Assembly (NCBI RefSeq): GCF_000015725.1
Contig: NC_008825.1
Location: forward strand, 1,798,001 to 1,862,000
Source: Methylibium petroleiphilum PM1
GTDB taxonomy: Bacteria; Pseudomonadota; Gammaproteobacteria; Burkholderiales; Burkholderiaceae_C
DNA length: 64,000 nucleotides
Direction of reading: 5' to 3'
The notes below the pieces were generated by a model. It had not been told where the DNA came from and ran no database searches. It was given only the letters and a program-made list of their open reading frames with translations. The position numbers and the translations under genes are program-made. This document shows, piece after piece, positions 1-64,000 of the stretch; within the stretch, counting starts at the first letter, position 1; every line of letters begins with the position of its first letter.

Positions 1-641
1 GCGAGCGCAGCCATGAAGTTGTCTTCAACTGCAATGAGCACGGCGTCAACTCGGTCGTCCGAAGTCTCTTCATCGTCAGCACCGGCGCTGGTCACCTTGG
101 CGTCGCGTTGGCTTAGGCCAGCAACAAGTGCATCGTCGCTGCCTCGGTCCGCAGCGAACCAATCGGCGAGATCTCGGGCAAGGCCGTCCAAGTCGCGGAG
201 CATGAGTTTCGCCAGCCCTGTCTCCATCGTCGACAGGTTCGCCTCGCCGAGTCCTTTGTAGAGGAGCGAGTAGGCCCGAGCCGAGAAGCGGCCCAAGTGG
301 TAGGCGGCGGCAGCGACGAGCCGATGAAAGCCTCGTTCAGCGCCGGCCGGTCCGCGTGCGACGACAGCTTCGAGTGCCTCGGCGGCAATCTCAAAGGCCT
401 TGCGCGCCGTTGCGGCATCGCCACCCAGGTCGGTGTAGCGAAGCCCGTGCAGCAGGAGCGAGTAACCGTAGGACAGCAGCTCGTCCGACAACTCCGCGCC
501 GAAGTTCGGAGATTCCTCTGGCAGAACGCCTTCGCGCCAGATCATGCCGCGCGCCTGGCCGCGGGCGAGCAGGCGCGCACGGTAGCCGGGCACCACGGCT
601 GCTTCGATGTTTATCCGGAGTTCGTCGAGCGTCGCAGCCAT
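1..641 (-). CDS. N-terminal part of a probable HamB-like Hachiman defence protein (runs off the window)
   Basis: This reading frame starts with ATG at 641 and stays open to the window edge, giving about 213 residues. It begins MAATLDELRINIEAA and is largely helical, with no motif that identifies it alone. The stop of the upstream nuclease gene and this ATG share one base (TAATG), so the two are translationally coupled. In Hachiman systems the gene next to HamA is a superfamily 2 helicase (HamB). The helicase motifs would lie outside the window, so this identity rests on position and coupling only. It could instead be another accessory subunit. Confidence 0.55.
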   Translation of the reverse strand, partial: MAATLDELRINIEAAVVPGYRARLLARGQARGMIWREGVLPEESPNFGAELSDELLSYGYSLLLHGLRYTDLGGDAATARKAFEIAAEALEAVVARGPAGAERGFHRLVAAAAYHLGRFSARAYSLLYKGLGEANLSTMETGLAKLMLRDLDGLARDLADWFAADRGSDDALVAGLSQRDAKVTSAGADDEETSDDRVDAVLIAVEDNFMAAL

Positions 642-1402
642 TACTTGCCCACCGCCACGAAGACCGCCTTGATGAATTCCTGGTGCCCTTCGACGCGAAG
701 GCCGACGTAATGCTGCGGCACAGGACCCGCATACGCCTGCAAGTTCACCTTTAGGAACTTCAAGGGGTCGTTACCTGAGAAGGTAAAGAGCATGTGTGAG
801 ATCTGAGATGGGCGAATGCCTTCCTTGAGCTGTGCCTTGTCCAGAGCATCGCCCAGCGCGGTGTCGCCAGCCTCATTCGCCCGATCGGCAACGAAGGCAA
901 GCGCATGTGGTGACGGCAGTCCGTTGTTGGCCGAAAGCGCCGTTCTGGCCTCGTCGATCACCTCCGTACGCATCCCGGCCCGGCTCTTCACCTCAGCCTT
1001 CAAAATCTTCAGCGGGCCACCCTTGGGGTCCAGCTTGAACGCCAGGACATCTTCGCCGCGCATCGACATGTTGCGATGGTCCTTCCAGCGCAAACGTTTG
1101 ATGCCAAGGCTGAATGGCGTGGCTGCGTGCACATAGGCGTTGCAAAGAATCTCGCCGAGGTCACCGGAGCGAATGGACGCCTGAGTTGGAAGCTTCTGCT
1201 CGACGTGCGCCGCGGCTGCCGGCTTCCCCAACTTCCTCAGCAGACCCGCGATTCGCTTCGGGTCTACGTAGTAGCTCGGTACGGCCTTGGCAACCGCTTC
1301 AACTGCCTGCGCCTGCTTGGTGGCGTCAACGGCCAGGCGGAGCAGCTTGTGCTTCGGTACGGATTCCTCGTTCTCTATACACCACTTCGATAGGTCCAAC
1401 AT
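641..1402 (-). CDS. hamA: HamA-like nuclease (DUF1837), Hachiman anti-phage system
   Basis: This 253-residue protein resembles the DUF1837/HamA C-terminal family. The sequence shows a PD-(D/E)xK-like layout: a GDLGE motif with Glu84, a basic stretch RWKDHRNM near 106-112, RGEDVLAF with Asp118, and KAEVKSR with Glu137 and Lys139. The expected role is the DNA-cutting or DNA-sensing effector of a two-gene Hachiman defence system. It sits at the accessory end of a conjugative-element remnant, a common place for defence cargo. No signal peptide or membrane segment is seen. The fold assignment is from motif pattern and could be wrong in detail. Confidence 0.65.
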   Translation of the reverse strand: MLDLSKWCIENEESVPKHKLLRLAVDATKQAQAVEAVAKAVPSYYVDPKRIAGLLRKLGKPAAAAHVEQKLPTQASIRSGDLGEILCNAYVHAATPFSLGIKRLRWKDHRNMSMRGEDVLAFKLDPKGGPLKILKAEVKSRAGMRTEVIDEARTALSANNGLPSPHALAFVADRANEAGDTALGDALDKAQLKEGIRPSQISHMLFTFSGNDPLKFLKVNLQAYAGPVPQHYVGLRVEGHQEFIKAVFVAVGK

Positions 1403-1760
1403 GCTCCCTCTGCCGTCGTTCCACCCTTCTTTGAGGGTGCGAAATCAACTTCACCAGTCGTGGGACTTCTGGCCCAATTGTCCGATACCCAGGACGTCGA
1501 GAGTCGCCGAACTCCGAGCGCCGGGTTGGTTTGAGGGCGCGGCAGCGGTAGATGTGCCTCTCTTGCGGGGTCGCACCGGGGCGAATCCCGGCCTCATCGA
1601 GATGAAGCTCGCTCATGTGACACGCACTCGATGGACTGCAGGTCGAAAGTCCTTTCTGTTCGGGTTGCTTCGCGGCAAGGTGCAGCAGCTCCGGCGGCAC
1701 CGACGGCATCCAGGCGGGCTAGCAAGTCGCACTACTTCTGTACAAGTAGCGCGTCTGCGG
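1403..1760. other. Intergenic stretch between the defence genes and DUF1173
   Basis: I see no convincing gene in these 358 bases. They separate the two minus-strand blocks and should hold the promoter of the defence pair. One short dyad is visible at 1732-1749, CTACTT and AAGTAG around a six-base centre, which could be an operator. Confidence 0.4.
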
Positions 1761-3038
1761 TCATCCTGCGTGAGCTGGCCAGGTTGCTCGTTCTGCGTGC
1801 GTGGGCGCCGCCCTGTGCGAATTGGTGCGAGGTGGCGGGAAAGAAGGCATCGACTCGCTGGACCGACACCATATCCAGCTCGGTTGGCCAGTCTCGTAGA
1901 CAGGCACAGCTTCGTCGAAGCCGGCGGGAACGATGAACAGCATCGGCGCCGACCCTTCGCAGTCGGTGAGCGCGGCGCTCGCGATCCTGTCCTTCTTTCC
2001 GAGGTTGTAGTGCAGGCCCTTCACGAAGGCGCGGCTCTCACCGACGAGCTTGTCCAGGAGCTGCTTCTCGAACCCATCTTCGACCGGCAGCCATTGCCGC
2101 GTCACTGGCATCAGGGACAGCTCGTGGATCGCCGGAACGCCGGCGCTGCTCACGCCAAAGGTGGCGATCATCACCATGCGGATGTCGTCGCTGGCACCCC
2201 ACAGCGCCAGTTCGGACTCGAAGCGCCGGCCGAGCCGCCTGTACAGCTGCTCGTCGATTGCGAAGGCCTGGTCGGGCAGGTGCTTCACGATCGCCTTGAA
2301 GCCGTAGCGTGCTGGCACGATCTCCTTGACCTCGCAGATCAGCAGCATCAGCTGCTGTTCCTTTCCGGGCGCAGGCACGGCGCTTTGCCACTGCGCCAGG
2401 CGGCGGGCATTGTTCGCGTCGCGCTCTTCAATAAAGAACGGTTCCGGCACGTAGAGCCGGGCGCGCAGGGCGTCGCCGCGGGCGAGCTTGTGCTCGGCTG
2501 CGTGGAGCAGGTGCCTTCGCACTGTCGCCCAGGTTCGCTTGCCAACGAAGCCGGGATGCCAGCGCGTCAGCTCGGCCTGGTCCCACAGGTAGTGCAGCAG
2601 GCCGCGCAGTGAGAGCTTGGTCCCGGTGGAGGAAACGCTATCGCCCTCTCCGCCAGTGGGAGGGATCGTCGACCGGCCGGGCATCTTGGTCAGCGGGAAG
2701 TCCAGGTTGAGCGTCGTCTCGCCGGTGGCCGGGTCCTCGGTGATCGCGCTGCCCAGTACCTGCCCCAGGCCGGAGAACTCGGCCGGCGGTTCGTAGGACG
2801 GGCAGTCGGGCGCGTGGTGGCTTCCCGTGTCCGGCATGCGCTTGACGATATAGCCATCGCCCAGGCGCGCCACATACATCTCGATGCCTTCGACCATGCA
2901 CATGCAGCGGGGGCGCTGGTGGGCCGTATGCGCTTCCGCGACGGCATCTGCGAACCTTCGCGCCGCGACCTCGAAGCGACGGCCGGCGATCTCATAGACT
3001 GCAGCGGCTGCCGTGATGCCCTGGGCCGAAGTCTCCAC
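1761..3038 (-). CDS. DUF1173 family protein of conjugative elements
   Basis: This 425-residue protein matches the DUF1173 family, which is repeatedly found in ICE and plasmid transfer regions and has no defined activity. Visible features are an early Cys/His cluster (CMCMVEG near 46-52, then an HHAPDCP motif near 74-80) that looks metal-binding, and the conserved LTRWHPGFVGKR segment. Family members usually end soon after the Trp-rich SWIWCR segment. Here about 30 further low-complexity residues follow, suggesting an altered 3' end. It follows the KfrB/LPD7 gene with a 10-base gap, so it is probably co-transcribed with the transfer genes. Confidence 0.7.
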   Translation of the reverse strand: METSAQGITAAAAVYEIAGRRFEVAARRFADAVAEAHTAHQRPRCMCMVEGIEMYVARLGDGYIVKRMPDTGSHHAPDCPSYEPPAEFSGLGQVLGSAITEDPATGETTLNLDFPLTKMPGRSTIPPTGGEGDSVSSTGTKLSLRGLLHYLWDQAELTRWHPGFVGKRTWATVRRHLLHAAEHKLARGDALRARLYVPEPFFIEERDANNARRLAQWQSAVPAPGKEQQLMLLICEVKEIVPARYGFKAIVKHLPDQAFAIDEQLYRRLGRRFESELALWGASDDIRMVMIATFGVSSAGVPAIHELSLMPVTRQWLPVEDGFEKQLLDKLVGESRAFVKGLHYNLGKKDRIASAALTDCEGSAPMLFIVPAGFDEAVPVYETGQPSWIWCRSSESMPSFPPPRTNSHRAAPTHAERATWPAHAG

Positions 3039-3048
3039 GGGCCTGGCC

Positions 3049-4191
3049 TCACCGCACGGGTGCTGGCGCGGCGCGGTCGCGCGAGCGCTGCATCTCGGGC
3101 GTGGGGACGACTACCGGGCGGTGCGACGGTGCCGCCTTGTCGTAGACCTTCACCTTGGGCACTTGGCCGTCGCGGATGCGCTGGGCTAGCTTCTCGGTGG
3201 CGGCGGCCATCACGGCTGCACGCTGCTTCTCGGGCACCTTCTTGGCGACAAGCACCGCCTCGATGGCGGCGAGCACGGCTTTGCGGCCGCCGCCGCCGCG
3301 GGCGGATGCCTTCTCGGCTGGCGCCGCCGCCGCACCGCTGCTCGCATCCCGGGCCGGCTCGATGCGATTGACCTGGCGCGCCTCGCGCTCGCGCTTGAGC
3401 ACTTCCAGGTCACCGGGGTTCGGCTCGTAGCCCAGGGTCTTTACGCCGCGCACGGAGGCCTCGAGCCAGACCATGCGCTTGAAGTCATCGTTGCCCGAGA
3501 CGCGCAGCGCCTTCCAGTTGCGTGCCTCGGCCACGTCGACCATCGAGCGTGCAACCGAGGGGCTGTTGGTGTCGGTGGCCAGGCGGAAGGTCGACTCGGT
3601 GAAGGCGACGCGCGAGGTGTCGCCGCGGAAACGGTACTCGGTGCGGCCGATGGTCACGTCGCCCATCGTCACCGGTGCGCGCTTGATGATGTAGCGTTCC
3701 ATCAGTGCTGATTCGAGGCGCGCGACGAGCGCAGCACGTTCGGCCTGGGCGTCGATCTTCGCGACGGCCTTGGCATCGACTTGCTCCGGCTGCGCCGTGG
3801 CCTTGCTGGCGCGGGAAGCCGGGGCGGCGCTCGCGGCCTCGGGCACGTCGTCTCGCACCGGACCCGGGTCCAGCGGTCGCTCGGGCGGCGCTGGACGCTG
3901 CTCACCGCGTTGCCACGCGCCGTCGACCTTCTGGATCGGGGTGCGCTTGCCGTCCTCGGCCACGGCGACGAAGCGCGTGCTGCCGAGCTGGTCCGCCTTG
4001 GCGACCATCTCCGGGAACGTATTCGCGCGGTAGGTCACCTCGGCGAACGGGTCTCGCAGCTCGAAGCGTTCGCCGGGCTCCGGCTCCGGCGTCTGGAACT
4101 TCGCTATGGCCACTGGCGCACGGTTGGCGGGCTCGACGGTGCCGCCCTGGACGGGCGCGGCCTGTCGGACGGGGGTGTTGTCTGCATCCAT
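3049..4191 (-). CDS. KfrB and LPD7 domain protein
   Basis: This 380-residue protein has an N-terminal KfrB-like segment (about 47-92, with YRANTFPEMVAKADQLGST) and a central LPD7 domain (about 165-270, including WKALRVSGNDDFKR). A Lys/Arg/Ala-rich tail follows. LPD domains are accessory modules of large polyvalent proteins from plasmids and ICEs, often near relaxases. No relaxase domain is visible, so this is probably a stand-alone relative or the remnant of a longer protein. It lies in the minus-strand transfer operon between the OmpA-like lipoprotein and DUF1173. Confidence 0.65.
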   Translation of the reverse strand: MDADNTPVRQAAPVQGGTVEPANRAPVAIAKFQTPEPEPGERFELRDPFAEVTYRANTFPEMVAKADQLGSTRFVAVAEDGKRTPIQKVDGAWQRGEQRPAPPERPLDPGPVRDDVPEAASAAPASRASKATAQPEQVDAKAVAKIDAQAERAALVARLESALMERYIIKRAPVTMGDVTIGRTEYRFRGDTSRVAFTESTFRLATDTNSPSVARSMVDVAEARNWKALRVSGNDDFKRMVWLEASVRGVKTLGYEPNPGDLEVLKREREARQVNRIEPARDASSGAAAAPAEKASARGGGGRKAVLAAIEAVLVAKKVPEKQRAAVMAAATEKLAQRIRDGQVPKVKVYDKAAPSHRPVVVPTPEMQRSRDRAAPAPVR

Positions 4192-4222
4192 GGCGACCTC
4201 GCGATGTTGGGTTGGAGATGGC

Positions 4223-4876
4223 TCAGGGCTGGGCGACGGCTGTCGCGCTCAGCGCGACCGGCAGCGCGCGGTACAGCTCGATCTCGACGCGGCGGTTCAG
4301 GCCGCGGCCTCCGGCGCTGGCGTTGTCGGCCACGTGGTCGCCGGCAGGCTGGTAGGTGGCGCGGATGCGGGCCGGGTCCACGCCCGCGGCCACCAGGTAG
4401 TCGCGCACCGCTGCCGCCCGCTCCCGGGCGATCCGGCTCTCGGTCGGTGCGTCGGTGGTGCCATCGGTGCGCCCGCGCAGCAGGACCAGCGGAGAGTTCT
4501 TCGCGTCCTCGACCAGTGCGGCCGTGACGTCGGGCGGGATGGCGACGCGCGCGCTGCCGAAGTCGAACCGCACGGTGAAGACGCTGTTGGCCTTGACCTG
4601 CTGGGCGGCCGGCGCCTGCATGGCGGCCAGCAGCTGCTGGCGCGCCGCCAGGTTCGCCAGCGTGGCGGCGGTGGTTTCGGCAACGCGGCTGGACTCCGTG
4701 GCCAGCAGGCGGGTGTTCTGCAGGTCGTTCTTGCAGACCTGCAGCTCGACGGCCATCTGGGAGTTCACCGGTCGCTTCTGCGACTTGTCAACCGTCGGCG
4801 GCTTCGGCGGGGAACTGCACGAGGCCAGCGCGAAGAGCCAGGGCACGAAGGGTGTGAGGGCGATGCGGGTTCGCAT
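4223..4876 (-). CDS. OmpA-like lipoprotein of the conjugation cluster
   Basis: The protein is 217 residues from ATG at 4876, which sits just after the virD4 stop. It has a lipoprotein signal with lipobox LASC (Cys near 20), a helical middle region, and a C-terminal OmpA-type peptidoglycan-binding domain. That domain shows the FDFGSARV start and a late NRRVEIELYR motif. Such lipoproteins are expected to anchor or stabilise the secretion channel at the outer membrane and murein. An upstream in-frame ATG exists but would place 66 residues over virD4, so I reject it. Confidence 0.75.
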   Translation of the reverse strand: MRTRIALTPFVPWLFALASCSSPPKPPTVDKSQKRPVNSQMAVELQVCKNDLQNTRLLATESSRVAETTAATLANLAARQQLLAAMQAPAAQQVKANSVFTVRFDFGSARVAIPPDVTAALVEDAKNSPLVLLRGRTDGTTDAPTESRIARERAAAVRDYLVAAGVDPARIRATYQPAGDHVADNASAGGRGLNRRVEIELYRALPVALSATAVAQP

Positions 4877-4892
4877 GGCGTTGCTCCCGGGT

Positions 4893-6122
4893 CTAGGTGA
4901 TGTCGGCGCGTTCGATGACGGACGGATCGGCGATGACCACGGTGCTGTCTTCGCTGAGCAGGACGTCGTCTTCGTCGGCGACGGCTTCGATCGCGCCGCC
5001 GTTCGAGGCTCCGCCCGGCCGAGGGCCGACCATGAAGTCGAGGATGCCTTCGGCGACCTGGCCGGGCTCGCCATCGGCGAGTGCGGGCAGCCGGCTCATG
5101 TCGTAGGCCAGTTGCTCGTAGTCCAAGCCATCGCCCGGGCCCAGCTCGTCGTCCACGTAGCGCCAGCGCTCCTGCACGCGGGCCAGGTGCAGGTCCATGT
5201 TCATGCGCGGCACCGCCGGTGCCGGCCGCAGGCGCGAGGTGAAGGCCTTGTCGCGGTAGTAGCGGATCTTCTCGCCGAGGATCGGCTTGCAGTTCTCGAA
5301 TATCACCACCAGGCGCTCGCTGCCCAGCTCCTTGAACTCCTGCGGCAGCAGCAGCGCGCGGCGCTGCTCGCTCTCGTTGCGGCTGACGGTGCTGTGCCCG
5401 TGGCCGCTGAAGGATCGGCTGTGCCCGCGCGAGGTGGCGCGCTCGGTGAAGTGGCCGAGCATGGCGCTGTACTCGTCGGCGTCACGCTGGCTGCGCGCGT
5501 CCTCGTCAAACGGCGAGAAGGCGTAGACCGCCTGCCCGTGTGCGGCGCGGTAGCCGGCCGTGATGTCGTAGTTCTCGCCCTTGATGTCAAGCACGACGAC
5601 GGAGTCGGGCCAGTTGAGCAGGTTCGGGATCACGACGCCCACGCCCTTGCCGCTGCGGGTCGGCGCCGACAGCATCACTGAGAGCTGGCCAGGAAGCGAC
5701 AGGAACTTGCCCCGGTGGCGGCCGATGAGGATGCCCGGCTGCCCGTCGCCGCCCGTGAGGCCCGCGCGATCAACCTCGGCGGGGCTGGCGAAGCGGGCAT
5801 CGCCATGCAGGGCCCGCCGCGGACGTGCGGCGGCGACCAGACCGGCTGGCAGCAGGATCAACAGGCCGATCCCCGACACGCCGATCGCGAGTTGCAGCTT
5901 CTTGCGGAGCTGGGCATCGTCGGCGTAGAGGCCCCAGTAGTGAACGATGCTGGCGAACTGCGCCTGCTTGGGGTTCGCCTTGTTCAGAACCAAGAACAGC
6001 ACACCGGCCAGGTAGACCGCCGCGCAGGCCAGTGCGATGTAGCCCATGACGGCGAAGGCGCCGGCCGCGACCTTGCGGCCCGTGGGCCAGGCCGAGAACG
6101 GAAGGGCTGCAACGCTGCTCAT
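4893..6122 (-). CDS. virD4: VirD4/TraG type IV coupling protein with a large internal deletion
   Basis: Coupling proteins of this family are membrane ATPases of about 600-670 residues that feed DNA to the secretion channel. This one is 409 residues. It keeps two N-terminal membrane segments (about 20-45 and 75-100) and the Walker A motif APTRSGKGVG near 155-165. It also keeps the KGENYDITAGYR segment and the C-terminal RRALLLPQE and IRYYRD region. Directly after FSPFDEDARSQR the sequence jumps to the late DADEYSAMLG motif, so roughly 200-250 residues including Walker B are missing. The frame is intact, but the ATPase should be inactive. The start overlaps the virB11 stop (ATGA). Confidence 0.8.
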   Translation of the reverse strand: MSSVAALPFSAWPTGRKVAAGAFAVMGYIALACAAVYLAGVLFLVLNKANPKQAQFASIVHYWGLYADDAQLRKKLQLAIGVSGIGLLILLPAGLVAAARPRRALHGDARFASPAEVDRAGLTGGDGQPGILIGRHRGKFLSLPGQLSVMLSAPTRSGKGVGVVIPNLLNWPDSVVVLDIKGENYDITAGYRAAHGQAVYAFSPFDEDARSQRDADEYSAMLGHFTERATSRGHSRSFSGHGHSTVSRNESEQRRALLLPQEFKELGSERLVVIFENCKPILGEKIRYYRDKAFTSRLRPAPAVPRMNMDLHLARVQERWRYVDDELGPGDGLDYEQLAYDMSRLPALADGEPGQVAEGILDFMVGPRPGGASNGGAIEAVADEDDVLLSEDSTVVIADPSVIERADIT

Positions 6123-7204
6123 GCTGCCGCCGACTGCTGATCCCAGCGCCCGAGCCGCTGGCGCCGGGGCTCGTAGAGGATCTCGGAGATGAAGCGCCCG
6201 TGCTCGTCGCGATCGAACTGCACGATCACGTCGACGACGACGCTGAGCAGCCACTTGATCTCGTCCATGCGCAGGCCACCGCCAGCGCCGGTCTCGCGGA
6301 TCATCAGCGACATCTGCTCGAAGGCCAGCGCACAGCTGCCTGCATGCACGCTAGTGATGCTGCCCGGGTGGCCCGAGGCCGCGAGACGCACGAAGTAGAA
6401 GCACTCGTCGCCCCGCACTTCGGCCAGGAAGATGCGGTCGGGCTTCATACGAAGGCAGGCTTCGAGCAGCGACTTCGCAGTCACGCGGGCCGTGCCCTGG
6501 GCATCCTTGCTGTAGAACAAGTGCACCACGTTCGGGTGGTTCGGCAGGGTCAGCTCGGCCGTGTCCTGGATCGTGATCAGCCGCTCGTGCTTCGGCACTT
6601 CCTCGACCAGGCCCTTCATGAAGGTGGTCTTGCCCGAGCCGGTCTTGCCGCTGACGACGATGGTCTGGTGCTTGCGGACGGCCAGCCGCAGGAACTCGGC
6701 ATAGCGGCCGGCGTCCTTCAGCTCGACCAGTTCGCGCTCGAAGGGCAGCAGGTCCGCGTTCGGGGTGCGCGTCACGGTGGCCGTGCGCTCGAACAGGCCC
6801 TCGCGCTCGAAATCGTCCAGCCGCTTGATCAGGTGCGACGGCTTGCGCACCGTGATCGATACCGTACCCCGCGGCACGGCCGGTGGGATGACGAACTGGA
6901 TGCGCTCGCCGCTGGGCAGCGTGGCCGACAGCAGTGGCCGTTCCTGGTTGACCTGCTGGTCGCAGAAGGTGGCGACGGCGGTGGCGAGCGACAGGCAGCG
7001 CTCCTGCGTCATCTCGGGCGCCGGTACGGTCTGCCAGCCACGCACCGTCTCGACCAGCAGTTCGCCGGGCCGGTTGACGCAGACTTCCAGCACGCCGGGC
7101 GCATCGAGTTGGTCGCGCAGAGGGCGCAGGAACTCGACGACCGACGTGGCATCACCGCACCAGCCTTCGCCGAGATCCTCGCGCTCGCAGGCGTGCTGGT
7201 TCAT
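6119..7204 (-). CDS. virB11: VirB11 secretion ATPase
   Basis: This 361-residue hexameric traffic ATPase is expected to act on the cytoplasmic face of a type IV secretion system. The Walker A motif GKTGSGKTT lies near 186-194. The Asp-box region ITIQDTAEL follows, then LRMKPDRIFLAEVRG (Walker B region) and the SGHPGSITSVHAG His box. Length and motif order are normal, so this gene looks intact. It overlaps both neighbours by four bases (ATGA), consistent with a tightly coupled operon. Confidence 0.9.
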   Translation of the reverse strand: MNQHACEREDLGEGWCGDATSVVEFLRPLRDQLDAPGVLEVCVNRPGELLVETVRGWQTVPAPEMTQERCLSLATAVATFCDQQVNQERPLLSATLPSGERIQFVIPPAVPRGTVSITVRKPSHLIKRLDDFEREGLFERTATVTRTPNADLLPFERELVELKDAGRYAEFLRLAVRKHQTIVVSGKTGSGKTTFMKGLVEEVPKHERLITIQDTAELTLPNHPNVVHLFYSKDAQGTARVTAKSLLEACLRMKPDRIFLAEVRGDECFYFVRLAASGHPGSITSVHAGSCALAFEQMSLMIRETGAGGGLRMDEIKWLLSVVVDVIVQFDRDEHGRFISEILYEPRRQRLGRWDQQSAAA

Positions 7205-8655
7205 TGCGTGCCCTCGCGAGGCGGCGCGCTGGCCGTCGGCCGCAGTTCATACACCGACGAGAAGTCCACGTCGCGGGCGACGTAGATGCCGACGATGCCG
7301 CCCTGGTTCTGGTAGATCAGCGGCGGGATGTTGATCGTGCTGTCCAGCACCTTCTCGGCGAGCTTGCTGGTGTTGGCCGTGGTGGACGGCAGCACGATGG
7401 TGTCGGCCTGCCTGTCGCTGGCCTGGTTCTGGATGACCAGCTTCACCGAGTCGTCGATCAGCGACAGCAGCATGGCCGCGCCGATGCGCTCGCCCCAGCG
7501 GTTGTCGACGTAGCCGTCGATGCCGGATTCGCCGAGCTGTCCGGTGCCGGGCGAGTCGATGTCCACCGTCACGCCCAGCGGCGTGCGGATGCGGGTCCAG
7601 AGCACGGGGATGCGGACCGTGCCCGGCCGGACCGAGGCGATGCGGTACTCACCGTCAAGGTGCGAGCCACGCTCGATCAGCAGCACGCGGCCGTCGTCGC
7701 TGAAGACATTGCGCTGGACTTGGCAGCCGACGAGGCCCGAGGTGGCGCTGATCACCTTGGTCTTCAGCGCGCAGGTGAAGGCTGTGCCCTTGGGCAGCGT
7801 CAGGCTGCGGTTGCCAAGCATCGAAGCGGCCACCTTCGGGGTGGAGGACCCCTGAAGCTGGCCCCCGAACAGGCCACCCCCTGCGGGTGGCGCACCGATG
7901 GGTGCGGTGCCCGCCATCGGGGGCCCACCGAGGAGGGACCCCGACGGCAGCTGCCCGGTGGCCTGGCCCGTGGCCAGCGCCGCGGTCTTGGTGAGGTTGT
8001 CGAGCAGGCCCTGGAGCTGGCGCTGATAGCCCTGCAGGTTGCGGGAGGTTGCGGCGAGCGGATCGTTCGCGTCGGCGGGCTCGGCCGCCGTCGGGCCCTC
8101 GTCAGGCGGTGCACCAGCATCCATCCTTCGGTTGGACGACCCTTGCGGAGGGAGTGCCCCCGGCCGGGTGGTGACCAGCAAGACGGGGGCATCCTCCGGC
8201 GGGACCACCTTCGGGCCACCCGGTGCGGGTGCCGCCGATCCGGTGCGCCGCACGCCGATGGGTTCGGCCAGCTCGTCAGCGGTGGGCGTCAGGGCCGGGA
8301 TGCGCGGTGCAGTGGCCACCGCTGCGCTGGCTGTTGGAGCGGGCGGCATCTCGAGCCTGCGCGGCTCTGCCGTGGCTGCGGTCGGCTTGTCGCGCACCAG
8401 CTTCGACTCCGCCTCGTCGGCCTTCTTGCCGCTGGCCGAGAAGCGCTGGATGGTGACTGCCGCCACCGCGACCAGGGAGCCGACGAGCAGCGCCACGGCC
8501 AGCAGGCCCTTCTTCGACATCGAAACGCGCTGCCGGGCAGCGACATCGGGAATGCCGGGCTCGCCGGGCAGGGGCGAGATGCCACTGCCGTCGGGCTCGA
8601 TCTCGGCGCCCAGGTCTGGATCGCGGTCCCGCGGATCGCTCGGGTCGTGCGTCAT
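7201..8655 (-). CDS. virB10: VirB10/TrbI-like channel scaffold protein
   Basis: This 484-residue protein has a short cytoplasmic tail and one membrane segment (about 48-67, LLAVALLVGSLVAVAAV). A long Pro/Ala-rich periplasmic linker follows, then a C-terminal VirB10 domain from about 280 with NRSLTLPKGTAFTCAL and GYVDNRWGERIGAA. VirB10 spans both membranes and gates the channel core with VirB7 and VirB9. The gene overlaps virB11 and virB9 by four bases each. Length and motifs are normal. Confidence 0.9.
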   Translation of the reverse strand: MTHDPSDPRDRDPDLGAEIEPDGSGISPLPGEPGIPDVAARQRVSMSKKGLLAVALLVGSLVAVAAVTIQRFSASGKKADEAESKLVRDKPTAATAEPRRLEMPPAPTASAAVATAPRIPALTPTADELAEPIGVRRTGSAAPAPGGPKVVPPEDAPVLLVTTRPGALPPQGSSNRRMDAGAPPDEGPTAAEPADANDPLAATSRNLQGYQRQLQGLLDNLTKTAALATGQATGQLPSGSLLGGPPMAGTAPIGAPPAGGGLFGGQLQGSSTPKVAASMLGNRSLTLPKGTAFTCALKTKVISATSGLVGCQVQRNVFSDDGRVLLIERGSHLDGEYRIASVRPGTVRIPVLWTRIRTPLGVTVDIDSPGTGQLGESGIDGYVDNRWGERIGAAMLLSLIDDSVKLVIQNQASDRQADTIVLPSTTANTSKLAEKVLDSTINIPPLIYQNQGGIVGIYVARDVDFSSVYELRPTASAPPREGTQ

Positions 8656-9572
8656 GGTGTCGCTCCCTTGCGCGCTTCGGAAGGCGCGTTGCTTCCACTG
8701 ACGTCGGCCTTCAGGACGCGCTGCACGCCGGGCACCGTGGTGCCGTCACCCGGCGGCCTGCCGTCCAGATCGAAGGCTTCGTTCCACAGGCCGACGACGG
8801 CCGAGCCGGCCCGCAGCATCAGCCGCCGGCTGACGCGATCGACCACCAGCAGGTCGTCCTCCATGCGGGCGTTGACCAGCGTCTCGCTGCCGTCGCCCAG
8901 GACATGGAAGACTGCCGGCACCTCGCGGTTGCCGGGAAAGCGGAGGTAGGTGAACCGCCCGTCGTCATAGACCAGCGTCGGCACGATGTCCTCAGACCCG
9001 GCGCCCTCGGCGATCGAGTACTGGGTGTTCATCACCTGCGCCTTGGCCTGCAGGCGCTCTGCGACGACCTGGTGCGGTGCAGGGGGTGGCGGCACGAGAG
9101 GCAACGCCATCAGTGGTGTCGTGTCGTGCAGCGCGAGGCGCGCCGGGGGTGCCACCCGTGCGGGGGCCTTGACGACGAGCCGGTAGACCGGCGGCTTCGG
9201 GTCGCCGTCGGCCAGCACGACGAAGCGGAAGCTGTGCGTTCGGCGGTCGGTGACCACGGCCAGGGTGTTCGCGGCGCTGGCCGAGCTCTTGGCCTTGACG
9301 AACAGGTTCCGGCCCCCGGGCTGGGCAGCGATGCACCACGCGGCATCGACCTTCGTGCAGTCGCCACCCAGGCCGGCGGCGACCTCGGTGATCGCCTCGT
9401 CGGCATCGAGCACGACCAGCGTCACGACGCCGCGCTTGACCGGGACGGTGACGACGGCGCGCGGGTCGTAGACCACTTCGCGCAGACGCGGATCCATAGA
9501 CTCTGCAGCGACCGACGTGGAGCCGCAGGCCGCGACGCAGGCAAGGGAGACCAGCCGGGCCAGTGACTTCAT
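8652..9572 (-). CDS. virB9: VirB9 outer-membrane channel protein
   Basis: This 306-residue protein has a Sec signal peptide (cleavage probably after SVAA near residue 23). An N-terminal VirB9 beta-domain (DPRAVVTVPVKRGVVTLVVL) is followed by a linker and the C-terminal domain with PTLVYDDGRFTYLRFPG. VirB9 forms the outer-membrane core complex with VirB7 and VirB10. Start ATG at 9572 gives the signal peptide and overlaps the virB8 stop. Confidence 0.88.
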   Translation of the reverse strand: MKSLARLVSLACVAACGSTSVAAESMDPRLREVVYDPRAVVTVPVKRGVVTLVVLDADEAITEVAAGLGGDCTKVDAAWCIAAQPGGRNLFVKAKSSASAANTLAVVTDRRTHSFRFVVLADGDPKPPVYRLVVKAPARVAPPARLALHDTTPLMALPLVPPPPAPHQVVAERLQAKAQVMNTQYSIAEGAGSEDIVPTLVYDDGRFTYLRFPGNREVPAVFHVLGDGSETLVNARMEDDLLVVDRVSRRLMLRAGSAVVGLWNEAFDLDGRPPGDGTTVPGVQRVLKADVSGSNAPSEARKGATP

Positions 9573-10216
9573 GGCTTGGCCCCCGGTGCCGCGGTGTTGA
9601 TCTCGGGATCGGACCGGTAGGCAGTTACGACGAAGCCGAACGGGTTCTCGAGCCGGTCGCGCTCCTTGGCCAGGACCTTGGGCTGGTACTGGTAGACGAC
9701 GCTGGCCACGTGGCGCGTGGTGACCTCGGGCAGGTTGCGGTCCGTCAGGCGCACTACCTTGTCGTAGGTGACCGTGGCCTCGCCCTGGTTGCCGGGGCGG
9801 CCGGACGCAGCTAGGCGTACGCCGACGACATTGATGCGCCAGTCCTCGGCGGCACCGATCCGCTTCTGCAGCGCGCCGTCGCCCTCGAACTGACGGTTGT
9901 AGTCGGCGAAGACCGCCGGCACCGCCATGCGCGCAACCTGGTCGAAGTCGCGCTGAAGGAACATCCAGCTGTAGCCCTCGCGTGCCCGCACGAAGGTGGC
10001 GAGGTTGTGCTTGTCCAGCGCCTCCATCGGGGGGATGGTCTCGACGGAGAGTCGCTGCTGGACCGTGGCCTCGCCAGTGACCCGGTCGACCACGATGGGG
10101 ATCTCCACCACGCGGCGCAGCGGGCCCTGGACGAACACCGCGGCGATGCCGATCAGGCCCAGCACCAGGCCGGCAATGGCGACCCACCAGGCCCGGCGCT
10201 CCGAGCGTTCGAGCAT
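9569..10216 (-). CDS. virB8: VirB8 inner-membrane assembly protein
   Basis: This 215-residue protein has one N-terminal membrane segment (about 10-30, VAIAGLVLGLIGIAAVFV) and a periplasmic NTF2-like domain containing RAREGYSWMFLQRDFDQVARM. VirB8 nucleates assembly of the secretion channel. Its ATG overlaps the stop of the upstream desaturase-derived fragment (TGATG). In normal operons virB6 or virB7 would precede it. Here neither is present, so virB8 is the last surviving 5' gene of the block. Confidence 0.85.
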   Translation of the reverse strand: MLERSERRAWWVAIAGLVLGLIGIAAVFVQGPLRRVVEIPIVVDRVTGEATVQQRLSVETIPPMEALDKHNLATFVRAREGYSWMFLQRDFDQVARMAVPAVFADYNRQFEGDGALQKRIGAAEDWRINVVGVRLAASGRPGNQGEATVTYDKVVRLTDRNLPEVTTRHVASVVYQYQPKVLAKERDRLENPFGFVVTAYRSDPEINTAAPGAKP

Positions 10217-10575
10217 CAGCGCGCGGTCGACTTGCCCCTCTGCTGTTCCTCAGCCTGTCGCACTATCGGAATCAGTGCCCGCGTCACCAGATCGTTCACC
10301 AGCCGGTTGCGGGTGAGGTTGCGGTGCGCCGCGTCGTGCAGGATGTTGCCGAGAGCCCGCTGGCGGTTGCCGAGAACCAGCAGCGCGATCGGCACGGCCC
10401 AGGGGACTTCGAGCGCCAAGACGAGTGCCGCGGCAATCGCCGCAATGTCAAAGCTCACGTCCCCTGCGGGGCGCCAGCCTCGCAGCTTCAGCAGTGGCAG
10501 GTGCGGATTGCCGGCGCGACGCAGCGACTGCCGGAGCAGTGCGATGTCGGACAGCACTTGCGAGCGGGTGGCCAT
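10216..10575 (-). pseudogene. Truncated fatty acid desaturase at the element junction
   Basis: The 119-residue frame starts at ATG 10575 behind a strong ribosome binding site (AAGGAGGT). It has the start of a membrane fatty acid desaturase: hydrophobic segments around 45-70 and one His box, HDAAHRN near 85. Intact desaturases have about 300 residues and three His boxes. The frame instead ends in a polar tail (VRQAEEQQRGKSTAR) and stops exactly at virB8. I infer that the desaturase was cut and joined to the 3' end of a transfer gene. The product is probably inactive. Confidence 0.65.
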
Positions 10576-10830
10576 GGCGGACCTCCTTGCACGCGGCCGT
10601 CGGGCCCGCGATCCCGGCCCGCACTCGACACGATCGTCCCAGCCGCGCCCAAAAGGTACCAAGCCGGCGCGACTATCGATCGCGGTTTAGCAACTTTCGC
10701 TTCGCGTCAGCCACGCTAAACGGCGTGCCGGTTCATCGCCCGACAGACCGCGCGGATCAGGGTGCCCGACACGATCCGGGATGCCCATAATCTTCCGCGG
10801 GACGGATCCAGGCAGACTGGAGGGATGGGG

Positions 10831-11238
10831 ATGACCGCTGTTCGTGAGCTGCACGAGCTGTGCCGACAGATGACGCCGAGCATCGCCGACGGGGTCTTCG
10901 TCTACTGCACGTTCAGTGACTTCCACCTCCCCGAACGGCTCGAACCCATCTGCACCTTCCGCGAGGCCGAAGGACTGACAGCCATCGTCGGAAAGTCGCA
11001 GGCTGAGGCGGCCGGGGTGCCCTACACCTTCCCCTGCCGCCTCATCACCCTCGCAGTGCACTCGTCGCTTGATGCGGTCGGCTTCCTCGCCTGCATCACC
11101 GGCCGGCTCGCGCATGCCGGCATCTCCTGCAATGCCGTCGCGGCCTTCCACCACGACCACCTCTTCGTCCCCGAGGCTCGTGCCGCGGAGACGCTGGAGA
11201 TCCTTCAGCACCTGGCCGCCGAGACACGCGCCGGCTGA
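10831..11238 (+). CDS. ACT_3 (DUF2241) domain protein
   Basis: This protein of about 135 residues carries the tandem-ACT fold of the ACT_3 family, visible as the LITLAVHSSLDAVGFLA segment and the GISCNAVAAFHHDHLFVP segment. Such proteins probably bind amino acids, but the ligand is unknown. I chose the ATG at 10831 because GGAGG lies seven bases upstream. Another ATG at 10825 would add two residues. It stands alone, divergent from the truncated desaturase. Confidence 0.8.
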   Translation: MTAVRELHELCRQMTPSIADGVFVYCTFSDFHLPERLEPICTFREAEGLTAIVGKSQAEAAGVPYTFPCRLITLAVHSSLDAVGFLACITGRLAHAGISCNAVAAFHHDHLFVPEARAAETLEILQHLAAETRAG

Positions 11239-11435
11239 GGACTGCCCGCGCAAGCGACGGTCTGCGCGATCGTCGTTTAGCAGAGCTGACGCTGCCTCAA
11301 ATTTGCGCACATCGCGCACGAAGCGTTGACACGCCCTGCCCGCAATTCCTAGGCTGACCTCCCGGCACCCTCTCGCACGCCCCCGGCCTTCGGGCACCCG
11401 CGTCGCGACGTGTCGGATGACATCGGAGTGCAGCC

Positions 11436-11888
11436 ATGACCACGCCTTCGTCATCGGGCCAGGAACTTTCTGCGGACGGCTTGCCACCCGCAAGCGGGCG
11501 GCGACGCCGCGCGAAGCCCAAGAAGCGGGCTGACTTCCGCACGCAGGCCGCGGAAGATCAGATCGCGCCCTCTCGCGCATTGAGCCGCGACGAGGCACAG
11601 GTCCGAGCCCGCTGGACCTGCACTTGCGGTCGCTGTGAACTCGTTGTGCAACGCGTCGATGCGAACGTCCAGGTCAGGCAGCGCACCTGGCTGGCAACTG
11701 GGACGGTCCTCGACGAAGTCTTCCTGCTGCATTCGCTTGCCGAGTTCGATCTCTGGCATGCGGCCTCGCCCACAAGATTCGATCACCCCGTGGCGCATGA
11801 CGAGATCAGGCGGCTTGCGCACGCCAGCCTTTCCGCACCGAGCCCTGGGACAACAAATGTCGGCCCAGTCTCCCACGGCCGCGGCTGA
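11436..11888 (+). CDS. Hypothetical protein, 150 residues
   Basis: The frame opens behind a GGAG-like site. It has a basic low-complexity N-terminus (GRRRRAKPKKRADF), a short Cys motif CTCGRC near 62-67, and an acidic, more ordered C-terminal half. I do not recognise a family. It overlaps the start of the regulator downstream in another frame. It could be a small regulatory partner or not be expressed. Confidence 0.4.
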   Translation: MTTPSSSGQELSADGLPPASGRRRRAKPKKRADFRTQAAEDQIAPSRALSRDEAQVRARWTCTCGRCELVVQRVDANVQVRQRTWLATGTVLDEVFLLHSLAEFDLWHAASPTRFDHPVAHDEIRRLAHASLSAPSPGTTNVGPVSHGRG

Positions 11889-12555
11889 GCTGTGCGAGCT
11901 TGCCGGCTCGCTCGTCGTGGCGGATGAGGCGAGCGCGATCTCCATCCTGGAACTCGCGTCGCGGGTCGGAGGCGCCGACGCTGCACTGTTCGTCTGGGTG
12001 GTACCGGGACACAACGAGCATCTGTGGTTTCGGTCGCTCTCGGCGCTGGATCACCGCTGGTGCGCAACGATGCTGCGGCGGCTGCACGAAGGCCCGGGCA
12101 ACTGGCTGGGGCACGCCGCTCGTTCCAGCGAACCGGTGCTCGCTCGCGGGCCGGCGGAACCCTCTGCCGGTGGCAGTGCGACATTGACTGATGGGCCCGA
12201 CGTTCGAGCCGCCTGGCTTGTTCCCGCGCCATCTCCGCAATCGTCGGACGCGCTCGGCCTGCTGATCCTCGCGAGCACCGACGAGACGCGACTGGACGTC
12301 ACACGCGCAGTCTTGCCAGCGTACCGCGCGCTGGCGCTGACCCTCGCCGAATGGTTCCAGCGCCGCGGTCGCGAAGAGCTTGTCCAACGCGCGCACCTGA
12401 CGGACCGCGACCTCGAGCTGTTGCGCCACGAGCAGATGGGCCATGGCTCCAAGCGAATCGCCACGGCATTGCAGGCCGAGGCCAAGACGATCGACTGCCG
12501 ATTCCATCGGCTCAATGTCCGACTGGGCGTGGCGAATCGAGCCGATCCGGCTTGA
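11857..12555 (+). CDS. LuxR-type transcriptional regulator with a degenerate HTH
   Basis: From ATG 11857 this is a protein of 232 residues. The N-terminal 170 residues look like a small sensory domain of the kind found in front of LuxR helix-turn-helix regions. The C-terminal part, beginning LTDRDLELLRHEQMGHG and continuing KRIATALQAEAKTID, matches the LuxR/GerE HTH. It departs from consensus and ends early, soon after the recognition helix. An upstream ATG would add 74 Arg/Ser-rich residues and is unlikely. Confidence 0.6.
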   Translation: MSAQSPTAAAELCELAGSLVVADEASAISILELASRVGGADAALFVWVVPGHNEHLWFRSLSALDHRWCATMLRRLHEGPGNWLGHAARSSEPVLARGPAEPSAGGSATLTDGPDVRAAWLVPAPSPQSSDALGLLILASTDETRLDVTRAVLPAYRALALTLAEWFQRRGREELVQRAHLTDRDLELLRHEQMGHGSKRIATALQAEAKTIDCRFHRLNVRLGVANRADPA

Positions 12556-12784
12556 TGAAGTCGTCTCCACCGTGATCGACGGCGTCCCTCGCGCCGAGGG
12601 GGCTATCCAGCTTGATCGGCCGCTGCACGAATTGTTCGGAGGGCTCTACTTCCCTGTCCCCAAAGCGCTGGAGCGATTCCTCGTGCCGAGCGGAGATGTC
12701 GAGATTCGTCTGGAACTGTACTGCGACTGGTTTGACATCCGCACCGCAAGGCACTGGGCTCCCAAGGACGCGGTGACTGCGTGA
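12515..12784 (+). CDS. Hypothetical protein, 89 residues
   Basis: The frame overlaps the last 41 bases of the LuxR-type gene and has ordinary soluble-protein composition (for example RPLHELFGGLYFPVPKALERF). I recognise no family. It could be the translationally coupled second gene of a small operon, or chance coding potential. Confidence 0.35.
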   Translation: MSDWAWRIEPIRLDEVVSTVIDGVPRAEGAIQLDRPLHELFGGLYFPVPKALERFLVPSGDVEIRLELYCDWFDIRTARHWAPKDAVTA

Positions 12785-13221
12785 GTAGTCTTCTGTGGTG
12801 GGAGCCAGTTCGCGCCGTCGATTCGTTTGCGCTAGACCTCGCGGCAACCGCAGTACTTTGACAGCAGCTGATTCGAACCTTCTGTTCCCCGTGGCGCTAG
12901 CCAGCAGTGGACGATCAGGTTGCGACATCGAATCAGCCAGACGACGTCGGCGGTGGCCTTGAAGGCGGTTGCCCGGGCCGGCGGGTCGCCCCCGACTGGG
13001 CGACGGCAATCCGGCATTCAGCGGACGCGCGTGCCTCGGAAGCGCCAATGACTGGAACCGCTGCATAGCGGCGAATCTCGCGGCCTTCTCCGCACATGTC
13101 GGACCGCGGACCGTCGCCCTTCAATACCAGGGGCCGCTCATCTCCAAAGCCATCGGAGTGTCGTAGTCCCGCGCGAGAAGTACCCTCTGCTCTTGGGCTG
13201 CCGTGCGCCGAAGCGTCTCAC
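12785..13221. other. Intergenic region downstream of narL
   Basis: These 437 bases hold no frame that I can support. The sequence looks like degenerate spacer. It separates the plus-strand LuxR group from the minus-strand narL and must contain both transcript ends, but no strong hairpin with a T-tract is visible. Confidence 0.4.
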
Positions 13222-13944
13222 TCATTGAGGCTTGCTGGTTCCAAGTCTGGCATACCAGGCTGCTGCATGGACCCGCGACTCCAAGCCCAGCTTGCGAAGC
13301 AGGTTCTGCACGTGGATCTTCACCGTGGCCTCGGCAATGCCCAACTGCCGGGCAATGAGCTTGTTGCTGCAGCCTTCGGCCACCAGAGCCAGGGTCTCGC
13401 GTTCCCTTGCCGAAAGCTGGGCCAGTGGGTCGGCCGGAACCGCCCTGTCACGCGCCGACGGTGGCGTCGCGTGGACCTCAGTGGCGGATACCGCCATCTG
13501 GGCTGTGGCGATCGCCCCAGCGGCCAACTTGAGGGCCACGGGCGCGCTCAGGCTGGCGCTGCCGCTGATGGCCGAGACGATGGCATCGCCGAGTTCATCG
13601 ATCTCGGCGGTCTTGAGCAGATAGCCGGCGGCGCCGCGCGACAGTGCGGCCACGATGTCGGCGTGGTCCTCGCTCATGGTGAGCATCAGCACCCGCATGC
13701 CAGGTGCCGCGCTCAGCAGGGCCGGCAGGGCATCGACGCCCGATACGCCGGGCAGGTGGTTGTCCAGCAGCAGCACATCGGGGCGCATACGCTCGACGAC
13801 ACCTTGGGCCTCGCCCGCGTCACCCGCCTCAGCCACTACCTCGAAGCGGCCGTCAGCCGCAAGCAGCGTCACCAGCCCGCGGCGGAACAGCGTGTGGTCG
13901 TCCACGACCACCACGCGGATGGGCAGCTGGCGCTCGCTGTTCAT
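13222..13944 (-). CDS. narL: NarL-family nitrate/nitrite response regulator
   Basis: This 240-residue response regulator has a receiver domain with acidic pocket Asp15/Asp16, predicted phospho-acceptor Asp61 (LLLDNHLPG) and Lys111. A linker of about 45 residues leads to a LuxR-type HTH at about 177-235 (SARERETLALVAEGCSNKLIA). It lies 23 bases after the narX-like sensor gene and is the expected partner. It probably activates the nar genes when nitrate is present. Confidence 0.9.
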   Translation of the reverse strand: MNSERQLPIRVVVVDDHTLFRRGLVTLLAADGRFEVVAEAGDAGEAQGVVERMRPDVLLLDNHLPGVSGVDALPALLSAAPGMRVLMLTMSEDHADIVAALSRGAAGYLLKTAEIDELGDAIVSAISGSASLSAPVALKLAAGAIATAQMAVSATEVHATPPSARDRAVPADPLAQLSARERETLALVAEGCSNKLIARQLGIAEATVKIHVQNLLRKLGLESRVHAAAWYARLGTSKPQ

Positions 13945-13967
13945 GCCTGAGACGTGACCATCGCGCG

Positions 13968-15899
13968 CTAGGCCGCCAGGGCCACGGAGGCCGGGCGCGA
14001 GGGCACCGCGATGCGCACCTGGGTGCCCTCGCCGCGTGTCGAGGTGATCTCGACCTCGGCCCCGATGCCGGCCGCGCGCTCGCGCATGATGCGCAGGCCC
14101 ACGTGGCCGTCGTCGCCATCGTCGCTGTTGCGGGCCGCCAGGTCGAAGCCGCGGCCGTCATCGCGCACGGTCACGCTGAGCTCGGGGCGCGGGTCCAGCG
14201 TCACCCACACCTGCCGCGCCTGGGCATGCTTGCGGACGTTGGACAGGGCCTCCTGCACCACGTGCAGCAGCTGCACCTGCACGTCGGGCGCCAGTGGCAG
14301 CACGGGGCCGCGCACGTCCAGCTGCGCGGGCAGGCCGGTCTGGTGCTGGAACTTCTGCAGCGTGGCGCGCAGGGCCGCCGCCAGCTCGGCGCCGTCGCTG
14401 CGGGTGCGGAAGTGCAGCAGCAGCTCGCGCACGTCGGCCAGGCTCTCGCGCACGCCGGCATCGAGCTCGTCGACCACCCGCGTGGTGGCCGCCGGGTCGC
14501 CGCGGCGCAGGGCGCCGCGCAGCATCTGCAGCTGGATCTTCATGAAGGCCAGCGCCTGGGCGATGGAGTCGTGCAGTTCCCGGGCGATGAAGCCGCGCTC
14601 CTCGGAGACAGCCGCCTCGCGCTGCAGGGCCTGCGCGCGCACGCTCTCGATGCCGCCCGCCAGCTGGGCGGCCAGGCCCTCGAGCAGCGCGCGGTCGTCG
14701 TCGAGCACGGGGCGCGTGGCGTCGCGCCACAGCAGGTCGACCTCGCCCAGGGTCTGGTCCTGCAGCAGCACGGGCAAGGTTAGCACGCGCTGGAAGCCGA
14801 AGCGGCGGCAGGTGCCGGCGCTGTCGCCGGTGTCGCCGTCCGTCAGGGCGTGGATGGTGATGGTGCGCGGGCCGCCCGGGGCGGCGCCGTTGCCGCAGTG
14901 GCAGTCGCCAGGGGCGAGGCAGCGTTCGTGTTCCAGCATGGCCGCAGGCACGCGGTCGGCGGCCAGCATCAGCATGCGCCCCTGTTCGGCGTCGTGCCAG
15001 CGCAGCAGCGCGGCGTCGGCCCGGGCCACCTCGCGGAACTGGCGCACGAAGCCCTGCGCCAGCTCGTCCAGGCTGGCGGCCTGGGCCACCCGCCGGCTGG
15101 CCTCGTACAGGGCCGCCAGGCGCTCGCGCTCGGTGCGCAGGTGTTCGGTCTTTTCCGCGACCTTGGTCTCGAGCCCGCGGTACAGGTCTTCGAGGCGCAT
15201 GGCCATGTGGTTGAAACCGTCGGCCACCTCGCCGAACTCGTCGTGGGTCTCGACGTCCACACGCGCGCCCAGGTCGCCGCGCGCCACCGCCTCCAGCCCG
15301 CGCTGCAGGCGGGCCAGCGGCTGGAAGATGAACAGGTGCGCGGCATAAAGCAGCGCCACGCCGGCGGCCAGCGCCAGGGCCAGCAGGGTGAACTGCAGGG
15401 CGCTCAGGATCGACGTCCAGCGCTGAAGGTGCGCCTCGATGCCGGTGACGAGGTGGTCGATCTCGATCACCAGGTCGCCCGCCAGCTGGCCCGCCTGCAG
15501 CGGCGTGGCGCCCTCGGAGATGGCGCGCTGCAGCGCCTGCCAGCGGCTGCGCACGGCCTGCAAGGCTGCGCGGGTGTCCTCGTCTCGCGGCACAAAGAGG
15601 GGGCGGGCCGGGTCGCCGGCGTCCAGCAGGGCCAGGGTGGCGTCGTACTGCTGGGCCAGGGCCGGCAGCTGCGGCAGGTCCTGCGCGGACGCCACCTGGG
15701 CATAACGCCAGGTCTGCATGCGCAGGCGGCCGGCCTCGTTGACTGCGGCGGCGCCGCCCTCGAGCTGCCAGGTGACCCACACGGTGAAGGCGATGGAGCC
15801 CAGGGCCACGACCATGATCAGCGAGCCCAGGGCCCCCAGCTTGGCCGCCAGCGAGGCGCGCTGCAGGCGACGGCTCGCGCGCAGGAAGGCGGCGTTCAT
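13968..15899 (-). CDS. narX: NarX-type nitrate/nitrite sensor histidine kinase
   Basis: From ATG 15899 the protein has 643 residues. A first membrane segment (about 22-44) is followed by a clear P-box for nitrate sensing, NEAGRLRMQTWR at about 54-65. A helical periplasmic domain, a second membrane segment (about 165-190) and a HAMP domain follow. The central module has a Cys cluster (CLAPGDCHCGNG). HisKA_3 has the phospho-accepting His in RELHDSIAQ, and the HATPase has DDGRGFD. The start overlaps the hemerythrin gene by four bases. A longer upstream frame is Arg-rich and rejected. Confidence 0.92.
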   Translation of the reverse strand: MNAAFLRASRRLQRASLAAKLGALGSLIMVVALGSIAFTVWVTWQLEGGAAAVNEAGRLRMQTWRYAQVASAQDLPQLPALAQQYDATLALLDAGDPARPLFVPRDEDTRAALQAVRSRWQALQRAISEGATPLQAGQLAGDLVIEIDHLVTGIEAHLQRWTSILSALQFTLLALALAAGVALLYAAHLFIFQPLARLQRGLEAVARGDLGARVDVETHDEFGEVADGFNHMAMRLEDLYRGLETKVAEKTEHLRTERERLAALYEASRRVAQAASLDELAQGFVRQFREVARADAALLRWHDAEQGRMLMLAADRVPAAMLEHERCLAPGDCHCGNGAAPGGPRTITIHALTDGDTGDSAGTCRRFGFQRVLTLPVLLQDQTLGEVDLLWRDATRPVLDDDRALLEGLAAQLAGGIESVRAQALQREAAVSEERGFIARELHDSIAQALAFMKIQLQMLRGALRRGDPAATTRVVDELDAGVRESLADVRELLLHFRTRSDGAELAAALRATLQKFQHQTGLPAQLDVRGPVLPLAPDVQVQLLHVVQEALSNVRKHAQARQVWVTLDPRPELSVTVRDDGRGFDLAARNSDDGDDGHVGLRIMRERAAGIGAEVEITSTRGEGTQVRIAVPSRPASVALAA

Positions 15900-16459
15900 G
15901 CGGGCGTGCCCGGCGTGGTGGCGGGCTGCGGCGGGCTGCGCCGGCGGCTCGCCATCTCGTGGCCCATGGCGGCCAGCGTGTCGGCGGGCAGGCCGTGCGC
16001 GGCGCTGGGGAAGGCCACCGCCTCCTCGATCGCGATGTGGGCCTCGTAGCGGGTTTCGAACTCGCGCCAGCCGGCGCGCACGCGGCCTGCGGCGCGGATG
16101 TCCCATCGCCCGGCGCATACACCTTCTAGCACCGTGCGCCATTCTTGCCAGGCGGCCGAGAGCGCCGTGTGGTCAGCTTGCAGGCGTTCGGCCAGCGCGC
16201 CATGGCCGCTGGCGCGCAGGCGCGGCAGGACGTGGCGCTCCTCGTCCTCGTGGTGCAGCGGCCCGGCGATGTCGAAGTAGCGCAGCACATCGCGTGCCGC
16301 GGCGGCGGCCTGTGTGTCGGCGCCGTACGCATCGAGGTGGGCGCCGAGGCGCTGCAGCAGGTCGAGGCTGCGCTTCACGCGCTCGTGGCAGGCCTCGAGC
16401 ATCTCGAAGGGCTGCTCGAAGCCGACGGCAGGGCTGGCGTGCAGCAGCGGCGTGGGCAT
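15896..16459 (-). CDS. Hemerythrin (HHE) domain protein
   Basis: This 187-residue four-helix HHE domain has candidate iron ligands HERVKRSLD, GPLHHEDEERHVLP, DHTALSA and the late YEAHIAIEE. Such proteins bind a di-iron centre and sense or buffer O2 or NO. It lies between SirB2 and narX in a coupled operon, which suggests a role in the nitrate and low-oxygen response. ATG 16459 is used. A GTG at 16483 that overlaps the SirB2 stop (GTGA) would add eight residues and is plausible. Confidence 0.85.
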   Translation of the reverse strand: MPTPLLHASPAVGFEQPFEMLEACHERVKRSLDLLQRLGAHLDAYGADTQAAAAARDVLRYFDIAGPLHHEDEERHVLPRLRASGHGALAERLQADHTALSAAWQEWRTVLEGVCAGRWDIRAAGRVRAGWREFETRYEAHIAIEEAVAFPSAAHGLPADTLAAMGHEMASRRRSPPQPATTPGTPA

Positions 16460-16479
16460 GGCGGACGTGGCGGTGCTCG

Positions 16480-16902
16480 TCACGGTGCCCACCCGGCCGC
16501 ACGCAGCGGCGCCAGGGGGCCGAGCACGTCGTGCGTGAGCGCGGTGGCCACGATGGCCAGCACGCAGGCCAGCGCACCCGCGAAGGCCAGGCCGCGGCCC
16601 CGCGGCGTGCGGGCGCGCTTGAGCGCAAACGAGCCGAGCACGATGTAGGCCACGATGAGGGCCAGCTTCACCAGCAGCCAGGGCGCGTGGGCCAGGCTCA
16701 GGCCGAGCATGGCCCACAGGGCGCCGCCAGCGGCCAGCAGCAGGCTGTCGATCAGCACGCTGGCGCGGCGAACGCCGGCCCGCAGGGGCCACGCGGCCCG
16801 CCACTGCACGCCCAGGCCCCGCGCGGTGAACAGCCCCACGCTGGCGCCGGCCAGCGCCATGTGCGCCGACTTGAGGGCAGGGTACTGCGACAGCCACTCC
16901 AT
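16480..16902 (-). CDS. SirB2-family membrane protein
   Basis: This 140-residue protein has four hydrophobic segments and the SirB2-like pattern: ALKSAHMALAGASVGLFTARGL at the start, RRASVLIDSLLLAAG in the middle. Function is unknown, although the family often neighbours respiration and heme genes. It is the first gene of the SirB2-hemerythrin-narX-narL operon, with an Fnr/Dnr-type box about 45 bases upstream of its ATG. Confidence 0.8.
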   Translation of the reverse strand: MEWLSQYPALKSAHMALAGASVGLFTARGLGVQWRAAWPLRAGVRRASVLIDSLLLAAGGALWAMLGLSLAHAPWLLVKLALIVAYIVLGSFALKRARTPRGRGLAFAGALACVLAIVATALTHDVLGPLAPLRAAGWAP

Positions 16903-16941
16903 AACGAAGGCGATTCTGCGGCGAGCCGGGTGCCGCAGCCC

Positions 16942-16955
16942 TTGATCCTGTTCAA
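16942..16955. promoter_or_regulatory. Fnr/Dnr-type box between SirB2 and the AsnC-like gene
   Basis: TTGATCCTGTTCAA matches the TTGAT-N4-ATCAA consensus at nine of ten fixed positions. It lies between two divergent genes. If it acts at -41.5, the plus-strand transcript would start near 16990, leaving a 28-base leader to the AsnC-like ATG. Confidence 0.6.
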
Positions 16956-17017
16956 GGACATTCCCGAAGGCCTCTCCGACGATGCCCTTCCCGCCCCGGA
17001 GCCCGGAAAGAGATGCC

Positions 17018-18040
17018 ATGGCCAGCCCCTCGCCCACGACCCCGTCGCCCAGCGCCTGCGCGGGCCTGCGGCGGGCCTTGCTGCACGAGGGGCGGTCGGG
17101 TTTCCCGATCGAGCCCTCGCCGTTCCAGGCCCTGGTGCGCCGCCACGGTGGCAGCCCGCGCGAGCTGTTGCTGCACTGCCAGGCGCTGCAGGCCGAAGGC
17201 GCGGTGGCGGGCCTGCGCCCGCGCTGGCGGCCGGGCCTGGCCTCGGCGGCGGTGCGGCTGCTGGCCCACGGGCCCGGCCCGCTGGCGCAGCCGCCCGCGG
17301 GTTTGCGGGCGCTGCCTGGCGCCATGGCCTGGGCCGTGGTGGAAGGCCCGCCGGCTGGGCCCGCGGCAGGCTGGCAGCCGCCTCTGGGATGGGTGGACCT
17401 GGCGGCCATCGATGCGGCAGCCGCGCAGCAGCAGGCCGAGGCCGTGCAGTGCCTGGCGCCTGCCCTGGCGTGGGCCGCATGGTCGAGCGCGCCCGCCGGC
17501 ACGGACGCGGCCGCCACGGGCTGCCGCTGCGGCCGCGGCGAGGGCCCTTGCCAGGCCCGTGCGCTCGCAGCGGCCTGCGAGCGTGGCTTGCCGATGCTGG
17601 CGCACCCCTACCGCGCCGTGGGCCGCGGGCTCGGTATCAGCGAACGCGAGGTCGTGCAGGCGCTGCGGCGCTGGCGCACCAGCGGGCAGCTCGCGGGCGT
17701 GGGCTTTGCCGAGCCCGTGCCCGACGGCCCGGTGCTCGAATGGCACGCGGCCTACACGTCGGCGGCCCTGGAGCCGGCGTTGCGCGATGCGATCGCGGGC
17801 CACGCCAGCGTCGGCCGGCTGGTCACGGCACCGGTGTCGGCGGGGGCTGCGCCGGCGGGGCTGGCTGCCCTGGCCCAGCTGGTGGCGCCGGGCAGCGCCA
17901 CGCCCACCCGCCTGGCCGAGCAGCTGGCCCACGCGGGCCTGGGTCGCGGCCTGCTCGGGGTGATGCAGGTGCGGTGCACCCGGCTGCGCCAGGAGCCGAT
18001 GCTGTTTGCGCCCGTGGAGCCGGCCGCCGCGGGGGCCTGA
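17018..18040 (+). CDS. AsnC/Lrp-type protein resembling siroheme decarboxylase NirD/L/G/H
   Basis: This 340-residue protein contains two winged-helix/AsnC units in tandem. Both have the motif order of the NirDLGH/AhbAB group: GFPIEPSPFQALVRRHGG near 30 and GLPMLAHPYRAVGRGLG near 205. Members either decarboxylate siroheme for heme d1 or b synthesis or act as regulators. No other heme d1 genes are in the window, so a regulatory role in nitrate respiration is equally possible. Start ATG 17018 is preceded by GGAAAGAG. A Cys-rich patch (CRCGRGEGPCQAR) is visible near 170. Confidence 0.65.
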   Translation: MASPSPTTPSPSACAGLRRALLHEGRSGFPIEPSPFQALVRRHGGSPRELLLHCQALQAEGAVAGLRPRWRPGLASAAVRLLAHGPGPLAQPPAGLRALPGAMAWAVVEGPPAGPAAGWQPPLGWVDLAAIDAAAAQQQAEAVQCLAPALAWAAWSSAPAGTDAAATGCRCGRGEGPCQARALAAACERGLPMLAHPYRAVGRGLGISEREVVQALRRWRTSGQLAGVGFAEPVPDGPVLEWHAAYTSAALEPALRDAIAGHASVGRLVTAPVSAGAAPAGLAALAQLVAPGSATPTRLAEQLAHAGLGRGLLGVMQVRCTRLRQEPMLFAPVEPAAAGA

Positions 18041-18072
18041 GCGGCACCGCGGCAGCGCGGCGCCAGCCCGTC

Positions 18073-18096
18073 GATCAGCCGATCAGCCGATCAGCC
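18073..18096. repeat. Three tandem copies of GATCAGCC
   Basis: An 8-bp unit, GATCAGCC, occurs three times in a row in the gap between the AsnC-like gene and the convergent Crp/Fnr gene. The last copy contains the stop codon of the Crp/Fnr gene. This is a small slippage-prone repeat. Confidence 0.9.
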
Positions 18097-18789
18097 GGGA
18101 TAGGCCGCCAGGCGGCCAGCATCCAGGATGTGGATGTCGCGGCGGTCGACGCGGATCAACCCCGCGTCCTCCAGTTCGCGCAGCACCCGGCTGAAGTACT
18201 CCGGCGTCAGGCTCAAGCGGGAGGCCAGCACCGACTTGCTCACCGGCAGCGAAACCGTGCCCGGTACGCCCTCAGCCGCCGCCGCGTCGTCGCGCGGGTT
18301 CAGCAGGTAGCCGATGACGCGCTGCACGCCGTTCTGCAGCGCATAGGCTTGAACGTCCTGCACCAGGCCGTGCAGGCGCCGGGACAGGCCGGCCAGCATG
18401 CGCAGCGACAGCTGCGGGTCGCGCGCCAGCTCGGCCATCACCGCGCGCCGGCTGACCGACACCAGCAGCGTGTCCACCAGCGCCTGCGCGCTCACCATGC
18501 AGGGCTTGCCCAGGAACATCAGCGCCTCGGCGAAGCTGCCGCCGGGGCCGATGATCTCGACGATCTTTTCCTGGCCCGTGGGCGAGGCCACGAACAGCTT
18601 GACCTGGCCCCCGGCGATGACGTGGAAGTGCTCGCAGGGGTCGCCCTGCTGGAACACCAGCTGCCCGCGGTCGAACTGCCGCAGCACGCTTCCGGCGCCC
18701 AGGTTCTGCAGGCTCTGTTCGTCGGCGTCGCTGAAGAGCGGCAGGCGCGCCAGGTAGCGGACGATGTCGAAGCGGCGGGTCTCGAGCAC
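18091..18789 (-). CDS. Dnr-like Crp/Fnr family regulator
   Basis: This 232-residue protein has a cyclic-nucleotide-like domain (about 12-125) and a C-terminal HTH. The recognition helix contains EYFSRVLREL, giving the E-x2-S-R pattern that reads TTGAT-N4-ATCAA. The N-terminal Cys cluster of Fnr is absent, so it is more like Dnr/NnrR, which sense NO through heme. I use the GTG at 18789, because the upstream ATG is out of frame. It is probably the factor acting at the four boxes in this window. Confidence 0.8.
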   Translation of the reverse strand: MLETRRFDIVRYLARLPLFSDADEQSLQNLGAGSVLRQFDRGQLVFQQGDPCEHFHVIAGGQVKLFVASPTGQEKIVEIIGPGGSFAEALMFLGKPCMVSAQALVDTLLVSVSRRAVMAELARDPQLSLRMLAGLSRRLHGLVQDVQAYALQNGVQRVIGYLLNPRDDAAAAEGVPGTVSLPVSKSVLASRLSLTPEYFSRVLRELEDAGLIRVDRRDIHILDAGRLAAYPG

Positions 18790-18856
18790 GGGTGGTGGCC
18801 TCGGCAGATGAGGCCTGCATGCTGCGCCGGCCCCGGGGTCTGCGCCTTGACGGCCC

Positions 18857-19528
18857 TCAATGGCGGACGAGGCCGGCGGCCAGGCTCGGCCGCGTTGGGG
18901 GCTGGCCCGGCTGCACCACGGTGTCTGGCGCGCCGCCGCGGGCGAGTTCCTGGCGCAGGGTCTGCAGCTCCTCGGCCGAGATCCACTGCGGGTGCACCGT
19001 GGTGCGCAACTGCACGGCCATGCCCGACTGCAGCAGCAGCGCCAGGCTGCGCGCCACCGCACCGGCGGCGCCGTGGACGCCCGTGATGCGGTCGTGCTGG
19101 GCGCCGCCGTCGTGCAGCGGTGCCTTGATGTCCAGGCCCACCCAGTCGAGCGATGGCAGCACCGCCTGCAGCCGCCGCGGCGCCATGCCGGCGGTGTGCA
19201 GGCCGGTGCGGAAGCCCAGGGCCCGCACGGCATCCAGCGCGGCGGGCAGGGCGGGGTCGAGCGTGGGCTCGCCGCCGCTGAAGACCACCGCGTCCAGCAG
19301 CCCGCGGCGCGTGCGCAGCCAGTCGTGCACCTCGGCCCAATGCGGGATGCCGGGGGCGGGCTGGCGGCCCTGCAGCTGCGGGTTGTGGCAGTACACGCAA
19401 CGCCAGGCGCAGCCCTGCACGAACACCACGGCCGCCAGGGCGCCGGGGTAGTCGATGCTGGTGAAGCGTTGCAGGCCGCCGATGCGCAGCGCCGCGGCGC
19501 CCTCAGCGCGTGGGCTGCAGGCCGGCAC
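18857..19528 (-). CDS. nrdG: Anaerobic RNR-activating radical SAM protein NrdG
   Basis: This 223-residue radical-SAM enzyme generates the glycyl radical on the class III ribonucleotide reductase. The cluster motif CAWRCVYC lies at about 40-47, preceded by the family signature TSIDYPG. FSGGEPTLDP follows at about 89. It overlaps the small glycyl-radical gene by 26 bases and follows nrdD, so the activase and both substrate pieces are made together. Confidence 0.9.
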   Translation of the reverse strand: MPACSPRAEGAAALRIGGLQRFTSIDYPGALAAVVFVQGCAWRCVYCHNPQLQGRQPAPGIPHWAEVHDWLRTRRGLLDAVVFSGGEPTLDPALPAALDAVRALGFRTGLHTAGMAPRRLQAVLPSLDWVGLDIKAPLHDGGAQHDRITGVHGAAGAVARSLALLLQSGMAVQLRTTVHPQWISAEELQTLRQELARGGAPDTVVQPGQPPTRPSLAAGLVRH

Positions 19529-19694
19529 GGCGCTCCTCGAAGTGGCGGCGCTCGAGGAACTCGCCCTGCTTGCCGGTGTTGAAGCTGGCCACCGGGCGGT
19601 GGTAGCCCATCACGCGCGTCCAGACCTCGCAGCGCTGGCGCTCGTGCTCGGCCAGCTCGAGGGTCTCGGGGTTGGGCGGGGTGCTGGTCATCAT
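19503..19694 (-). CDS. Separate glycyl-radical domain of class III ribonucleotide reductase
   Basis: This 63-residue protein contains CEVWTRVMGYHRPV and FNTGKQGEF. These match the C-terminal glycyl-radical loop of NrdD; the radical glycine is expected at the G of RVMGY, near residue 30. In most NrdD proteins this segment is the C-terminus of the large chain. Here it is its own gene, overlapping nrdD by four bases (ATGA). It must dock onto NrdD to complete the active site. Whether this is a natural split or a derived break cannot be settled here. Confidence 0.75.
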   Translation of the reverse strand: MMTSTPPNPETLELAEHERQRCEVWTRVMGYHRPVASFNTGKQGEFLERRHFEERRAGLQPTR

Positions 19695-21520
19695 GCGGTT
19701 TCTCCTTCGGGGGTGGGCTGTGGCGCGAGGGCCTGGCGCTTCATCGCCAGCCGCTCCTCGTCACAGGTCGGGCAGAACTCGTGGCGCCCGGCCAGGTAGC
19801 CGTGTCTGGGGCAGATGCTGAAGGTGGGCGTCACCGTCACGTAGGGCAGGCGGAAGTTCGTGAGCGCGCGCCGCACCAGCGTGCGGCAGGCGTCGGCGCT
19901 GGACAGCGGCTCGCTCATGTACAGGTGCAGCACGGTGCCGCCGGTGTACAGGCGCTACAGCGGCTCCTGCCGCGCCAGGGCCTCGAAGGGGTCGTCGGTG
20001 AAGCCCACCGGCAACTGCGAGCTGTTGGTGTAGTACGGGTGCTCGTCGGTGCCGGCCTGCAGGATGCCGGGGAAGCGCTTGCGGTCCTCCTTGGCAAAGC
20101 GGTAGGTCGTGCCTTCGGCGGGCGTGGCTTCCAGGTTGTAGAGGTGGCCGGTTTCCTCCTGGAACTGCACCATGCGCTCGCGCACGCGGTGCAGCAGCCG
20201 CAGGGCCAGCGCCTCGCCGGCGGGCGTGGTGATGTCGTCGGCGCCGCCGCTGAAGTTGCGCACCATCTCGTTGAGGCCATTCACGCCCAGCGTGCTGAAG
20301 TGGTTGCGCAGCGTGCCCAAGTAGCGCCGGGTGTACGGGAACAGGCCCTGGTCCATGAGCCGCTGGATGAACTTGCGCTTGATCTCCAGGCTCTGCCGGC
20401 CCAGCTCCAGCAGCGCATCCAGCCGCGCCATCAGCGCGGGTTCGTCGCCCGCGTGCAGGAAGCCCAGCCGCGCGCAGTTGACCGTGACCACGCCCACCGA
20501 GCCCGTCTGCTCGGCGCTGCCGAAAAGGCCGTTGCCGCGCTTGAGCAGTTCGCGCAGGTCGAGCTGCAGGCGGCAGCACATGCTGCGCACCATGTGCGGC
20601 TCCAGGTCGCTGTTCACGAAGTTCTGGAAGTAGGGCAGGCCGTAGCGCGCCGTCATCGCGAACAGGCGTTCGGCGTTGGGCGAATGCCAGTCGAAGCCCT
20701 TGGTGATGTTGTAGGTGGGGATGGGAAAGGTGAAGACGCGGCCCTTGGCGTCGCCCGCGCTCATGACCTCGATGTAGGCGCGGTTGATGAGGTCCATCTC
20801 GGCCTGCAGATCGCCGTAGCAGAAGGGCTGCTCCTCGCCGGCGATCACCGGCACCTGCTCCTTCAGGTCGTCGGGGCAGGTCCAGTCGAAGGTGAGGTTG
20901 GTGAACGGCGTCTGCGTGCCCCAGCGGCTGGGCACGTTGAGGTTGTAGATGAGCTCCTGGATGCACTGGCGCACCTGCTCGTACGTCAGCGCGTCCTTGC
21001 GCACGAAGGGCGCCAGGTAGGTGTCGAAGCTGCTGAAGGCCTGGGCACCGGCCCACTCGTTCTGCAGCGTGCCCAGGAAGTTGACGATCTGGCCCACCGC
21101 GCTGCTCAGGTGCTTCGGCGGCCCGGCCTCCACCTTGCCCGGCACGCCGTTCAGGCCCTCGTGCAGCAGCGTGCGCAGGCTCCAGCCGGCGCAGTAGCCG
21201 CTGAGCATGTCGAGGTCGTGGATGTGGAGGTCGGCCTCGCGGTGGGCGCGGCCGACGACCGGCGGATAGACGTGGTCGAGCCAGTGGTTGGCCACCACCT
21301 TGCCGCTGACGTTGAGGATCAGCCCGCCTAGGCTGTAGCCCTGGTTGGCGTTGGCGCGGATGCGCCAGTCGCGCTGCTGCAGGTACTCGTCCATCGTGGC
21401 CTGCACGTCGACCAGGCTCCTGTGCGCATCGCGCTGCTGCACCAGCTGCGCGGCGGCCTCGAGGGGAACGACGCGGTCGTCGCGCTTGGCGACGAGGGCG
21501 GGGGGGCGTGGTGGGAACAT
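19691..21520 (-). pseudogene. nrdD: Anaerobic ribonucleoside-triphosphate reductase NrdD, interrupted by an in-frame amber codon
   Basis: The first 521 codons encode a class III reductase of the Bdellovibrio-like type (NANQGYSLGGLILN, HIHDLDMLSGYCAGWS, QNEWAGAQAFSSFD). At 19955-19957 the codon is TAG, directly after QEPL. The same frame then continues without shift through RLYTGGTVLHLYM to a zinc-site C-terminus (SICPRHGYL, HEFCPTCDEE) and stops at 19691. One C-to-T change from CAG (Gln) would explain it. The product is either truncated by about 87 residues, rescued by suppression, or affected by a sequencing error. NrdR boxes sit just upstream. Confidence 0.85.
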
Positions 21521-21526
21521 CGGCGG

Positions 21527-21574
21527 GCTCTACCGGTAGTGGTGGAGCGACACCTTAGACACTACCGGTAGTGT
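21527..21574. promoter_or_regulatory. Pair of NrdR boxes upstream of nrdD
   Basis: A perfect 16-bp palindrome, ACACTACCGGTAGTGT, lies at 21559-21574. A partial copy centred on CTACCGGTAG lies at 21527-21542. Their centres are 32 bp apart, about three helical turns, as is usual for the paired sites of the repressor NrdR. They lie in the divergent gap between nrdD and the small RNR-associated gene. The nearer box ends only six bases before the nrdD ATG. Confidence 0.8.
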
Positions 21575-21725
21575 CCACAAGCGTGAGCGCGGCCCGCGGC
21601 AGCCCGGAACGACGCTGCCTTGACCGAACGCAAACCCAGGCGTGGCCGGTTGCAGCGCCAACGCTGCGCCGAAGGCCTTCAGGCCCGCAACAATGGCCTT
21701 CCCGATCCTCGACCTGCCCACCCCG

Positions 21726-22112
21726 ATGCACATCGCCAGCTTCGCCGACCTGCTGCAGGCCGCCACCCAGCAGCCCCAGCCCCAGCGGCTGCTCTTCGTC
21801 TTCACCCGTGCCGAGCTGCCCGAAGGCGCCACGCCGGCCCAGCGCGCACGCTTCGAGGCCGGCGAGGGCGGCGAACTGGCGCCGCTGATGTGCGTGGACA
21901 AGTCGCCCGCCGAGCTGCCTTCGTTCGCGGCGCTGCAGGCCGAGGCGCGCCAGGCCGGGCCGGCCTGGGACATCGTGTTCGTCGCCGCCATGGCCGATCG
22001 CCCCGGGGCCGCCGACGAAGCCCTGCAGCGCATGGTGGACGCCGTGAAGCAGGGCCGCATCGAGGGCTTCCTGGCCTTCGACGCCGTCGGCGAGCCGGTG
22101 CACTTCGGCTGA
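21726..22112 (+). CDS. Small protein annotated as 'ribonucleotide reductase subunit alpha' family
   Basis: This 128-residue soluble protein matches a conserved proteobacterial family often labelled ribonucleotide reductase subunit alpha. Features are QPQPQRLLFVFTRAELP, LMCVDKSPAELP and WDIVFVAAM, with no catalytic residues known. It is divergent from nrdD across the NrdR boxes, which supports a link to RNR. The start was chosen by comparison with the family's usual N-terminus (MHIASFADLL). ATG 21693 is an alternative. Confidence 0.6.
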   Translation: MHIASFADLLQAATQQPQPQRLLFVFTRAELPEGATPAQRARFEAGEGGELAPLMCVDKSPAELPSFAALQAEARQAGPAWDIVFVAAMADRPGAADEALQRMVDAVKQGRIEGFLAFDAVGEPVHFG

Positions 22113-22153
22113 GGCCGCCGGCGGCCACGCCCCGGGCCTGAGCAGACTGCACC

Positions 22154-22169
22154 GGCCCCAGACGGGGCC
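22154..22169. terminator. Bidirectional hairpin between convergent genes
   Basis: GGCCCC-AGAC-GGGGCC forms a six-base-pair GC stem with a four-base loop between the convergent ends of the RNR-associated gene and the chemotaxis receptor. There is no T-tract, so it is only a candidate terminator. Confidence 0.45.
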
Positions 22170-22172
22170 CCG

Positions 22173-22204
22173 TTCAGGCCCGTGCTCAGGCCCGTGTTCA
22201 GGCC
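22173..22204. repeat. Short tandem repeat with a 12-bp period
   Basis: The unit (T/C)TCAGGCCCGTG is repeated twice and followed by a partial third copy. The chemotaxis receptor's stop codon lies within the third unit. This looks like replication slippage at a gene end. Confidence 0.8.
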
Positions 22205-23757
22205 GCGACCGCAGCACCCACCCGGAACACGCCCACCGCCGCCACCATCTGCTCGGCCTGGTGCTTCAGGCTGTCGGAGGCCGCGGCGCTCTCCTCTACC
22301 AGCGCCGCGTTCTGTTGCGTCACCTGGTCGAGCTGCGTCACCGCCTGGTTGACCTGCTCGATGCCGCGCGACTGCTCGTCGGCCGCGCCGCTGATCTGCG
22401 CCACGGTGTCGCTCACGCTGCGCACGCGGGCCACGATGGCGTCGATCTGCTGCGTGGCCTGCGCCACGCTGGCCTGGCCGTGGCTCACGCTTTCCACGCT
22501 GCCGGCCACCAGCTCCTTGATCGAGCGCGCCGCCTCGGCGCTGCGTTGTGCCAGCGCCCGCACCTCCGACGCCACCACCGCGAAGCCGCGGCCGTGCTCG
22601 CCGGCGCGCGCCGCTTCCACCGCGGCGTTGAGCGCCAGGATGTTGGTCTGGAAGGCGATGCCGTCGATGACGGCGTTGATCTCGCCGATGCGGCGGCTGG
22701 CCTCGCTGATGCGCTGCATGGTCTGGCCCACGGTCTGCATCAGCTCGCCACCCTGCGCGGCCTCGTCGCGCGCCTGCTGGGCGAGGCTGGACGCGCTGCG
22801 CGCGGCGTCGGCGCTGTGGCGCACGGTGCCGGCCAGCTGCTCCATCGAGGCCGCGGTCTGCTGCAGGTTGGAGGCCTGCTCCTCGGTGCGCTGCGAGAGG
22901 TCGGTGGTGCCGGTGGCGATCTGCGACGAGCCCGTGGCGATGCTCTCGCTGGCCTCGCGCACGCGGCCCACCAGCCGCGTGAGGATCTGGTCCATCTGCG
23001 CCAGGGCGTGCATCAGGCGGCCGGGCTCGCCGCCCTGGCGGGACTCCAGGCGATGGCCCAGCTCGCCCGAGGCCACGCGTTCGGCCACGGCCACGGCCTG
23101 TTCGATGGGCCGCGCGATGGCGCGGGCCAGCCAGGTGCCCAGCCCCGCCGCGGCCGCCAGCATGCCCAGGCCGAGCACGCCCAGGCCGATCAGCGCCTGG
23201 TGGATGCGGGCCGCGACCTCGGCCCCCGTCTCGCGGGCCAGCCGGGCCTGGAACTGCGACATGTCCAGCACGCGCTGCTGCAGCGCGTCGAGCGCCGGCA
23301 GGGTGCTGCCCAGCAGCTGCGCCTGGGCGGCCTCACGCTGGCCGGCCTTGAGCAGGCGGTCGACCTCGGAGAACGCGGTCACGTAGGCCACGCGCGCTGT
23401 CTTCATCGCGGCCAGCTTCTCGCGCCCGTCGGGCAGCGTGACCAGACGCTCGAGCGTGGCCATGGCCTCGTCGATGCCCTGGCGGTTGGCGGCGATGCGC
23501 TCGCGCACGGCCGCGGCGGCGGAGCCCTCGACGAAGAACAGCTCCATCGTGCGCCGGGCGTTGGCGCGGGTGAGCGTGTCGATGCTGGCGGCGGCGCCGG
23601 CCTTGACCCATTCACCCTGCACGATGCGGTCGACGGCGTCGCCGGTGCGTTGCAGGGCCAGCAGCGCCAGGCCGGCCATCACGGCGGCCAGGACGAGCAG
23701 GGTGCCGAAGCCGACGCCGATGCGGCGGGCGATGGTCAGGCGCTGGATCCAGTTCAT
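22198..23757 (-). CDS. Methyl-accepting chemotaxis protein
   Basis: From ATG 23757 the receptor has 519 residues. It has an N-terminal membrane segment (about 12-34), a four-helix-bundle ligand domain of about 150 residues and a second membrane segment (about 190-212). A HAMP domain and a long cytoplasmic coiled-coil signalling domain follow. The highly conserved hairpin tip is visible as [23 protein letters not shown]. Ligand unknown. It stands alone between the RNR and hemerythrin genes. Confidence 0.92.
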
Positions 23758-23938
23758 GGTGGCGCCCTCCTTGGGCGCGGCAGGTTCTGATTCGTTGGCG
23801 ACGCGGCGGCGCCGTGTCGGCATGCCGGACGTATCGGCCCTGCCGGCCGGTGTGTTGAGTGCTCCGGGCGGCCTGTTCGGCGGGTTCTTGATGGAGCGCA
23901 AACGTGCTGCAGAAACAGCGGCGCGGCGGGGTCGCGGC

Positions 23939-24502
23939 TCAGCCCGGCGGCGGCCGGCGCGGGGCCGCCGCGAAGGGCGCGAACAGCTGCGTCTCCTCGA
24001 GCGCGGCGTGCTCGGCCAGCTCGGTGAGAAAGCGTTCGAGCAGCGCCCCGAGCGGCGCCGTGGTGGCGACCGGTGGCGCCGGTGGCTCGTGCAGCAGCGC
24101 CTGGTGCAGCGCGCGCAGCGTGGCCACGGTGGCTTCGTGCGCGGCGTGCTCGCGGGTGATGTCGTCGATCAGCACGCCGATCAGCGCGTTGCCGCCTTGG
24201 TCGATCATGGGGAAGAGGCGCATCTCCTCCTTGAACATGTGGCGCTCCAGCTCGGCGGCGAAGGCCGCCAGGTGCCGCGCCATCGCCATGGCTGGCGGCG
24301 AGGGTGGCAGGGCGGCGAGCAGGCCCTGCAGAGCCGCCAGGTCGCGCCGATGGCCTTCGTGGAAGCGCTCCACGATGTGCTCGGCCAGCGACGCGCCGGT
24401 GGTTTGAGCACCTCTCACGCCGGCGTGGGCTCGGGCATCGCCATCCGCCGCAGCACCGGCGCGAGGAAGGGCGCCGATCGGGCGGGCGGTGGGGATGTTC
24501 AT
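23939..24502 (-). CDS. Hemerythrin (HHE) domain protein
   Basis: This 187-residue protein has a Pro/Ala-rich N-terminus of about 40 residues and then an HHE domain. Candidate iron ligands are [39 protein letters not shown] and [10 protein letters not shown]. Similar proteins protect against NO or O2 damage and repair iron-sulfur clusters. An Fnr/Dnr box at 24608-24621 lies about 110 bases upstream and is well placed to control this gene. Confidence 0.8.
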
Positions 24503-24607
24503 GGGGTGGTCGTCGCGGGTAGGGGCTTCGGGCCTGTGGGCAGGGCGCTGTGCGAGCATCGGCCGCACAGGGCGTCGTGATGCTGAGGTGTCCCAGTACC
24601 CGCCGCC

Positions 24608-24621
24608 TTGAACTGGATCAG
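24608..24621. promoter_or_regulatory. Fnr/Dnr-type box between the hemerythrin and cupin genes
   Basis: TTGAACTGGATCAG matches the consensus at eight of ten fixed positions. A site acting at -41.5 would start the minus-strand transcript near 24573, ahead of the hemerythrin ATG. On the plus strand that start would fall at the cupin ATG itself, so the hemerythrin gene is the more likely target. Confidence 0.5.
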
Positions 24622-24653
24622 GGCGCGTCGACCGCGCGAAAGGAGCCCGCCCG

Positions 24654-24989
24654 ATGGCCCAAGCCCATGCCCGACCCGGCGAGGTCGTGCGACTCGCGCC
24701 CTACGGCGAGCGCCTGGCCGAACACCGCACCACGGCCATCCTGAAGGCCGAGCAGCTGGAGCTCGTGCGCATCGTGCTGCCCGCCGGGCGCGGCCTGCCC
24801 GAGCACCGCGCGCCGGGCGAGATCACCGTCTTGTGCCTGGAAGGCCGCATCGCCTTCGACACGCCGGCGGGCCGCCAGGTGATGCAGGCCGGCGACCTGA
24901 TCCACCTGCCGCGCCAGGAGCCGCACGCGCTGCTGGCGCTGGAGAACGCGTCGGCGCTGGTGACGCTGTGCATCGCGCGCACGGCCTGA
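24654..24989 (+). CDS. Small cupin-domain protein
   Basis: This 111-residue single cupin barrel shows the two conserved motifs in loose form: PEHRAPGEITVLCLEG (about 45-60) and GDLIHLPRQEPHALLAL (about 79-95). His residues are placed to bind a metal. Such small cupins near denitrification genes are of unknown function. A GAAAGGAG ribosome binding site precedes the ATG. Confidence 0.8.
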   Translation: MAQAHARPGEVVRLAPYGERLAEHRTTAILKAEQLELVRIVLPAGRGLPEHRAPGEITVLCLEGRIAFDTPAGRQVMQAGDLIHLPRQEPHALLALENASALVTLCIARTA

Positions 24990-25031
24990 ACCTCAGGGCT
25001 CGCGAGCCAGGCGCCTGGGGTGCGGCGAGGC

Positions 25032-26336
25032 CTAGGCAGCGGCCCTGCGGCCGTCGCAGGCGCTGCGCCGCCGCACCAGCGACATCACCGTGGCGATGAA
25101 GGCCGCGATGGCCAGCACCGACAGCCAGGCGCCCGCCTGCCGCAGGCCGGCGCTGCCGGCCAGGCCGCCGGCCACGCGCAGCGCCACCGAGGCGTGCAGC
25201 AACACGAGCGGCGCAAACAGCCGGGGCGCAAACGGCACGGCCACACGCAGCACGGCCGGCAGGATGATGGGCGCGTGGCCAAGGACCATCGAGAACACGA
25301 AGCCCAGCAGCAGCGCATGCAGCGCGGCGTCCCAGGTGGCGGTGCCGGGCTGCAGGCCCTGCGTGGCCATCAGCCCGCCCGCTAGGCCCAGCCAGGCGTA
25401 GCCAGCCAGCAGGCACAGCGCCACGTAGCGGGGCAGGCCGCGCTGGCGCACGGTGCGGCGGGCGAGGTCGTGGCGCCACAGCCAGATCGCCAGGCCCAGC
25501 AGGGCTGCGCCGAAGCCGCGGGCGCCGGCCTTGGCCCAGACGGTGGCCGTCGAGCCCGGCGCCAGGGCATCCGGGGCCACCGGGTTGCCTGCCAGCACGC
25601 CCAGGGTGTGCACCAGCAGCGCCAGAGCCACTGAGGCCATCAGCACGGCAAAGCCGGCGGCCGCACCCGGCGGGCGCGGGGCCAGGCGGCTGAGCTCCAG
25701 CCGCTCGCCCGCGATGGTGAGCACCAGGAAAGCCAGCCACCACGGTACCACCGCGGCCACGCTGGCACTGGCCAGCAGCAGCGCGTTGCCGCAAGCCCAG
25801 GCGGCGGCGGCCAGCGCCAGCACGCTGACGACGGGCTCGGGCTGGCGGCGCCAGATGGCCAGCGTGGCCAGCAGCAGGGCCAGTGCGGCGAGCAGCCACA
25901 GGGCGGCGGCGGCAACGGCCAGGCCTGCCAGCTGGGCCGCTGTGCCCAGGGCCGCCAGCAGCGGCATGGCGTAGGGCAGTGCGCGCCGCGGCCAAGCGGC
26001 CTGTCGAGGCAGCGCCGTGACCAGGGCGACGGCGCGTTCAAGCGAAATGACGACACCGAAGAAGCCGCAGACCATCAGCGCCCCGTGGCCGACGGCGGCG
26101 CGGGCCAGCGCGGCCGGCGGGGCCTCGGGCACCCAGGCGCCCAGACGCCACAGCCCGGCAGCCAGGCCGAACAGCATCGCCAGCAACCCGGGCAGCAGCA
26201 GGGGCAGGCGCTGCCAGGCGGGGCCGCGGCGCGGTGGTGGCGACGGGGCGGCGAGGGCCGGCTTCACGACGACGCCACCCGCTCGGCCGGCTGCCCGCTG
26301 CGGCGGGCTAATGGTCGTGTTCAGGGTGGTACTCAT
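25032..26336 (-). CDS. NnrS-like multi-pass membrane protein
   Basis: This 434-residue protein has about twelve hydrophobic segments after a Pro-rich cytoplasmic start. The segments HGALMVCGFFGVVISLERAVAL and HALLLGFVFSMVLGHAPIILP resemble the heme- and copper-containing NnrS family, which reduces nitrosative stress. The predicted start overlaps the preceding gene by 29 bases and lacks a good ribosome binding site, so translation may begin slightly later. It is the last gene of the DUF2249-MIP18-NnrS set. Confidence 0.7.
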   Translation of the reverse strand: MSTTLNTTISPPQRAAGRAGGVVVKPALAAPSPPPRRGPAWQRLPLLLPGLLAMLFGLAAGLWRLGAWVPEAPPAALARAAVGHGALMVCGFFGVVISLERAVALVTALPRQAAWPRRALPYAMPLLAALGTAAQLAGLAVAAAALWLLAALALLLATLAIWRRQPEPVVSVLALAAAAWACGNALLLASASVAAVVPWWLAFLVLTIAGERLELSRLAPRPPGAAAGFAVLMASVALALLVHTLGVLAGNPVAPDALAPGSTATVWAKAGARGFGAALLGLAIWLWRHDLARRTVRQRGLPRYVALCLLAGYAWLGLAGGLMATQGLQPGTATWDAALHALLLGFVFSMVLGHAPIILPAVLRVAVPFAPRLFAPLVLLHASVALRVAGGLAGSAGLRQAGAWLSVLAIAAFIATVMSLVRRRSACDGRRAAA

Positions 26337-26655
26337 TCTCGGGATCCCAACCGAGCTGCTCCCGCGCCGCGGGGCTGAGCCGGCTGGGGTGCCAGGCGGG
26401 CTCGTCGAGCACCTGCACCTGCACGGCCTGGTCGGCGCCGACGGCGGCTTGCAGCTCGGCCTCCGCGTCCTCGGCGATCAGCCCCGCCATCGGGCAGGCG
26501 GCGCTGGTCATGATGAGGTCCAGCGCCACGGCGTCCGCGTCGTCGCGCAGGCCTTCCACCAGCCCCATGTCGACGATGTTGATGCCCGACTCGGGGTCGA
26601 TCACGCGTTCCAGCGCGGCGCGCAGCGCGGGGGGCCAAGTGGCGGGGGCGTTCAT
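26308..26655 (-). CDS. MIP18/DUF59 iron-sulfur assembly factor
   Basis: This protein of about 115 residues is related to SufT/PaaD. It shows the family core VIDPESGINIVDMGLVEGL and the conserved TSAACPMAGLIAED segment with its Cys, and ends in a His-rich tail (EYHPEHDH). Such proteins help mature iron-sulfur enzymes. ATG 26655 overlaps the DUF2249 stop (ATGA), fixing the start. Its position suggests a role in repairing clusters damaged by NO. Confidence 0.85.
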   Translation of the reverse strand: MNAPATWPPALRAALERVIDPESGINIVDMGLVEGLRDDADAVALDLIMTSAACPMAGLIAEDAEAELQAAVGADQAVQVQVLDEPAWHPSRLSPAAREQLGWDPENEYHPEHDH

Positions 26656-26957
26656 GGCGAACACTGGCAGTGGCCGCAGCAGCCGCTGGTGTCGCCCAAC
26701 GGCTGGCCCTCGGCCACGCGGCCGATGCGCACCTGCCAGACGGCGGGCCCCTGCTGCAGGTAACGCCAGTCGAACTGGCCGGTGCGCGTGCGGTCGAACT
26801 GAAAGAACAGCGGCAGCGGGTCGTGGTCGTTGACGATCTCGAACGCATCACCCGGGGCGAGTGCGTCGAAGGTGCCGAAGATCAACGGGTGGCGCTGCGG
26901 CGGTGGCACGGTGCGCACGTCGATCGAGCGGGGTTCGGCGATGAGGGTGTCGGACAT
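26652..26957 (-). CDS. DUF2249 domain protein
   Basis: This 101-residue protein has the DUF2249 pattern: SIDVRTVPPPQRHPLIFGTFDAL, the NDHDPLPLFFQFD core and an FDWRYLQQGPAVWQV strand. The C-terminus is Cys-rich (SGCCGHCQCSP), suggesting metal binding. The family clusters with denitrification and NO-response genes, and its role is unknown. It leads a coupled three-gene set with an Fnr/Dnr box about 67 bases upstream of its ATG. Confidence 0.85.
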   Translation of the reverse strand: MSDTLIAEPRSIDVRTVPPPQRHPLIFGTFDALAPGDAFEIVNDHDPLPLFFQFDRTRTGQFDWRYLQQGPAVWQVRIGRVAEGQPLGDTSGCCGHCQCSP

Positions 26958-27017
26958 GGCGGTCAAGGGCAGGATTGAGGAACGCGCCCATTGAGCCCGC
27001 TCGGCGCCCGGCCTGCC

Positions 27018-27031
27018 TTGACCCGGTTCAA
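27018..27031. promoter_or_regulatory. Fnr/Dnr-type box upstream of the DUF2249 gene
   Basis: TTGACCCGGTTCAA matches eight of ten consensus positions. At -41.5 it would start transcription near 26983, a 26-base leader to the DUF2249 ATG. It lies immediately after the end of nnrS, so the DUF2249 set has its own promoter. Confidence 0.6.
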
Positions 27032-27034
27032 GAA

Positions 27035-28336
27035 TCAGCCCGGCCGCCCGTCGGCCCGCGGCCGGCCCATCCAGCGGCCGTAGCGCAGCGCCCAGCCCAC
27101 CGCGGCCGCGGCCCAGGCAAAGGCGGCCAGCAGCAGCAGCGCCACGGGCGCGTCGGGCCACAGCGCCGACAGCACACGCGCCACCGCCGCCAGTTGCACC
27201 GCGCCGTACAGCAGCAGCGCGGGCCCGTCGGCCACCAGCGGCCGGCCGCTGTGGCCGGCGGCCACGCGCGTGATCATCGCCAGCAGCGTAGCCCCCAGGA
27301 AGCCCACCGTCAGCGCATGCAGCGGCGCCAGGCCCAGCGAGCCGGGACCGATCTGCCACAGCGCCATCCCGCGGGCCACGGCCAGCAGCGCAAACGTGAT
27401 CCCCAGCCACACAAAGCCAGCGTGCAGCATGGCCAGCAGCCGCACCGCGAAGCTCTGCACCAGGCCCCAGCGCAGCGCCAGCCACAGCATGAGCACCGCC
27501 GTGGGGGCCTGCACGGCCAGCAGCAGGGCCTGTGCCCAGGCCGGCAGCACGCCCAGCATCGCCTCGGCCGCGGAGCCGCTGGCGGTGGCCAGCAGCGCGG
27601 CCAGCATCCACTGCAGCAGCGCGTCGGGCCGCCAGGCGTGGTGCAGCGGCAGGGCGCTGGTGGTGAAGAAGGGCAGCATGCGGTGCGACACGATGGCGAA
27701 CACCGGCGCCACGAAGCCCCACAGCAGGACGGCCGTGGTCGCGCGGGCGATGTCCACACGGCCCGCCGCCAGGGCCAGTGCCGCCACCCCCATGGCCGCC
27801 GCGCCCAGGGCGCTGGTGGCCACAATGGCGCGGGCGTGCAGCGTGTCGGGCACGCGGCTGGCGCGCACCAGCCGCCCAAACCGCCACAGCAGCCGAGTCC
27901 ACACGGCCGCTGCGCCCAGCAGGCCCGCAGCGGCCAGCCCTGCGTGCAGGTGCACGCCCAGCAGCAGCACGGCCATCGCGGCGCCATACGCCAGCACGGC
28001 CCGCACCAGGCTGCTGCCGGGCACGTCGGGCAGGCCCAGCCAGCGCGGGCCGGCCGTGAACAGGAAGCCGATCATGAACAGCGGATTGAACGCCACCGCC
28101 ATGAGCAGGCCGTGCGCCACCGGTGGCACCACGGCCCAGGGCGTGGCGATGCCCGCGTGGCGCAGCGCCAGCATGAGCGCCCACCACAGCCCCGTGGCCG
28201 CCAGCGCCACGCCGCCGGCAAAGAAGGCCAGGCGATGCGGCGCCGTGGCCAGCCGCGCCCAGCGCCAGGGCGTGGCCGCCGCCGCGCTGGGCGGTGGCGT
28301 CGGGCTGCTGTGGGCTGCCGGCCGGATCGGGATCAC
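27035..28336 (-). CDS. nnrS: NnrS family heme-copper membrane protein
   Basis: This 433-residue protein has about twelve membrane segments and the NnrS signature FFAGGVALAATGLWWALML, then HGLLMAVAFNPLFMIGFLFTAGPRWLG and HRMLPFFTTSALP. NnrS lowers NO damage to metabolism during denitrification. Translation starts at GTG 28336, which overlaps the carbonic anhydrase stop (GTGA). It is the last gene of the long nar operon. Confidence 0.88.
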   Translation of the reverse strand: MIPIRPAAHSSPTPPPSAAAATPWRWARLATAPHRLAFFAGGVALAATGLWWALMLALRHAGIATPWAVVPPVAHGLLMAVAFNPLFMIGFLFTAGPRWLGLPDVPGSSLVRAVLAYGAAMAVLLLGVHLHAGLAAAGLLGAAAVWTRLLWRFGRLVRASRVPDTLHARAIVATSALGAAAMGVAALALAAGRVDIARATTAVLLWGFVAPVFAIVSHRMLPFFTTSALPLHHAWRPDALLQWMLAALLATASGSAAEAMLGVLPAWAQALLLAVQAPTAVLMLWLALRWGLVQSFAVRLLAMLHAGFVWLGITFALLAVARGMALWQIGPGSLGLAPLHALTVGFLGATLLAMITRVAAGHSGRPLVADGPALLLYGAVQLAAVARVLSALWPDAPVALLLLAAFAWAAAAVGWALRYGRWMGRPRADGRPG

Positions 28337-29019
28337 ACGGGCTCCTGGATGCCCTCAGCACCAAAGCCTTCCGAGAAGCGGTACGGCCCGGTGCCGGCGT
28401 TGTCGGCCAGGCCGGCGGGCACGAAGCCGCCGCGCTGGATGTCGAAGACGTGGATCTCGCCGTCCTCGATGACGTAGTGCCAGCCGTGCAGCGAGAGCAC
28501 CCCGGCCTCGACCCGCTCGCGCACCATGGGGTAGTCCATCAGCCGCTCGAGCTGCAGCACGATGGCGCGCTGCTCGGTGCGGCGCAGCGCCTCGGGCCCA
28601 GGGTCTGCCACGGGCAGCGTGGCCTCGCGGCCCAGTTCCAGCCAGGCGCGCAGGTTGGTAGCGCTGGCGGGCACCTCGCCGTACAGCGCACGGATGGCGC
28701 CGCAGTGCGTGTGCCCGCAGACCACGATGCGCTGCACGTTCAGGTTCAGCACCGCGAACTCGATGGCCGCGGCTGTGCCGTGGAAGCCCTGGCTCTGGTC
28801 GTGCGGCGGCACGAAGGCGCCGACGTTGCGCACCAGGAACAGCTCGCCCGGGCCTGCGCCCGTGAGAAGGTAGGGCACGATGCGCGAATCGCTGCAGCCG
28901 ATGAACAGCGTGGTCGGGTGCTGGCCGTCGTCCACCAGGTGGCGGAACAGGCTGCGCTGCGTGGGGAAGGCGTCGTCGTGGAAGCGGCGCAGGCGCTGCA
29001 GCAGGTCGTCTTCGGGCAT
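28333..29019 (-). CDS. can: Beta-class carbonic anhydrase
   Basis: This 228-residue enzyme interconverts CO2 and bicarbonate. The zinc ligands are Cys42 (FIGCSDSRI, with the Asp44/Arg46 dyad), His103 and Cys106 (CGHTHCGAI). Length is normal. It lies between the parvulin and nnrS in the nar operon, an unusual context. It may supply or clear bicarbonate during anaerobic growth, but that is inference. Confidence 0.9.
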   Translation of the reverse strand: MPEDDLLQRLRRFHDDAFPTQRSLFRHLVDDGQHPTTLFIGCSDSRIVPYLLTGAGPGELFLVRNVGAFVPPHDQSQGFHGTAAAIEFAVLNLNVQRIVVCGHTHCGAIRALYGEVPASATNLRAWLELGREATLPVADPGPEALRRTEQRAIVLQLERLMDYPMVRERVEAGVLSLHGWHYVIEDGEIHVFDIQRGGFVPAGLADNAGTGPYRFSEGFGAEGIQEPV

Positions 29020-29032
29020 GGCGGGCCCTGGG

Positions 29033-29827
29033 CTACTGCAGCAACGGCGAGTCGGCGGCGTCGAGCTCGACGCCTTCGATGTGGGCCTCGCCGGCCAGAC
29101 GTTGCAGGTGCTGGCGCAGCGCCGTCGCAAAAGCCTGGCGCTGCAGCGCGGCGCGCACCGAGGCCTGCACGGCCTCGAAGCCGGGCACGCGGCCGCTCTG
29201 GCGTTGCAGCACCTCCACCACGTGCAGGCCGAAGCGTGTGTGCACCAGGCGCGGCAGCATGCCCAGCTCGGGCTGGCCAAACAAGGCGCGGGCGAACTCG
29301 GGCGCGCAGTCCGCAGCCTCGAGCCAGCCGAGCTCGCCGCCGTGTTCGCCGCTGGGGCAGTTGCTCAGGCGCGCGGCGGCGGTGGCGAAACGGTCGCCCT
29401 CGGCCACGGGCGCATCGATCTCGCTGCGGCTGCGGCTGCGCAGCTCCACCAGGCAGGCCTCGGCGCGGGCGCGCAGCCTGGTGATGTCCACGCCGTCGGT
29501 CACGCCGAACAGGATGTGGCGCACGCGCACGCGCTCGCCCTGGGCAAAGCGAGTCGGGTTGGCGGCGTGCCAGCGGCGGCAGGTGGCCTCGTCGGGCTCG
29601 GGCACGGCCAGGGCCTGCGAGAGCAGGGCCTCGATGGCCTCGCTGGCGGCTTCGCTGGGCGCGCCCTCTACCGGGGCGGGGTCGTCGGCGGCCAGCAGGC
29701 CCTGGGCCATGGCTTGCTGGCGCAGCAGCTCCTGGTGGGCGCGGCGGCGCAGCTCGTCGGCCGGCAGCGTGCCTTCGGCGGCCGTGGCGAGTGCCACGCC
29801 GTTGACGTGAGGCAGGGCGGCGTTCAT
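29033..29827 (-). CDS. Parvulin-type peptidyl-prolyl isomerase (NifM-like)
   Basis: This 264-residue cytoplasmic protein has no signal peptide. An N-terminal helical region (about 1-95) is followed by a parvulin domain with RVRHILFGVTDG and GGELGWLEAADCAPEFARALF. The HTRFGLHVVEVL segment comes last. It overlaps narI by four bases (ATGA) and is the gene right after narGHJI. In other bacteria a parvulin in this position helps assemble nitrate reductase, and I infer the same here. Confidence 0.85.
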   Translation of the reverse strand: MNAALPHVNGVALATAAEGTLPADELRRRAHQELLRQQAMAQGLLAADDPAPVEGAPSEAASEAIEALLSQALAVPEPDEATCRRWHAANPTRFAQGERVRVRHILFGVTDGVDITRLRARAEACLVELRSRSRSEIDAPVAEGDRFATAAARLSNCPSGEHGGELGWLEAADCAPEFARALFGQPELGMLPRLVHTRFGLHVVEVLQRQSGRVPGFEAVQASVRAALQRQAFATALRQHLQRLAGEAHIEGVELDAADSPLLQ

Positions 29828-30543
29828 CGACGCACCCCGCCGTTGTGGCCTGCCGGCAGGTTGAGCCGCCGCGAACGCACCAGCTGGTAGGGCCGCAGCA
29901 GGTAGCTCACGCTGCCGAAGCCGCTCCACACGTGCACCAGGCGGCTGAAGGGGAACAGCAGGAAGATCGTCAGCCCGAGCACGATGTGCACCTGGTACGG
30001 CCAGGCCATGTTCACCAGGCCCGCGGCGTCGGGGTTGAAGGTGACGATGCCCTGCGCCCAGTGCGACAGGATCAGCATCATCGAGCCGTCGCTGTGGCCC
30101 AGCGAGAAGGGCAGCGTCACCAGGCCCAGGCTCAGCTGCACCCAAAGGATCCACAGGATGGCGAGGTCCGTGCGGTGGCTGGTGTAGCGGATGCGCGGGT
30201 CGGTCATGCGGCGCCAGATCAGGCCGCTCAGGCCGATGAAGCACACGGCGCCGGCCACGCCGCCGGCCACGATGGCCAGCATCTGCTTCTGCGCCGGCGT
30301 GACGAACAGCGTGTAGACGGCGGTGGGCGTGAGCATGCCCACCGCATGGCCGAAGAACAGGAACAGGATGCCGGCGTGGAACATCACGCTGGCCCAGCCC
30401 AGGTTGCCCTTGCGCAGCATCTGGCTGGAATCGCTTTTCCAGGTGTACTGGTCGCGGTCGAAGCGGGCCAGGCTGCCCATCAGGAAGACGGCCAGGCAGA
30501 TGTACGGGTAGACCGCAAAGAGGAAGTGGTGGAGGGAGCTCAT
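29824..30543 (-). CDS. narI: Respiratory nitrate reductase gamma subunit NarI
   Basis: This 239-residue b-type cytochrome has five membrane segments and His residues for two hemes (for example FHAGILFLFFGHAVG and the late QVHIVLGLTIFLLFPFSRLVHVW). It takes electrons from quinol and passes them to NarH. Length and motifs are typical. Confidence 0.95.
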   Translation of the reverse strand: MSSLHHFLFAVYPYICLAVFLMGSLARFDRDQYTWKSDSSQMLRKGNLGWASVMFHAGILFLFFGHAVGMLTPTAVYTLFVTPAQKQMLAIVAGGVAGAVCFIGLSGLIWRRMTDPRIRYTSHRTDLAILWILWVQLSLGLVTLPFSLGHSDGSMMLILSHWAQGIVTFNPDAAGLVNMAWPYQVHIVLGLTIFLLFPFSRLVHVWSGFGSVSYLLRPYQLVRSRRLNLPAGHNGGVRR

Positions 30544-30567
30544 GGCGCGGTGTCCTTCGGCGTGCGC

Positions 30568-31269
30568 TCAGGCCGCGTGGCGCGCGGCATCACCGGCGGC
30601 CTTGCGGTGGATGTGGATGGGTTGCGGCTGGTCGGGCCTCGACTGACCCGATGTGGAGCAGCCGCCGAAGGCCTCGGGCTCCGCCCAGGCCTCGTCCAGC
30701 TCGGGCTCGGGCGGCAACTGCACGCGCTCGGCGCGCTCGCCGGCCAGCTCCAGCACGGCGGCCAGCAGGCTGGCGTAGGGCGATCCGCGGTCCAGCGTGG
30801 CCGTGAAGATGGCGCGCACGATGTGCGCCAGCTCGCGCAGGAACTCGCGCGCCGCCTCGGGCGGCTGCGTGCTCGCGTACTCCAGCACCACGGGCAGGTG
30901 GTCCGGCAGTTCGCCGTCGGTGAGCAGCAGGCCGGCGCGCTCGTAGGTCTGCACCAGGTCGATCATCGCGGGGCCGCGGTCGCGGCTGTCGCCGTGCACG
31001 TGCTCGAACAGGTGCAGTGCGGTGCGGCGGCCGCGGTCGAACAGCTCCACGTACTCGGCCTCGGTGCGCAGCGCCGGCAGCTTGATCAGCCGCTCGATCA
31101 AGGCCTGCACCTCGGTGAGGCGATGGCCCTGCAGCGCGCCTTCGTCGACCAGCGCCTGCGCGATGGCCGGCAGCGCCGCGCGCAGCTCGTCGTCGGGATA
31201 GCGCAGCAGCCAGGCGATGGCGCGCAGCGTGTGCGCCATGCGGCGCGGGGCGGTGTTGAAGAAGGCCAT
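30568..31269 (-). CDS. narJ: Nitrate reductase assembly chaperone NarJ
   Basis: This 233-residue TorD/DMSO-type chaperone inserts molybdenum cofactor into NarG and does not form part of the final enzyme. The motif YVELFDRGRRTALHLFEHVHGDSRDRG is diagnostic. GGAG lies eight bases before ATG 31269. A GTG at 31275 that overlaps the narH stop is too close to that site. The C-terminal tail (about 200-233) is poorly conserved. Confidence 0.93.
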   Translation of the reverse strand: MAFFNTAPRRMAHTLRAIAWLLRYPDDELRAALPAIAQALVDEGALQGHRLTEVQALIERLIKLPALRTEAEYVELFDRGRRTALHLFEHVHGDSRDRGPAMIDLVQTYERAGLLLTDGELPDHLPVVLEYASTQPPEAAREFLRELAHIVRAIFTATLDRGSPYASLLAAVLELAGERAERVQLPPEPELDEAWAEPEAFGGCSTSGQSRPDQPQPIHIHRKAAGDAARHAA

Positions 31270-31271
31270 GG

Positions 31272-32804
31272 TCACAGCTCCGCCTTGATGGGAATGGTGC
31301 GCTTCTTCTCGCTGCCGAAAAGACTCGTCTCGGTGGTGCCCTCGCTGCAGCCGTTGCCGAAGCTGAAGCCGCAGCCGCCGCGCACGTTGAAGGCGTTCTC
31401 AGCGTACTCGCGGTGCGTGGTGGGGATGACGAAGCGGTCTTCGTAGTTCGCGATGGCCATGATCTTGTACATGTCCTCCACCGTGGCCTGGCTGATGCCG
31501 GCCTGCTGCAGCGGTGCGCTGTTGTCGGCACCGTCGACGTGGCGGCCGCGCATGAATGCGCGCATGGCCAGCATGCGTTCGAGCGCGCGCACCACCGGGG
31601 CCTCGTCGCCCGCCGTCAGCAGGTTGGCGAGGTACTTCACGGGGATGCGCAGCTGGCGCACGTCGGGCAGTTCGCCCACCGTGCCGACGTGCCCCGCCTG
31701 CGCCGCCGCGGTGATCGGCGACAGCGGCGGCACGTACCACACCATCGGCAGCGTGCGGTACTCGGGGTGCAGCGGCAGGGCCACCTTCCACTCCACCGCC
31801 ATCTTGTAGACGGGGCTGTTGCGCGCCGCGTCCATCCAGGCTTCCGGGATGCCGTCGGCGCGCGCCTGCGCGATCACCTTCGGGTCGTTCGGGTCGAGGA
31901 AGATGTCGAGCTGCGCCTGGTACAGGTCGGCGTCCTTGGGCACCGACGCGGCCTCGGCGATGCGGTCGGCGTCGTACAGCAGCACGCCCAGGTAGCGGAT
32001 GCGGCCGACGCAGGTTTCAGAGCACACCGTGGGTTGCCCGGCCTCGATCCGCGGGTAGCAGAAGATGCACTTCTCGGCCTTGCCGCTCTTCCAGTTGTAA
32101 TAGATCTTCTTGTAGGGGCAGCCGCTCACGCACATGCGCCAGCCGCGGCACTTGTCCTGGTCGATGAGGACGATGCCGTCTTCCTCGCGCTTGTAGATGC
32201 TGCCGCTGGGGCAGCTGGCCACGCAGGCCGGGTTCAGGCAGTGCTCGCACAGGCGCGGCAGGTACATCATGAAGGTGTTCTCGAACTCGCCGAGCATGGC
32301 CTTCTGCGCTGCTTCAAACCCGTCGAGGTTGGCGTCGACGCTGCGCTTGCTGAACTCGCCGCCCAGGATCTCCTCCCAGTTCGGGCCCCACTCGATCTTC
32401 TCCATCCGCTGGCCCGTGATCAGGCTGCGCGGCCGCGCGGTGGGAGCATGCTTCATTTCCGGCGCCGACTGCAGGTGGTCGTAGTCGAAGGTGAAGGGCT
32501 CGTAGTAGTCGTCGATCTCGGGCAGGTTGGGGTTGGCGAACAGCTTCATCAGCAGCTGCCACTTGCCGCCCTGCCTGGGCTGCAGCTTGCCGTCGGGCTT
32601 GCGCACCCAGCCGCCGTTCCACTTGGTCTGGTTCTCCCATTCCTTGGGGTAGCCGATGCCGGGCTTGGTCTCGACGTTGTTGAACCAGGCGTACTCGACG
32701 CCGGGGCGGCTGGTCCAGACGTTCTTGCAGGTCACGCTGCAGGTGTGGCAGCCGATGCACTTGTCCAGGTTGAGCACCATGCCGATCTGTGCACGTACTT
32801 TCAT
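31272..32804 (-). CDS. narH: Nitrate reductase beta subunit NarH
   Basis: This 510-residue iron-sulfur subunit carries four Cys clusters: CIGCHTCSVTC near 16, CEHCLNPACVASC, CRGWRMCVSGC and CIFCYPRIEAGQPTVC. In the third cluster a Trp replaces one Cys, as expected for the 3Fe-4S centre. It relays electrons from NarI heme to NarG at the inner face of the membrane. Start at ATG 32804, after a 32-base gap from narG. Confidence 0.95.
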   Translation of the reverse strand: MKVRAQIGMVLNLDKCIGCHTCSVTCKNVWTSRPGVEYAWFNNVETKPGIGYPKEWENQTKWNGGWVRKPDGKLQPRQGGKWQLLMKLFANPNLPEIDDYYEPFTFDYDHLQSAPEMKHAPTARPRSLITGQRMEKIEWGPNWEEILGGEFSKRSVDANLDGFEAAQKAMLGEFENTFMMYLPRLCEHCLNPACVASCPSGSIYKREEDGIVLIDQDKCRGWRMCVSGCPYKKIYYNWKSGKAEKCIFCYPRIEAGQPTVCSETCVGRIRYLGVLLYDADRIAEAASVPKDADLYQAQLDIFLDPNDPKVIAQARADGIPEAWMDAARNSPVYKMAVEWKVALPLHPEYRTLPMVWYVPPLSPITAAAQAGHVGTVGELPDVRQLRIPVKYLANLLTAGDEAPVVRALERMLAMRAFMRGRHVDGADNSAPLQQAGISQATVEDMYKIMAIANYEDRFVIPTTHREYAENAFNVRGGCGFSFGNGCSEGTTETSLFGSEKKRTIPIKAEL

Positions 32805-32836
32805 CGCGATCTCCTTGTTCGTGGCGGTCGGCGTGC

Positions 32837-35800
32837 TCAGGGGTTCTCGCCCTGGGCCTGGTACACGGCAGCAAGGTGGTCGTCGGCCGGGGTGTCCAGC
32901 CAGTCCACCTTGGCCATCTTGCGCACCACCACGAACTCGTCGCGGTTGGTGCCGATGGTTCCGTAGTAGTTGAAGCCGTAGCTGTACTGCGCGTAGCCGC
33001 CGATCATGTGCGTGGGCTTGGTGACGATGCGCGTCACCGAGTTGTGGATGCCCCCGCGCACGCCGGTGATCTCCGAGCCTGGCGCGTTGATGATCTTTTC
33101 CTGGGCGTGGTACATCATGGTCATGCCCGGCTTGACGCGCTGGCTGACCACCGCCCGCGCCGAGATCGCGCCGTTCACGTTGAACAGCTCGACCCAGTCG
33201 TTGTCGGCAATGCCCGCGGCCTTGGCGTCTTCTTCGCTCAGCCAGATGACGGGGCCGCCGCGGTTGAGCGTCAGCATCATCAGGTTGTCGCTGTAGGTGC
33301 TGTGGATGCCCCACTTCTGGTGCGGCGTGATGAAGTTCAGCACCACCTCCTTCTGCCCGTTGGGCTTGGCGCCCAGCATCGCGGCCGTGGTCTTCAGGTC
33401 CACCGGCGGGCGGTAGCTGCTGAAGCCCTCTCCGAAGGCCACCATCCAGGGGTGGTCCTGGTAGAACTGCTGGCGCCCGGTGAGGGTTCGCCAGGGGATC
33501 AGCTCATGCACGTTGGTGTAGCCGGCGTTGTACGAGACCTTCTCGCTCTCCAGACCGCTCCACGTGGGGCTGCTGATGATCTTGCGCGGCTGCGCCTGCA
33601 CGTCGCGGTAGCGGATCTTCTCGTCCTCGCGGTGCAGCGCCAGGTGCGTGTGGTCGCGGCCGGTGATCTTGCCCAGGGCCTCCCAGGCCTTCACGGCGAC
33701 GTGGCCGTTGGTCTCGGGCGCGAGCTGAAGGATCACCTCGCAGGCGTCGATGTCGCTCACGATGCGCGGGCGGCCTTCGGCGTCTACGCCGTTGAGTTCA
33801 GCCAGCTGCTTGACCTCGACCTCGGTCTTCCAGGCGATGCCCTTGCCGCCGTTGCCGACCTTGGTCATCAAGGGGCCCAGCGAGGTGAATCGCTTGAAGA
33901 CGCCAGGGTAGTCGCGCTCCACCACCGTCATCACCGGCGCCGTCTTGCCGGGGATCAGCTCGCACTCGCCCTTGCGCCACTCCTTGAAGTCCCAGCCCTG
34001 CGCCAGCTCGGCGGGCGTGTCGTGCTGCATGGGCGTCAGCACCAGTTCCTTCTCCACGCCCAGGTGGCCGACGCAGACCTCGCTGAAGGCCTTGGCGAAG
34101 CCCTTGTAGATTTCCCAGTCGCTGCGCGCCTGCCACACCGGATCCACGGCCGCGCTCAGCGGGTGGATGAAGGGGTGCATGTCGCTGGTGTTGAGGTCGT
34201 TCTTCTCGTACCAGCTGGCCGTGGGCAGCACGATGTCGCTGTACAGGCAGGTGGTGCTCATGCGGAAGTCGAGGGTCACCACGAGGTCGAGCTTGCCCTC
34301 GGGCGCGTGCTCGTGCCACTTCACCTCGTGCGGCTTGGCGTCGTCGCGGCCGAGGTCCTTGCCCTGCACGCCGTTCTCGGTCCCCAGCAGGTGCTTGCAA
34401 AAGTACTCGTGGCCCTTGCCGCTGCTGCCTAGCAGATTGCTGCGCCAGACGAACAGGTTTCGTGGCCAGTTCTGCGGCGCGTCGGGGTCCTCGCAGCTCA
34501 TCTCCAGGCGGCCGTCCTGCAGCGCGCGCACGGCGTAGTCCTTGGCGTCCTGGCCGGCGGCGGCGGCGTCCTTCACCACCTGCAGCGGGTTGGTCTTGAG
34601 CTGCGGCGCGCTGGGGAGCCAGCCCATGCGCTCAGCGCGCACGTTGTAGTCGATCAGGCTGCCGCCAAACTTGCCCTTGTCGGCCTCGGTCTTGAACAGC
34701 GGGCTCAGGATGCTCTCGACGCCCAGCTTCTCGTAGCGCCACTGGTCGGTGTGGGCGTAGAAGAAGCTGGTGCTGTTCTGCTGCCGAGGGGGGCGGATCC
34801 AGTCGGTGGCAAAGGCCAGCGGCACCCAGCCGGTCTGCGGGCGCAGCTTCTCCTGACCCACGTAGTGCGCCCAGCCGCCGCCGCTCTGGCCGATGCAGCC
34901 GCACATCATCAGCAGGTTGATGACGCCGCGGTAGTTCATGTCGGCGTGGTACCAGTGGTTCATCGCCGCGCCGATGATCACCATCGACTTGCCCCGTGTC
35001 TTCTCGGCATTGGCCGCGAACTCGCGGGCGACGGTGATCACCTGGGCGCGCGGCACGCCAGTGATCCGCTCCTGCCAGGCGGGGGTGTACGGGGCGTCGT
35101 CGTCATAGCTCTTTGCACCGCTGCCGAGGCCGCGGTCGATGCCGTACTGCGCGGCCTGCAGGTCGAACACCGTGGCCACCAGGGCGTGGCGCTCCTCGCC
35201 TTCCTTGCCCAGGCGCAGGCGCACGGCCGGGACACGGGCCTGGTTGAGCTCGCCACCGGCCTGCGGGCTGGGCGTGAAGTGCGGCACCTCGGCGCCGGCG
35301 AAGTAGGGGAAGGCCACGTCCACGACCTCGTGCGCCTGCGCGCCGTCTTCCAGCACGCTGAGCTTGAGCTTCACGTCGCTGTCATGGCGAGCCTCCTTGG
35401 CCTCGAGGTTCCACTTGCCAGCGTCGTCGCGGCCCTCGGCGCCCCAGCGGAAGCCGATGGAGCCATTGGGCAGCACGGCCTTGCCGACGGTGTCGAAGGC
35501 GACCGTCTTCCAGTCGGGGTTGTTGGTCTGGCCGAGCTTGCCGTTGAAGTCACTGGCCCGCAGGTAGCGCCCCGGGGCCAGCACCGTGCGCCCATCAGGC
35601 AGGCGCTTCTCTTCGAGCAGCACCAGCAGCGGCAGGTCGGTGTAGCGCCGCGCGTAGTCGTCGAAGTAGGCGGCGCGTCGATCGAAGAAGAACTCCTTCA
35701 GCGCCACATGGCCCATGGCCATGGCCAGCGCCGCGTCGGTGCCCTGCTTGGGGTGCAGCCACAGGTCGGCGAGCTTGCTGACCTCGGCGTAGTCGGGCGT

Positions 35801-36643
35801 GACGGCCACCGTCTTGGCGCCCTTGTAGCGCACCTCGGTGAAGAAGTGCGCATCGGGCGTGCGCGTCTGCGGCACGTTGCTGCCCCAGGCGATGATGTAG
35901 GTGCTGTTGTACCAATCGGCGCTCTCGGGTACGTCGGTCTGCTCGCCCCAGATCTGGGGGCTGGCCGGCGGCAGGTCGCAGTACCAGTCGTAGAAGCTCA
36001 TGCAGACGCCGCCGATGAGCGAGAGATAGCGCGATCCCGCGGCGTAGCTCACCATGCTCATGGCCGGGATGGGGCTGAAGCCGATCACACGGTCGGGGCC
36101 GTACTTCTTGATCGTGTAGACGTTGGCCGCGGCAATGAGCTGGTTGACCTCGTCCCAGCTCGAGCGGACGAAACCGCCCATGCCGCGCACCTTCTGGTAG
36201 CCGCGGCGCGTGGCTTCGTTCTCCACGACCAGCGTCCAGGCGTCCACCGGCGTCTTGCTCACCTTGAGCGCCGCGCGCCAGGCCTCGAGCAGGCGGCCGC
36301 GCACCATCGGGTACTTCACGCGGTTGGCGCTGTAGAGGTACCAGCTGTAGCTGGCGCCGCGGGCGCAGCCACGCGGCTCGTGATTGGGCAGGTCGGCGCG
36401 GGTGCGCGGGTAATCGGTCTGCTGGGTTTCCCAGGTGACGATGCCGCCCTTGACGTAGATCTTCCAGCTGCAGCTGCCCGTGCAGTTGACGCCGTGCGTG
36501 CTGCGAACGATCTTGTCGTGGGCCCAGCGGTTGCGGTAAGCGTCTTCCCAGGTGCGGTCTTCGCCGGTGGTGCGGCCGTGGTCGCCCGAGAAGGCTTCCT
36601 GCGGCAGCTTGAAGTGCGTGAGGCGGTCGAGAAAGTGGGACAT
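32837..36643 (-). CDS. narG: Nitrate reductase alpha (catalytic) subunit NarG
   Basis: This 1268-residue molybdoenzyme reduces nitrate to nitrite in the cytoplasm. The N-terminal 4Fe-4S ligands are His50, Cys54, Cys58 and Cys93 (THGVNCTGSC and EPRGCARG). The molybdenum region ESADWYNSTYIIAWGSNVPQ holds the expected Asp ligand. No twin-arginine signal is present, as usual for NarG. Full length, with no frameshift. An in-frame upstream extension is Arg/Ser-rich and rejected. Confidence 0.97.
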   Translation of the reverse strand: MSHFLDRLTHFKLPQEAFSGDHGRTTGEDRTWEDAYRNRWAHDKIVRSTHGVNCTGSCSWKIYVKGGIVTWETQQTDYPRTRADLPNHEPRGCARGASYSWYLYSANRVKYPMVRGRLLEAWRAALKVSKTPVDAWTLVVENEATRRGYQKVRGMGGFVRSSWDEVNQLIAAANVYTIKKYGPDRVIGFSPIPAMSMVSYAAGSRYLSLIGGVCMSFYDWYCDLPPASPQIWGEQTDVPESADWYNSTYIIAWGSNVPQTRTPDAHFFTEVRYKGAKTVAVTPDYAEVSKLADLWLHPKQGTDAALAMAMGHVALKEFFFDRRAAYFDDYARRYTDLPLLVLLEEKRLPDGRTVLAPGRYLRASDFNGKLGQTNNPDWKTVAFDTVGKAVLPNGSIGFRWGAEGRDDAGKWNLEAKEARHDSDVKLKLSVLEDGAQAHEVVDVAFPYFAGAEVPHFTPSPQAGGELNQARVPAVRLRLGKEGEERHALVATVFDLQAAQYGIDRGLGSGAKSYDDDAPYTPAWQERITGVPRAQVITVAREFAANAEKTRGKSMVIIGAAMNHWYHADMNYRGVINLLMMCGCIGQSGGGWAHYVGQEKLRPQTGWVPLAFATDWIRPPRQQNSTSFFYAHTDQWRYEKLGVESILSPLFKTEADKGKFGGSLIDYNVRAERMGWLPSAPQLKTNPLQVVKDAAAAGQDAKDYAVRALQDGRLEMSCEDPDAPQNWPRNLFVWRSNLLGSSGKGHEYFCKHLLGTENGVQGKDLGRDDAKPHEVKWHEHAPEGKLDLVVTLDFRMSTTCLYSDIVLPTASWYEKNDLNTSDMHPFIHPLSAAVDPVWQARSDWEIYKGFAKAFSEVCVGHLGVEKELVLTPMQHDTPAELAQGWDFKEWRKGECELIPGKTAPVMTVVERDYPGVFKRFTSLGPLMTKVGNGGKGIAWKTEVEVKQLAELNGVDAEGRPRIVSDIDACEVILQLAPETNGHVAVKAWEALGKITGRDHTHLALHREDEKIRYRDVQAQPRKIISSPTWSGLESEKVSYNAGYTNVHELIPWRTLTGRQQFYQDHPWMVAFGEGFSSYRPPVDLKTTAAMLGAKPNGQKEVVLNFITPHQKWGIHSTYSDNLMMLTLNRGGPVIWLSEEDAKAAGIADNDWVELFNVNGAISARAVVSQRVKPGMTMMYHAQEKIINAPGSEITGVRGGIHNSVTRIVTKPTHMIGGYAQYSYGFNYYGTIGTNRDEFVVVRKMAKVDWLDTPADDHLAAVYQAQGENP

Positions 36644-36692
36644 GCGAAGGTTCCTCAGGTGAACGCGGGCAAAGGGGTGGGCATCGAGGCGC

Positions 36693-38069
36693 TCAGCAGG
36701 GCGTGGCCGCCGAGGGGCGGCCGTACTGCCACCACGTGACCGCGATGCAGGACAGGTAGAAGAAGGCGAACAGCTGCAGCGCCGGTGCCGGGCCCGAGCC
36801 CGTGGCGATGGCTGTTCCCAGTGCCTTGGGGATGACGAAGCCGCCGTAGGCGCCCACGGCGCTGGCAAAGCCCAGCGTGGCGCCGGCCTCGCGCAGGGCG
36901 CGGGCCGCAGCTTGGTCGGCGCTCTCCTTGCCGTGCAGCAGGCGCTGCTGGTGGTCTTCGGCGTAGGCCAGCGGGATCATCTTGAAGACGCTGCTGCTGC
37001 CGATCCCGGCGGCGGCGAACAGCACCATGGCCGCGGGCACGAACAGCGGCAGCGACACCGCCTGGCCCGGCTGACCGATGGCCACCAAAGCCACCAGCGT
37101 GGCGGCCAGCAGTGCCACGAAGGCCAGCAGGGTGACCCGGGCCGCGCCCAGGCGGTCGGCCAGCAGCCCACCCGCTGGCCGCAGTACAGCGCCCAGCAGA
37201 GGGCCGGCCCACACCCACAGCAGCGGGTCCGCGCCGGGCAGGCGGCTTTGCAGCAGCAGCGGCAGCGCCGCGGCCCAGCCGATGAAGCTGCCGAAGCTGC
37301 CCAGGTACAGCCAGCTCAGCAGCCAGTTGTGGCGCCGCGCGATGACGACGGCCTGCTCGCCGAAGCGGCCGCGCACGGGGGCGAGGTCGTCGAGCCCGAA
37401 CCAGCAGCCCACGGCGCAGGCCACGATCAGCGGCACCCACAGCCAGCCGGCGTTCTGCAGCCACAGCGCGTGGCCATCGGCCGCGGCCTGCGGCGCACCG
37501 CCCAGGGTGCCCAGCATCGCCGTGCCCACCACCACCGGCACCAGCGCTTGCGCCAGTGGCACGCCCAGGTGGCCAAGCCCGGCGCTCACACCCAGGGCCC
37601 AGCCCAGCGAACGCCGCGGGAAGAAGGCGCTCACGTGGGCCATGGCGCTGGCGAAGTGGCCGCCGCCCAGGCCGGCCAGCAGGGCCAGCGCCACGAACAC
37701 CTCGTAGGGCGTGGCGGCGTCCTGCACCGCCCAGGCCAGGCCCAGCGTGGGCAGCAGCAGGCTGGCGGTGGACAAGGCCGTGAACCGGCGGCCGCCGAAG
37801 GTGGGCACGGCGAAGGCGTAGACCACGCGCAGCGTGGCCCCGCTGAGCGCGGGCAGCGCGGTCAGCCAGAACAGCTGGTTGGTGGTGAAGCGAAAACCCG
37901 CCGCCGGCAGGTGCACCACCACCACCGACCACAGCATCCACACCCCGAAGGCCAGCACCAGGGCCAGCGTCGACAGCCACAGGTTGCGCTCGGCCACACG
38001 ACGGCCCTGGAGGCGCCAGAACGTGGCGTCCTCCGGGTTCCAGTGCGTGATCAGGTGCGAGGCCGACAT
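36693..38069 (-). CDS. Third NarK-family nitrate/nitrite transporter
   Basis: This 458-residue major facilitator protein has twelve membrane segments. The N-terminal WNPEDATFWRLQGRRVAERNL matches the start of the neighbouring 552-residue transporter, pointing to an old duplication. Nitrate-signature-like glycine runs are present (GLGGGHFASAMAHVSAFFP, FASAVGAYGGFVIPKALG). Nearest narG in the array. Substrate and direction are not deducible. Confidence 0.82.
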   Translation of the reverse strand: MSASHLITHWNPEDATFWRLQGRRVAERNLWLSTLALVLAFGVWMLWSVVVVHLPAAGFRFTTNQLFWLTALPALSGATLRVVYAFAVPTFGGRRFTALSTASLLLPTLGLAWAVQDAATPYEVFVALALLAGLGGGHFASAMAHVSAFFPRRSLGWALGVSAGLGHLGVPLAQALVPVVVGTAMLGTLGGAPQAAADGHALWLQNAGWLWVPLIVACAVGCWFGLDDLAPVRGRFGEQAVVIARRHNWLLSWLYLGSFGSFIGWAAALPLLLQSRLPGADPLLWVWAGPLLGAVLRPAGGLLADRLGAARVTLLAFVALLAATLVALVAIGQPGQAVSLPLFVPAAMVLFAAAGIGSSSVFKMIPLAYAEDHQQRLLHGKESADQAAARALREAGATLGFASAVGAYGGFVIPKALGTAIATGSGPAPALQLFAFFYLSCIAVTWWQYGRPSAATPC

Positions 38070-38097
38070 GGCGTGAACGGGTGGCGGAATCGTGGGC

Positions 38098-39756
38098 TCA
38101 GGGGTTCTTCACGTACGCGCCCGCGCGCAGGTAGAACCACCAGTTGATGACGAGGCACAGCGCGTAGAACACCGCGAAGCCATAGAACGCGGTCTGCGGT
38201 GTGCCGGCCTTGATCTGCTGGCCGATCAGCACCGGGGCCACGAAGGCGCCGTAGGCGGCCACCGCCGAAGTCCAGCCCAGCACGGGGCCGGCCTGGGCGC
38301 GGTCGAAGATCACGCCGATGGTGCGGAAGGTGCTGCCGTTGCCGATGCCGCTGGCAAAGAACAGCAGCATGAACAGCCCCAGGAACAGCGGGAAGTAATG
38401 CTCCGGCGTGGCCGAGGCGTAGGCCAGGCTCATCACGTAGCCCACGCCCACCGCGCCCGCGGCCATGAGCACGGTGATGATCTGCGTGACGATGGAGCCG
38501 CCGAACTTGTCGGAGATCCAGCCGCCCAGCGGCCGCACCGCAGCACCCACGAAGGGGCCGATCCACGCGTAGGTCAGCGCCGACGGGGCGTTCGGGTTCT
38601 TCAGCGTGTGAGTCATCACGCCATCGGCGCCCGGCACGTGCTGGAAGCCGAAGATCACCGTGATGGCCAGCGGCAGCGCCATCGAGAAGCCGATGAAGGA
38701 GCCGAAGGTGACGATGTACAGGGCCGTCAGGCTCCAGGTGTGCTTGTCGCGGAAGATCGCGAACTGCTTCTTCACGCCTTCCTTCATCTCGCCGAAGGCC
38801 GCCAGGCGCATCACCGCCAGTGCGAGCACGATGTCCAGCGGGATGGCCACCCACATGCTCAGCACGCCCAGGCCGGTGGGTGCCGGCAGGTAGAGCCAGA
38901 GCATGAAGATCGCGGGCACGAAGGCCAGCGTGTAGAGGTAGGTGATCTTCGCGAAGGCGGTGATCGGAGAGCCCGTGTTGGGCGACACCGTCTTCAGGTT
39001 GTTCATGCCCCACCAGCACAGGATGGAGAGCGGCACCAGCGACAGCACCCAGGCGAAGCCCGCGTTCTGGATCCACGTCGGCGTGCCGGCGGCAATCTTG
39101 CCGAAGATCCAGCCGCTGTCCTTCACCAGTGTCATGGGCTCGCCGCCGAAGGCGCCGAGCAGCGGCAGCGTCATCACCAGCGGGATGACGATCTGCATGG
39201 TCGTGACGCCGAAGTTGCCCAGCCCCGCGTTGAGCCCCAGCGCCGTGCCCTGCAGCCGCTTCGGGAAGAAGGTGCTGATGTTGCTCATCGAGCTGGCGAA
39301 GTTGCCGCCGCCCACGCCGCTCCACAGCGCCATCAGCTGGAACACCCACAGCGGCCACTCCGGGTGCTGCAGCGCGATGCCGGTGCCGATGGCCGGCGCC
39401 AGCAGCATCGCGGTGGTCAGGAAGATGGTGTTGCGGCCACCGGCCAGGCGGATGAGGAAGCTCGCCGGGATGCGCATGGTGGCACCCGCGATGCCAGCGA
39501 TGGCGGTGAGCGTGAACAGCTCGGCCTGGGTGAACGGAAAGCCCAGGTTGAGCATCTGCACGGTGATGATTCCCCACATGCCCCAGACGGCAAAGCCGCA
39601 GAGCAGGGCGGGAATGGACAGCCACAGGTTGCGGTACGCCACCTTGCTGCCCGTGCTGGCCCAGAAGGCCTCGTCCTCGGGTCGCCAGTCGGCGATGTCG
39701 GCGCTGCGGCCGGGGGTGGCGCCGGCGCCGGGCGCCGGGGCGGTGCGTGTCGTCAT
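38098..39756 (-). CDS. narK: NarK-type nitrate/nitrite antiporter (second NarK)
   Basis: From ATG 39756 this is a 552-residue major facilitator transporter with about twelve membrane segments and extended inner loops, typical of the NarK2 group. Signature motifs are GVGGGNFASSMSNISTFFPKR and VAAYGAFVAPVLIGQQ. Proteins of this class exchange nitrite for nitrate and so link uptake to export. It is the middle of three tandem transporters. Confidence 0.88.
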   Translation of the reverse strand: MTTRTAPAPGAGATPGRSADIADWRPEDEAFWASTGSKVAYRNLWLSIPALLCGFAVWGMWGIITVQMLNLGFPFTQAELFTLTAIAGIAGATMRIPASFLIRLAGGRNTIFLTTAMLLAPAIGTGIALQHPEWPLWVFQLMALWSGVGGGNFASSMSNISTFFPKRLQGTALGLNAGLGNFGVTTMQIVIPLVMTLPLLGAFGGEPMTLVKDSGWIFGKIAAGTPTWIQNAGFAWVLSLVPLSILCWWGMNNLKTVSPNTGSPITAFAKITYLYTLAFVPAIFMLWLYLPAPTGLGVLSMWVAIPLDIVLALAVMRLAAFGEMKEGVKKQFAIFRDKHTWSLTALYIVTFGSFIGFSMALPLAITVIFGFQHVPGADGVMTHTLKNPNAPSALTYAWIGPFVGAAVRPLGGWISDKFGGSIVTQIITVLMAAGAVGVGYVMSLAYASATPEHYFPLFLGLFMLLFFASGIGNGSTFRTIGVIFDRAQAGPVLGWTSAVAAYGAFVAPVLIGQQIKAGTPQTAFYGFAVFYALCLVINWWFYLRAGAYVKNP

Positions 39757-39783
39757 GGTGTTCTCCTGCCGCGGCACCGGGGT

Positions 39784-41094
39784 TCAGTCCGCGAGCTTGA
39801 ATACGGGGGCGTCGCGGCCCATCACCGGGGTGCGGCGCACCTCGGTCCAGTACATCCAGATCAGGCTCACCCAGACCACGCCGTACATCAGCATGAAGGC
39901 GCTGGAGCGGATGCCGGTGAGGTCCATCAGCACGCCGAAGAGGATGGGCAGGACGAAGCCGCCCAGGCCGCCGGCCAGGCCCACGATGCCGCTGACCGCG
40001 CCGATGTTGTTCGGGTACTCGTCGCCCAGGTACTTGAAGACGCTGGCCTTGCCGAAGGCCCAGGCCACGCCCAGCACGGCCATCAGCACGGTGAACCAGA
40101 CGACGTTCAGGCCGATCTCGAAGGTCTTCGGGCCGTTGACGGTGAGCACCGTGAACTGCGTCTGCGGGTAGCTCAGCAGGAACAGGCAGATCCAGCTCAC
40201 CCACATCACCCACCAGGTGACCTTGTGCGCGCCGTACTTGTCGGACAGCACGCCGCCAACGGCCCGCAGCACGCCGCCGGGCAGGCTGAAGCACGCGGCC
40301 AGCAGCGCCGCGGTGGTGATGGACAGGCCGAACTCGCCGACGTAGTACTGCACCATCCACAGCGCCAGCGCCACGTAGCCACCGAAGACGATGCTGTAGT
40401 ACTGGCAGTACTTGAGCACCGCGGGGTCCTTGAGCAGCTTGAGCTGGTCCGACAGCTTGGTGTCACTGGGCACCACGTGCTTGGGGTCGTGGTGGCTGAA
40501 GAACCAGAACACGACGACGGTGAGGGCCATGATCGCGGCGTACACCTGCGGCACGGCCGCCCAGCCCAGCGCAGCGATGATGGCCGGAGCGACGAACTTG
40601 TTGACGGCGCTGCCCGAGTTGCCAGCGCCGTACACGCCCATCGCCATGCCCTTCTTTTCCTTCGGGAACCAGCGCGCGACGTAGGGGGTGCCGACGCTGA
40701 AGGAGCCGCCGGCCAGGCCGACAAACAGGCCGATCACCAGGAAGTGCCAGTACGCCGTGGCGTAGGACATCAGGAAGATCGGCGGCACGGTGATGGCCAT
40801 CAGCACCGTCATCACGATGCGGCCGCCGTAGCGGTCGGTCCAGATGCCCAGCGGCACGCGGATCAGCGAGCCCGTGAGCACCGGCGTGGCCGTGAGCAGG
40901 CCGAACTCAGTGGCGTTCAGGCCCAGCTGCTTCTTCAGTGGGATGCCGATGACGCCAAACATCATCCACACCATGAAGCACACGGTGAAGGCCAGGGTGC
41001 TGACGATGAGCACGCTCCAGGCCTTGGAAGAGGTGGTGGCGCTGCTGCTCCGCGAGGGGACGTTGGGCGAGGGTGAGGTGGTGACGGCGGCCAT
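39784..41094 (-). CDS. narK: NarK1-type nitrate/proton symporter
   Basis: This 436-residue transporter is of the NarK1 group, with signature motifs GLAGGSFSVGTPYVARWFP and GIVGLAGGLGGFVLP. NarK1 proteins bring in the first nitrate with protons. It is the promoter-proximal gene of the array; its gene start lies about 150 bases downstream of the Fnr/Dnr box. Adjacent NarK1 and NarK2 genes echo the fused NarK1-NarK2 protein of some denitrifiers. Confidence 0.88.
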   Translation of the reverse strand: MAAVTTSPSPNVPSRSSSATTSSKAWSVLIVSTLAFTVCFMVWMMFGVIGIPLKKQLGLNATEFGLLTATPVLTGSLIRVPLGIWTDRYGGRIVMTVLMAITVPPIFLMSYATAYWHFLVIGLFVGLAGGSFSVGTPYVARWFPKEKKGMAMGVYGAGNSGSAVNKFVAPAIIAALGWAAVPQVYAAIMALTVVVFWFFSHHDPKHVVPSDTKLSDQLKLLKDPAVLKYCQYYSIVFGGYVALALWMVQYYVGEFGLSITTAALLAACFSLPGGVLRAVGGVLSDKYGAHKVTWWVMWVSWICLFLLSYPQTQFTVLTVNGPKTFEIGLNVVWFTVLMAVLGVAWAFGKASVFKYLGDEYPNNIGAVSGIVGLAGGLGGFVLPILFGVLMDLTGIRSSAFMLMYGVVWVSLIWMYWTEVRRTPVMGRDAPVFKLAD

Positions 41095-41204
41095 GACGGG
41101 CTCCGGGCTGGAATGCCGTCACTGTCAGCCTCGCGCGCCCGGCCCACCATCCGCCAGCGGCACTGGCGGGCTGCGGCAGAAGGTGTAGTCGGGGTCGGCG
41201 GGGC

Positions 41205-41222
41205 TAGTTCTGAAGAACTAGA
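41205..41222. promoter_or_regulatory. Perfect 18-bp palindrome near the predicted nar transcription start
   Basis: CTAGTTCTGAAGAACTAG has eight-base arms around a two-base centre. If the neighbouring Fnr/Dnr box works at -41.5, transcription should start near 41211, inside this dyad. It could be an operator for another regulator or a 5' mRNA hairpin. Confidence 0.7.
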
Positions 41223-41245
41223 GGGGAGCCGCGGGCGGCTGCTTT

Positions 41246-41259
41246 TTGAGGTGGATCAA
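41246..41259. promoter_or_regulatory. Fnr/Dnr-type box of the nar operon
   Basis: TTGAGGTGGATCAA matches nine of ten fixed positions of TTGAT-N4-ATCAA. It lies upstream of narK1 and is the only such box for the whole array down to nnrS. The site would give a leader of about 117 bases. Confidence 0.7.
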
Positions 41260-41459
41260 GACGCCGGTATGGGCGGTCGAGTTCGGGGCTGTGAGCCAAG
41301 CGCTACAGCGGGGGCAGCGCTGATGTCTCTCAGTCCGCCGGGCAACGGGCCCGCCCTAACCTGTACGAACAGCCATTCGGTCCGCTGTGCTGATCCCGGT
41401 CCCGCTGGTCAGTTGCGCGGAAGTGGAGAACGGCCCACACCTATGCCCACTCAAGACTG

Positions 41460-43144
41460 AGGCTGTGTGAGAACTCCTGTCGTCGACGCTTTCGGAACGA
41501 GTTGCGCTTCTGGCGCTGCACGCGCGTTCATTGGCCCACAGTAGTCATTACAGAGCTATATGCCGCGTTTGGAGGTCTTGACGGGTCTACGGCCCGCCAT
41601 TTCGCATAACAAGGCGCCTACGCGCCCACCAGCTTCATGGCCTTCAGCGTTTTGGCAATACCAAGGATGCTCATTACACGCTTGAGGTTGTAAGCCAGTA
41701 CGTGAAGGCTCATTTCTGTCGCAACGTTGGGCAGTCTCCGGGTCAGGAAGTGCGCTGAGCCCATCCAGTGTTTCAGTGTTCCGAACACATGCTCAACAGT
41801 CCGCTTTCGAACCGCCATAGCGGTTGGCCGGCTATCCAGTCGTCGCTGCACCTTTTCAAGCACCGCCTCGTGTTCCCAGCGGGAGATACGCCTGTAGTCA
41901 CCTGTCGTGCACTGCGCCTTGATCGGGCATTGCGGGCACGCGCTGCTCCAGTAGCGACGGATCTCCAGGCCGCGCTCATCGCGCGTGTAGCGGTGAATGG
42001 CGCGCTGCCCGGCAGGACATTGGTACTCATCATCGCGGGCGATGTAGATGAAGTCAGACTTATCAAATCGTCCCTCAGCCTTAGCATTGGATGTCATTGA
42101 CTTCGGAACGTAGGCCAGGATCCCAGCGTCGTCGCATGCCTTGAGTTCGATGCTGTTGTAGTAGCCACGATCGGCATGGGCGTGCAGCCTGATCTTGCCC
42201 ATCGCACCGCGCGCCGCCAGCGCCATCGCGCTGAGCTGCGACCTGTCGCTGCTGTCGTTGGTCACGTTGTGCGTAACGATCAGATGGTGCTTGGCGTCTA
42301 CAGCTACTTGGACGTTGTAGCCCACGATCCCCGAGCCCAGCCGACTGGTGGCCATGGAGCGCGCATCTGGATCAGTCAACGACAGCTGTTCGTCTGGCTC
42401 GGACTTCAACTGCGCCCTGAGCCCATCGAGTTCGCGCATGCGCTTGCGCAACTTCTTGATCTTCTCCTGCAGTCGCTCGGTCTTGGCCTCCACACCGACC
42501 GATTGCGTGCGATCGGCAGTCTCCAGCGTGTCCAGGTAGCGCTGGATGCTCTGCGCAACCTGCTCTTGGAATCGGTCGATCTTCACCTCCGTGAAGTTCC
42601 GGTCCCGGTTGTTGACCGCCTTGAACTTGCTGCCGTCGATGGCCACGATGGCCTGCGAGAAGAGCTTCAGTTCGCGACACAGGACAACGAATCGGCGGCA
42701 AGCGTTCTGGATGCCTTTGCCGCTGCCGCGCCGGAAGTCAGCGACGGTCTTGAAATCAGGAGCCAGCCTGCCTGTCAACCACATCAGCTCAATATTGCGC
42801 TGACACTCCCGCTCCAGGCGCCGACTGGATTGAATGCGGTTGAGGTAGCCGTAGATATAGATCTTCAGCAGTACCGCTGGGTGATACGAGGGTCGACCCG
42901 TCGATGCCGGCGTCAGCCCATCGAAGCCCAAGGCCTGTAAGTCGAGTTCGCTGACGAATGCGTCGACCACTCGGACCGGGTTGTCCTCGGCGACGAAGTC
43001 GTCAAGGCACTCTGGCAACAACGTAACCTGGTTCCGGTCGCCACCTTCAACAAATCGGGCCATCTGGCAGCCTCCGCTAACCGCGTCGGCTCGTCACTCT
43101 ACGCAAGCAATCATCGATCTGGCAGCGGGTTTTCACACAGCCTC
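41460..43144. mobile_element. Complete IS1182-family insertion sequence
   Basis: The element is 1685 bp. The left end reads GAGGCTGTGTGAGAAC; the right end, read inward, is GAGGCTGTGTGAAAAC, so the inverted repeats match at 15 of 16 bases. The target duplication is GACT at 41456-41459 and 43145-43148. One intact transposase gene occupies most of it. Matching repeats and duplication suggest a fairly recent, intact insertion. Confidence 0.9.
41618..43063 (-). CDS. IS1182-family DDE transposase
   Basis: This 481-residue transposase has an N-terminal DUF772-like domain (YHPAVLLKIYIYGYLNRIQSS, about 60-80), a catalytic domain beginning at VAIDGSKFKAVN, a coiled-coil insert at about 180-220, HADRGYYNS, and a C-terminal DDE_6-like segment with KRTVEHVFGTLKHWMG. 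A zinc-like CPQCPIKAQC motif is visible. The frame is intact. No terminator is seen inside the element. Confidence 0.92.
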   Translation of the reverse strand: MARFVEGGDRNQVTLLPECLDDFVAEDNPVRVVDAFVSELDLQALGFDGLTPASTGRPSYHPAVLLKIYIYGYLNRIQSSRRLERECQRNIELMWLTGRLAPDFKTVADFRRGSGKGIQNACRRFVVLCRELKLFSQAIVAIDGSKFKAVNNRDRNFTEVKIDRFQEQVAQSIQRYLDTLETADRTQSVGVEAKTERLQEKIKKLRKRMRELDGLRAQLKSEPDEQLSLTDPDARSMATSRLGSGIVGYNVQVAVDAKHHLIVTHNVTNDSSDRSQLSAMALAARGAMGKIRLHAHADRGYYNSIELKACDDAGILAYVPKSMTSNAKAEGRFDKSDFIYIARDDEYQCPAGQRAIHRYTRDERGLEIRRYWSSACPQCPIKAQCTTGDYRRISRWEHEAVLEKVQRRLDSRPTAMAVRKRTVEHVFGTLKHWMGSAHFLTRRLPNVATEMSLHVLAYNLKRVMSILGIAKTLKAMKLVGA

Positions 43145-43627
43145 GACTGGGTGCTGCCGTTCAGGCTCGGTGCTTGAGCGGCTGCTCTGGCCGGAAGCAG
43201 CCTTGCGTGGATCGGCTCGTCCAATGACCGCTCCGGCTTCGTGATCGTTCAGCCGCACGACGCAACGGTCTCTTCGGCGGTCGAACGACCGGTCTGAGCG
43301 GCCGCGAACTGGCACTATCGACCCACAGCAGCCGGCGGTTAAACAGAAGACCGGTCATTCCCGCGGCGAAGGGCGACCCCAACGGCTGCAGCTTCCTTGA
43401 GACCAGGGCGCATGCGCGCTCGTTGACGTGAAACCCGTCGGCAGCGGCGAACCACGGCCTCTCGGTGGTAACGCTCGGAGTGGCACTGACCTGGCGCGTA
43501 CGCGCCGCCGTCTTCAGAGGCGTCACCTTGGATGCCTTCGCCGAGTTTGTGCTTGGTCGGGCAGCTTGGTCGGCTGACCGTATCGGTGCCGTCCACGACG
43601 CCGGAAAGTGGTCTGCAGGGTCAGGAC
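43145..43627. other. Gene-poor stretch beside the insertion sequence
   Basis: I see no supportable gene in these 483 bases between the IS right end and the CopD-family gene. Frames here are short and Arg-rich. It may be the far half of the original narK upstream region, separated by the insertion. Confidence 0.4.
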
Positions 43628-44104
43628 TCAGGTCGTCCAGCGCATCAGCGTCACGAGCAGCACCAAGACGCCCAGGCCGAGGTTGATCGAGACCCATGTG
43701 CGAATCTGCGCCAAGACCGCACCACCGGCGGCCCACTCGGACGCTGCCACGGCCCGGCCGAGCCGCTTGAAGAGCACGAAGCGGATGTGCATGAAGATCG
43801 CCACCATCGCGACGCCCACCGCCGCCATGACGGTCCAGGCCAGCGGCATCTCGAAGTTGCCCCCCGACTGCACCACCTGCTTGGCCACACGGCCCAGCAT
43901 CCACACGCCGCTGGCCAGCGTCAGCAGCGCGGCCACAAGTACCGCTTGGAAGAAGCGGCCGAGCACATCGTGCATCAGCCGCAAGCGGACTGGCGCTTCG
44001 AGCTGGGCGACGGCCGGGCGCAGGAAGAAGTGCGCAAATGCCATGCCACCGATCCACAGGATGATGGCCAGCACATGAACCGTCTTGAGGGCAGCGTAGA
44101 TCAT
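43628..44104 (-). CDS. CopD-family membrane protein
   Basis: This 158-residue protein has four membrane segments with conserved His residues (LKTVHVLAIILWIGGMAFAHFFL, MHIRFVLFKRLG). It resembles the copper-resistance CopD domain and related heme-binding membrane proteins. Start ATG 44104 follows the family pattern. It is last in a minus-strand group with ExoD. Confidence 0.75.
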   Translation of the reverse strand: MIYAALKTVHVLAIILWIGGMAFAHFFLRPAVAQLEAPVRLRLMHDVLGRFFQAVLVAALLTLASGVWMLGRVAKQVVQSGGNFEMPLAWTVMAAVGVAMVAIFMHIRFVLFKRLGRAVAASEWAAGGAVLAQIRTWVSINLGLGVLVLLVTLMRWTT

Positions 44105-44123
44105 TTCGAACTTCCGTTCAGAT

Positions 44124-44723
44124 TCAAAACAAACCCAGGAGCCAGTCACTGCCCCAGGCCCATGCCATCAGCATGACGCCCGCAGTGACGCACATCGCCA
44201 GGGCCGCCATCGCCAGCCCCAGGACAACCGCAACACCATCGCGAAACACCAGCCCCAGTCCGATGAGCATCAGCGCCAGCGCCGGGAGCACGTTGCCGAA
44301 GGGGATGGGCATGACGACGATGAAAGCCATCAACCCAATCGCTGCGGCGGTCCATGACCGTCTCTCCGGGGATGCAAGATGGCTCAGCCGGGCCCTGGCA
44401 AGACGCCCAGCCACGCAATAGGCAGACGCAAGCATGCCCAGCACCCGCTGCGCCCAGGTGCGTGAGAGTTCGAGTTCAGCCACCCGCCGAGGAAGGCATG
44501 CAGAGGACTGACCCCGCCACATCGCCGCCGCCAGCGCGGCCATTCCCAGGCCAAGCACAGTGCCGACGCCAGGCACGGGAAGGAGACACGGGACTGCCAT
44601 CAGCAGCAGCCAGGTGCCGTGCGCGGCAGGCCCGTGGGCTTGCGCCAGGGTTTGCATCGACACCCTCTCGGCAGGCAGGTTCGCGGCTGTCTCACGCAGC
44701 CGCTGCACGATGGATTCCGTCAT
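44124..44723 (-). CDS. ExoD-family membrane protein
   Basis: This 199-residue protein matches the exopolysaccharide synthesis ExoD family. It shows GTWLLLMAVPCLLPVPGVGTVLG, RVLGMLASAYCVAG and MPIPFGNVLPALALMLIGLG, with about five hydrophobic segments. The family affects exopolysaccharide and alkali tolerance, but the molecular activity is unknown. Confidence 0.85.
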   Translation of the reverse strand: MTESIVQRLRETAANLPAERVSMQTLAQAHGPAAHGTWLLLMAVPCLLPVPGVGTVLGLGMAALAAAMWRGQSSACLPRRVAELELSRTWAQRVLGMLASAYCVAGRLARARLSHLASPERRSWTAAAIGLMAFIVVMPIPFGNVLPALALMLIGLGLVFRDGVAVVLGLAMAALAMCVTAGVMLMAWAWGSDWLLGLF

Positions 44724-44793
44724 GGGGCCTCGACGTCGTCCCGCAAGGCACGGCGGGGACTGAGCAGATTGTCCTGAATGCTCATCAACTCAC

Positions 44794-45879
44794 TCACGGC
44801 ACGCTGCTTGCCGCCGGACGGCGGATCACCACCACCACCAGCGTCACCACCGTCAGAGGAACGACGAAGCCAAGCATGACACCCGAGAACGCCTGCAGCG
44901 CGTCGTGCTGCTGCGCGGCCAGGATCAGGTAAGCCACGTAGGCGACGTAGTAACCGAGGAAGACGCCGCCTTCCCAGCGCGCAATCTCACGGCCTGTGAT
45001 GAAGACCGGCAGGCACGCGAGCGCCACGGCCAGCATGACCCAAATGTCGAAGGCCAGCAGCGACGGCGCCATGGCCAGGCCGAGGTCACCCGACACCAGG
45101 CCCGACAGGCCCAGGCAGCCCAGAATGTTGAAGGTGTTGCTGCCGACGACGTTACCTACTGCGATGTCGCGCTCGCCCTTGATGGCAGCGGTGATGCTGG
45201 TGGCCACCTCGGGCATGCTGGTGCCCGCGGCGACGATGGTCAGGCCGATGATCAAGTCGCTCACGCCCATCGCCTTGGCGAAGTTCACCGAGGCCTGCAC
45301 GAGGTATTCGGATCCGAACACCAGCGCCGCCAGGCCGGCACCGATCAGCAGCAGTTGGGCGGGCAGCCGGTCGTCCCAAGCACCCGCTTCGGCGGGTTTG
45401 ATCTCGTGGGCGTACTCATCCTTGGCGGCCTGTGTCTCGCGCCGCGATTGCACGACGAGGAACGCCGTGTACGACACGAGCAGCACGAAGAGAATTCCAC
45501 CGTCGAAGAACGACAGTCGGCCGTCCAACCCCAGCGCCAGCAACAGCAGGCTCGCGCCGATCATGATCGGCACTTCCTGGCGGATCAGTTGGATGTTGAC
45601 CACCAGCGGCGCGATCAGCGCACTGATGCCCAGGATGAACAGCACATTGAAGATGTTGCTGCCCACCACGTTGCCGATGGCAATGTCGGTCTTGCCGTCG
45701 AGCACGGCACCGACACTCACCGCGACCTCGGGCGCGCTGGTGCCGAAGGCCACGATGGTGAGTCCTACGACGAGCGGGCTGATGCCGAACGACAGCGCCA
45801 GCTTGGACGCACCGCGGACGAGCACGTTGGCACCGATGACCAGCAGGATCAGGCCACCGAGAAAAATGAGTATGTTCAT
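44794..45879 (-). CDS. Ca2+/Na+ antiporter of the CaCA family
   Basis: This 361-residue exchanger contains the two inverted alpha repeats of the family: GLTIVAFGTSAPEVAVSV (about 40-57) and GLTIVAAGTSMPEVATSI. Each is followed by GNVVGSN-type motifs. About ten membrane segments are expected. It moves Ca2+ against Na+ or H+. ATG 45879 follows the family start. An NhaR-like regulator gene nearby is transcribed in the opposite direction. Confidence 0.92.
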   Translation of the reverse strand: MNILIFLGGLILLVIGANVLVRGASKLALSFGISPLVVGLTIVAFGTSAPEVAVSVGAVLDGKTDIAIGNVVGSNIFNVLFILGISALIAPLVVNIQLIRQEVPIMIGASLLLLALGLDGRLSFFDGGILFVLLVSYTAFLVVQSRRETQAAKDEYAHEIKPAEAGAWDDRLPAQLLLIGAGLAALVFGSEYLVQASVNFAKAMGVSDLIIGLTIVAAGTSMPEVATSITAAIKGERDIAVGNVVGSNTFNILGCLGLSGLVSGDLGLAMAPSLLAFDIWVMLAVALACLPVFITGREIARWEGGVFLGYYVAYVAYLILAAQQHDALQAFSGVMLGFVVPLTVVTLVVVVIRRPAASSVP

Positions 45880-46096
45880 GATCTGGCACTGTAGCTGCAA
45901 GCGTTCGCCCACCGCAGGCTGCAACGCCACCTGGGCCACTCAGCGGTCGGCCTGAGAGCCAGTTCCGCAATCAGACCCGGGAGCGGCTGCGGCTGCGCTC
46001 GGCTCAGCATCGCGGGCTGGGCCTGCTCCGCCCCACGGGCCCTCACAAGACCCGACCCGCGTGCTGCAGTGGTGCCACGCCCAAGAAGCCTACCAG

Positions 46097-46510
46097 TCAA
46101 GCTGCCACTGGCTGGCGCGGCTGAGGACCTGAGCCGCCACCGCGGCGGCGCAACAGCGCGATGAGCAGGTGCAGCCCGGCGCCTAGCAGCACGAGCAGCA
46201 CGCTGCCGATGCCCCAGATCACCCATGTCGCCACGGTCAAGCCACCCGCCAGCGCGGGTGCGGCCTGCAGCAGGCCGTCGACAAACGGCGCAAAGCCCGC
46301 CATCAGTTGGCTTGCCCACTGCGCGACTTCGGGCGGCACCCAGGGGGCCAGCCAATCCGGCACAGCGATGGTGCCGGCGCCTGATGCAGCCCCTGTGAGC
46401 GCGCCCGCGTTCGAAACCGTCCAGACGGCAACGGCATGCAGCGCCCAGGCAGCCAGCGACCACAGCGCCAGAAGTGCGACGACGGAGAACCAACTGAGGA
46501 CGTAGAACAT
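46097..46510 (-). CDS. Small membrane protein, function unknown
   Basis: This 137-residue protein has an N-terminal membrane segment (about 2-25), a Pro/Trp-rich middle (VPDWLAPWVPPEVAQWASQLM) and a second hydrophobic segment at about 88-120. The tail is basic. I recognise no named family. Its start is about 110 bases from the divergent NhaR-like gene, so they may share regulation. Confidence 0.65.
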   Translation of the reverse strand: MFYVLSWFSVVALLALWSLAAWALHAVAVWTVSNAGALTGAASGAGTIAVPDWLAPWVPPEVAQWASQLMAGFAPFVDGLLQAAPALAGGLTVATWVIWGIGSVLLVLLGAGLHLLIALLRRRGGGSGPQPRQPVAA

Positions 46511-46620
46511 GACTGGACTTCCTATGGTATTCGAATGGCACAGAGTATCGGGACCAATGCGCTTCGCACAAACCAGATTCGCACGCACTTAAACTTCGGT
46601 TTTCCCGCACCGGAGGACAC

Positions 46621-47502
46621 ATGCTGAACTACCGACATCTCCACTACTTCTGGGTTGTCAGCAAGGAAGGCGGCTTCGCCCGTGCCGCCGAACGGCTGGA
46701 CATGGCGGTGCAGACCATCAGCGCGCAGGTGCGCGAGCTGGAGAAGGCGCTGGGCCACCAGCTCCTCAAGCCCTCGGGCCGTGGCGTGGCCCTCACCGAA
46801 GCAGGTCAGGCTGCTTTTGCACGCGCCGAGGAGATTTTTCAGCTGGGCCAGGGCATCCCTGACGAGGTGCGCGAAGCGGCCAGCGGCAAGGTGGCCCGCC
46901 TGGCGGTTGGGTTCTCCGATGGCATCTCGAAGCTTGCAGCCCATGCGCTGCTGGAGCCCGTGTTGAGCACACCCAACCTTCGGTTGGTCTGCCACGAAGG
47001 AGAGTTCGAGCAGCTGCTGGGCGAACTGGCGCTGCATCACCTGGACCTGGTGCTGGCCGGTCAGGCCGCACCGCGCAACCCGAACCTGCGCCTCACCAGC
47101 GAGCGCCTCGTTGAGTCACCGGTCGAGTGGTATGGCCCGGCCCGGCTGGTCGGGAAGCCCGAGCGCGACCGGTTTCCGCAAAGCCTGAACGACTTGCCTG
47201 TTCTGCTGCCCACTGGGCACTCGGCCCTGCGCCCGACGCTGGACCACTGGTTCGAAACGCAGGGCCTGCGCCCTCGCATCGTAGGGGAGTTCGAGGACAG
47301 CGCCCTGCTGGCGGTGTTTGCGGCTCGCGGCCTGGGCGTGTTCCCGGTCAGCCGACTCGGAGCAGACGACGTCGGCCTGATGCGCGGCCTTCGGCTGCTG
47401 GGCAGTAGTGATGGCGTGAAGGAAGAGATCCACGCCATCCGGTCGCGGCGCGGCCAGCACCACCCCCTGGTGACGCAGGTGGTGGCCGCGGCGCGACTTT
47501 AG
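46621..47502 (+). CDS. nhaR: NhaR-like LysR-family regulator
   Basis: This 293-residue LysR-type protein has an N-terminal winged HTH (NYRHLHYFWVVSKEGGFARAAERL) and an effector domain from about 95. NhaR responds to Na+ and activates sodium/proton exchange. The nearby ion exchanger and membrane protein make good targets, but this is inference. The start ATG is preceded by GGAGG. Confidence 0.82.
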   Translation: MLNYRHLHYFWVVSKEGGFARAAERLDMAVQTISAQVRELEKALGHQLLKPSGRGVALTEAGQAAFARAEEIFQLGQGIPDEVREAASGKVARLAVGFSDGISKLAAHALLEPVLSTPNLRLVCHEGEFEQLLGELALHHLDLVLAGQAAPRNPNLRLTSERLVESPVEWYGPARLVGKPERDRFPQSLNDLPVLLPTGHSALRPTLDHWFETQGLRPRIVGEFEDSALLAVFAARGLGVFPVSRLGADDVGLMRGLRLLGSSDGVKEEIHAIRSRRGQHHPLVTQVVAAARL

Positions 47503-47508
47503 AGGTGT

Positions 47509-47528
47509 CCTGATCGACCTCGATCAGG
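47509..47528. terminator. Bidirectional stem-loop between convergent genes
   Basis: CCTGATCG-ACCT-CGATCAGG is a perfect eight-base-pair stem with a four-base loop, just after the nhaR-like stop. The TerB-like gene's stop codon falls within the right arm. No T-tract follows, so efficiency is uncertain. Confidence 0.55.
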
Positions 47529-47958
47529 CGGCGTGGCGATGGGCCACCTTCGTGGCGCTCGGCTCCTCGCCATCGTAGAGCTTCCAGTGGCGTCGAGCGG
47601 CCTCCACCACCAAGGTTTCGCCGTCGGCCAGATGGCCATCGGCGCGCGCCGCGGCCAGGGACAGGCGCATCACCTTCCTTTGCAGCGCCGGATCGGAGAT
47701 CTCGGCCATCAATGACGCCAAGGCGCTGTCATCGACGTTGCCCATGAGCGATCCGGTCTCGTACCCACCCGCCAGGAGCTCTTCGCACAAGGTGTGAACG
47801 ATGTGCGGCAGGAGCTGGGGCTCCAGCCCGAGTTCGCGCTCCGCGCCCAACTGCTTGAGGATGTTGAATTCGGAACTGCACACGTGACCGTCGGAGATGA
47901 GCACCAGCGCGACGATGCGCGCGGCGGCTTCTGGGCTGTTGTGGGGGTAGCTGCGCAC
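47524..47958 (-). CDS. TerB-like protein (paralogue A)
   Basis: This 144-residue helical protein has TerB-like features: RSYPHNSPEAAARIVALVL and an acidic HLADGE motif near 118. It is clearly related to the gene at 53473-53889 (DPAL, LADLM/LASLM and DGE in the same order). I use the GTG at 47958 because GGAGACCC lies before it at the same spacing as in the paralogue. TerB domains bind metal and membranes in stress systems. Confidence 0.72.
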   Translation of the reverse strand: MRSYPHNSPEAAARIVALVLISDGHVCSSEFNILKQLGAERELGLEPQLLPHIVHTLCEELLAGGYETGSLMGNVDDSALASLMAEISDPALQRKVMRLSLAAARADGHLADGETLVVEAARRHWKLYDGEEPSATKVAHRHAA

Positions 47959-48329
47959 GATGGGTCTCCGTTGAGATAGGTCAGTCTGAGGTGACAAGCT
48001 GAGTTTCAGAGTCAGTCGCCCCGGGCGGGATGCCGGCGTTCAGACTGGCGTGTACGACGCTCGGCCGGGATCGGGATGGGCACGAGCACTGGCGCTTGCT
48101 GTGGCACCCACTGCCTGAGGTCCTCCTTCAGCAAGCGCAGGCTCTGCTTGATCCGGGCAAGTACGAGGGACGCAAAGCGGAAGGAAGGCTTCATGGCGGG
48201 TGAGCTCGGAAGTGAGGACAGGCGGGAATATGCATCCTGTCCTGCTTCTGAAGAAGCGATACTTCCGAGCATCTAACTCAGGAAAATACGAACTCGCCGG
48301 AAGATGGAGCGCCCGTTGCAGAGCGGAAC
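47959..48329. other. Gene-poor stretch between TerB-like A and the phosphodiesterase
   Basis: The region holds one weak minus-strand frame, 48012-48194, of 60 residues with a basic amphipathic start (MKPSFRFASLVLARIKQSLR) and no visible ribosome binding site. I do not call it a gene with confidence. It should hold the promoter of the TerB-like gene. Confidence 0.3.
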
Positions 48330-49127
48330 TCACGTCCGGTCCGGCCGGACCTCACTGACCTTGGCGAGCCGGAAAGCCCGGTCGTCGCCCTTGTAGTCCC
48401 ACTGCTCGATCCGACAGCATCCCGGCGCCGCATCCGCGCCCCAGCGCAGCAGATTGACCGAGTTGGGCATGCCATCACGCACCCGGGACGACACGGCCGT
48501 GCCCGCCTGCACGACCCACAGCGAACGCGCCAGGCCTTGCAGCGGCATGACGTAGGGGAGGTGGATGTGACCGCCCATGACGAGGTCGGCGCCGGCTTCA
48601 GCCCAAGGCTGCAGAGCGGCCGCATGCCCGCGCAGTCGGTTTGGCTCTTCCTCGGCACGCGTGACGGCTATGGGCTGGTGCACCACGACCACGCGCAGCT
48701 GCGCGGGGTCGGCATGCTCCACAAGTCGCGCGACACGGTCGATCTGCAGCGCGGATACCTCACCATCTTTGTGTCGCCAGGGTCGCGTGGTGTTGACGCA
48801 CACCACCAGGAGTTCCGGGGAGCGGTGCACCGGCTCGAGGTCTATGCCGAACGCGGCGCTGTACCGCCCATACGGGCTGCGCAGGCGCGCCCACAGATCG
48901 AAGAGCGGGATGTCGTGGTTGCCTGGGACGGCCAGCACGGGAGCTCCCAGACGGTCCACGAACGAGCGTGCAGCCCGGAACTGGGCCGGACGCGCGCGCT
49001 GCGTGATGTCGCCCGACAGCACAACCACATCAGGACGCTGCTGGTGGGCCAGCGTGCCCAGGGCTTCGACGACCGCGCCCTGCTCGGTGCCGAAGTGCGT
49101 GTCGGAAATCTGCAGCAGGACGCTCAA
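48330..49127 (-). CDS. Calcineurin-like metallophosphoesterase
   Basis: This 265-residue enzyme has all the di-metal motifs in order: QISDTHFG (7-14), SGDIT (38-42), PGNHDIP, VVHQP and GGHIHLPY. The set resembles class III cyclic-nucleotide phosphodiesterases and related phosphatases. The substrate is not known. It overlaps the lipid-kinase gene by four bases, so the two are co-translated. Confidence 0.88.
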   Translation of the reverse strand: MSVLLQISDTHFGTEQGAVVEALGTLAHQQRPDVVVLSGDITQRARPAQFRAARSFVDRLGAPVLAVPGNHDIPLFDLWARLRSPYGRYSAAFGIDLEPVHRSPELLVVCVNTTRPWRHKDGEVSALQIDRVARLVEHADPAQLRVVVVHQPIAVTRAEEEPNRLRGHAAALQPWAEAGADLVMGGHIHLPYVMPLQGLARSLWVVQAGTAVSSRVRDGMPNSVNLLRWGADAAPGCCRIEQWDYKGDDRAFRLAKVSEVRPDRT

Positions 49128-50122
49128 GGCGCTGCCCCTTCGGCGCTGGATCGGGCGTCGACAACGGCAGCGTCGCGCTGTGGCATCAGCAGGTACAGTG
49201 GTTTGGCCAGCACCCGGAAGTCCAGCGGTGCGCGCATCATCGTCACTTCGCCATCGAAGGCCACCTTCACCCCGCTGCGGCCCTGCGGCAGCGTAGGCCG
49301 CACCACCAGGTGCTCGAACTCGAAGCGCTCGACGCCTGCGGCTTCACCCAGCCTGCCCATGGCGCCATGCAGCATCAGGCCGATCATCGACAGCGTTCCG
49401 ATAGGCCGCAGCACGAGCGCGGCCATGCTGCCGTCGCCTGGCGTGCCGGCCAGGGTGTCATCGGGCTCGGCGCCGAACTGCTGCAGCTGCAGGCGGTTGT
49501 TGCCCACGAAGAGCGTCAAGGTCTGCATGTCGCGCACCTTGCCACCCATCTCGATGTGCAATCGCAAGCGGCGCTGCGCACGAAGCAAAGTCGCACAGGC
49601 TGCCACGAACGCCACCCAGCGGCTGCGACCGAAGCGGGCCTTGTAGGCTTCACGGTCTTCCAGCAGTTCAGGATAGAGCCCGAGACTGGCGTTGACCAGG
49701 AACACGCGGTCGTTGATGCCGGCCACTTGAACCGGCGCAGGCACCGAAAGCAGCAATTGGCGGACGGCATCGGCCGGGTCTGCGGGTATGCCGTGCGTGC
49801 GGGCAAAGTAGTTGAAGGTGCCCTGTGGCACCACGCCCATGGCGCAGCCCGCAGCGTGTGCAGCCTGTGCCACGGTGTTGAGCGTGCCGTCGCCACCGAC
49901 GGCGACCACGGCCGTGCGGGTGGCGATCGCCCTCGTCGCCGCCTGGTGCGACACGCCAATCAACTCGGCGGGGCTGCAGAAGAGCAAGTCACCCCGCCGT
50001 CCACCCGCGCGCAGCGCGGCTTCGACGATTTCGCGCTTCGCCTCCGCGTCGCTGCTGCCCGCCGCCGCATTGACGATGAACTGCAGCGAAGACGTGGGGT
50101 CGATTTCCGGGAGAGCGGCCAT
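49124..50122 (-). CDS. Diacylglycerol-kinase-like lipid kinase
   Basis: This 332-residue protein of the DAGK/YegS family has the nucleotide site VVAVGGDGTLNTVAQA at about 72-87 and PQGTFNYFARTHGIP near 99-113. The C-terminal domain contains VKVAFDGEVT. It would phosphorylate diacylglycerol or a related lipid. ATG 50122 is favoured because sequence before it is poorly conserved. It is followed by the metallophosphoesterase. Confidence 0.85.
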   Translation of the reverse strand: MAALPEIDPTSSLQFIVNAAAGSSDAEAKREIVEAALRAGGRRGDLLFCSPAELIGVSHQAATRAIATRTAVVAVGGDGTLNTVAQAAHAAGCAMGVVPQGTFNYFARTHGIPADPADAVRQLLLSVPAPVQVAGINDRVFLVNASLGLYPELLEDREAYKARFGRSRWVAFVAACATLLRAQRRLRLHIEMGGKVRDMQTLTLFVGNNRLQLQQFGAEPDDTLAGTPGDGSMAALVLRPIGTLSMIGLMLHGAMGRLGEAAGVERFEFEHLVVRPTLPQGRSGVKVAFDGEVTMMRAPLDFRVLAKPLYLLMPQRDAAVVDARSSAEGAAP

Positions 50123-50136
50123 GGCCCAAGGCGCGT

Positions 50137-50655
50137 TCAGGTCTTTTCCCGCGTCAAACGTTCTGCAAAAGAGATGCCGATGGCAGAGAGCACGAAGGTG
50201 AAGTGAATGACAGCCACCATCGTCACGATCTGGATATTCTCCAAAGTCAAATCGCCGCTCAGGTACGTCTTCAAGGCATGCACGCCTGAGATCGAGATGA
50301 TGGCGAATGCAAGCTTCAACTTGAGGTTGTAGGTGTTGACGTGGTCCAGCCAGTCGGGCTTCTTCATGTCCTTCTTGTCGAAGTGCCCCGTGGTCACGAA
50401 GAGCGACACACCGGCGAGCGCGACCACCCACACCAACTGCGCCACCATCGTCATGTCCACCAGTTCGAGCACCTTGATGATCAGGTCGATCTTCTCGAGA
50501 TCGCCGAACAGCAAGGTGCTCATCAGCTTGTAGGTTTCCAGCAGGAACTTTCCCAGAATGCCGAAGATGATCGCCACCAGACCCACATAGAAAAACAACA
50601 TCGTGAATCTCATGCCGTAAAGCAGCGACCCGACCCGTGAAAGCAGCATTTCCAT
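50137..50655 (-). CDS. YqhA-family membrane protein
   Basis: This 172-residue protein matches the YqhA/UPF0114 family: SRVGSLLYGMRFTMLFFYVGL at the start, VDMTMVAQLVWVVALAG in the middle. Three to four membrane segments are predicted. The function is unknown. I use the ATG at 50655. An upstream frame adds 40 residues of low conservation. Confidence 0.8.
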   Translation of the reverse strand: MEMLLSRVGSLLYGMRFTMLFFYVGLVAIIFGILGKFLLETYKLMSTLLFGDLEKIDLIIKVLELVDMTMVAQLVWVVALAGVSLFVTTGHFDKKDMKKPDWLDHVNTYNLKLKLAFAIISISGVHALKTYLSGDLTLENIQIVTMVAVIHFTFVLSAIGISFAERLTREKT

Positions 50656-50771
50656 TCTTGTTTTCCTTGAAACAGAGCCGACAATTACGTCGAACAGCGA
50701 ACCAGCCGAAGCTTCCTGCGCCACGCAGGCCAGCTCGCCCAGGCGACTGAAGCTGACCGAGGCGGACGATT

Positions 50772-51860
50772 TCAATCGTGGCGCAGCAGGTCACCGAAGA
50801 CGGTGTGCTCGCCCTCCTTGCGATCGGCGCCAGGCGCGTCGTACAGCACGAGCCAGCGCGCCTTGCCGCCCGACAGCGCCGGCGGCAGGTCACAGATGGC
50901 TTCGGCACGGTTGGTGCCGCGACCATGTGGCAGGGGCACCGACTCGGTCAGCGCCGACTCGAAGCGCACCGGCTCGCGGTTCGCGGCCAGCAAGGGCCGG
51001 GCGGCGGGCCACTTGAAGACGCGGATGTCGCCGTTCAGCACCATCGTCGGGCCGGCCAGGATGTAGAGGTCGTCGCCGGAGAAGTGCAGGTCCCGCACGC
51101 CCAGGCCGTCGAGCTGCAGGAAGTGCTTGCGGATCAGCGTGCCGCTGTCGTCGAGGGGCGCCAGGCGCAGCTGGTCACCGCGGGTCTCGACCGCGACCTC
51201 GAGCAGCGCCGACCAACCGCGCAGCACCGGGCCGCGCAGGCCGAGCAGCAGCCGGCGGCCGTCCACGGCCAGGCCTTCGATGTCGAAGCCGTTGTCCTTT
51301 CCCGGGATGGCCAAATACGGTCCGAAGTGGGGGTCATCGGCGAGCGCACGGGTGAGCAGGTTCGTTTGCGCATCACCCTTCAGGCGCAGCGCCCGTCGGC
51401 CGTCCTTGGCCTGCCGTACCAGGCAGGGCTCGCCCTTGGCGTCAGGCTCGATGGGCAGGCAGGCCAGCAGGCGCCGATTGCCGTCGAGCGCCACCTTCGA
51501 CAAGCGCTTGGCGTTGTCGGCGTGGTCCCGGTCCGGTTTGGCGTTCTTGCGCTTCAGGCCATGCGAGCCCACCAGCCACAGGTAACCGTCGGCCACGGCC
51601 ATGCCTTCCAGATCGGCCTCTTCCCCGGCCGTGCCGGGCAGGTCCAGCAGATCGGCGAGCGGGAAGTCGCGCACCTCGCCGAAGCGCAAAGCCTCGCGCC
51701 CCACCGGGGCGAGCAGGCGCAGGCGGTCCAGGCCGCAGGCTTCGTCGCCCGCCACCCAGAGCCAGTCGCCGGTGAAGGCCGCGCCGGACAGATTCGATTG
51801 AACCAGGGAGTCAGGAGCGAACTCCAGACGGACGGCATTGGCGGTTCGAGCGTTGGGCAT
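50772..51860 (-). CDS. DUF3616 family protein
   Basis: This 362-residue protein has the repeated aromatic and acidic segments of DUF3616: LSGAAFTGDWLWVAGDE, DLEGMAVADGYLWLVGSHG and DIEGLAVDGRRLLLGLRGPV, suggesting a beta-propeller. The binding target is unknown. No signal peptide is visible. ATG 51860 follows GGAGAAG. Location among stress genes is the only functional clue. Confidence 0.8.
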   Translation of the reverse strand: MPNARTANAVRLEFAPDSLVQSNLSGAAFTGDWLWVAGDEACGLDRLRLLAPVGREALRFGEVRDFPLADLLDLPGTAGEEADLEGMAVADGYLWLVGSHGLKRKNAKPDRDHADNAKRLSKVALDGNRRLLACLPIEPDAKGEPCLVRQAKDGRRALRLKGDAQTNLLTRALADDPHFGPYLAIPGKDNGFDIEGLAVDGRRLLLGLRGPVLRGWSALLEVAVETRGDQLRLAPLDDSGTLIRKHFLQLDGLGVRDLHFSGDDLYILAGPTMVLNGDIRVFKWPAARPLLAANREPVRFESALTESVPLPHGRGTNRAEAICDLPPALSGGKARWLVLYDAPGADRKEGEHTVFGDLLRHD

Positions 51861-52063
51861 CTGGTGCTTCTCCAAAGGGTGACGGGCCAGCAGGCACGCG
51901 TGCTGCAATGCGTGCCGGCCTGAGCCGCCAAACCCCGAAGTCTGCGGCCGAAGCTCCTTCCTATGTTCAGGTTTATCCGATGTTCACGTTCTCGAAAGAC
52001 TGCTTTTCCAGAACCGCCAGGCACCCCACATTCCGTCTGTCCCTCAACCGATGGAGATCCGTG

Positions 52064-52405
52064 ATGCAAGTGCTCTTCAAGTCCCGCCATCCGCAAGCCA
52101 CTGACTTGCGCGACCTGACCGAGCGCCGCGTGCGCTTCGTGCTGCGACGCCTGGGCTGGCTCGTGCCGCGCGCCGAGGTGCAGATGTCGGACGTGAACGG
52201 GCCGCGCGGCGGCATCGACAAGCGCTGCCAGGTGGAACTCCGGACCGATGGCGCCGGGTCGGTGGTCGTCGCCTCCGTGGCGAGCGACTGGCGCACGGCG
52301 CTGGACAACGCGCTGGCGCGTGCCGCGCGGTTCCTGATGCGCTTGTGGCGCCGGGGCAGTGACTCCCGTCGCATGCGCCAGCGCTTCATCGGTCACGAAC
52401 GCTGA
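52064..52405 (+). CDS. HPF/RaiA-type ribosome hibernation factor
   Basis: This 113-residue protein begins MQVLFKSRHPQATDLRD and fits the short ribosome-hibernation fold (RRVRFVLRRLGWLVPRAEVQMSDVNG). It is expected to bind the 30S subunit and silence ribosomes in stress. GGAG lies seven bases before ATG 52064. A longer upstream frame is rejected. The basic C-terminal tail may strengthen RNA binding. Confidence 0.75.
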   Translation: MQVLFKSRHPQATDLRDLTERRVRFVLRRLGWLVPRAEVQMSDVNGPRGGIDKRCQVELRTDGAGSVVVASVASDWRTALDNALARAARFLMRLWRRGSDSRRMRQRFIGHER

Positions 52406-52432
52406 ACTCGAACGACCTCAGGACTCGACTCC

Positions 52433-53149
52433 ATGAACTCCATGACGCCCATCCCCTCGACCACTCGCCCGGAGACCGCGCATTCGGCGTCTATCGCCGC
52501 AGGCAACGCGACACCCACGGATGTCGTAGGTACGAGCCGTGTGCTGCGCAACACATACGCCTTGCTGTCGATGACGTTGCTGTTCAGCGCGGCCATCGCT
52601 GCTGCCAGCGTGACGTTCCAGCTGCCGGCGCCGGGCATCCTGCTGACCCTGGGCGGCTACTTCGGCCTGCTCTTTGCTGTCTACAAGTTCAAGAACAGCG
52701 GCTGGGCCTTGCCGGCTGTGTTTGCGCTGACGGGCTTCATGGGCTACTCCCTGGGGCCGGTGTTGGCCAAGTCGCTGGCACTGCCCGGCGGTGCACAGGT
52801 CGTGACGATGGCCCTGGCGGCCACGGGCGCCACCTTCCTGGCCTTGTCGGCCTGGGTCTTGACGACCCGTCGCGACTTCAGCTTCATGGGCGGCTTCCTG
52901 TTCGCCGGCATGGTCATCGCGCTGATTGCCGGCCTGGGCGCGGTGTTCCTGCAGGTTCCGGCGCTGGGCCTGGCCGTCGCCGCGATGGTGGCGCTGCTGT
53001 CGGCCGGCCTGATCCTGTACGAGACCAGTCGCATCGTCACCGGTGGCGAAACCAACTACGTGCTGGCCACCGTCGGGCTGTACGTCTCGATCTTCAACCT
53101 GTTCACGAGTCTGCTCAGCCTGTTCGGCTTCGGCAACTCGGATGAATGA
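52433..53149 (+). CDS. yccA: Bax inhibitor-1/YccA family membrane protein
   Basis: This 238-residue protein has seven hydrophobic segments and the family core FMGYSLGPVLAKSLALPGG and GLILYETSRIVTGGETNYV. Bacterial YccA modulates the FtsH protease. The second Met at 52442 may be the real start. It follows the HPF-like gene by 27 bases, probably in one operon. Confidence 0.88.
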   Translation: MNSMTPIPSTTRPETAHSASIAAGNATPTDVVGTSRVLRNTYALLSMTLLFSAAIAAASVTFQLPAPGILLTLGGYFGLLFAVYKFKNSGWALPAVFALTGFMGYSLGPVLAKSLALPGGAQVVTMALAATGATFLALSAWVLTTRRDFSFMGGFLFAGMVIALIAGLGAVFLQVPALGLAVAAMVALLSAGLILYETSRIVTGGETNYVLATVGLYVSIFNLFTSLLSLFGFGNSDE

Positions 53150-53169
53150 ACCCTCATCAGGAGCACCCC

Positions 53170-53439
53170 ATGAAATGCCCCACCTGCACCGACACCGCAC
53201 TCGTGATGAGCGACCGCCAGGGCGTCGAGATCGACTACTGCCCGCAATGCCGCGGCGTGTGGCTGGACCGCGGCGAACTCGACAAGCTGATCGAGCGCTC
53301 GGCGAGCCTGGCACCACCGGTCCCAGCCGGCAACGCGGCCGCCCGATCACAGCCCCAGTTCGCGGACTCCGATTACGAGCATGGTCGAGGCCAGCAGGGC
53401 GGCCGCAGGAAGTCCTGGCTAAGCAACATCTTCGACTGA
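53170..53439 (+). CDS. Zinc-ribbon (TFIIB-type) domain protein
   Basis: This 89-residue protein has one N-terminal zinc ribbon, MKCPTC...DYCPQCRGVWLDRGEL, whose two CPxC pairs lie about 22 residues apart. A low-complexity basic tail ends SWLSNIFD. The family is common and uncharacterised. AGGAG at 53159 supports ATG 53170. Confidence 0.85.
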   Translation: MKCPTCTDTALVMSDRQGVEIDYCPQCRGVWLDRGELDKLIERSASLAPPVPAGNAAARSQPQFADSDYEHGRGQQGGRRKSWLSNIFD

Positions 53440-53472
53440 CCCGCGACCCACTGCACCCAAGGGAGACCCATG

Positions 53473-53889
53473 ATGCGCAGTTATCCCGTGAACAGCCCGC
53501 AGGCCGCAGCCCGCATCGTCGCACTGACGGTGGTCGCCGATGGCGACATCGGCGACGCTGAGATCAAGTGGCTCGACCGCCTTGCCGTGCATGAGCAGTT
53601 GGGTCTGGCGCGGCATGAGTTGCACGCGCTGCTGGACACCTTCTGCGAGGATCTGCTGTCCAGCGACCAGTTGAAGTGGGCCGACGCCTGCCCGGTGGAC
53701 GAGCGCACGCTGGCGGACCTGATGGGTGAAGTCCAGGACCCCGCGCTACGGCTGAAGTTGCTGCGCTTGTGTGTCGAGCTTGCAGAAGTCGACGCGCATG
53801 TTGACGACGGTGAATCGAGCGTTCTAATCGCCGCGGTCGAGCATTGGGGCTTGCACCGTGAGATGTTTCGGCCGTCGTCTCGGAACTGA
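53473..53889 (+). CDS. TerB-like protein (paralogue B)
   Basis: This 138-residue helical protein is related to the gene at 47524-47958, with the same YPVNSPQAAARIVAL start, DPALRLKLLRLC and HVDDGESSV. The Met at 53473 is preferred to the one at 53470 because its GGGAG spacing matches the paralogue. It is the fourth gene after HPF, BI-1 and zinc ribbon, so it is probably part of a stress operon. Confidence 0.72.
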   Translation: MRSYPVNSPQAAARIVALTVVADGDIGDAEIKWLDRLAVHEQLGLARHELHALLDTFCEDLLSSDQLKWADACPVDERTLADLMGEVQDPALRLKLLRLCVELAEVDAHVDDGESSVLIAAVEHWGLHREMFRPSSRN

Positions 53890-54086
53890 CCGGCTCGCCC
53901 TGCCTGATCAATCCGAGGTGTGGGTCTGTGGGCTTTCGGCGGGGCGTGTCGGAAGTGCCCCATGGCGTGCCCATGATCGGGTCGAGATCGATGTTGGCTG
54001 TCCGCTATGGAGACACAACGGCTATGTCTGCTGATGGCCGGGAGTGTGAGTCCAGACCCGTGCCTGACAGCGGACGTTCGCGTATC

Positions 54087-54117
54087 GCCGCCCCGGTCAT
54101 CAACTGGGGCGGCTTTT
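54087..54117 (+). terminator. Rho-independent terminator downstream of the TerB-like B operon
   Basis: GCCGCCCC (54087-54094) pairs with GGGGCGGC (54106-54113) around an 11-base loop, followed by TTTT. It points to plus-strand transcripts. It lies about 200 bases after the TerB-like gene, inside the repeat-flanked integrase unit. Confidence 0.7.
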
Positions 54118-54129
54118 CATTGCAAGCGA

Positions 54130-54753
54130 TCAGATCTCGGTCTGCTCAGAGATCTCGAGGGCGTCGTCAACCTCGATGCCGAGGTATCTCACCGTGGACT
54201 CCAGCTTGGAGTGTCCGAGGAGCAGCTGAACCGCGCGCAGGTTCTTGGTCCGACGGTAGATCAGCGTCGCCTTCGTCCTGCGCATCGAGTGCGTACCGTA
54301 CTCGGCGCGGTCCAGGCCGAGTTCGTCGACCCAGTGCCCGAGGATGCGGGCGTACTGCCGGGTGCCCAGGTGTGGCGAGTCATGAAGACGGCTGGGGAAC
54401 AGGAAGTCGTCGGGCTTCAGCTCCGCCTGCTTGATCCAAGCCTGCAGCGCCTCCCGAGTCGCTGGCGTGATTTCGAACTGCACCGGGCGCTGGGTCTTGT
54501 GCTGCATGACGATGGCACGCGTAGCCAACTGATCGCCGTGACACACGTCTCGGACCTTCAAGGCAACCAGATCGCAGCCTCGGAGCTTGCTATCGATACC
54601 CAGGTTGAAGAGCGCAAGTTCACGCACTCGGTGGTCCATCTGCAGACGCACACGGAGCGCCCAGATGTCCTTGAGCTTGAACGGGGCCTTCTGCCCCACG
54701 ATCTTGCCCTTGTTCCAAGGCTCGCGACGAGCCGTATTGGCAACGGAACCCAT
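54130..54753 (-). CDS. Short tyrosine recombinase/integrase
   Basis: This 207-residue protein has the catalytic residues of the tyrosine family: Arg58 (LRGCDL), Lys86, His155 and Arg158 (HSMRR), His181 (LLGHSKLES) and nucleophile Tyr190. The N-terminal arm- or core-binding domain of larger integrases is missing. Short relatives exist as stand-alone recombinases. No tRNA or phage genes lie beside it. Confidence 0.88.
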   Translation of the reverse strand: MGSVANTARREPWNKGKIVGQKAPFKLKDIWALRVRLQMDHRVRELALFNLGIDSKLRGCDLVALKVRDVCHGDQLATRAIVMQHKTQRPVQFEITPATREALQAWIKQAELKPDDFLFPSRLHDSPHLGTRQYARILGHWVDELGLDRAEYGTHSMRRTKATLIYRRTKNLRAVQLLLGHSKLESTVRYLGIEVDDALEISEQTEI

Positions 54754-54989
54754 GATGGTCTCCCATCAAGTTGAGGGCCGGTCAAGATGCGCCTGTGCGG
54801 GACCGGGGCGCTTGCCCTGAGTCAAGGCCTGTCGTCTTGCCCCGCCAGGCCGAAGTCCGCTACCGGGCACGGGGCGAGACTCACAGTCCCGGCCAGTTCC
54901 TGCCGCTCGTGTCCGACTGCTTTGGCTGAATCTGGCCCACAGTGCAATGGACGACGCCGCCGCCGAGGCGCGCGGGCGTCCCGCGCTTG

Positions 54990-55484
54990 TCATCGGTGGC
55001 TGTTCGCTGGGCCCGTCGCTTCAATGGCAACGTGGTCGACGCCTTTCCGCGAGAACCGCGATGCCGCGCGCCGATAGTCGGCCGTCATTTGCGGCGTCAT
55101 CAACTCGAGCATCACCGTGTTCTCGATCCAGAACTCGATGACGTGGTTCGTGCCGCGCGACAGCTGGACGGCGCGCCAGCCCTCGCGACTCGCCAGCGCA
55201 AAGATCCCGGTCGCGTCGAGCGCCACCGACACTGCGGCATGGGTCGCGACGTAGGGTGACGCGTCGGAGACATGACGAAAGTTCGCCTGACCCTGGCCCG
55301 CATCGGGGAACATCTCGGTGCCGACGGGATACACCTCGATGGCGGTGCCGTGCTCGTCGCCCGCCCAGGCGATGAACGAATCACGGTAGGGACCGAAGCC
55401 GGTGAGCGTGCCGCCGAACATCTCGGTCAGCACCGAGGCCACGTGCCTCGGGTCGCGGGCGGGCAAAGACAGGTGGTGAATCAT
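54990..55484 (-). CDS. VOC (glyoxalase-fold) family protein
   Basis: This 164-residue protein has the paired beta-alpha modules of the vicinal oxygen chelate family: MIHHLSLPARDPRHVASVL, and FIAWAGDEHGTAIEVYP with a possible Glu ligand. His residues could complete a metal site. It overlaps the DJ-1 gene by four bases. It may be a dioxygenase, isomerase or binding protein. Confidence 0.8.
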   Translation of the reverse strand: MIHHLSLPARDPRHVASVLTEMFGGTLTGFGPYRDSFIAWAGDEHGTAIEVYPVGTEMFPDAGQGQANFRHVSDASPYVATHAAVSVALDATGIFALASREGWRAVQLSRGTNHVIEFWIENTVMLELMTPQMTADYRRAASRFSRKGVDHVAIEATGPANSHR

Positions 55485-56215
55485 TGGGCCCCCAGCGGAT
55501 CGGCGACGGCCTGCGGCGCCGGCAGAAAGACCGGCTCCCACGCATCCTGCAACCGGCTGGCGACGGCCGGGTCGTCGTTCATCACCGGGCCGAGCAGCGC
55601 GAACAGCGACTCACCGTGCAGCGGCAGCGCGTCCCATCCCGCGGCAAGTGCGCGGCCGGCCTCGTCGCCGAAGAGATGCCAGACCAGCGCCATCGTGCTC
55701 GGGTGGACCGTGCCCGCACCGCCCGAGGAGAAGATCCGGTTCTCCGCGTCGATCTTCCACGCCCTGCGCGGCTGGACGACGCGGGTGCCTTCGGCCGGCA
55801 GCCTGCGCGACAGGGTGGCCGGCGAGGTGACTTCCAGCCCCTGCAGGACGCCGGCGCGGTGCAGCACCGCCATGCCGGCGCAGTTGCCGGCGATCCAGCG
55901 GCCCTCGGCGCGATGGGCGCGCAGGAAGTCCAGCAGCATTGGGTTCAGTGACTGCGCGCCGGCGCCGATGCCGCCCGGAATGTAGACCAGGTCGAACCGT
56001 TCGTCGGACTCGATCTTCCGGTCGATGTGGACGCGGGTGCCCATCTGCGTGGCGACGCTGCTGCCGCCCTGGAAGCTGCCGAGCACGACGTCGAGCTTTT
56101 CGCCACGGTTGGCCATGGTCCATGCCTGGGCCTTGAACAATTCCCACGGAATCAGCAGATCCTGTTCTCCCGCGTTGGGGAATGCCAGGACCAGGATGGA
56201 GCGGATCGTCTTCAT
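55481..56215 (-). CDS. DJ-1/PfpI-family protein
   Basis: From ATG 56215 this 244-residue protein has the PfpI fold with the nucleophile-elbow Cys in IAGNCAGMAVLHRAG (Cys near 112). An ILVLAFPNAGEQDLLIPWE start is visible. The family includes glyoxalases, hydratases and chaperones, and some are transcription regulators. The C-terminal region is long and could carry substrate specificity. The neighbouring VOC gene is likely its partner. Confidence 0.8.
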   Translation of the reverse strand: MKTIRSILVLAFPNAGEQDLLIPWELFKAQAWTMANRGEKLDVVLGSFQGGSSVATQMGTRVHIDRKIESDERFDLVYIPGGIGAGAQSLNPMLLDFLRAHRAEGRWIAGNCAGMAVLHRAGVLQGLEVTSPATLSRRLPAEGTRVVQPRRAWKIDAENRIFSSGGAGTVHPSTMALVWHLFGDEAGRALAAGWDALPLHGESLFALLGPVMNDDPAVASRLQDAWEPVFLPAPQAVADPLGAQ

Positions 56216-56302
56216 GATGTTGGGCCTTGTGACCAGAGGATGAATAGGCGCGTGCGCTTGGTCGCGGCGCTCGGCCCGAGATCGGAGCAACGAAGGAGCT
56301 GT

Positions 56303-56935
56303 TCAGTCGCGCGCCGTCGGCTTGGTGCCAGCGGCGGGCTGCAGCAGTTCGCTGAAATCAGCCGCCGCCTTGCGCAAGGCCAGTTGGGCCGGCGCAAGCC
56401 GGCTGAAGCGCACCTTCATGTCGGACAAGGGAGTGAAATAGCCCAGCGAAAGTGCCGCCAGTTGCTGGCCGGTGTCGGGTGCAAGGGCCTCGATCTCGAC
56501 GGCCGCGCCACCGCGGTCGAGTGGTGCAAACAGCAGCAGCGCGGAAACGGCATTGAGGGACGGCGAAACCGTCTCGACGCGCGTGATGGCTGCGCGCAGC
56601 ACCGCCGGGTGTCCCGTCTGTGCGCGCGGCAGCGTGTGGACACGTTCGAGCAGTGCGCCGCGCAGGTGGCCGAGCAGGGCGCGACGCTCTTCTTCGGTGA
56701 TGTCGGTCCCCGTGTCGGCGCGCCACTCGATGGCGTCGATGGTCACTCGCGCAGGGTCGATGACCATGACTGAACGACTGCTCGCGGAGCCACGGTCGGC
56801 ATCGGGCGTGAGCGCGGCGTAGCTGCTCAGGAAGTCCGCGCGCGGCGGGACCATCACCGTGCTGCAGGCGCTGGCGGCGGCCACGCAGGCGACCGCGATG
56901 GCGTAGCGGACGGCCGTCACGACGCACCCCCGCAT
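56303..56935 (-). CDS. DUF3313 family lipoprotein
   Basis: This protein of about 210 residues has a lipoprotein signal with lipobox ASAC (Cys near 24). It has the DUF3313 features FLSSYAALTP and VMVIDPARVTIDAIEWR. It is expected at the outer membrane, with function unknown. ATG 56935 is used. A GTG at 56920 overlapping the monooxygenase stop (GTGA) would give a shorter signal peptide and may be the true start. Confidence 0.75.
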   Translation of the reverse strand: MRGCVVTAVRYAIAVACVAAASACSTVMVPPRADFLSSYAALTPDADRGSASSRSVMVIDPARVTIDAIEWRADTGTDITEEERRALLGHLRGALLERVHTLPRAQTGHPAVLRAAITRVETVSPSLNAVSALLLFAPLDRGGAAVEIEALAPDTGQQLAALSLGYFTPLSDMKVRFSRLAPAQLALRKAAADFSELLQPAAGTKPTARD

Positions 56936-58389
56936 TCGAGCTTGCCCATCGATCGGGTAACACAGCGGGCATTGCGCCGCGTTTCGGAGGCGGGGCCTGC
57001 TTCACCGTCGATGAGCAAGCCGATCTCGCCGCGCGTGAGGCCGATGTCCTTGAGCTGGTCATCGTCGAGCTGCCACAGGATCCTCGCGTCGTCGCGGTTC
57101 TGCCGCGCTCGCGCACGGCGTTCCATGAAGCGTTGCAAGGCACCCGTGATCGATTTCCACAAAGCCGACCCGGACCGGGCCACGGCGCCGTGACGACCCC
57201 CAGCTGACAGTTCGCTCGGCCGATAGACCAGCCCAGACAACTGCCACGCCAGCCGGCGCCGCACCGCGGACGGCCTCGACACTGTTGACAGCAGCAGGTT
57301 GCGCAGTCGGCGCAGGCCGGGGCGGGCGGCGGCCATGCGTGTCAGCCGATCGGTGAATGCGACGATCTGCACGGCCACCGGACGACGTTGCGCGCTGTAG
57401 GCGTCCAGCGCGCCCATGTTGCCCGCGAGTGCGGCGACGAGCGCATCGGCCAGCGTCACGGCATCCAGGATGCCGGCATTCATGCCCTGCCCGCCAGCGG
57501 GGCTGTGCACGTGCGCAGCGTCACCGGCGAGCAGCACGCGGCCGGCGCAGTAGGTATCGGCGATGCGATGGTGAACACGGAAGCGCGAGCTCCACAGCAC
57601 TTCGTGGACGACCGCTGGCTCACGCTCGGGGCCGCGGGTGTCCAGCAACGCCTGCAAGAATGCCGCGTCGGCCTTGTCGGGCGCCTCGGCGACCGTGGCG
57701 ACGATGCGGTGCACGCCGTCGGCCAGTGGAGCGACGACCACCATGCCGGCTGCCGAGAAATAGAGGATCACTTCGTCGCTGGGCACCGCACCACTCAAGC
57801 GCACATCGGCCAGAACGAAGGTTTCGCCGTAGCTGCCTCCCGTGAACGGGATGCCCGCCTGTTCACGCACGGCGCTGTGCATCCCGTCGGCACCCACGAT
57901 GAAGCGCGCCGTCACCCAGCTGCCATCGTCCAGCAGCGCTGTTGCCTTCGCGTCGTCCTGCTTCAGGCCGATCAGCGTGCGCGGGCGCAACACCTGCCCG
58001 CCCAGGCCGAGCAGGCGCTCCAGCAGGATGCCTTCGGTGGTCGCCTGCGAGATCATCAGCGTATAGGGATATGCCGTCGGCAGGTCCTCGAACCCGATCG
58101 GCACCAGCACGCGGTCGCGATCGCGAATCGTGAAGCGCTTCGCCGGGATGCCGCGTGACACGAGCGTGTCCGTCACGCCCAGCGGTTCGAGCACTTCCAG
58201 CGTGCGGGCGTGGACAACCGCGGCGCGCGACGTGTTGGCACCGGCCGCCTGGCGATCGACGAGCAGGGTGCGCACCCCGCGGGTGGCCAGCGCAGTCGCG
58301 AGCGTGAGGCCGGTGGGGCCGGCACCGACGATCAGCACGTCGGTGTCGATGCCGGAAGCGGCGGAATTGACGGACGGAGATGCTTGCAT
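56917..58389 (-). CDS. FAD-dependent monooxygenase fused to a DUF1127 domain
   Basis: The first ~400 residues form an aromatic-ring-type flavin monooxygenase: GAGPTG near 22-27, IVGADGMHS in the middle and LLAGDAAHVHSPAGGQGMN near 300. Residues about 420-460 then read as DUF1127 (RRARARQNRDDARIL, LKDIGLTRGEI), normally a separate small protein. The total of 490 residues gives one uninterrupted frame. The substrate is unknown. The divergent gene at 58528 is a likely regulator. Confidence 0.8.
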   Translation of the reverse strand: MQASPSVNSAASGIDTDVLIVGAGPTGLTLATALATRGVRTLLVDRQAAGANTSRAAVVHARTLEVLEPLGVTDTLVSRGIPAKRFTIRDRDRVLVPIGFEDLPTAYPYTLMISQATTEGILLERLLGLGGQVLRPRTLIGLKQDDAKATALLDDGSWVTARFIVGADGMHSAVREQAGIPFTGGSYGETFVLADVRLSGAVPSDEVILYFSAAGMVVVAPLADGVHRIVATVAEAPDKADAAFLQALLDTRGPEREPAVVHEVLWSSRFRVHHRIADTYCAGRVLLAGDAAHVHSPAGGQGMNAGILDAVTLADALVAALAGNMGALDAYSAQRRPVAVQIVAFTDRLTRMAAARPGLRRLRNLLLSTVSRPSAVRRRLAWQLSGLVYRPSELSAGGRHGAVARSGSALWKSITGALQRFMERRARARQNRDDARILWQLDDDQLKDIGLTRGEIGLLIDGEAGPASETRRNARCVTRSMGKLECGGAS

Positions 58390-58527
58390 GGTGCGGTCCT
58401 TCGGTCGGGTGGTGCGTTTGATCGCGGTGACCGAGAGGCTAGGGATAGCGGCCCGGCAAGTCGTGCCGGAGCGGTGTCGAAACGGTGTCGATCCCGTACA
58501 GTCCCACCACGCCGATCCCTTCGCGCC

Positions 58528-61461
58528 ATGAACGAATCCCAGCCTCTGCTGATCCGTTTCGGCGACTTCGAACTCGACGAGGCGAACGCCATGCTCAAGC
58601 GCCACGAGCAGGCGCTGGATCTGCCGCCGCGGGCGTTCTCGGTGCTGTGCGAGCTGGTGCGGCGCCCCGGGCAACTGGTGACGAAGGACATGCTGCTCGA
58701 CGCCGTCTGGGGGCATCACCACGTCAGCGAATCGGTGCTGAAGTCGGCCGTGCGGACGTTGCGGGCCGCTTTCGACGACGACGCGAGAGCGCCGAGATTC
58801 ATCGAGACCGCCTCGCGGCGCGGCTACCGGTTCATCGCGGTGCCCGGCCCCGAGCGGCGTCCCACTTCGGTCGCTCGCTCGAACGACGGTTCGGCCGTGC
58901 CGGTCGTGGAAGCGCCGGCAGTCTCCGGGACCTCGGGCGGCACCCGGTTGGTCGGGCGCGGCGCGGCGCTGGATCGGCTGCATGCGGCGTGGGATCGCGC
59001 CCGGGCGGGGCAGCACCAGTTGTGCTGGCTGGCCGGCGAGGCCGGGGTCGGCAAGACGACCCTGGTCGACGACTTTGCGGCCTCGCTCGGCCCGGTCGCG
59101 TTCGCGCAGGGGCAATGTGTCGAGCAACACGGCCCAAGCGAGCCGTACCTGCCGGTGCTCGAGGCCCTGGCCACGCTGTGTCGCGCCGATCCCGCGCTGG
59201 CCACTTTGCTGCGCAGCGTCGCACCGACCTGGCTGCTGCAGCTGCCGTGGCTGTGCAGCGAGGCCGAGCGCGACAGCCTGCGCCGTGAACTGGCCGGCAC
59301 GAGCCAGGCCCGCATGCTGCGGGAGTTCGGCGAACTGCTGGACCGCTGTACCCAGGACCGGCCGCTGCTGCTGGTCACCGAGGACCTGCACTGGAGTGAT
59401 CAGGCCACCGTGACCCTGCTCAACCATGTGGCACGCCGGCGCGGCAAGGCCTGCTGGATGTGGCTGGCCACCTTCCGTGCGGCCGAGGTGATCGCCGAAG
59501 ACCATCCGTTGAAGGCCGTGCGGCACGAACTGCGGCTGCACCGGCTGGTGGACGAAATCCTGCTCGATCCGTTCTCGGAGCGTGAACTGGCCGCCTATGT
59601 GTCGCGGCGGCTCGGTGGTATCGCCGGGTCCGAGTCCTTCGTGCAGGCGCTGCACCGCCACACCGACGGATTGCCCCTGTTCGTGGCGAACGTCGTCGAC
59701 GAACTGCTGACCCAGGGCGCGCTGCATGCCGGCGCCGTGGTGCGTGACGCCCCGCTTGCCTTCGAGACGCTGTCGGTACCGGAGAGCCTGGCGGGCATCA
59801 TGGAGCGGCAGATCCTTCGCCTTCCGGCCGACCAGATCGCGCTGCTGGAGGCTGCCAGCGCGTGCGGCGTCGAATTCAGTCCGACGGTGGTGGCGCAGGT
59901 GCTTGCGCGGAATGTCGACGAGGTGGCACGGCAATGCGACCTGCTGGCCGGACGACAGCAATGGCTGGTGCCGGCCATCGAGGAGCACGCCGCAGCCGAC
60001 GCGGCGGCGCCCCGCTACGCCTTCCGTCATGCGCTGGTTCGTCATGTGTTCCACGACCGCATGGGCGCGCTGGCACGGGCTCAGCTGCACCGCCGTGTCG
60101 CGCTGGTGCTGGCCGGTGCTGCGGCATCCGGGGCCGTCGTCTCGGCCGCCGAGCTAGCGACGCAGTTCGAACTGGGGCAGGACCCTGACGCGGCGCTGCC
60201 CCACGTCGCAGCGGCTGCGGCCGCCGCGTTGCAGCAGTTCGCGCCGGCCGACGCCTTGCGCCTCGCCGACCGCGGGCTGGCGATCGCCCGTCGCCGCCGA
60301 TCCGGCGCGTCGGGGCAGGACGTGCTGGCCACGCTGCACACCTTGCGCGGCGCGGCAGCAGCGCAGCTGGTGGGGGTCAGCGCGGACGAGACGCTGCAGT
60401 CGTTCGAGCAGGCGCAGGCGGCCCTGGGTGGCTTGCCGACACATCCGCTGCGCAGCATGGCGCTGCACGGGCTGGGGCTGGGGCTGTTCCTGCGCGGCGC
60501 ACTCGCCCCGGCGCGCGAGCTGGCGCAGCGCAGCCTCGCGCAGGCGCTGCAACGCGACGACGCTGTGCTGGTGGTGACGGCCTGCGACCTGCTCGGGCAG
60601 ATGCTCAAGCTCGAAGGCCCGCCGCTCGAAGCGATCGCCGTGCTTGAGCAGGGCATCCAGGCGGCAGCGGGGCTCGACGAGCAGACGCTGCAGACGGCCT
60701 TCGTGCTCGACCCGCTCGTCAACATGCAGGCCGCGCTGGCGATCCCGTTGCTGCTGGCCGGCTTCGACCAGCGTGCAAAGGTCCAGTCCGAGCTGGCGCT
60801 GGCACGTGCCCGGGCCCTGAAGCAGCCCATGGCACGCATGATTTCGACCTGGCTGGCGGCGCTGTGCGAACTGCGCCGCGACGACCGAGTCCAGGTTGCT
60901 GCCCTCGCGGCGCAGTTGAGCGCGATCACCGACGAGGGTGCGTTGGCGCATGGCGAAGGCCCCAGCCAGTGGTTCCGCGGCCTGGTGCAGGCCTGGTCGG
61001 ACGCGCCTGCGGAGGGCTACGCACAGATAGCCCGCGCTTACAGACGCTACGCGCAGGTCGGCATGTCGTACGGCTCGTCGGAGGTGCTGGGCTATGCCAC
61101 CGAGGCGTTGATCCTCGCGCGGGACGGCGCTCGCGCGCTGCAGCAGGCTGAAGAGGCACTCGACATGGCGGCGCGCCTGGAGGACCACTCCTACCGGGTC
61201 CGGCTGCTGCTGCTGAAGCGGCACGCTCTGCTGGCTCAAGGCGCGGAGCGAGACGCCGCCGCCGCCGCCCGGGAGGCCCTGGCCGAAGCTCGCCGCCAGC
61301 GATCCCCGTGGCTCGAAATGACCGTCCTGGTCGAACTCTGCGACGGTCCGCACGCGGACACCGGGGACGTCGAGGCATTGCGCAAGGTGGTCACCGGCAT
61401 GCCGGCGGGCAGCACTGCACCGTTGATGAACCGCGCCCGCGCCTTGCTGGGCGACCGCTGA
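58528..61461 (+). CDS. Large winged-helix, AAA-ATPase, helical-repeat regulator
   Basis: This 977-residue protein has an OmpR-type winged helix at about 7-105 (LPPRAFSVLCELVRRPG, SRRGYRFIAVPG). A predicted ATPase follows, with Walker A GEAGVGKTT (170-178) and Walker B region LLLVTEDLHWSD. A long helical, TPR-like C-terminal half makes up the rest. Such proteins sense a signal through the repeats and switch a promoter. It is divergent from the monooxygenase. No strong ribosome binding site is visible, so translation may be weak. Confidence 0.8.
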   Translation: MNESQPLLIRFGDFELDEANAMLKRHEQALDLPPRAFSVLCELVRRPGQLVTKDMLLDAVWGHHHVSESVLKSAVRTLRAAFDDDARAPRFIETASRRGYRFIAVPGPERRPTSVARSNDGSAVPVVEAPAVSGTSGGTRLVGRGAALDRLHAAWDRARAGQHQLCWLAGEAGVGKTTLVDDFAASLGPVAFAQGQCVEQHGPSEPYLPVLEALATLCRADPALATLLRSVAPTWLLQLPWLCSEAERDSLRRELAGTSQARMLREFGELLDRCTQDRPLLLVTEDLHWSDQATVTLLNHVARRRGKACWMWLATFRAAEVIAEDHPLKAVRHELRLHRLVDEILLDPFSERELAAYVSRRLGGIAGSESFVQALHRHTDGLPLFVANVVDELLTQGALHAGAVVRDAPLAFETLSVPESLAGIMERQILRLPADQIALLEAASACGVEFSPTVVAQVLARNVDEVARQCDLLAGRQQWLVPAIEEHAAADAAAPRYAFRHALVRHVFHDRMGALARAQLHRRVALVLAGAAASGAVVSAAELATQFELGQDPDAALPHVAAAAAAALQQFAPADALRLADRGLAIARRRRSGASGQDVLATLHTLRGAAAAQLVGVSADETLQSFEQAQAALGGLPTHPLRSMALHGLGLGLFLRGALAPARELAQRSLAQALQRDDAVLVVTACDLLGQMLKLEGPPLEAIAVLEQGIQAAAGLDEQTLQTAFVLDPLVNMQAALAIPLLLAGFDQRAKVQSELALARARALKQPMARMISTWLAALCELRRDDRVQVAALAAQLSAITDEGALAHGEGPSQWFRGLVQAWSDAPAEGYAQIARAYRRYAQVGMSYGSSEVLGYATEALILARDGARALQQAEEALDMAARLEDHSYRVRLLLLKRHALLAQGAERDAAAAAREALAEARRQRSPWLEMTVLVELCDGPHADTGDVEALRKVVTGMPAGSTAPLMNRARALLGDR

Positions 61462-61563
61462 GCGGGGTATCGCCCGCGCACTCGACACCGAATCGACACC
61501 GATTCGGCACGACTGCCCGGCGCAGGGCGCTTACGCTGGCCCATCTCGATCGAACGCACCGCC

Positions 61564-61791
61564 ATGACACTGAACGCCGTCCCCTCCCATCCCGGCAGCC
61601 TGTGCTACGTGCTCAAGCTGCACCGCGATTCGCGTCCCGCGCAAGGCCTGATCGCGGGCCTGATCGAACATGTCGCCACGGGCGAATCGGTCCCGTTCGA
61701 CGATGCCGCGCAACTCGTCGCGGCGCTGCTGGCGCATGCGGCCACGGACGCGGCGCAATCCTGTCACCAAACCCGAGGGGAGCCGTCGTGA
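61564..61791 (+). CDS. Small conserved protein, 75 residues
   Basis: A soluble 75-residue protein contains GSLCYVLKLHRDSRP and RLIEHVATGE-like segments (GLIEHVATGESVPFDD). Its last bases overlap the ASCH-domain gene (GTGA), so the two are co-translated. I recognise it only as a small conserved hypothetical. No catalytic residues are clear. Confidence 0.55.
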   Translation: MTLNAVPSHPGSLCYVLKLHRDSRPAQGLIAGLIEHVATGESVPFDDAAQLVAALLAHAATDAAQSCHQTRGEPS

Positions 61792-62282
61792 TCCCGCCGT
61801 CGATGCGCACGATCTGGGAAGCGTATGGCGCTGCCATCGGGAGGGACCGCTCGTCCGACTTCTACGAGCCGTTCCACTTCCACGACAACAATCAGGGCGC
61901 CCTGGAACTCGCGACGCTGGTGCTGCAAGGCACCAAGCGCGGCAGTGCCAGCCTGGTCTGGACCTACGAGCACGACAACAAGCGGCCGCCGTGGCCCGGC
62001 AGCCTCAGCATCATGACCGACTGGCTCGGCACCCCGCTGGGCATCATCGAAACACGCACGATCGAAGCTGTCCCGTTCGACGACGTCACGGCGGAATTCG
62101 CGGCAAGCGAGGGGGAGGGGGATCTGTCGCTTCGATACTGGCGGCAGGGCCACTGGGACTACTTCACGCGAGAATGCAGGCGCATCGGCCGCCGGCCCGA
62201 CCCCAGGATGCTCGTATTCTGCGAGCGCTTCGACCTGGTGTTTGCCATGAACCCCGGCGTCCCTCACGCCCCGGCCTCCTGA
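61788..62282 (+). CDS. ASCH-domain protein
   Basis: This 164-residue protein matches ASCH: LVLQGTKRGSASLVWTYEH, SIMTDWLGTPLGIIETR and EGEGDLSLRYWRQGHWDYF. ASCH domains resemble RNA-binding PUA folds and some act as nucleotide hydrolases. GTG at 61788 follows GAGGGGAG and overlaps the small gene's stop. ATG at 61803 is an alternative. Confidence 0.85.
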   Translation: MIPPSMRTIWEAYGAAIGRDRSSDFYEPFHFHDNNQGALELATLVLQGTKRGSASLVWTYEHDNKRPPWPGSLSIMTDWLGTPLGIIETRTIEAVPFDDVTAEFAASEGEGDLSLRYWRQGHWDYFTRECRRIGRRPDPRMLVFCERFDLVFAMNPGVPHAPAS

Positions 62283-62892
62283 GCGTCCGCTCATCGGCAG
62301 GACGCAGGGCCGCTCCTACAACTGCTTTGGGTCGACAGTGACCCATCGCGCCGAGGATGAGCAGTCGTTCGCCTTGGCGCCGACGAGGCTTGACCTAGTT
62401 TGGTGGGCCTGGGCCGCCGGCCGCCGCAGGTCGCCGGCAATGTCAGCAGTACCCGTTCAATAGGGCCGTCGTTGCGCCAGCCCGTTCTAGGCCGAACGAC
62501 CGCAAGATGACTACGACCGTGAGCTCGAGGGCTGGCGCCGACAGACCGCAATCGCTGCGCTGCTGCCGCCCAGGCTGGCGTCGCGACGTGCGGCAGCGGG
62601 GTCGAGCGGGCAGGTTCAAGCCGGCAGGAAGAAGTCGGGCAAGCAGCGCGGAGCGGCGGCGCGCTACAGTCGAGCCGATGAAGTGTAGCCAGCGAAGCGC
62701 TTGCTCTAGACCTGACGGTACTTTGGACGGTAAATCGCCGATTCGAGCCCTTGGCTCCCTCGGCTATTGATCATTGAGTGGGAATAGGGCGATCTGCAGC
62801 GGGGCGGGTGTCGTCGCACGGCAGCTTTGCCTCGTCAGATCAGATCGGCGCGGGTTGACAACGACTTGCGGTGGTGCCTCGATTGAATATAA
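62283..62892. other. Gene-poor stretch before the iron uptake genes
   Basis: About 610 bases between the ASCH gene and the Fur box carry only short, Arg-rich frames with no recognised family. No RNA gene is obvious. The last 60 bases are AT-rich and likely promoter. Confidence 0.4.
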
Positions 62893-62911
62893 GATAACGC
62901 GAATTATTATC
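62893..62911. promoter_or_regulatory. Fur box upstream of a TonB receptor operon
   Basis: GATAACGCGAATTATTATC agrees with the 19-bp Fur consensus at about 15 positions. It lies in an AT-rich island about 30 bases before the small membrane protein gene. Iron-replete Fur would be expected to repress both downstream genes. Confidence 0.7.
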
Positions 62912-62940
62912 ATTCGCGGTATTTTTGATCGAACCATCCC

Positions 62941-63138
62941 ATGGATTCAATTGCCGCCCGCCTTTGGGTTTGGCCGGTCGTTCTGGGTGTCTTGACGGCT
63001 ACCGGCCTCGTGTCGGCGTTGTTGTCGGATGCCTGGGGCGACGTGTGGTCGTGGTTCGCGCTCAGTGTGCCGGTTGCGGTCATGACTTGGCATGGCGCAC
63101 GCCGACGCGTGCGGCCCGCCACCGATCGAACCCCCTAA
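62941..63138 (+). CDS. Small membrane protein preceding a siderophore receptor
   Basis: This 65-residue protein has two hydrophobic segments (WVWPVVLGVLTATGLVSALL and WFALSVPVAVMTWHG) and a basic tail. Similar small proteins precede TonB-dependent siderophore receptors in related bacteria. The function is unknown. It is ten bases from the receptor gene and shares its Fur box. Confidence 0.7.
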   Translation: MDSIAARLWVWPVVLGVLTATGLVSALLSDAWGDVWSWFALSVPVAVMTWHGARRRVRPATDRTP

Positions 63139-63148
63139 GGAACAGACG

Positions 63149-64000
63149 ATGAGAACACTCGCCCCCGTGGCGCTGGCTGCGGCTATGGCCTGTCAGCTCC
63201 CCGCCGCGTACGCGCAATCCGAAACGCCATCGGCCCCGGCCGACGCGAACGCCACCGTGACGCTGCCGCCGATCACCGTGAAGGCCAGTGCCGACGCCTC
63301 GGCGCAAGGGCTGTCCCCGGCGTTTCCGGGCGGGCAGGTGGCGCGCGGCGGGCGCGCCGGCATCCTCGGCACCAAGGACAACCTGGACACGCCGTTCAGC
63401 ATCACCAGCTACACCAACGAACTGATCCAGGATCGCCAGGCCAGGAGCGTCGGCGACGTGCTGCAGAACGATCCGGGCGTGCGCGTGGCGCGCGGCTTCG
63501 GCAACTTCCAGGAGTCGTACTTCATCCGCGGCTTCATCCTCGGCTCCGACGACGTGGCCTACAACGGCCTGTACAACCTGCTGCCGCGCCAGTACATCGC
63601 GACGGAATTGTTCGAGCGCGTGGAGGTGTTGCGTGGCGCGTCGGCCTTCCTGTCCGGCGCCACGCCGTCGGGGGGTGGCCTCGGCGGCAGCATCAACCTG
63701 CTGCCCAAGCGCGCCTCCAACGAAGACCTGAACCGCGTGACGGTCGGCGCGGCCAGCGGGCCGCAGGGCAGCGCGGCCGTGGACATTTCCCGTCGCTTCG
63801 GTCCGGACCGGAGCACCGGCTTGCGCCTGAACGCGGCTTACCGTGATGGTGACACCGCGGTCGACGAGGAAAAGACCCGTCTCGGCCTCGTCTCGTTGGG
63901 CGCGGACTGGCGCAGCCGCGACGTGCGACTGTCCGGCGACATCGGCTTCCAGGACAACCGGCTGAAGCGCACCCGCAGCAGCGTGACGCTGGGCGATTTC
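63149..64000 (+). CDS. TonB-dependent siderophore receptor (N-terminal 284 residues, runs off the window)
   Basis: The gene starts at ATG 63149 and stays open to the window end. It has a Sec signal peptide (cleavage near residue 22) and a TonB-box-like start (VTLPPITVKA). The plug domain carries RSVGDVLQNDPGVRV and FYIRGF-like SYFIRGF, then VEVLRGASAFLSGA near 160. It should import a ferric siderophore across the outer membrane. The barrel is not in the window. Confidence 0.88.
   Translation, partial: MRTLAPVALAAAMACQLPAAYAQSETPSAPADANATVTLPPITVKASADASAQGLSPAFPGGQVARGGRAGILGTKDNLDTPFSITSYTNELIQDRQARSVGDVLQNDPGVRVARGFGNFQESYFIRGFILGSDDVAYNGLYNLLPRQYIATELFERVEVLRGASAFLSGATPSGGGLGGSINLLPKRASNEDLNRVTVGAASGPQGSAAVDISRRFGPDRSTGLRLNAAYRDGDTAVDEEKTRLGLVSLGADWRSRDVRLSGDIGFQDNRLKRTRSSVTLGDF

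Follow-up and report, generated by a model that had tools for sequence, protein, structure and literature searches.

A flavin monooxygenase frame that runs into a DUF1127 domain in Methylibium petroleiphilum PM1, probably through loss of a stop codon

In the 64,000-nucleotide stretch of the Methylibium petroleiphilum PM1 genome analysed here (referred to as the window), a single open frame encodes a flavin monooxygenase followed by a DUF1127 domain. The best explanation is that two genes, once separate, were joined by loss of the stop between them, so that ribosomes read through; as far as sampled, with one genome per species searched, the fusion is restricted to this species. Loss of a stop codon had been raised in the initial annotation as one of two possible origins, and it is now strongly favoured, as 24 out of 24 distinct orthologs of the enzyme stop where the extra segment begins. 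The fusion seems to be a chance outcome of how the two genes lie, and not a novel type of enzyme.

The fused frame and its two domains

The frame, on the reverse strand, begins with ATG at 58389, comprises 490 codons and closes with a stop at 56917. The enzyme start is preceded by AAGGA, with a duplex energy of -5.4 kcal/mol. FAD_binding_3 (Pfam PF01494) was detected at residues 15-346 (E = 1.7e-70, 238.4 bits against a cut-off of 22), covering the full profile (1-349), and DUF1127 (Pfam PF06568) at residues 422-456 (E = 9.1e-10, 38.6 bits against a cut-off of 23.3, profile positions 2-36 of 37). Both domain calls of the initial annotation were correct, as were its in-frame fusion and the coordinates 56917-58389. 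Many monooxygenase models of NCBIfam also matched the 490-residue protein, with the cut-off reached by 0 of the 25 models listed.

The monooxygenase part contains the stretches VGAGPTG, GADGMHSAVR and AGDAAHVHSPAGGQGMN, which we take to be the flavin/NAD(P)H motifs GxGxxG, DG and GD, and their key residues are invariant or nearly so in 22 aligned sequences. At 139 positions that are conserved in the other 17 members, the window's protein (P0001) differs in 5; the corresponding values for the other members range from 0 to 6.

A structure model was obtained with AlphaFold2 from the 22-sequence alignment. As far as about residue 390, confidence lay mostly at 70-97; it fell below 50 in the linker (residues 393-418) and was 46-65 in the DUF1127 helices. 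The monooxygenase fold is predicted to be intact and separate from the tail. The model gives no sign that the tail packs on the enzyme, and the low confidence in this region leaves packing possible.

The best fold matches in the PDB included PnpA (6ain_B, TM-score 0.82 by target length), OxyS and rifampin monooxygenases, in agreement with the sequence search. The same predicted fold is shared with the group A (FAD_binding_3) enzymes rifampin monooxygenase (5vqb, 5kow), OxyS (4k2x), CabE/PgaE (2qa2, 2qa1) and PnpA (6ain), and sequence matches to group A monooxygenases extend to about residue 380-394 of the window's protein. Identity in the fold alignments was 29-34% with OxyS, rifampin monooxygenase and CabE/PgaE, and about 25% with PnpA. 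The assignment to the monooxygenase family, whose reaction would be hydroxylation of an aromatic or polyketide substrate with NAD(P)H and O2, is clear; since none of the listed NCBIfam models reached its cut-off and identity to these group A enzymes is about 25-34%, the substrate is not inferable. The subfamily of 390 residues stops where rifampin monooxygenase and PgaE go on to an extra C-terminal domain, which is thioredoxin-like, whereas in the window's protein DUF1127 is found there. The coordinates of all features are listed in Table 1.

Table 1. Features of the fused frame and its surroundings (positions in the window)
Feature	Position	Strand	Basis
Flavin monooxygenase, complete, codons 1-390	57220..58389	-	FAD_binding_3 and motifs; full length of its orthologs
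Junction, codons 391-402	57184..57219	-	Ortholog comparison; first stops in the three forward frames 52 codons or more away
Shine-Dalgarno-like GGGGGT	57196..57201	-	12 bases upstream of the GTG; duplex energy with the 16S tail -9.1 kcal/mol
In-frame GTG, codon 403, probable former DUF1127 start that may still be in use	57181..57183	-	Duplex, distance to motif
DUF1127 open frame, 88 codons and stop if begun at codon 403	56917..57183	-	Frame translation
DUF1127 domain proper, residues 422-456	57022..57126	-	Pfam
DUF3313 lipoprotein-like gene, its first 19 bases overlapping the end of the fused frame	56303..56935	-	Frame and domain search
DJ-1/PfpI family protein, next after the DUF3313 gene	55481..56290	-	Frame and domain search
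Phage-type integrase beside the region	54130..54753	-	Domain search and genus comparison
Large divergent regulator (Trans_reg_C, AAA_16, weak TPR)	58528..61461	+	Domain search

End of the enzyme in relatives and the junction

Genome contigs were scanned for relatives of the enzyme, yielding 80 loci, 20 of them (L033-L052) at 60-74% identity and 60 (L053-L112) below 45%. In all 20 closer loci, a stop codon lies directly past the residue aligned with 390, mostly after LSGLVYR. Their hosts are Aquabacterium, Methylibium, Aquincola, Rubrivivax, Piscinibacter, an uncultured Burkholderiales, a proteobacterial MAG and Actinomycetes such as Herbidospora, Planotetraspora, Phytoactinopolyspora and Embleya. 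One of these genes (L050) is broken by a frame shift further upstream, and its end is the same as in the other orthologs.

Within the same family, the enzyme is present in 12 of 399 genomes, including the genome under study. It ends at the equivalent of residue 390 in ten of the 11 others, and slightly earlier in the remaining one (L123, 51% identity). Judging by their identical ends and flanks, six of these 11 appear to duplicate L033, L034, L035, L038, L039 and L051. The 20 loci and four further ones give 24 distinct orthologs with at least 60% identity, and all 24 end at the residue 390 equivalent; a conserved architecture of monooxygenase and DUF1127 occurs in 0 of the 24. When the 22 aligned sequences were analysed by hmmscan, FAD_binding_3 was detected in 22 and DUF1127 in one, the window's own.

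The DNA behind the enzyme was also considered. Reading three frames by eye up to 600 bases downstream at 19 loci (for L041, 6 bases only) revealed no DUF1127 gene behind the enzyme, and the C-terminus, used as query around the enzyme loci of relatives, found no DUF1127 either. Several tblastn alignments continued past residue 390 (L038, L120, L049, L121 and L122, of which L120, L121 and L122 were treated as duplicates of L038, L039 and L051); all of them pass through a stop, and behind the stop in L038 and L049 no DUF1127 motif was seen by eye. The 60 distant relatives (L053 onwards, up to 44% identity) were inspected by their last 45 residues: they are mostly about 500 residues long with other C-termini, and no DUF1127 motif was visible by eye in this segment.

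As all 24 distinct orthologs stop at residue 390 and none carries DUF1127 behind it, the enzyme is, by this comparison, complete at residue 390, and the DUF1127 tail is an addition seen here only. An old, conserved two-domain enzyme was rejected, as the tail is absent from all orthologs. The initial annotation had named as grounds for refutation relatives in which a stop at this point separates two genes. Half of this was observed: the stop was present in every relative, an adjoining DUF1127 gene in none.

At the junction, codon 391 is CCG in the window and TGA, TAG or TAA in the orthologs. In the three forward frames, the first stops past residue 390 follow after 100, 286 and 52 codons. An assembly or sequencing artefact would suit a fusion known from a single genome, but the change from a stop to CCG takes at least two base changes, and after a one-base insertion or deletion the nearest stop would still be 52 or more codons away, which excludes a single-base error as the cause. 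With an assembly of two contigs rated 100% complete and 0.35% contaminated, we consider such an artefact very improbable. The spacer was also compared with the 3' flanks of relatives, and homology was rejected: the likeness seen for L033 and L034 was reached by 194 and 345 of 500 shuffles, respectively. No mutation path at the junction is claimed, as the downstream DNA aligns with relatives no better than shuffles.

Start site and distribution of the DUF1127 segment

Between codon 380 and the LKDIG motif at residue 446, five in-frame start codons were scored for duplex formation with the 16S tail. The GTG at codon 403, located 43 codons upstream of the motif, reached the energy given in Table 1, compared with -3.3 to -4.1 kcal/mol for the other four candidates; the best of the 35 in-frame start codons inside the enzyme reached -6.2 kcal/mol. 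In the whole window, 52 of 5127 ATG, GTG and TTG triplets have a duplex of -9.1 kcal/mol or stronger, so that the chance of such a duplex is 1% per start and about 5% with five candidates. A 12-base spacing between Shine-Dalgarno sequence and start is longer than ideal.

Two free DUF1127 genes, L002 from this genome and L124, its ortholog in the genus, have their strongest-duplex start (-8.4 and -6.9 kcal/mol) also 43 codons before the motif, while the start lies 46 to 54 codons before it in the other free DUF1127 genes inspected; the starts of the free genes were chosen by the analyst. Since codon 403 has the strongest duplex of the frame and lies at the same 43-codon distance as in L002 and L124, it probably represents the old start of a DUF1127 gene. 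A start codon and a ribosome binding site between the two halves, proposed as a check by the initial annotation, thus both exist as sequence. With the internal GTG as the former start, the C-terminal 80 residues of which it spoke would be residues 403-490. DUF1127 is typically a small independent protein; here it is in frame with the enzyme, yet has its own GTG and Shine-Dalgarno-like stretch.

A whole-genome search detected two DUF1127 copies in the own genome, the fused one scoring better. The free copy (L002) lies between UppP-like and LysR-like frames (names assigned by eye); of five further genomes of the genus, one retains it, as L124. It shares with the fused copy the domain and the strong Shine-Dalgarno-like start at the same distance, but it is a separate gene located elsewhere. 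Derivation of the fused copy from this free copy was rejected, as the sequences are not close by eye.

In searches with the fused DUF1127 copy, and leaving aside its own locus, 399 family genomes yielded two weak matches and 398 phylum genomes none (E <= 1e-4); plasmids gave no match. The domain is uncommon in the order, with 20 of 399 genomes (E <= 0.001) compared with 97 of 329 in the phylum sample. The past of the tail as a free gene is suggested by its start site.

Long frames containing DUF1127 were surveyed by eye and without a gene finder, taking frames of at least 300 residues among the matches listed by score for the order and phylum samples, which for the phylum sample covers the stronger matches. 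Besides the own frame, the order sample contained five such frames (G713, G685, G042, G600 and G663) and the phylum sample three (G911, G975 and G993). In G042, G663, G911 and G975, the long frame looks by eye like a chance open frame. In two species of one genus (G713 and G685, loci L146 and L150), the DUF1127 frame runs without a stop into a class IV aminotransferase, which keeps its own AGGAG and ATG in L150; L146 is without that 30-base stretch. In G600 (L154), it runs without a stop into a transporter-like protein (frame of 447 residues), and in G993 (L195), DUF1127 stands ahead of an uncharacterised protein with a signal-peptide-like stretch, with no stop between them (313 residues).

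Judged by these frames, the running of DUF1127 into a neighbouring gene is nothing unique, but the pair with a monooxygenase was seen once. As to other proteins with both domains, for which the initial annotation had suggested a search, none with DUF1127 behind a monooxygenase was present among the matches listed, apart from the own frame.

Origin, products and surroundings of the frame

The favoured course of events would be as follows. An oxygenase gene with a product of about 390 residues, from a subfamily common to Burkholderiales and Actinomycetes, would have been acquired, probably horizontally, and an unrelated small DUF1127 gene would have been located 36 bases downstream of it. A mutation would then have removed the stop after residue 390, and as the few codons between the genes chanced to contain no stop and to keep the frame, ribosomes would run through DUF1127 to its stop; free DUF1127 may perhaps still be made from the internal start at codon 403. 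Under this stop-loss reading, the full fused protein is probably made, the enzyme presumably still works, given its intact predicted fold separate from the tail, and the tail is most likely a passive passenger. The frame would then be a clear case of gene fusion in which the second gene has kept its former start site.

Certain observations count against stop loss. The unfused pair is found side by side in no relative, so that the intermediate state is unseen; the DUF1127 part has no close homolog, so that its history as a free gene follows from the start site only; and that site combines a long Shine-Dalgarno spacing with a duplex that has the mentioned chance of about 5% over five candidates.

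A further reading concerns the present products rather than the way the frame arose, and is compatible with a stop-loss origin: the frame would give both the fused enzyme and a free DUF1127 protein of 88 residues from codon 403, with the free form doing the work and the fused form as a by-product. The strongest Shine-Dalgarno-like duplex of the frame lies exactly at the expected start, and L150, where a DUF1127 frame runs into an aminotransferase with its own AGGAG and ATG, offers a parallel from another lineage. Against this stand the spacing of the site and a sigma-70 scan of positions 56200-58700, in which no promoter-like site was found, and we regard dual output as possible but rather doubtful. 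A terminator scan of these positions also found nothing. It is less likely still that this is a working two-product gene, in which the tailed oxygenase and a free DUF1127 from the GTG at 57183 would be produced together, tying the amount of a small regulator to the acquired oxygenase, while through its tail the enzyme is linked to the partners of the free protein. Were the two-product reading correct, it would illustrate how a small protein can become coupled to an enzyme by stop loss and yet retain its free form.

The initial annotation had also suggested that the tail localises or regulates the enzyme, for which no support was found. On this view, DUF1127 would have been retained as an adaptor at the C-terminus, attaching the oxygenase to RNA, a sensor kinase or the membrane and thereby positioning or regulating the enzyme. 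Neither half shows decay, both domains exceed their cut-offs, and the number of deviating conserved positions lies within the range of the other members. Partners of DUF1127 proteins have been reported: CcaF1 binds RNA (as cited in PMC11707872), a DUF1127 protein binds the sensor kinase PhoR (PMC12501420), and YjiS associates with the membrane (PMC11707872). For YjiS, no RNA binding was found in PMC11707872, so RNA binding is not assumable for any given DUF1127 protein, and, as the DUF1127 proteins described there differ in this way, no function is transferable to the tail. Moreover, the fusion occurs in one species only with no tailed ortholog, the linker is of low confidence and the domain lacks confident packing contacts in the model, and a working internal start would uncouple both halves anyway. 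A functional fusion is thus conceivable but quite unlikely, and a fused domain in one genome alone is not evidence of a functional link.

Free DUF1127 proteins, such as YjiS of enteric bacteria, CcaF1 of Rhodobacter and the SDPs of Agrobacterium, resemble the tail in their Arg-rich start and DIGL-type end. They differ in that they are free small proteins, whereas the DUF1127 of the window is in one frame with the enzyme, an arrangement present in no relative of the enzyme. Among the papers searched, none pairs DUF1127 with a monooxygenase, the 30 listed with DUF1127 include no title dealing with a fusion, and a broader search on gene fusions gave nothing on DUF1127 among the 10 matches listed. 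The recurrence of fused DUF1127 frames (L146/L150, L154 and L195) may be a sign that such fusions have a use, which would count against a stop-loss accident, and those of L146/L150 and L154 would make it testable why DUF1127 frames run into their neighbours.

Regarding the surroundings, a genome of the same genus (G001) matches the window from 62773 onwards at 92%, and the enzyme region has no full match there. The segment 54026-62772 is likely a species-specific island. When relatives were searched for the regulator, a match over its full length (41%) lay near the enzyme at L037 only, with a short weak match at L036. The enzyme subfamily, 60-74% identical to the window's copy, occurs in Burkholderiales and Actinomycetes and is patchy in the family, which suggests horizontal spread. 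The lack of a full match to the enzyme region in G001 and the match of the integrase elsewhere, together with close orthologs in Actinomycetes, suggest horizontal gain of the oxygenase gene. No tRNA that might serve as integration site was found at 50000-64000, and base composition showed no step marking foreign DNA. The integrase region (54026-54792) matches G001 at a different place, and many partial matches to it were observed in another genome, G005.
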